This document shows, piece after piece, positions 1-18,598 of a DNA stretch of 18,598 nucleotides. The stretch covers positions 1 to 18,598 of the forward strand of contig QCAD01000011.1 in assembly GCA_003282055.1 (NCBI GenBank), read 5' to 3'. Within the stretch, counting starts at the first letter, position 1. Every line of letters starts with the position of its first letter. The translations under genes were made by a program, and so were the position numbers. Below the pieces are notes generated by a model, which saw only the letters and a list, made by a program, of their open reading frames with translations, was not told the DNA's origin and made no database searches. Origin of the DNA: Pelagibacteraceae bacterium AG-339-N18. Its GTDB lineage: Bacteria; Pseudomonadota; Alphaproteobacteria; Pelagibacterales; Pelagibacteraceae.

Positions 1-743
1 TCATCGGCCAACATGAAGTGAGGGAAGAAACCCGCACCCATTTTGTTACTGATCCAGAATACTGGCAATAAGTAAGCTATGATTAGTACGATATATTGAG
101 CTACCTGTGTCCAAGTTACTCCTCTCATACCGCCAAGCATTGAACAAAGTAAGATACTTATTAGTCCAACGTATACAGCGTATTGAAATGGAATATCCAG
201 TGCAACAGATGCAATAGTACCTGTGGCGTTAATTTGTGCAGTCACATAAGTAAATGAAGCAACGGTTAAAACCACTACTGCCATGAATCTACTTAAATTA
301 CCACCGTATCTTGTACCAATAAAATCTGGAACTGTGTAACAGCCAAATTTTCTTAAGTAAGGTGCTAATAGTGATGCAACTAATACATATCCACCAGTCC
401 AACCTACGAGTAGTGCCATATATCCGTAACCTTTGAAGTAAATACCACCAGCCATTGCAACGAATGAAGCACCAGACATCCAGTCTGCTGCTGTCGCCAT
501 TCCGTTGAACACGGTTGGTACTTGTCTTCCAGCTACGTAATACGCATCTGCTTGCGCTGTACGTGATAGATAACCAATTATTGCATAGATGGCTACAGTA
601 AAGGCAACGAAACAAATTCCGATTGCTTTAGCTGACATACCCATCTGCTCACCAATTGACATAATGATTATGAAACCTAAAAATCCTCCTGTATAGATTC
701 CATAAACCTTAGGTAAATTGTCTATAAAATTACCTTTTAGCAT
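1..743 (-). CDS. Sodium:solute symporter, large subunit (VC_2705-type), 3' part cut by window edge
   Basis: The leftward frame from the ATG at 743 stays open for 247 codons to the left edge, so the C-terminal part lies outside the window. The protein begins MLKGNFIDNLPKVYG and has a series of hydrophobic helices. It contains motifs typical of the SSS (sodium:solute symporter) family: GRQVPTVFNGMATAADWMSG, then a GRxVPxxxNG-like loop, followed by YTVPDFIGTRYGG and LGGMRGVTWTQVAQYIVL. Its partner, a DUF4212 small subunit, lies directly upstream, and their stop and start codons overlap as TAATG, so translation is probably coupled. A good Shine-Dalgarno (GAGAGAGGAG) sits before the ATG. This two-subunit class of inner-membrane Na+/solute symporter is related to acetate permease ActP. 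Acetate is a reasonable guess because acs lies about 1 kb away, but the substrate is not shown by sequence. Confidence 0.93.
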   Translation of the reverse strand, partial: MLKGNFIDNLPKVYGIYTGGFLGFIIIMSIGEQMGMSAKAIGICFVAFTVAIYAIIGYLSRTAQADAYYVAGRQVPTVFNGMATAADWMSGASFVAMAGGIYFKGYGYMALLVGWTGGYVLVASLLAPYLRKFGCYTVPDFIGTRYGGNLSRFMAVVVLTVASFTYVTAQINATGTIASVALDIPFQYAVYVGLISILLCSMLGGMRGVTWTQVAQYIVLIIAYLLPVFWISNKMGAGFFPHFMLAD

Positions 744-1003
744 TAGTCATCTCCTCTCTCACTAAAGCCGAACTCTTCATCAATTTTTTCTTGTCTATTC
801 GCAAACCAGAAAATCAGTATTACGAAAATTCCAAGAGAACCTTGACAAGTGAACCAATAAGTCAACGGATAACCAAATGGTCCCGTAACCTCGTTCATTT
901 CAGCCCCGAATAAGAAGATGCCAATTGAGAAAACAAACCAAATTGCTAAAGTCATCATTAGCAAACCCTTGGATTTTTCCCAGTGTTGTTCTTGTTTTGA
1001 CAT
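743..1003 (-). CDS. DUF4212 sodium/solute symporter small subunit
   Basis: This is an 86-residue protein with two predicted membrane helices, about residues 15-35 and 46-68. The segments WEKSKGLLMMTLAIWFVFS and FPLTYWFTCQGSLGIFVI-like sequence match the DUF4212 family, the small partner of VC_2705-type sodium:solute symporters. It probably sits in the inner membrane with the large subunit encoded immediately downstream. The stop codon TAA shares one base with the ATG of that gene. An unusually clear ribosome binding site (AGAGAGAGG, about 6 bases before the ATG) precedes it, which is notable because most genes in this window have no obvious one. It is the first gene of the leftward unit, so the divergent region 1004-1128 should hold its promoter. 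Confidence 0.93.
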   Translation of the reverse strand: MSKQEQHWEKSKGLLMMTLAIWFVFSIGIFLFGAEMNEVTGPFGYPLTYWFTCQGSLGIFVILIFWFANRQEKIDEEFGFSERGDD

Positions 1004-1128
1004 TTATACCTCTCTCTTTTTAGTTATAACTGGCGAAAACCATAACCATTATAAAATAGATTTAAAGTGTTAAAATTGGTAAATTTACTAGCCTTTTTTA
1101 GTTATAAGTGTCAAAAATAGGGCTTTTT
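1004..1128. promoter_or_regulatory. Divergent intergenic region with repeated palindromic TTTTTAGTTATAA motif
   Basis: The region between the divergent symporter operon and the gene at 1129 contains two identical 13-base copies of TTTTTAGTTATAA, at 1017-1029 and 1095-1107, in the same orientation. The first extends to AGTTATAACT (1022-1031), a perfect 10-base palindrome. The second is nearly palindromic (AGTTATAAGT). Paired palindromic sites flanking a divergent promoter look like operators for a dimeric regulator of acetate or solute uptake. In such AT-rich DNA, chance remains possible. The first copy would lie in the 5' leader of the symporter transcript. Confidence 0.4.
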
Positions 1129-1752
1129 ATGGGTAAATACAAATTAACTTGGAGAGACTTAACCTTCCATGATTTTAAGACTTATCTATTTGCCATGTTT
1201 AAAGCTTTCATTCCTAAAGGGAAAATTAGTAACCTAGATCAACTTGAAGCTTTTATTCAAACAAAATCCGCTTGGGTGAGCCAAGTCACTCTTTATGGGT
1301 ATCTTAAAACAAGGATGGGAACTAGATATGTACTTCATTTTGAGAATGATACTTTCATGGACTCAGTTAACCTTGCTAAGTGGAATATTTATTCAGTTGC
1401 TCTTCAAGATCTTACATTCTTTACATTTTCAAAGCTTAAAGCAAATTTTAATTATCAAGATACTGAAAAGGCAAAAGAAATCTTTTTAAAAATTTTAGAT
1501 GACGAAACTACAAACAAAATGCCGACAGATATTATAGAAAATGCGAAAAAAAGTTTTGATGAAAGACTGCAGAATATCAATTGGGATAATTATCATAATG
1601 ATTTACCGTTCAATCCTAGTGCTTTATCATTATACAAGTGGGCACCGATAGCTGATGATTTAAAGACGTTAGATCGTAAAATTGTTCTTAATTCAGTTAT
1701 TTTAAAATGGGATGTTGTAAAAAAAGAATTTAATGAAAGAATAAAATTTTAA
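1129..1752 (+). CDS. Conserved hypothetical protein next to acetate genes
   Basis: This is a soluble-looking protein of 207 residues if it starts at the ATG at 1129, or 214 residues from a GTG at 1108. The ATG is preferred because the GTG directly abuts the second copy of the operator-like repeat and the product then begins [20 protein letters not shown] recognise no catalytic motif, signal peptide or convincing membrane helix. The segments [19 protein letters not shown] and [20 protein letters not shown] look like a conserved uncharacterised alphaproteobacterial family, but that is from memory. It lies divergent from the sodium symporter and convergent with acs, and its 3' end overlaps the acs 3' end by four bases (1749-1752). 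A role linked to acetate or solute uptake is suggested only by position. Confidence 0.82.
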
Positions 1753-3821
1753 ATATTTTTTCTATTGTCTACTAAACTATCAACAACAGTTGGATCAGCA
1801 AGAGTAGTTGTATCACCTAGTTGTCCATGTTCATTTGCTGCAATTTTTCTTAAAATTCTTCTCATAATTTTTCCAGACCTTGTTTTCGGAAGTCCTGGGG
1901 TAAAATGAATTAGATCTGGTGTTGCTAAAGGTCCAATTTGTTTTCGCACCCAAAGTTTTAGTTCTCTATCTAAGTCACCAGTCTCACTCTCCCCTGCATT
2001 AAGTGTAACATAACAGTACAATCCATTTCCTTTTATATCATGAGGATATCCGACTACTGCAGCCTCAGCTACTTTTGGGTGTGCAACAAAAGCGCTCTCA
2101 ATCTCAGCTGTGCCTAAATTATGGCCTGAAACAATAATCACATCATCAACTCTACCAGTGATCCAGTAGTAACCATCTTTATCTCTTTTACATCCATCTC
2201 CAGTAAAATATTTCCCGTCAAACTGAGAAAAATATGTATCAATAAACCTTTGATGATCACCATATACGGTTCTCATTTGACCAGGCCAAGATTGAGCTAT
2301 ACAAAGTTTTCCTTCGCCCTCACCTTTTATTTCTTCACCATTTTTATTCACTAACACAGGTTTAATTCCATAAAAAGGTTTTGTTGCTGATCCAGGTTTC
2401 AGTGGAATAGCTCCTGTTTGTGGTGCAATAAGAATTCCCCCTGTTTCTGTCTGCCACCATGTATCGACAATTGGACATTTGGAATTTCCGACAGTTTTAT
2501 AATACCACATCCATGCCTCTGGATTTATCGGTTCACCAACAGTTCCTAATAATTTTAGGGATTTTCTGGAAGTTTTATTAACTGGGCCATCACCCTCTCG
2601 CATCAATGCTCTTATAGCTGTTGGGGCAGTATAGAATGTGTTAACTTTAAATTTATCAACAATTTGCCACCATCTTGAGCTATCAGGATAATTTGGAACA
2701 CCTTCAAACATTATAGTGGTTGCTCCATTTGCGAGAGGCCCGTAGATAATATAACTATGTCCGGTAACCCATCCAATATCTGCGGTGCACCAATAAATAT
2801 CATTAGGTTTGTAGTTGAAAATATATTGATGAGTCATTGACGCATAAACCATATACCCGCCAGTAGTATGCAAAACTCCTTTTGGTTTTCCAGTTGATCC
2901 TGACGTATAAAGAATAAATAATGGATCTTCAGCATTCATTTCCTCAGGCTCATAATGATTTGGAACATCTTTTATTAAATCATGATACCAAACATCTCGA
3001 TCTTCATTCCAGAATACATAGTTACCGGTTCTCTTTACTACAATACATTTTTTGACATCTGGGCAATTAGATAAAGCTTCATCTGTTGTTGCTTTTAAAG
3101 GAATAGTCTTTCCTCCTCTCACTCCCTCATCGGCGGTAATTATATACTCAGATTTACAATCATTTACTCTTCCTGAAATTGATTCTGAAGAAAAACCACC
3201 AAAAATTATTGAGTGTACCGCACCTATTCTTGCACAAGCCAACATTAGGATTGCTAATTCAGGAATCATTGTCAAATAAATAGTGACACGGTCGCCTTTT
3301 TGTATCCCTAGTTTTTTTAGACCATTAGCAGCTTTTGAAACTTTTTGATGTAATTGTTTATAAGAAATTTTTTGCGTATCTTTTGGATCATCACCGACCC
3401 AAATAATTGCAGTCTTATCCTTTTTATCTTTTAAATGACGATCAATACAATTCGCTGATGCATTTAGAGTTCCATCTTCAAACCATTTAATTTTAACTTC
3501 GTTTTTACTATATTTGACGTCTTTTATTTTTTTGTAAGGTTTTATCCAGGTAATTCTTTTTCCTTCTTTCTTCCAAAATAAGTTATTGTTCTTAATAGAT
3601 TCAGAATATTTTTTTTGATACTGAGATTTATTTGCTAGACTTCTTTTTACCCACTCAGGTCTAGTTTTAATTATTTGTTCTTTAGTGGATGCCTCAATTT
3701 TTTTAACCTTAGTTTTTTTTGTATAAGTTTTTTTAGCCTTCGATATTTTTCTTATTTTTCTCTTCTTCTTTGAATATTTTTTCTTTGCTTTTTTCTTTTT
3801 TGATTTTTTTTTCTTTGGCAT
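1749..3821 (-). CDS. acs: Acetyl-CoA synthetase with lysine-rich N-terminal tail
   Basis: AMP-forming acetate-CoA ligase of 690 residues, which activates acetate with ATP and CoA in the cytoplasm. The family signatures are clear: [18 protein letters not shown] near 113-130, the P-loop [11 protein letters not shown] at 305-315, DTWWQTET at 453-460, YFTGDG at 538-543 and [20 protein letters not shown] at 556-575. The C-terminal [11 protein letters not shown] contains the catalytic lysine K651, the residue acetylated in other Acs enzymes. The protein is about 40 residues longer than usual at the N-terminus. Residues 1-40 contain 23 lysines and 2 arginines, with no later Met before the conserved core, so the tail appears genuine. 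The gene lies four bases after the EVE gene on the same strand, and its 3' end overlaps the convergent neighbour by four bases. Confidence 0.97.
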
Positions 3822-3825
3822 ATAT

Positions 3826-4239
3826 TTAAAATTTACCCATCTTATTTAAAATCTTCCAGCTTTTAGAGTCAATAGGCATTACAGATAATCTGCTTTGTTT
3901 AATTAAAGATAAATGGCTTAAATCCTTGCTTTTTTTAATATTCTCTAAAGTTATTGGATTATCCAATTTTTTTAAAAATTTAACAGTTACTGCTACAAAC
4001 TTTCCAGATTTGTCTGTTTTGTCAATATAATGTTCTTTCACTACCTCTACGATTCCCACAATTTCCTTCCCAATGTTTGAATGGTAAAAAAAACATTGGT
4101 CTCCTTTTCTCATATTTTTAAGATTTTTGGCTGCTTGATAATTTCTTACACCATCCCAAGGCGCACCTTTTACACCAGCTTTTTTTTGTTGATCAATTGA
4201 CCACACATCAGGTTCTGATTTCATTAACCAATATTGCAT
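3826..4239 (-). CDS. EVE domain-containing protein
   Basis: This is a 137-residue cytoplasmic protein consisting almost wholly of an EVE domain (formerly DUF55), the PUA-like fold of the thymocyte nuclear protein THY28 family. The start [18 protein letters not shown] is the typical family N-terminus. It is followed by [20 protein letters not shown] and [17 protein letters not shown], also hallmarks. The family is thought to bind modified bases in nucleic acids. The frame is open 18 codons further upstream, into tsaD, but homology favours the ATG at 4239. That ATG shares one base with the tsaD stop (TAATG), implying coupled translation. The family often sits near tsaD in alphaproteobacteria, usually with gpsA and a YciI gene between, and neither is present here (recalled family context). 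The C-terminus [16 protein letters not shown] is also conserved. Confidence 0.93.
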
Positions 4240-5312
4240 TATAATTTTACTCCAGCTCCTTTTAAAAAACTTGCTTTTACATCTAATGACCATCTTGGTT
4301 TTGCTGGATAATCTAGATCATTAAACTGTTTTAACTTAAATTTTTCTAAACCTACCACTCCAATCATTGCAGCATTATCACCACAAAGGTCAATTGGAGG
4401 AAATATACTTTCATAATTTTTTTCTTCACATAAATTAATTAGCATTGATCTAATTTTTTTATTTGCTGCAACACCACCAGCTATTACAAAAACTTTTTTT
4501 TTAAGAGTTTTATTTTTTTCAAACTGTTTAAAAGCAATTTTAGTTTTTTTAGATAATATTTCTTCGATGGTCTTTTGAAACGATGCTGCTAAATCAAATT
4601 TTTCTTGTTCCGTTTTGATTGTTTTATTTATTTTTAAAACAGCTGTTTTTAGTCCAGCAAAAGATAAATTGCATCCACCTTTATTGAAAATTGGTTTTGG
4701 CAAATCATATTTTTCTGGATCACCTTTTTTAGCTAAAATTTCGATTTGTGGTCCACCTGGAAATTCGACCCCTAAAAGTTTAGCTGTTTTATCAAATGCT
4801 TCACCTAGAGCGTCATCAATAGTTGTTCCCAACCTTTTATATTCGCCTAAACTTTGAACATCAAGATACTGTGAATGTCCTCCAGATATTAAAAGAAGCA
4901 AATATGGATAATCCAACAATGAATTTATTTTGGGACTTAGTGCATGCCCCTCAAGATGATTTACAGCAATAAAAGGCTTGTTTGTTATCGAAGCAAAAGT
5001 TTTTGCAAAATTTAAACCAACTGATAAACACACAATAAGCCCAGGGCCTGCTGTACAGGCTATTGCATCAATTTCCTCTATTTTTTTCCCACTTTCACTT
5101 ATTGCTTTTTGAACAATTAAATCTATTTTTTCTATATGGGATCTAGCTGCTAATTCGGGAACAACCCCACCAAAATCTCTGTGAACTTCAACCTGACTTG
5201 ATATAATATTTGATAATATAACAGGTAATCCTTGTTCATTTTCAGATATCAAAGAGGCCGCCGTTTCATCACAACTAGTCTCTATTCCAAGAATTAATGG
5301 TTTTTTACTCAT
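4239..5312 (-). CDS. tsaD: tRNA threonylcarbamoyladenosine transferase TsaD
   Basis: This 357-residue protein catalyses transfer of the threonylcarbamoyl group to A37 of ANN-decoding tRNAs, working with TsaB, TsaC and TsaE in the cytoplasm. The ASKHA fold motifs are all visible: GIETSCDETAASL at 9-21, the metal-binding NHLEGH with H119 and H123, SGGHSQY at 143-149, GEAFDKTAKLLG at 170-181, NLSFAGLKTAV at 215-225, IAGGVAANKKIR at 278-289 and the metal ligand D312 in CGDNAAMI. Length and spacing are normal. It is the first gene of the leftward tsaD-EVE-acs unit and diverges from hemC across 56 bases. The tsaD/hemC divergent pairing is, as I recall, common in alphaproteobacteria. Confidence 0.97.
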   Translation of the reverse strand: MSKKPLILGIETSCDETAASLISENEQGLPVILSNIISSQVEVHRDFGGVVPELAARSHIEKIDLIVQKAISESGKKIEEIDAIACTAGPGLIVCLSVGLNFAKTFASITNKPFIAVNHLEGHALSPKINSLLDYPYLLLLISGGHSQYLDVQSLGEYKRLGTTIDDALGEAFDKTAKLLGVEFPGGPQIEILAKKGDPEKYDLPKPIFNKGGCNLSFAGLKTAVLKINKTIKTEQEKFDLAASFQKTIEEILSKKTKIAFKQFEKNKTLKKKVFVIAGGVAANKKIRSMLINLCEEKNYESIFPPIDLCGDNAAMIGVVGLEKFKLKQFNDLDYPAKPRWSLDVKASFLKGAGVKL

Positions 5313-5368
5313 TCAAATAGTTTTTAATAATTGTACAATCCCAATACAAGTAAGAAATAAATTTATTT
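5313..5368. promoter_or_regulatory. Short divergent promoter region between tsaD and hemC
   Basis: These 56 bases must carry promoters for both the leftward tsaD unit and the rightward hemC operon unless the promoters reach into coding sequence. A perfect 10-base palindrome ATTGTACAAT lies at 5330-5339, near the centre. No convincing ribosome binding site precedes either start codon. The promoter assignment rests on gene orientation only. Confidence 0.35.
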
Positions 5369-6286
5369 ATGAGAAAAAAAATTATTATTGGATCAAGAGG
5401 CAGCAAGTTAGCTTTGATATATGCACAAAAAGTGAGAGATAAAATTATAAATAATACTGATTTTACAGAGCGAGATATTGATATAAAAAAAATAACCACC
5501 AAAGGTGATGAGTTTAAAGATGTGAGATTGTCAGAGTTTGGGGGTAAAGGATTATTTTCAAGTAACATTGAAAAGGAGCTTAAGCATAAAAATATTGATA
5601 TAGCTGTTCATGCTCTTAAAGATATGCCTGCTTTAGAGACAGAGGGCCTTACTACAGATGCATTTTTAAAAAGAAATGATCCAAGAGAAATCCTTATTAC
5701 ACTAAATAAAAAAAAATTAAGCGAATTAAAAATCAATTCTATTATTGGCACTTCTTCTTTTCGAAGAGAGTATCAAATAAAAAAAATTAGATCAGATATT
5801 CAATGTAAACTAATTAGAGGTAATGTTGACACAAGATTAAAAAAATTAAAAGATGGATTATATGATGCAATAATTTTATCTTACGCAGGAATTAAATCTT
5901 TAGAGTTTGATAATGAAATTTCAGAAGTATTTCCACCTGAAAAAATAATTCCTAGTGCTGGACAAGGTATAATAGCACTTCAATGCAGAGAACAAGATGA
6001 AAAAATAACCTCAATTTTGAAAACCATAAATCATAATGAAACATTTATGAGGGCGCAAAGCGAAAGAAATGTCTTGAAAGTTTTAGAAGGTGATTGCGAA
6101 ACAGCTGTTGGAGCTTATTCACAAATAGAGGGGAGTAAAATCACTTTAGAAGCTGAACTTTTTTCACTCGGCGGTTCAGAAAGATTTTATGAAAAAAAAA
6201 CTGGTAAAGTAGAAGATTATAGCGAAATTGGCAAAGAAGTTGGTGAAATTTTAAAATCAAAATCTAATAATTCTTATAAAAGATAA
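5369..6286 (+). CDS. hemC: Hydroxymethylbilane synthase (porphobilinogen deaminase)
   Basis: This 305-residue enzyme polymerises four porphobilinogens into hydroxymethylbilane for haem and related tetrapyrroles. Visible family motifs are GSRGSKLAL at 9-16, the GGKGLF segment at 58-63, HALKDMP at 81-87 with the catalytic aspartate D85, GTSSFRRE at 127-134, LIRGNVDTRLKKL at 148-160, PSAGQGIIALQCR at 195-207 and LEGDCETAVGAY at 239-250. C243 in the last motif is the expected attachment site of the dipyrromethane cofactor. Length is normal. It opens a rightward operon, and hemD begins two bases after its stop codon, giving two consecutive pathway steps side by side. Confidence 0.97.
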   Translation: MRKKIIIGSRGSKLALIYAQKVRDKIINNTDFTERDIDIKKITTKGDEFKDVRLSEFGGKGLFSSNIEKELKHKNIDIAVHALKDMPALETEGLTTDAFLKRNDPREILITLNKKKLSELKINSIIGTSSFRREYQIKKIRSDIQCKLIRGNVDTRLKKLKDGLYDAIILSYAGIKSLEFDNEISEVFPPEKIIPSAGQGIIALQCREQDEKITSILKTINHNETFMRAQSERNVLKVLEGDCETAVGAYSQIEGSKITLEAELFSLGGSERFYEKKTGKVEDYSEIGKEVGEILKSKSNNSYKR

Positions 6287-6287
6287 T

Positions 6288-6986
6288 ATGCATATTTTAT
6301 TAACAAGACCTTTAGAAGATTGTTCTGAAATAATTATTAAATTTCAATCACTGGGTCATCAGGTTTCTCATCTCCCGTTATTAAGTTTAGAGAAAATAGT
6401 TTATGAAGAAATTGATTTTACAGATTATGATGGGATCATCTTTACCAGTGCTAATGCTGTAAAATTTTTGAATCTAAATGAAATTAATAAAAAAATTAAA
6501 TGTTTTTGTGTTGGAGAAGCTACCGAGAAAAGAGCAAGGAGCTTAGGTTTTCAAAATACATTTGCAGCAGGAGGAAATGTCTCAAATTTAAAAGAATTAA
6601 TTATCCAAAACTATAATTCATCAACTGGAAAGTTACTTTATGTTAGTGGAGAAAAAATATCAGTTAATCTAGATCAACAACTATCTAATGAAGGTTATAG
6701 AATAAAAAGAATTATAAATTATAAAGTTACTCATAATAAAAATTTTGATGAAAAGTTTGTAAATGAATTAAAAAAAAATATGCCAAATCTCGTTTATATT
6801 TACTCTCAAAACAGCGCAAATAGTTTTTTAAATTTTATCAAATTTCATCAATTAGAAGCTCTATGTATGGACACGAATTTAATGTGTATTGGCGAAAAAG
6901 CCTCGTCAATATTGAATGAAATTAAATGGAAAAAGATATTTCTTTTTAATCCTGGAGAAGAGGAATTTTTGTTATATAAAATTTAA
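6288..6986 (+). CDS. hemD: Uroporphyrinogen-III synthase
   Basis: This 232-residue protein belongs to the HemD family, which closes and inverts hydroxymethylbilane to uroporphyrinogen III. The family diverges strongly in sequence, so the call rests on a few signs. These are the N-terminal MHILLTRPLEDCSEI, which matches the typical TRP start, the DGIIFTSANAVKFL segment, CFCVGEATEKRARSLGF, LLYVSGEKIS, VYIYSQNSANSF and a CIGEKAS segment near the C-terminus. Position directly after hemC, with one intervening base between stop and ATG, makes the assignment strong. No separate promoter is visible. The enzyme is cytoplasmic. Confidence 0.92.
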   Translation: MHILLTRPLEDCSEIIIKFQSLGHQVSHLPLLSLEKIVYEEIDFTDYDGIIFTSANAVKFLNLNEINKKIKCFCVGEATEKRARSLGFQNTFAAGGNVSNLKELIIQNYNSSTGKLLYVSGEKISVNLDQQLSNEGYRIKRIINYKVTHNKNFDEKFVNELKKNMPNLVYIYSQNSANSFLNFIKFHQLEALCMDTNLMCIGEKASSILNEIKWKKIFLFNPGEEEFLLYKI

Positions 6987-6988
6987 TA

Positions 6989-8074
6989 ATGGAACTAATA
7001 AATAATTTTTCTGAAATATTCACATCAGTTTGGAGCAGAGGAATATTTGGGGTAGATATTTTTCAAATATTAATTGGTATTCTTATATTTCTAGTATTTC
7101 TGATTTTCAGAGGATTGATAAGTAAACTAGTTATTAAAAAATTAGAAATTATATCAAAGAAAACTACGAATAAATTAGATGATACTTTTGTTCGATCTTT
7201 AGAGGGTCCTGCAAGATTCTTACCGATTGTTCTCGGTTTTTTTATAGCAAGCTATTACATGACCTTTACTTCTGAAGGCAGAGACGTTGTGGACACTATT
7301 AATAGAACATTGATAACCATATTGATATTTTGGGTTATCCATCAAATAATTGAACCAATATCTTACATATTAAGTGGATTAGATAAACTTTTAACAAGAG
7401 AACTAATTGGATGGATAATTAAATCATTAAAAATTTTAATTTTTATATTGGGTTTGGCTGCAGTTCTTGAATTATGGGGAATAAAAATTGGACCAATTAT
7501 TGCAGGGCTAGGTTTATTTGGTGTTGCTGTTGCTTTAGGTGCACAAGATTTGTTCAAAAATTTGATATCAGGAATTTTAGTTTTGGTAGAAAAAAGATTT
7601 AAAATTGGAGATTGGATACAGGTAGAAGGAATTATTGAAGGTATAGTTGAAAAAATTGGATTTAGGTCCACAACAATAAGAAAGTTTGACAAATCTCTTG
7701 CAATTATACCGAATTTCCAATTTGCAGAAAATGCTGTCATTAATAATAGTGCTAAAAATAATTGGGCAATTAGTTGGATCATAACTCTTCAATATGACTC
7801 GACTGTTGACCAATTAAAAACTATTAGGGATGAGATTGAAGCTTACATTAATAATAGTGAGGATTACGATACTAAAGTTGGTGTAGCAGTAAGGGTGGAT
7901 AAATTTTCGGATAGCTCAATTGATATGTATGTTCGTTGTTTTACAAAGTCAAATAGTTGGAATGAGTGGCTGTCAGTAAAAGAGAGATTAGCGATTGAAA
8001 TAAAAAACATAGTAGAGAGGAATAAAGCATCCTTTGCATTTCCAAGTTCATCAGTTTACATTGAAAAAAAATGA
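6989..8074 (+). CDS. MscS-family mechanosensitive ion channel
   Basis: This is a 361-residue inner-membrane protein. Hydrophobic helices are visible at about 22-42, 74-91, 106-126 and 142-163. A pore-lining TM3-like stretch follows at 167-200 (GLGLFGVAVALGAQDLFKNL), the most conserved part of MscS channels. After it comes the beta-domain signature FKIGDWIQVEGIIEGIVEKI and then RKFDKSLAIIPNFQF at 231-245. A cytoplasmic domain occupies about 250-361. Such channels open under membrane tension to release solutes during hypo-osmotic shock. The gene starts two bases after hemD and overlaps the YggT gene by four bases (ATGA), so it appears to be co-transcribed with haem genes without an evident functional link. 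Confidence 0.94.
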   Translation: MELINNFSEIFTSVWSRGIFGVDIFQILIGILIFLVFLIFRGLISKLVIKKLEIISKKTTNKLDDTFVRSLEGPARFLPIVLGFFIASYYMTFTSEGRDVVDTINRTLITILIFWVIHQIIEPISYILSGLDKLLTRELIGWIIKSLKILIFILGLAAVLELWGIKIGPIIAGLGLFGVAVALGAQDLFKNLISGILVLVEKRFKIGDWIQVEGIIEGIVEKIGFRSTTIRKFDKSLAIIPNFQFAENAVINNSAKNNWAISWIITLQYDSTVDQLKTIRDEIEAYINNSEDYDTKVGVAVRVDKFSDSSIDMYVRCFTKSNSWNEWLSVKERLAIEIKNIVERNKASFAFPSSSVYIEKK

Positions 8075-8361
8075 TAGCTATTTTTTATTTAGCTTTACAA
8101 ATCTTAAAGCTTTATTCTTATGTGGTTATTGCCAATGTAATTATAAGTTGGTTAATTGCTTTTAATATATTGAATACTCAAAATAGATTTGTTTATTCTA
8201 TATTAGAGTTAACTTATCGCTTAACCGACCCTTTTTTAATTAGAATAAGACGTTTTTTACCAAATTTAGGATCTTTAGATATCTCACCCATAATATTACT
8301 CCTATTGATTTGGTTTATAGAAATGTGTATGAAGCTCTACATCGCACCCATGATATTTTAA
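8071..8361 (+). CDS. YggT family membrane protein
   Basis: This 96-residue membrane protein has two hydrophobic segments, about 5-30 and 73-92. The pattern VIISWLIAFNIL, then TDPFLIRIRRFLPNLGSLDI followed by PIILLLLIWFI, is the classic YggT repeat (one repeat here, whereas some relatives have two). The family function is poorly known. Proposed roles include osmotic tolerance and cell-division or photosystem organisation in other lineages. The start codon overlaps the MscS stop as ATGA, implying translational coupling, and folD starts four bases after its stop. Confidence 0.94.
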   Translation: MIAIFYLALQILKLYSYVVIANVIISWLIAFNILNTQNRFVYSILELTYRLTDPFLIRIRRFLPNLGSLDISPIILLLLIWFIEMCMKLYIAPMIF

Positions 8362-8365
8362 ACTT

Positions 8366-9211
8366 ATGATTTTAATAGATGGAAAAAAAGCAGCAGCTGA
8401 ATTAAGGGAAGAGCTTAGAAAAGAAGTAATTGAATTAAAAAATAAATATAACAAAGTTCCAGGATTAACAGTTATATTGATTGGAGATCTTACGCCAAGT
8501 CAAATATATGTAAGAAATAAAGAGAAATCAGCAAAAGAAGTAGGATTAAAGTCAGAGGTAGTTAAATATCCTGACACTGTTGAGGAAAAAGTTATCTTAG
8601 ATAAAATTGATGATTTAAACAAAGAAGATAGCGTCTCAGGTATTTTGGTTCAGTTACCTTTGCCAAAACATATAGACAAACAAAAGATTATAGAGGCAAT
8701 TGACCCAGCTAAAGATGTTGACGGGTTTCATCCAATGAATGTAGGAAATCTTTCATCAGGTTATGAAAGTTCTGTTCCGTGTACTCCGTTAGGATGTTAT
8801 TTGTTAATTAAAAAAATTGATCCAAAATTAAGTGGAAAAAAAGCTGTGATAGTAGGCAGATCAAATTTGAATGGAAAACCAATGACACAATTACTTTTGA
8901 AAGAAAACTGTACAGTGACAATCACTCACTCAAAAACAAAAGATCTCAAAGCTGAATGTTTGGAAGCGGATATCCTTGTTGCGGCCGTTGGTATACCAGA
9001 GCTTGTTAGAGGAGACTGGATAAAAAAAAATGCAATAGTAATTGATGTTGGAATCAACAAAACAGACAAGGGTATTGTTGGTGATGTTGCCTTTGATGAA
9101 GTTTCAAAAAGTGCTAGAGCTTTAACACCAGTTCCAGGTGGTGTAGGCCCAATGACAATTGCATGTTTATTAAAAAATACCGTAGAGTGTTTCAAAAGAT
9201 CGCAACTTTAA
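8366..9211 (+). CDS. folD: Bifunctional methylenetetrahydrofolate dehydrogenase/cyclohydrolase
   Basis: This 281-residue cytoplasmic enzyme interconverts 5,10-methylene-, 5,10-methenyl- and 10-formyl-tetrahydrofolate using NADP(H). The active-site segment contains Y48 and K52 in IYVRNKEKSAKEVG. VQLPLPKHI is at 95-103, DPAKDVDGFHPMNVG at 113-127, the nucleotide-binding GRSNLNGKPM at 164-173, and PVPGGVGPMT at 255-264. Length is typical of FolD. It sits in the hemC operon four bases after the YggT gene, linking one-carbon metabolism with the preceding genes by transcription only. The C-terminal ~49 bases are overlapped by the longest possible version of the next frame, but that gene probably starts later. 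Confidence 0.97.
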   Translation: MILIDGKKAAAELREELRKEVIELKNKYNKVPGLTVILIGDLTPSQIYVRNKEKSAKEVGLKSEVVKYPDTVEEKVILDKIDDLNKEDSVSGILVQLPLPKHIDKQKIIEAIDPAKDVDGFHPMNVGNLSSGYESSVPCTPLGCYLLIKKIDPKLSGKKAVIVGRSNLNGKPMTQLLLKENCTVTITHSKTKDLKAECLEADILVAAVGIPELVRGDWIKKNAIVIDVGINKTDKGIVGDVAFDEVSKSARALTPVPGGVGPMTIACLLKNTVECFKRSQL

Positions 9212-9246
9212 AGTTACAACTTATTAATTTTTTGATACTTTATGGT

Positions 9247-9456
9247 GTGAAGAAACCTAAATATCCCTATAGAATTGCAATAGTATTCTTAATTTTAACA
9301 GTTCCAACTATTGGAGCAACCCAATTGGGGTGGTACTTATATGACCAACAAACGGGTTTTGATTATGGTATGATTGTTGGAACATTTTCAGTTATATATG
9401 CTGCTTGGTTAATGTATGAAAAAAATTGGCGAGAAGAGGAAGAGGATGATGATTAG
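9247..9456 (+). CDS. Small two-helix membrane protein with acidic tail
   Basis: I do not recognise a named family. From a GTG at 9247 the product is 69 residues beginning MKKPKYPYRIAIVFLILTVP. The frame also contains an ATG at 9163, but that would overlap folD by 49 bases and add an amphipathic stretch. A TTG at 9232 is another option. No clear ribosome binding site settles it. Two hydrophobic stretches (IAIVFLILTVPTIGATQLGW and MIVGTFSVIYAAWLMY) suggest an inner-membrane hairpin, and the C-terminus EEEEDDD is strongly acidic. It lies between folD and the SHOCT gene, with three bases to the latter, so the two small membrane proteins may act together. Confidence 0.75.
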   Translation: MKKPKYPYRIAIVFLILTVPTIGATQLGWYLYDQQTGFDYGMIVGTFSVIYAAWLMYEKNWREEEEDDD

Positions 9457-9459
9457 ATT

Positions 9460-9726
9460 ATGGAAAAATTAATTTTTTTTGGATTAGTAATTCCAATTTT
9501 CCTTTTTGTTTTATATTTGGGTGGCACAGCAATTATGAGCGGTTTTAGCGCTAAAGAAGCTAATCGAAAAGTAAAGGACGATAATGAAGACAACATCTCC
9601 TATGATCAACCTAGTGATGAGCAGTCTTTAAGTGATGAGCTAGAAAAACTTAACAAACTAAAAGATTCTGGAGTTTTGACTCAAGAAGAATTTGAAAAGG
9701 CTAAAAATAAATTACTAAATAATTAA
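9460..9726 (+). CDS. Small membrane protein with C-terminal SHOCT domain
   Basis: This is an 88-residue protein. Residues 4-27 form one membrane helix, 30-57 are a polar, acidic linker, and 58-87 match the SHOCT (short C-terminal) domain pattern: LEKLNKLKDSGVLTQEEFEK followed by AKNKLL. SHOCT is a small helical module found at the ends of many membrane proteins. It is thought to mediate oligomerisation or protein contacts, and its function here is unknown. The gene follows the acidic-tailed small membrane gene by three bases and is the last gene of the hemC operon. Its stop lies one base from the stop of the convergent EamA transporter, leaving no room for a separate terminator. Confidence 0.88.
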   Translation: MEKLIFFGLVIPIFLFVLYLGGTAIMSGFSAKEANRKVKDDNEDNISYDQPSDEQSLSDELEKLNKLKDSGVLTQEEFEKAKNKLLNN

Positions 9727-9727
9727 A

Positions 9728-10624
9728 TTACTTTGTTAGTAGTAATAAAGTTGCTCCAGAAATAAATATTATAATACCCATAATTTCGATAAAAGTTATT
9801 TTTTCTTTAAAAAGATATTTTGACGACACGTAGCTAAAAAGTATTTCGATTTGACCAACTGCTCTTACAAAAGAAGCTTGAATTAAAGTAAAAGCAAAAA
9901 ACCATGATAATGTTGCTAAAAAACCAGCTAATCCTGTGAAACAAATTTCAACTTTATTATGATAAAATTTTTTAAATTCTGATTTTTCAAAAATCAAAAG
10001 ATAAGTCGTTACTACTGCAGTTTGGATGAACAAACCAAAAAATAAAGTTGTAATTGCCTTATCAAAATTTGAGGAAAGGTTTTCAAGTGATAATGCTGCA
10101 GCTCGGAAATAAACAACACTTAAACCTAAAATCAAACCTGTTGTTAATCCAATAAGAGTAACTTTTGAAAAAAAATTTCTGAAAAATAATTTTACATCTT
10201 TAATTGTTATAACGATTACTCCTATAGTTGCGACAACTATTCCAATAATTCCAAATAAATTTAATTTATCTTTAAGTATAATATATTCGAATATAGCTAT
10301 TTGTATTACCTCTGTTTTACTTAAGGACGTTCCCACAACAAAATTTGAAAATTTGAAGAGATACAACAAAAGTAATGTGAATATGACCTGAAAAATTGCT
10401 CCTAGGAAAGTGTAGTAAATAAAATTATTTTGATCTAAAATTATTGGAACAATATCTAAACTACGAAAATTGAGTAAAAATACTATTAATGCAAATGGCA
10501 AAGCAAAAGCAAACCTTACATATGCTGAGGCAACTAATGATAGACTCTTGTTTAATCTTTTCTGTAACGACGTTCTTAAATTTTGAAAAAAAGCTGCTAA
10601 AACTGTAAAGATAACCCAATTCAT
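9728..10624 (-). CDS. EamA/DMT-superfamily transporter
   Basis: This 298-residue integral membrane protein has about ten hydrophobic helices arranged as two similar five-helix halves, the pattern of EamA drug/metabolite transporters. The N-terminus MNWVIFTVLAAFFQNLRTSL begins directly in a helix. The segments LSKTEVIQIAIFEYIILKDK and GQIEILFSYVSSKYLFKEKI are the corresponding ends of the two repeats. Such proteins export or import amino acids, nucleobases or other small molecules, and the substrate cannot be read from sequence. It is transcribed leftward. The 57 bases upstream to the sugar dehydrogenase stop may carry its own promoter. Confidence 0.9.
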   Translation of the reverse strand: MNWVIFTVLAAFFQNLRTSLQKRLNKSLSLVASAYVRFAFALPFALIVFLLNFRSLDIVPIILDQNNFIYYTFLGAIFQVIFTLLLLYLFKFSNFVVGTSLSKTEVIQIAIFEYIILKDKLNLFGIIGIVVATIGVIVITIKDVKLFFRNFFSKVTLIGLTTGLILGLSVVYFRAAALSLENLSSNFDKAITTLFFGLFIQTAVVTTYLLIFEKSEFKKFYHNKVEICFTGLAGFLATLSWFFAFTLIQASFVRAVGQIEILFSYVSSKYLFKEKITFIEIMGIIIFISGATLLLLTK

Positions 10625-10681
10625 AAATTTATTTAGACCAAAGTTTTAATAGAATTAATTACTTAGTTGTATCTAAAAAAA

Positions 10682-11746
10682 CTACTTTTTCTCCATTAAC
10701 CAAAGAGCATCTGCACCTAAAAAGTAAATTTTCCCATTACTTGGATGTACTTGAATATCTCTTATTCTTCCAATTTTATCCTTAAAAATTATATCTTCCT
10801 TCACGTTTGAAGCGTCATCAAATATTAATTTTCTCAAAGACTTATCTTTTAGTGAAGTGATCAAAGCATGTCCATTCCACTCATTAAATTCTTTACCTTT
10901 GTAAATTGTTATCGCACTTGTTGCGATAGATGGTACCCAATAATGTATTGCTTTTGTAAATCCCGGTTTCCATTTAGGCCCGATTGGAATGCCTGAATAG
11001 TTTGTCCCACCCCATCCTAAAATCTTCCATCCGTAATTTTCACCTTTTTTGGCTTCACCAAACCAATCACCCCCTCGTGCTCCATGATTACTCATATAAA
11101 TTTTTCCATCAAACGGAGATAAGGTTAAACCTTGAGGATTTCTAATTCCGATTTGATAAATTTCTGGTAGCCAATCTGATTTACCTTGAAATTTTGGATT
11201 ATCTTTTGGAATACTACCATCAACATTAATTTTAATAATACTGCCAGGATGTTTAGTAGGATCTTGCGCAATCATTCCCTGACCTCTCTCTCCAGCAGAT
11301 ATAAATAGAAAATTATCTTTTATCGCAAGTCGGGATCCAAAGTGATATCCAGAGTCGATCGGTGGATTTGCTTGAAAAATATTTTTAAATAAAAGATTTT
11401 GTCTATTAAACTTAGCTTTTGCTACCGAAGTACTGGTTTTTCCATTACCTCTATTCTCTGTGTAAGAAATATATATAAAATTATCCTTAAAGAGGATGTC
11501 TAACAAACCTCCTTGACCATGTTGTAAGTAATTGAGATTATGTTTAATTTCATAAATTTTCTTTTTATTGAGATCAACAAATTTAATCTTTCCACCCTTT
11601 TCTGAAATAATTAATTTATTATTGTCAATAAAAGATGATCCCCAAGGGCCATTTAAATCGATTAATTTTTGAAATTTTAAGTTTTCAGATTGTGAAGCCG
11701 AAATATTGATAATAAAAAAAAAAATTATTTTAATTACAGTTTTCAG
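10682..11746 (-). CDS. Exported PQQ-dependent aldose sugar dehydrogenase (YliI/GSDH type), non-ATG start
   Basis: The beta-propeller signatures of the soluble PQQ sugar dehydrogenase family are clear: HGQGGLLDILF, GYHFGSRLAI (with the catalytic-type histidine), AGERGQG, QIGIRNPQGLTLSP, NHGARGGDWFGE, ENYGW and GRIRDIQVHPSNGKIYF. A start at the TTG at 11506 would cut into HGQGGLLD, so the gene must extend upstream. The frame stays open to a TGA about 30 codons beyond this and encodes a normal N-terminus (LIDLNGPWGSSFIDNNKLI). The most signal-peptide-like start is a CTG at 11746, giving MKTVIKIIFFFIINISAS and a total of 354 residues, normal for the family. No ATG, GTG or TTG lies in the available upstream window. 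It follows the mini-adenylase gene by two bases. It would oxidise an aldose in the periplasm, substrate unknown. Confidence 0.87.
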   Translation of the reverse strand: MKTVIKIIFFFIINISASQSENLKFQKLIDLNGPWGSSFIDNNKLIISEKGGKIKFVDLNKKKIYEIKHNLNYLQHGQGGLLDILFKDNFIYISYTENRGNGKTSTSVAKAKFNRQNLLFKNIFQANPPIDSGYHFGSRLAIKDNFLFISAGERGQGMIAQDPTKHPGSIIKINVDGSIPKDNPKFQGKSDWLPEIYQIGIRNPQGLTLSPFDGKIYMSNHGARGGDWFGEAKKGENYGWKILGWGGTNYSGIPIGPKWKPGFTKAIHYWVPSIATSAITIYKGKEFNEWNGHALITSLKDKSLRKLIFDDASNVKEDIIFKDKIGRIRDIQVHPSNGKIYFLGADALWLMEKK

Positions 11747-11748
11747 TT

Positions 11749-12459
11749 TTACTCCACTCTTCCTTGAATATAATATTCATTGTTATTATTTTTTTTTACT
11801 TTATCTTTGGTATTAAACCAACTATTTCCGAACACACTTATATCTCCTTTTACATGGAGTGTGTCATCTTCAAGTTTTGTATCACAATATACATTGTCTC
11901 CCATTAGAGTTCCTTCAATTGATCTTTTTTTATATTCTAAAACTTTTTCTGTATTTTTAAATGTTGTATTAATCGCACATGGACCAATTTCTGTCATACC
12001 CCAATTTACCATGAAGTTACAACCTCTTTCGACAAAATTAATTATTAAATCCCATTCCACAGGCTCACTACCACATGTCACCCAAATACCATTTAGATCT
12101 AAACTTTTGAACGCTTTAGTAAGAGATATGGCTTTGCCATGATCAGGAGTAATGTGTGTATGTGTAAAGTTTCCTATTCTTTTACAAAAATTAAAAGCAT
12201 TAAACTTTTCAATTTTTATCTTTGCTCCAACCTCAAAAGCAGGAAGTGTTTGTGCTAGTAGGCCACCCGCATGTTCCATCTTACAAATAGTATAAATTTT
12301 ACTTTTGGAAGAAATTTCTTGGCATTCTCGTGCAATTTTATTTGCACTTTTTAATTTTTCTGGTGACTGATAAATCTTTTTTTGTGGTCCAGTTGTTCCA
12401 CTAGATTTTAATTCAATTCCGTTTCTTATTATCTGAGCCAAACTGTTTTTCTGTTCCAT
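11749..12459 (-). CDS. Minimal ANL-superfamily adenylate-forming protein lacking C-terminal domain
   Basis: This is a 236-residue protein with several ANL (acyl-CoA synthetase/NRPS adenylation) core motifs. They are the phosphate-binding loop SSGTTGPQKK at 19-28, a WVTCGSEPVEW segment at 126-136, the A5 motif NWGMTEIGP at 152-160, and a WFNTKDKV segment at 214-221 corresponding to the A7 aspartate region. It ends at GRVE, where the hinge and C-terminal domain (A8-A10, including the catalytic lysine) should follow. The N-terminal third of a standard ANL enzyme is also absent. It may be a stand-alone adenylation fragment that uses a partner, a non-catalytic binding protein, or a decayed gene. 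The absence of internal stops argues for function. The 5' end overlaps the DUF6356 gene by about 47 bases. A TTG one codon upstream is an alternative start. Confidence 0.83.
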   Translation of the reverse strand: MEQKNSLAQIIRNGIELKSSGTTGPQKKIYQSPEKLKSANKIARECQEISSKSKIYTICKMEHAGGLLAQTLPAFEVGAKIKIEKFNAFNFCKRIGNFTHTHITPDHGKAISLTKAFKSLDLNGIWVTCGSEPVEWDLIINFVERGCNFMVNWGMTEIGPCAINTTFKNTEKVLEYKKRSIEGTLMGDNVYCDTKLEDDTLHVKGDISVFGNSWFNTKDKVKKNNNNEYYIQGRVE

Positions 12460-12634
12460 CAACTATTTTTTTTGCAAGTTTGTAAGGTGTGAAAACAAAG
12501 ATCCACGGAAAAATACTGTGTATTACACCAGTAATAAAAATTAAAAGAGCTAAAAAATTAAAATAGCTCGCATATAAAAAATGTTTTAACCATGAAGAAT
12601 TAATTTTCTTAAGATGTTTAAAATCTAAATCCAT
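12413..12634 (-). CDS. DUF6356-type small membrane protein
   Basis: This 73-residue protein starts at the ATG at 12634. An ATG 12 codons further upstream is possible but would overlap the SDR gene by 35 bases. The sequence MDLDFKHLKKINSSWLKHFL, then a hydrophobic helix and GVIHSIFPWIFVFTPYKLAK, resembles DUF6356, whose members have an HL...H(F) N-terminal motif and an IHxxxPxLF motif. One or two membrane segments are predicted (about 20-48). The function is unknown. It lies between the SDR gene (one base from its stop) and the mini-adenylase (overlapping its start), and so is part of a translationally coupled leftward set. Confidence 0.75.
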   Translation of the reverse strand: MDLDFKHLKKINSSWLKHFLYASYFNFLALLIFITGVIHSIFPWIFVFTPYKLAKKIVDGTEKQFGSDNKKRN

Positions 12635-12635
12635 T

Positions 12636-13346
12636 CTAAGAAAGTTTGGATCTACCACCATCGACAGCAATTATTTGACCGGTAACCCATGAGCTATCAT
12701 CGGTAATTAGAAATTTTGCAAGAGCAGCTGAGTCTTTTCCTTCACCTAATCTTTTTAAAGGATGAGCTTTCGCTATACCATCTGCCAAAGCTTTATTTTT
12801 TAACATTGGTTCTGCAATTTTTGAATTTGTTAAGCTTGGAGCAATACAGTTTACTCTTATATTTGGTGCAAACTCTGCAGCTAATGAAACTGTCAATCCC
12901 TCAACAGCCGCTTTAGTAGAAGCTATTATTGCGTGATTAGTAAATCCTCTTTGAGCAGCTACAGTTGAAAATAGAACTACTGATCCTTTATTTTTTTTTA
13001 AACTTTCTTGATAACCTTTAATGACCTCAACTGCTGAATAGAGATTTAATTTCATACATTTATCAAAATCTTCTTCTGTTACCATTCTTAAAGGTTTTAG
13101 GTCTATAGAACCTACACAGTAAGCAACACCTTTAACTTCTGTAATGTGATTTTTAACTCTTTCAATAAACCCGTTTTCTAAAACATTGGCTATTGTAAAA
13201 GTACAACCTAATTTCTCAGAAATATCCTTTGTTTCAGTTTCGCTTCTTCCGACCAAATGAATATTAAATCCCGAATTTACCATTTGTTCGGCCAAGCTAG
13301 ATCCGATTGAACCTGTCGCACCAAAAATTAGATATTTTTCTGACAT
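12636..13346 (-). CDS. SDR-family oxidoreductase lacking the catalytic tyrosine
   Basis: This 236-residue Rossmann-fold protein has a nucleotide-binding loop FGATGSIGSSLA at 8-19, NLYSA near 101-105, the serine of VVLFSTVAAQRG (S127), and the C-terminal VTGQIIAVDGGRS typical of short-chain dehydrogenases. The YxxxK active-site pattern is altered: in NHAIIASTKAAVEG the lysine is K145, but position 141 is isoleucine rather than tyrosine. A subfamily of SDR proteins with NHxxIAxxK at this point exists, so this is a family trait rather than local decay. Chemistry may be altered or absent. It diverges from the photolyase gene across only 27 bases, which suggests shared control. Confidence 0.9.
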   Translation of the reverse strand: MSEKYLIFGATGSIGSSLAEQMVNSGFNIHLVGRSETETKDISEKLGCTFTIANVLENGFIERVKNHITEVKGVAYCVGSIDLKPLRMVTEEDFDKCMKLNLYSAVEVIKGYQESLKKNKGSVVLFSTVAAQRGFTNHAIIASTKAAVEGLTVSLAAEFAPNIRVNCIAPSLTNSKIAEPMLKNKALADGIAKAHPLKRLGEGKDSAALAKFLITDDSSWVTGQIIAVDGGRSKLS

Positions 13347-13373
13347 AAAAAATTTTATTAGTTATATTTAGCT
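13347..13373. promoter_or_regulatory. Very short divergent region between SDR and photolyase genes
   Basis: Only 27 bases separate the two divergent start codons. They are almost pure A/T and include TTAGTTATA (13358-13366), a 9-base match to the core of the repeated motif at 1017 and 1095. At least one promoter must extend into coding sequence or a transcript must be almost leaderless. The call rests on geometry only. Confidence 0.35.
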
Positions 13374-14864
13374 ATGAATTTATTCTTTATACTGGGAAAC
13401 CAATTATTTCCATCAAAATACTTAGATCGCTTCAAAAAAGACCATCTATTTTTCATGGCTGAAGACTACGGATTGTGTACTTATGAAAAACATCATAAAC
13501 AAAAGATACTTCTTTTCTTATCTTCTATGCGATCACATGCAGAAAGTCTCAAAAAAGATAAATTTAAATTAGAATATATTAAAATCGAAGATAAAGAATT
13601 TAAAGATGATTATTTAAAGAAATTAAAGAGTGTTATAATTTCAAAAAAAATAAAAGAAATTTCAAGTTTTGAAGTTGAAGATAAATTTTTTGAAAAAAAA
13701 GTAAATCAATTTATTAAAAAAGAAAAACTAAAGTGGAATGTTATACAAACTCCAATGTTTTTAAATTCGAGAGAAGAATTTAAACAATATTTATCTAAAT
13801 CAAAAAAACCTTTTATGGCAACTTTTTATAAGGATGTCAGAAAAAAATCAGGAATATTAATGGGCTCAGATGGAAACCCAATAGGAGGCAAATGGAGCTT
13901 TGATGAGGAAAATAGAAATAAATTACCCAAAAATATTTCTATTCCAAGATTTCCAAAAATTAACGAAACAAACCACACAAAAAAATTAAAACCAATTATT
14001 GAAAAATTATTCAATGATCATCCTGGCACAACAGATAATTTTTGGCATGCAACAGAATATAATGATGTCATTAAGCTTTTAAATTTTTTTATTAAGGAAA
14101 AATCAAATTTATTCGGCGATTATGAGGATTCAGTTGATCAAAAGGATAATATCTTATTTCATAGTGCTTTAAGTCCTTATATAAATTTAGGCCTGATCAC
14201 GCCTGAGTTGATTATCAAAAAAGTACTCGATTTTCATAAAAGTAAAAAAATTAAATTAAATTCTTTAGAGGGTTACATACGTCAAGTAATCGGTTGGAGA
14301 GAATTTATGAGAGGAATTTACCAGAGTTACTCTAATGAAATGGAAACTGGAAATTTTTTTAAACAAAATAGAAAAATGAAAAAATCTTGGTATGATGGAA
14401 CAACTGGTTTACCACCACTAGATTATGCAATTAAAAATGCTATTGATCATGGCTGGTCTCATCACATTGAAAGGTTAATGATCTTATCCAACATCATGAA
14501 TCTATGTGAGATAAAACCAACTGTTGTTTATAAGTGGTTTATGGAGATGTTTGTAGATTCCTCTGATTGGGTAATGGTGCCAAATGTTTACGGAATGGGG
14601 CTGTTTAGTGATGGAGGAATATTTGCAACCAAACCTTATATCTGTGGATCTGCTTATTTTATGAAAATGATGGATTTTAAAAAAGGAGAGTGGTGCAACA
14701 TAATGGATGGGTTGTATTGGAGATTTATTGATCGAAATAGAAAATTTTTTTTGAAAAATCCTAGACTATCGATGATGGTTAGAATTTTTGATAAAATGAA
14801 AACTGATAGAAAAAAACTAATTCTTCCAGCTGCAGAAAAATTTATTAAACAAAATACAATTTAG
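13374..14864 (+). CDS. FeS-BCP-type photolyase/cryptochrome (PhrB/CryB class) with altered cluster site
   Basis: This 496-residue protein starts MNLFFILGNQLF, as do members of the bacterial FeS-BCP photolyase/cryptochrome clade. The clade includes Agrobacterium PhrB, which repairs 6-4 photoproducts with light and FAD. Conserved points are SYxNLGL-like SPYINLGLITPEL at 267-279, GYIRQVIGWREFMRG at 300-314, WSHHIERLMILSN at 361-373 (two adjacent histidines, expected at the repair site), VPNVYGMGLFSDGG at 402-415, KPYICGSAY at 420-428 and LYWRFIDRN at 447-455. Relatives bind a 4Fe-4S cluster with four cysteines. Here C378 and C441 match plausible ligands, C424 is shifted, and the expected YCxxC pair and following loop are missing. 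It leads the rightward cluster, and the next gene begins on the last base of its stop codon. Confidence 0.93.
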   Translation: MNLFFILGNQLFPSKYLDRFKKDHLFFMAEDYGLCTYEKHHKQKILLFLSSMRSHAESLKKDKFKLEYIKIEDKEFKDDYLKKLKSVIISKKIKEISSFEVEDKFFEKKVNQFIKKEKLKWNVIQTPMFLNSREEFKQYLSKSKKPFMATFYKDVRKKSGILMGSDGNPIGGKWSFDEENRNKLPKNISIPRFPKINETNHTKKLKPIIEKLFNDHPGTTDNFWHATEYNDVIKLLNFFIKEKSNLFGDYEDSVDQKDNILFHSALSPYINLGLITPELIIKKVLDFHKSKKIKLNSLEGYIRQVIGWREFMRGIYQSYSNEMETGNFFKQNRKMKKSWYDGTTGLPPLDYAIKNAIDHGWSHHIERLMILSNIMNLCEIKPTVVYKWFMEMFVDSSDWVMVPNVYGMGLFSDGGIFATKPYICGSAYFMKMMDFKKGEWCNIMDGLYWRFIDRNRKFFLKNPRLSMMVRIFDKMKTDRKKLILPAAEKFIKQNTI

Positions 14865-14995
14865 TGAGAAAAGCAAATCTTCCTTTTAAAATCTGTACTA
14901 TTTGTAAAAAACCTTTTACATGGAGAAAAAAATGGAAGTTAAATTGGGAAAGAGTTAAGTATTGCTCAAAGAGATGTTCTAGCAAAAAAATATGA
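14864..14995 (+). CDS. DUF2256 zinc-ribbon small protein
   Basis: This 43-residue gene starts at a GTG (14864) that shares one base with the photolyase stop (TAGTG). Its own stop overlaps the next gene as ATGA. The product reads MRKANLPFKICTICKKPFTW followed by RKKWKLNWERVKYCSKRC. It has C11xxC14 and C34xxxC38 pairs, matching DUF2256 almost end to end. It is probably a small zinc-binding protein in the cytoplasm with unknown role. DUF2256 genes are often found beside photolyases (recalled context), and the coupling here agrees. Confidence 0.92.
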   Translation: MRKANLPFKICTICKKPFTWRKKWKLNWERVKYCSKRCSSKKI

Positions 14996-15525
14996 ACTTA
15001 GAAAAATACAAATGGAAAACTAGAGTCTTACTTGTTTCTACGCCAAATTATAAGGATAGAACCTATCTAGAGGTGAAAAAAATTTATCAAGCTAAAATAA
15101 AAGATTTTCATAAAAGATATGTAAAATTAATTTGCAAAATTAATAAGAAGGAAAAATCTTCTATTAATTTAATTGGTTTTGATGGAAAATCTAAAAAGAA
15201 GATGGATAACCTTGACTACAAAGTAGCTTTTAAAATCATAGATAAAATGACACTAAGTAAAAAATTTAGACCCATAAATTTATCGCTTTATTCAGATTAC
15301 AATCCAAAAACCACTACCCAAGGTTTGGGCTTTAAAAACAGGGAAAAAGCTCTTTACACAATTAAAACTATTAAAAATCGTTCAATTAAGTATCAGGTAA
15401 ATGTCATCGCAACTATGCTAGGTAGAGCAAAGAACCATCCTAACAAAACTAGGGATATGGAGGACGCTATTAAAATATTTGGTGATTGGATGAAAAAATA
15501 TAAAAGTAAAAAAAATGAAAATTAA
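14992..15525 (+). CDS. DUF4174-like protein fused to a conserved C-terminal domain
   Basis: This 177-residue protein appears to have two modules. Residues about 6-88 resemble DUF4174: YKWKTRVLLVSTPNYKD, an FHKRYVKLI segment and NLIGFDGKSKKKMD followed by IIDKM. DUF4174 has a thioredoxin-like pattern without redox cysteines. Unlike many DUF4174 proteins it has no signal peptide, so it is probably cytoplasmic. Residues about 95-170 form a second block (INLSLYSDYNPKTTTQGLGF, YTIKTIKNRSIKYQVNVIAT, GRAKNHPNKTRDMEDAIKIF). I think this is conserved in marine alphaproteobacteria but cannot name it. It overlaps DUF2256 by four bases and the following gene by eleven, so it belongs to the photolyase cluster. 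The function is unknown. Confidence 0.82.
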   Translation: MNLEKYKWKTRVLLVSTPNYKDRTYLEVKKIYQAKIKDFHKRYVKLICKINKKEKSSINLIGFDGKSKKKMDNLDYKVAFKIIDKMTLSKKFRPINLSLYSDYNPKTTTQGLGFKNREKALYTIKTIKNRSIKYQVNVIATMLGRAKNHPNKTRDMEDAIKIFGDWMKKYKSKKNEN

Positions 15526-16957
15526 AATAAATAAATATTTAAAAAAAATAGCAGTTTTATTTTTTCTATTAATCCCAAATAGTCTATATGCTGATTTTTT
15601 TGAGGATATTACAAACCAAATTACTGATAATCCAAAAAGACTTAGTTATGGAGTTTCTGTAACGGACGTAAACCAAGATGGAAATTTTGACTTTGTAGTC
15701 ACTGGATTTGGTTATTTGAATTTAGCTTTATCATATGAGAATGGAAAATTAGTCAATATTGTTAATCAAAAAAAATTTTCTGATGAGTTTAGAAGAACTA
15801 TTGGGATCGCTGCATGCGATATTGATAAAGATGGATTTGAAGAAATATATTTTCTTAACACTGATACATATAGTGGCACAAAAAAATATTCAGATAGACT
15901 TATCGATTTAAAAAAAGATAAGTATGTAGATTTATTTGAAATTGAAAAAAATCAAAGAGATCTTAATTTAACTGCTGGTAGATCAGTTGTCTGTGTCGAT
16001 AGAAAAGGCGATGGAAATTATGGTGTTTATGTTGCTAATTATGGAGGACCAACAAGGTTTTATGAATATAGCGATGAGATAATAGTTGATAAATCTGTTC
16101 AATTGAATCTTGCAAAGGTCACTGGCGGTCGAGCTGTTGTAGCTGGACATATTATTTCTGATAAAATTGATGTGTTTGCAGCTAATGAAAGAGGAGCAAA
16201 TTTTTTATATAAAAACGATGAGGGTAAATTTTTAGACGTTGCAAACGAGTATAGAGTTGAAGATTTTCTTCAAAATGGGAGAGGAACTGCTTTGTCTGAT
16301 ATTTATTATAGAGGACGATTGGACATTTTAAATGGAAACTGGGGAGGATTTCACAGAGCCTATGTGTTAAAGGATAATATCTTTCAAGATATAGCCAAGC
16401 CACCTTTTGATGAGCCATCAAGAATAAGAACCGTTATTTCAGCTGATTTAGATAATGATGGTTATGATGAAGTCTTCATGAACAACATTGGTGAACCTAA
16501 TAAACTTTTTAAAATATTAGATAATGGTGTAATTGAGCAAATACCATTAGATGTTGGTTTAGAGCCAAATGGATATGGAACTGGAGCAGCAGTTGCTGAT
16601 ATAGATAATGACGGTGTTCTAGAGTTATTAGTTTCACACGGGGAAAGTTTTGATCAGCCATTGTCTTTGTATAAAGCAAAAGTAAATCCTCAAAATAAAT
16701 ATTTAAGAATAAAACCTTTAAATAAATACGGTGCGCCTGCAAGAGGAGCAACAGTGACATTAATTTCAAATTTAAGAAAACATTCTAAAACAATTGACTC
16801 TGGATCTGGTTATCTTTGCCAAATGGAGCCGGTGGCTCACTACGGAATTCGAGAAAATGAAAAAAATATAAAAATTCAGGTTAAGTGGACAAATGGTGAA
16901 ACCGAAACGATTTCTATCAAAAAATTAAATGAAACAATTACTTTAAATCAAAAATAA
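15515..16957 (+). CDS. Exported FG-GAP/VCBS repeat protein with C-terminal UnbV (ASPIC) domain
   Basis: This 480-residue protein has a signal peptide (residues 1-26, hydrophobic core IAVLFFLLIPNSL, likely cleavage after LYA). Several beta-propeller repeats follow, with calcium-type DxDxDG loops at DVNQDGNFD (51-59), DIDKDGFEE (102-110), DLDNDGYDE (311-319) and DIDNDGVLE (362-370). Residues about 395-478 match the UnbV/ASPIC domain (KYLRIKPLNKYGAPARGATV and IQVKWTNGETETISIKKL). This is the arrangement of CRTAC1-like proteins, surface or periplasmic proteins with presumed binding or adhesion roles. It overlaps the preceding gene by eleven bases. The convergent fasciclin gene ends directly after its stop, with no spacer. 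Confidence 0.9.
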   Translation: MKIKINKYLKKIAVLFFLLIPNSLYADFFEDITNQITDNPKRLSYGVSVTDVNQDGNFDFVVTGFGYLNLALSYENGKLVNIVNQKKFSDEFRRTIGIAACDIDKDGFEEIYFLNTDTYSGTKKYSDRLIDLKKDKYVDLFEIEKNQRDLNLTAGRSVVCVDRKGDGNYGVYVANYGGPTRFYEYSDEIIVDKSVQLNLAKVTGGRAVVAGHIISDKIDVFAANERGANFLYKNDEGKFLDVANEYRVEDFLQNGRGTALSDIYYRGRLDILNGNWGGFHRAYVLKDNIFQDIAKPPFDEPSRIRTVISADLDNDGYDEVFMNNIGEPNKLFKILDNGVIEQIPLDVGLEPNGYGTGAAVADIDNDGVLELLVSHGESFDQPLSLYKAKVNPQNKYLRIKPLNKYGAPARGATVTLISNLRKHSKTIDSGSGYLCQMEPVAHYGIRENEKNIKIQVKWTNGETETISIKKLNETITLNQK

Positions 16958-17431
16958 CTAATTTAAAGGTTGCAGAACTCTATTTATAAAATGGATTACA
17001 CCATTCGGAGCTTCAATGTCAGCCGTTACAACTTCAGCCTCATTTATATAAACAATTCCATTAACTTTTTTAATCGTTATTTCTTCACCGTTAATTGCCT
17101 TAATCTTTAATTCACCGTTTATTTCTGAAGAATTTATTTTTTTTGAAAAAACATGTCTTCCTAAGATGTTTATTAGTTTTTCTTTATTCTCTTCTCTTAA
17201 GAGGCCATAATATGTTTGCGCACTAATTGCAGAAAATGCATCGTCTAATGGTGCAAAAATTGTAAATGGTCCATCGCCCTCCAGATTTTTATCTAAACCC
17301 GACTTAGTTAGTGTTTCATTTAATTTAGTAAATTTGCCAGTCTCATTAAGTTGATTAATTATATTTGCAAATGTAATCGTTGGTACGAAAATCAATACTA
17401 GTAAACAGATAATTAAACTAATTTTTTTCAT
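16958..17431 (-). CDS. Exported fasciclin-domain protein
   Basis: This is a 157-residue protein with a signal peptide (residues 1-22, likely cleavage after ITFA), followed by one complete fasciclin (FAS1/BIgH3) domain. The H1 box PFTIFAPLDDAFSAI is at 55-69, the ILGRHVFS segment at 89-96, and the H2 box NGVIHFINRVLQP at 143-155. Such single-domain secreted proteins mediate adhesion or surface contacts in other bacteria and are probably periplasmic or surface-bound here. Its stop directly abuts that of the UnbV protein, and it diverges from the cysteine-rich gene at 17583. A shared extracellular theme with the UnbV protein is inferred from proximity only. Confidence 0.94.
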   Translation of the reverse strand: MKKISLIICLLVLIFVPTITFANIINQLNETGKFTKLNETLTKSGLDKNLEGDGPFTIFAPLDDAFSAISAQTYYGLLREENKEKLINILGRHVFSKKINSSEINGELKIKAINGEEITIKKVNGIVYINEAEVVTADIEAPNGVIHFINRVLQPLN

Positions 17432-17582
17432 TTGTTTTTAATATATAAAAATTAATAATTTAAAAGGTTAATTTAGTGCGACAAATGTTTAAACAAAAAA
17501 TACATATTGTTTATATTTAACACTAGAAAGTTACAACAATTAATCTAGACTGAATTCTAACCATAAATTTTAATCTAAATAA
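17432..17582. promoter_or_regulatory. Divergent intergenic region before fasciclin and cysteine-rich genes
   Basis: These 151 bases of AT-rich DNA form the longest non-coding stretch in the window. A perfect 10-base palindrome TGTTTAAACA lies at 17486-17495, followed shortly by AT-rich sequence that could hold -10 elements for either direction. No consensus sigma-70 pair is clear, and I see no structured RNA. The promoter call rests on gene orientation. Confidence 0.35.
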
Positions 17583-18284
17583 ATGAGATTTTTAAAAAAT
17601 ATAGTTAAGACATCGGTCATTATTGCTCTAGTTTTGTCTTTTTCAAATATCTCAAATTCATCAGAAAAAAACTATTACAAAGATTTGATTAATGACTGGT
17701 CAAGAATATTTCCAGATAAAAATAGAAATGCTGCAGGCCCAAAATTCTTTAAATATATAATTGATAAAGATGTTACTTATAAAGATTTTATTGAGTACAA
17801 CAAATTATATTGCGCTGTATCTGGCTCATTAATTGATCCTAACAGTCAGCCAGATTTTATTTTTGTTAACGAAAGAAAAACTAAAACTAAGATTTGCGGT
17901 AGCTATTATAAATGCTGCATTCCATGTTCATGTGATATTATGAAATACTCTGAGGTTCAAAAAATGAAATATAAATTTAGTGACGGTGTAAAAGAGTTTT
18001 TTGTGTTTACAATTAAAAATCCCTGCAAAAAAGAGGACTTTCCAAGCAGAGTTAATAAAGATTATTTTTGTGATGGTGATAAGATTAATAATAAACAAGT
18101 TTACAGTATCAACGATCGAATAGTAATAGGTTTACTACATAATGGTAAAAAATGTCAAAAGGACGAGATAGATTTCGTAAAAAGTCATCAGATAACCGGA
18201 AGATTTTGTGAATTTAGAAATAATACACCTTTAGAAAATTTAGAGGCTGGCATGGGTGATATTTTTATCAAGCTTGCAAGATAA
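17583..18284 (+). CDS. Cysteine-rich exported protein of unknown function
   Basis: This 233-residue protein has an N-terminal signal peptide (VIIALVLSFSNISNSS, about residues 1-27). I do not recognise a named family. The mature part has ten cysteines (77, 105, 111, 112, 115, 117, 148, 163, 191, 209). Five of them lie in a cluster within CGSYYKCCIPCSCDIMKYSE, which could form disulphides in the periplasm or bind a metal. The rest is mixed polar with no membrane helix. It lies upstream of the small ArfA-like gene, six bases apart, and diverges from the fasciclin gene. A structural or metal-related periplasmic role is possible but not shown. Confidence 0.85.
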   Translation: MRFLKNIVKTSVIIALVLSFSNISNSSEKNYYKDLINDWSRIFPDKNRNAAGPKFFKYIIDKDVTYKDFIEYNKLYCAVSGSLIDPNSQPDFIFVNERKTKTKICGSYYKCCIPCSCDIMKYSEVQKMKYKFSDGVKEFFVFTIKNPCKKEDFPSRVNKDYFCDGDKINNKQVYSINDRIVIGLLHNGKKCQKDEIDFVKSHQITGRFCEFRNNTPLENLEAGMGDIFIKLAR

Positions 18285-18290
18285 CTTTTT

Positions 18291-18437
18291 ATGGGAAAGA
18301 AAATCAAAAAAAGAAAAAAAATTAAAAAAAAGAATCCAATAGCAAAATTGTTAAGTTCACCAATGTTAAGAAATAAAATAGTAAAAAACAAAAAAAAAAT
18401 TTATAATAGAAAAAAATTTAAATTGGAGAATGAATAA
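18291..18437 (+). CDS. ArfA-like ribosome-rescue small protein
   Basis: This 48-residue, very basic protein starts at the ATG at 18291, six bases after the preceding stop. Its central segment NPIAKLLSSPMLRNKIVKNK, then KKIYNRKK, matches the conserved part of the alternative ribosome-rescue factor ArfA, whose pattern is NAxxALLxDPLFRxRVxKxKKGxxSYxRK. ArfA recruits release factor 2 to ribosomes stalled on non-stop mRNA, as a backup for tmRNA. The N-terminal MGKKIKKRKKIKKK is an extra basic stretch. The glycines of the KGKGSY loop are missing here (KKKIYNRKK), so this is a tentative assignment. A hairpin follows just after the stop. Confidence 0.68.
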   Translation: MGKKIKKRKKIKKKNPIAKLLSSPMLRNKIVKNKKKIYNRKKFKLENE

Positions 18438-18442
18438 AATTT

Positions 18443-18459
18443 AACCTTAATTAAAGGTT
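18443..18459. terminator. Hairpin between converging genes, possible bidirectional terminator
   Basis: AACCTT (18443-18448) and AAGGTT (18454-18459) form a perfect 6-base stem with a 5-base loop, extendable by a G-U and two A-U pairs at the base. It lies five bases after the stop of the ArfA-like gene and covers the stop codon of the leftward gene. The flanking T-rich stretches are weak, so terminator function is plausible rather than certain. Confidence 0.45.
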
Positions 18460-18598
18460 GAAATTATTCTTGGAATATAGTTCTTAAAATTAAAAAAACC
18501 TTTATTACAATATTGCCAAGAATATTGATCTAGTTTTCTATACAGAAAATCAAATTTTAAACTATTCGAATTTAAGAAATCCAGGCTTTCGCCAACAT
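18447..18598 (-). CDS. Partial leftward gene, C-terminal end only, unrecognised
   Basis: A leftward frame is open from the right edge to a TAA at 18447-18449. It encodes about 50 residues, the C-terminus of a protein whose start lies outside the window. The visible part contains LDFLNSNSLKFDFLYRKLDQ followed by YSWQYCNKGFFNFKNYIPRI. The aromatic-rich YCNKGFFNFKNYIP stretch looks like conserved protein rather than noise, and the other two frames on this strand are closed early. I cannot assign a family. It converges on the ArfA-like gene, and the hairpin at 18443-18459 covers its stop. Confidence 0.6.
   Translation of the reverse strand, partial: VGESLDFLNSNSLKFDFLYRKLDQYSWQYCNKGFFNFKNYIPRIISTFN

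What the first reader, a model, noticed from the sequence alone, without database searches (positions are those of the whole stretch)
11749..15525. Divergent photolyase cluster built from atypical enzyme versions
A FeS-BCP photolyase, DUF2256 zinc ribbon and DUF4174-like fusion read rightward with overlapping codons. An SDR without its catalytic tyrosine, a DUF6356 membrane protein and a minimal ANL protein read leftward from a 27-base divergent gap. The tight coupling on both sides and the shared non-canonical features suggest a co-regulated, possibly light- or damage-linked functional unit whose accessory genes have no described role. Sequence shows the layout and missing residues. That they work as one system is inference.
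Basis: partly seen in the sequence, partly recalled or inferred. Interest (0 to 1): 0.7.

Follow-up and report, generated by a model that had tools for sequence, protein, structure and literature searches.

The report
SAR11 photolyase module with viral cassette
A marine SAR11 bacterium has a conserved light-driven DNA-repair gene pair, a photolyase and a partner protein related to an enzyme family but lacking its key residue, and beside it sits a separate two-gene cassette that ocean viruses also carry, so only part of the cluster looks like a real functional unit.

Summary
The layout is real, but it is two things superposed. Core: a prokaryotic (6-4)-type photolyase, a DUF2256 gene, and a divergent SDR lacking the catalytic Tyr. 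The divergent gap is 27-28 nt in 83 of 103 SAR11 loci. Tyr is Ile or Val in 42 of 42 family SDRs and in all 25 class genomes confirmed to hold this SDR. Of those 25, 23 also have this photolyase type, 19 side by side. The photolyase is not FeS-BCP: it lacks the cluster cysteines, like the published Fe-S-free 'subgroup M'. Cargo: DUF6356 and the 236-aa ANL protein are an overlapping pair seen in 1 of 60 family loci and 2 of 80 named SAR11 loci, always at the SDR/GSDH junction. The same pair, some copies with the same 47-nt overlap, lies on marine viral contigs, one beside terminase and neck genes. The DUF4174 protein is a stable SAR11 family, beside this photolyase in 4 of 10 family genomes with a strong match.

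The parts
13374..14864 (+). Prokaryotic (6-4)-type photolyase without Fe-S cysteines (like subgroup M / PromaPL); active-site His pair kept
   Evidence: Pfam DPRP 2.5e-63 and FAD_binding_7; PhrB and CryB among PDB matches; cluster Cys absent in 61 of 61 family rows (60 loci plus window) and 67 of 67 named SAR11 proteins
14864..14995 (+). DUF2256 protein, 43 aa, GTG start overlapping the photolyase stop
   Evidence: PF10013 2.2e-18; in the same locus in 70 of 80 named and 38 of 60 family loci
12636..13346 (-). Tyr-less SDR (Ile141 at the catalytic Tyr position; Asn101 and Lys145 kept; Thr128 at the catalytic Ser position by spacing, mapped by hand)
   Evidence: Pfam adh_short_C2 3.5e-44; alignments; PDB alignment
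13347..13373 (.). 27-nt divergent gap with an AGTTATATTTA-like element (candidate shared -10 region)
   Evidence: gap 27 or 28 nt in 83 of 103 SAR11 loci with both starts in view
12413..12634 (-). DUF6356 small membrane protein, first gene of the pair shared with viruses
   Evidence: PF19883 1.2e-07; viral copies 62-70% identical with the same 47-nt overlap in L178, L179, L182
11749..12459 (-). Minimal ANL protein, 236 aa: from the SSGTTG motif to the GR motif (A3 to A8; motif names recalled), no N-terminal part and no C-terminal lid
   Evidence: PF00501 1.6e-10; alignment A1; AlphaFold mean pLDDT 92.8, best PDB match MenE 3ipl
14992..15525 (+). DUF4174 domain (weak thioredoxin/peroxiredoxin-like fold, no CxxC) plus a conserved helical C-terminal part; accessory gene of variable place
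   Evidence: PF13778 1.4e-10; alignment A3; model and fold search; beside the photolyase in 4 of 10 family genomes with a strong match
15515..16957 (+). FG-GAP / ASPIC-UnbV repeat protein, overlaps the DUF4174 gene by 11 nt
   Evidence: PF13517 and PF07593; present in all 9 named loci that hold the DUF4174 gene
10682..11740 (-). Glucose/sorbosone dehydrogenase-like (GSDH) gene that directly follows the SDR in 12 relatives; in the window the expected start codon is CTG (upper end approximate)
   Evidence: PF07995 3e-69 for 10682-11506; empty-site comparison

Best explanation
The locus is a conserved photorepair core plus cargo of later arrival. Core: a prokaryotic (6-4)-type photolyase without an Fe-S cluster, its DUF2256 neighbour, and a divergently transcribed SDR-fold protein that has lost the catalytic Tyr. 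Photolyase and SDR share one short promoter region in SAR11 and are probably made together (inferred). The photolyase most likely repairs (6-4) photoproducts with light-excited FAD (inferred from family and the conserved His-His pair). The Tyr-less SDR most likely still binds NAD(P), does not do normal SDR chemistry, and acts as a cofactor-binding accessory in the light-stress response (inferred). Cargo: a DUF6356-ANL gene pair, also carried by marine viruses, sits exactly between the SDR stop and the GSDH start. The ANL part most likely adenylates a carboxylate and needs a partner for the second step, because it keeps the nucleotide-binding motifs but lacks the lid domain (inferred). It rides on the SDR transcript without being part of photorepair.
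For: Core: SDR within 4.5 kb (start to start) of the photolyase in 41 of 60 family loci, in several arrangements; photolyase in 78 of 80 named SDR loci. In 289 class genomes: 86 with this photolyase type (E below 1e-40), 25 with a confirmed Tyr-less SDR, 23 with both, 19 side by side; Fisher p 1.3e-11. Another class: G768 has the SDR 5 nt before a DPRP photolyase, and G450 has it overlapping a PF00875 photolyase. Divergent gap 27-28 nt in 83 of 103 SAR11 loci. Tyr replaced in 42 of 42 family rows, 80 of 80 named loci, 25 of 25 class genomes. Cargo: pair in 1 of 60 family loci and 2 of 80 named loci, always at the SDR/GSDH junction; in 12 relatives the junction is empty. Viral contigs: of 80 ANL loci kept, 23 have DUF6356 next to or overlapping the ANL (17 after merging identical ANL proteins), with a 47-nt overlap in L178, L179 and L182. 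In L225 the pair lies 35 nt before a head-tail adaptor gene and 2.8 kb before terminase. In the tree the clade with the SAR11 ANLs is sister to one with viral L177, L178, L179, L182 (97/94).
Against: 19 of 60 family loci show no clear SDR (some end early). Six of the 25 class genomes have the SDR away from the photolyase, two of them without this photolyase type; three of the six sit with CMAS, DUF3833, SnoaL or DUF6134 genes. In three of seven genomes of the phylum sample (G603, G465, G509) no match to the window's photolyase lies within the 10-12 kb fetched, only DUF2256. Outside SAR11 the SDR mostly precedes the photolyase on the same strand, so the divergent promoter is a SAR11 trait. The tree is unrooted, so direction of transfer is not shown. 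Viral nature was checked here for few contigs: L225 holds terminase and neck genes, L179 gave phage-family ATPase and HNH hits. In 46 of 80 viral loci no DUF6356 was found. No expression or enzyme data were seen.
Confidence: 0.7

Rival explanations
1. The whole stretch is one co-regulated light or damage unit.
For: Overlapping or near-overlapping genes on both arms; cassette genes look selected; both cassette copies in named SAR11 loci lie at the same place beside the photolyase; in G070 the DUF4174 gene lies 2.9 kb from another photolyase.
Against: ANL in 1 of 99 family genomes; ANL/DUF6356 in 2 of 80 named loci; the pair occurs on viral loci that hold no match to photolyase, SDR, DUF2256 or DUF4174; of 10 family genomes with a strong DUF4174 match, 4 have it beside this photolyase, 5 elsewhere, and in one (G031) it is cut by a contig end and no photolyase was found.
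Confidence: 0.1
2. The Tyr-less SDR is a working oxidoreductase with another acid/base, serving membrane or pigment protection under photo-oxidative stress rather than the photolyase itself.
For: Nucleotide-binding glycines, Asn101 and Lys145 are invariant in 22 aligned proteins; in three genomes the SDR sits with CMAS, DUF3833, SnoaL or DUF6134 genes; SDR genes of untested Tyr status are listed in the Rhodobacter singlet-oxygen RpoE regulon and in a light-responsive Pseudomonas region (PMC7074977 and PMC9758184, passages).
Against: No substrate is known; every member confirmed here lacks Tyr; strong statistical link to photolyases.
Confidence: 0.3
3. The ANL-DUF6356 pair is an old SAR11 gene pair that viruses picked up, now lost from most SAR11.
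For: The three cellular placements (window/G001, L275, L304) share one junction; cellular copies fall in one clade with metagenomic ones.
Against: Viral ANLs are far more diverse (54 distinct viral rows against 4 cellular), although that sample was drawn from viral contigs; the junction is empty in 12 of 14 loci compared.
Confidence: 0.3

Closest known systems
Prokaryotic (6-4) photolyases, subgroup M (Prochlorococcus PromaPL)
   Same: DPRP-type protein of the prokaryotic (6-4) group without the four Fe-S cysteines (PMC9178010, passages and section 13; PMC9426592, passages).
   Different: A search for Pelagibacter or SAR11 in PMC9178010's main text gave no occurrence; no SAR11 biochemistry; no tree with PromaPL was built here.
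FeS-BCP photolyases (PhrB, CryB)
   Same: Aligns over nearly full length; FeS-type class relatives are 29-35% identical where aligned.
   Different: Lacks the C350, C438 and C441 equivalents; the Trp342 and Tyr391 positions hold Tyr and Phe (mapped by hand).
Classical SDR oxidoreductases (DHRS4-like, FabG)
   Same: SDR profile, glycine motif, Asn and Lys.
   Different: Tyr replaced by Ile or Val in every confirmed member; the NAG motif (recalled) replaced by VGS.
Light-responsive phrB-SDR-FAD oxidoreductase region of Pseudomonas (LitR/LOV)
   Same: Photolyase near an SDR gene in a region whose genes the abstract reports as induced by light (PMC9758184, passages).
   Different: Whether its SDR lacks Tyr was not tested; different regulator genes.
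ANL adenylating enzymes (MenE, acyl-CoA ligases)
   Same: SSGTTG, GMTE and GR motifs and main fold; best match 3ipl, TM-score 0.77 by query length.
   Different: 236 aa; no N-terminal part and no C-terminal lid domain.

Membership tests
FeS-BCP photolyase | Four cysteines binding [4Fe-4S] | tested here: not met
   CxxC absent in 61 of 61 family rows and 67 of 67 named proteins; present in 22 of 22 FeS-type class proteins aligned, of 71 in the sample
Prokaryotic (6-4) photolyase (wider group) | DPRP and FAD_binding_7 domains, His365-His366 pair | tested here: met
Prokaryotic (6-4) photolyase (wider group) | Repair of (6-4) photoproducts | not testable with these tools
   needs an enzyme assay
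Prokaryotic (6-4) photolyase, subgroup M | Absence of the four Fe-S cysteines | tested here: met
Prokaryotic (6-4) photolyase, subgroup M | Groups with PromaPL in a tree | not tested
   PromaPL sequence was not fetched
Classical SDR | Catalytic Tyr four residues before the active-site Lys | tested here: not met
Classical SDR | SDR profile with glycine-rich nucleotide motif, Asn and Lys | tested here: met
ANL superfamily enzyme | AMP-binding fold with the nucleotide-binding motifs | tested here: met
ANL superfamily enzyme | C-terminal lid domain | tested here: not met
   protein ends at or shortly after the GR motif in the 23 aligned relatives
DUF6356-ANL pair shared with viruses | Both genes, same order, overlapping | tested here: met
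   47-nt overlap in window, L061, L275, L304 and viral L178, L179, L182

The most novel reading that the evidence does not exclude
A Tyr-less SDR is a dedicated partner of photolyases across Proteobacteria that binds NAD(P) without classical catalysis and feeds or gates the photolyase flavin; and in some SAR11 its operon has captured a virus-borne DUF6356 plus lid-less ANL pair, an undescribed adenylating module of marine T4-like viruses.
Probability: 0.2. Interest if true: 0.8.

Novelty: new variant of a known kind. Interest (0 to 1): 0.5.

Why it matters
SAR11 is among the most abundant cells in sunlit oceans (established knowledge). The result offers a testable partner protein for light-driven repair that lacks its family's catalytic residue, shows that SAR11 photolyases of this family lack the iron-sulfur ligands (possibly relevant in iron-poor water, inference), and points to a small adenylating gene pair shared with marine viruses that our few paper searches did not find described.

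Tried and rejected
Considered and rejected: the FeS-BCP label; ANL as pseudogene or truncation; invariant SDR His138 as replacement catalyst (ordinary Tyr SDRs 6y4d and 5ff9 have His there too). Named phages: no ANL or DUF6356 match among 50,697 records. SDR: no relative on viral contigs, with a query that finds close relatives only. DUF4174 protein: only weak thioredoxin-like fold matches (best E 2e-3, TM-score below 0.5). Around five DUF4174 genes away from this photolyase, one (G070, L351) has the FG-GAP gene and a PF00875 photolyase near it; I did not find a common partner in the others by eye. Paper searches: listings only, except five papers opened for passages or sections (PMC9178010, PMC9426592, PMC9649867, PMC7074977, PMC9758184); none seen describes the Tyr-less SDR or the ANL/DUF6356 pair. 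DUF6356 occurs in one held paper (listing only).

Limits: the class SDR search scored at most 9 candidates a genome at E up to 1e-25; of its 33 hit genomes 25 were confirmed Tyr-less, one (G198) has Tyr and was left out, 7 were not examined. Photolyase genomes in the class (86) were counted by hand. Of 70 family genomes with a photolyase match I fetched 60; the other 10 had partial or weak matches. The 80 named loci were found by SDR similarity and over-represent close relatives. The 80 viral loci are the best of 89 and include near-copies. In the ANL tree, 18 of the 120 listed metagenomic proteins were used. Genomes are not independent, so the Fisher p is a guide. Class-wide ANL distribution was not obtained, and DUF6356 was not searched in whole genomes.
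Full report
Layout. Leftward: SDR (12636-13346), DUF6356 (12413-12634), 236-aa ANL protein (11749-12459). The window's own genome is not held; the nearest one, G001, has the same order from GSDH to the FG-GAP gene at 93-99% protein identity.

Photolyase. It matches DPRP and FAD_binding_7 and aligns over nearly its whole length with PhrB. Mapped by hand on that alignment, His365 and His366 of PhrB are kept while C350, C438 and C441 are absent. A photolyase match was found in 70 of 99 family genomes, some of these only partial or to other photolyases; 60 were fetched, and all 60 plus the window lack the cysteines, as do 67 of 67 full-length photolyases of named SAR11 loci. In the class sample, 11 relatives at 43-64% identity lack the CxxC too, while 22 of 22 aligned ones at 29-35% (of 71 such) have it. 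PMC9178010 (section 13 read) gives seven subgroups, of which only subgroup M, with PromaPL, lacks the four cysteines; PMC9426592 (passages) says the same of Phr2/PromaPL. The window's enzyme is best called an Fe-S-free prokaryotic (6-4)-type photolyase. No tree with PromaPL was made.

SDR. In the class, 33 of 289 genomes matched at E up to 1e-25; 25 were confirmed Tyr-less with Ile or Val (22, three SAR11), one has Tyr, seven were not examined. Gly9, Gly12, Gly15, Asn101 and Lys145 are invariant in 22 aligned proteins. Link to photolyase: SDR in 41 of 60 family loci, at most 4.5 kb away start to start; photolyase in 78 of 80 named SDR loci; in the class, photolyase in 23 of 25 Tyr-less genomes against 63 of the other 264, p 1.3e-11, and 19 of the 23 have the two starts within 1.5 kb. 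Outside SAR11 these SDRs precede the photolyase on the same strand. In another class, G768 has the SDR 5 nt before a DPRP photolyase and G450 has it overlapping a PF00875 photolyase; a third genome there (G672) has a Tyr-less SDR with none within 1.5 kb, and a fourth was not resolved.

Results against the SDR link. Only 4 of 184 genomes of that other class have the SDR at E up to 1e-35 and 7 of 299 of the phylum sample at 1e-50. Of those seven, G603, G465 and G509 show DUF2256 near the SDR but no match to the window's photolyase in 10-12 kb; other photolyase types were not sought there. Six of the 25 class genomes have the SDR away from the photolyase. Three of these have CMAS, DUF3833, SnoaL or DUF6134 genes beside it, which fits photo-oxidative stress by analogy with the Rhodobacter RpoE regulon, where an SDR gene of untested type is listed (PMC7074977, passages).

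Shared promoter. Of 103 SAR11 loci in which both starts are seen, 93 are divergent neighbours; the gap is 27 nt in 68, 28 nt in 15 and 10-15 nt in 10. Most of the 39 loci printed carry an AGTTATATTTA-like element; L078 and L079 differ. This supports common control of SDR and photolyase in SAR11; transcription itself is inferred.

Cassette. Fourteen loci were compared at the SDR/GSDH junction. In 12 the SDR stop is followed within one base by the GSDH frame, with GTG in 11 and GTA in L067. L061 (G001) has DUF6356 and ANL there, as the window does, and L066 has an ABM-domain gene. Two of 80 named loci (L275, L304) carry the pair at the same junction. ANL occurs in 1 of 99 family genomes. An alignment of the ANL family found 89 relatives on IMG/VR contigs, 80 kept. 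In 23 of the 80 a DUF6356 gene lies from 4 nt before to 122 nt into the ANL gene, in 11 it is farther off, in 46 none was found. L178, L179 and L182 have the 47-nt overlap of the window. In L225 the pair lies 35 nt before a head-tail adaptor gene, followed by head closure and terminase genes. None of the 80 viral loci matches the window's photolyase, SDR, DUF2256 or DUF4174 protein. The ANL tree joins the clade holding the four cellular rows with one holding viral L177, L178, L179 and L182 (97/94); 54 of its 76 rows are viral and it is unrooted. No match was found in named phages. I infer exchange between viruses and SAR11, more likely into SAR11.

ANL structure. The predicted fold (mean pLDDT 92.8) matches the main part of MenE-type ligases. 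Motifs from SSGTTG to GR are conserved among 23 aligned proteins, of which one (P0080) lacks the first motif. The N-terminal part and the lid are missing, so a full acyl-CoA ligase cycle is unlikely without a partner; adenylation is inferred.

DUF4174 protein. 1,043 relatives; matches in 13 of 99 family genomes, 10 of them strong. Four of the ten have it beside this photolyase (G001, G098, G022, G008), five elsewhere, and in G031 it is cut by a contig end. In the named loci all 9 with it also have the FG-GAP gene; in G070 it lies near an FG-GAP gene and 2.9 kb from a PF00875 photolyase, so a light link is not excluded. Its N-terminal half resembles thioredoxin-like folds weakly.

Verdict. The core link is strong, its mechanism inferred, the cassette's origin moderately supported.

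Noticed in passing
window 11506-11740: The GSDH frame after the cassette has CTG where 11 of 12 relatives compared have GTG, and no ATG, GTG or TTG nearby. L067 has GTA there, so the change is not unique to cassette carriers.
   Followed up: partly
L066 (G036), after the SDR stop: An ABM-domain gene of about 100 aa sits at the same SDR/GSDH junction, and GSDH is shifted by about 310 nt in L257, L259, L269 and L282, so the junction may be a repeated insertion spot.
   Followed up: partly
L074, L038, L031, just after the photolyase: A 116-119 aa protein sits after the photolyase (DCC1-like PF04134 for the L074 copy), and in L074 and L038 a second, shorter photolyase-like protein follows DUF2256 (PF03441 for the L074 copy).
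   Followed up: partly
L127 (G128): The photolyase match of this genome has 12 internal stops, so it looks like a pseudogene, while the SDR beside it is open.
   Followed up: no
viral loci L179, L178, L182: The pair is flanked by two further proteins of about 180 and 255 aa; the L179 copies gave no Pfam or PHROG match.
   Followed up: partly
window 16958-17431: A fasciclin-domain gene lies close by; a fasciclin gene is listed in the Rhodobacter RpoE regulon table (PMC7074977, passage).
   Followed up: no
L351 (G070): Another DUF4174 copy lies with an FG-GAP gene and 2.9 kb from a PF00875 photolyase.
   Followed up: no
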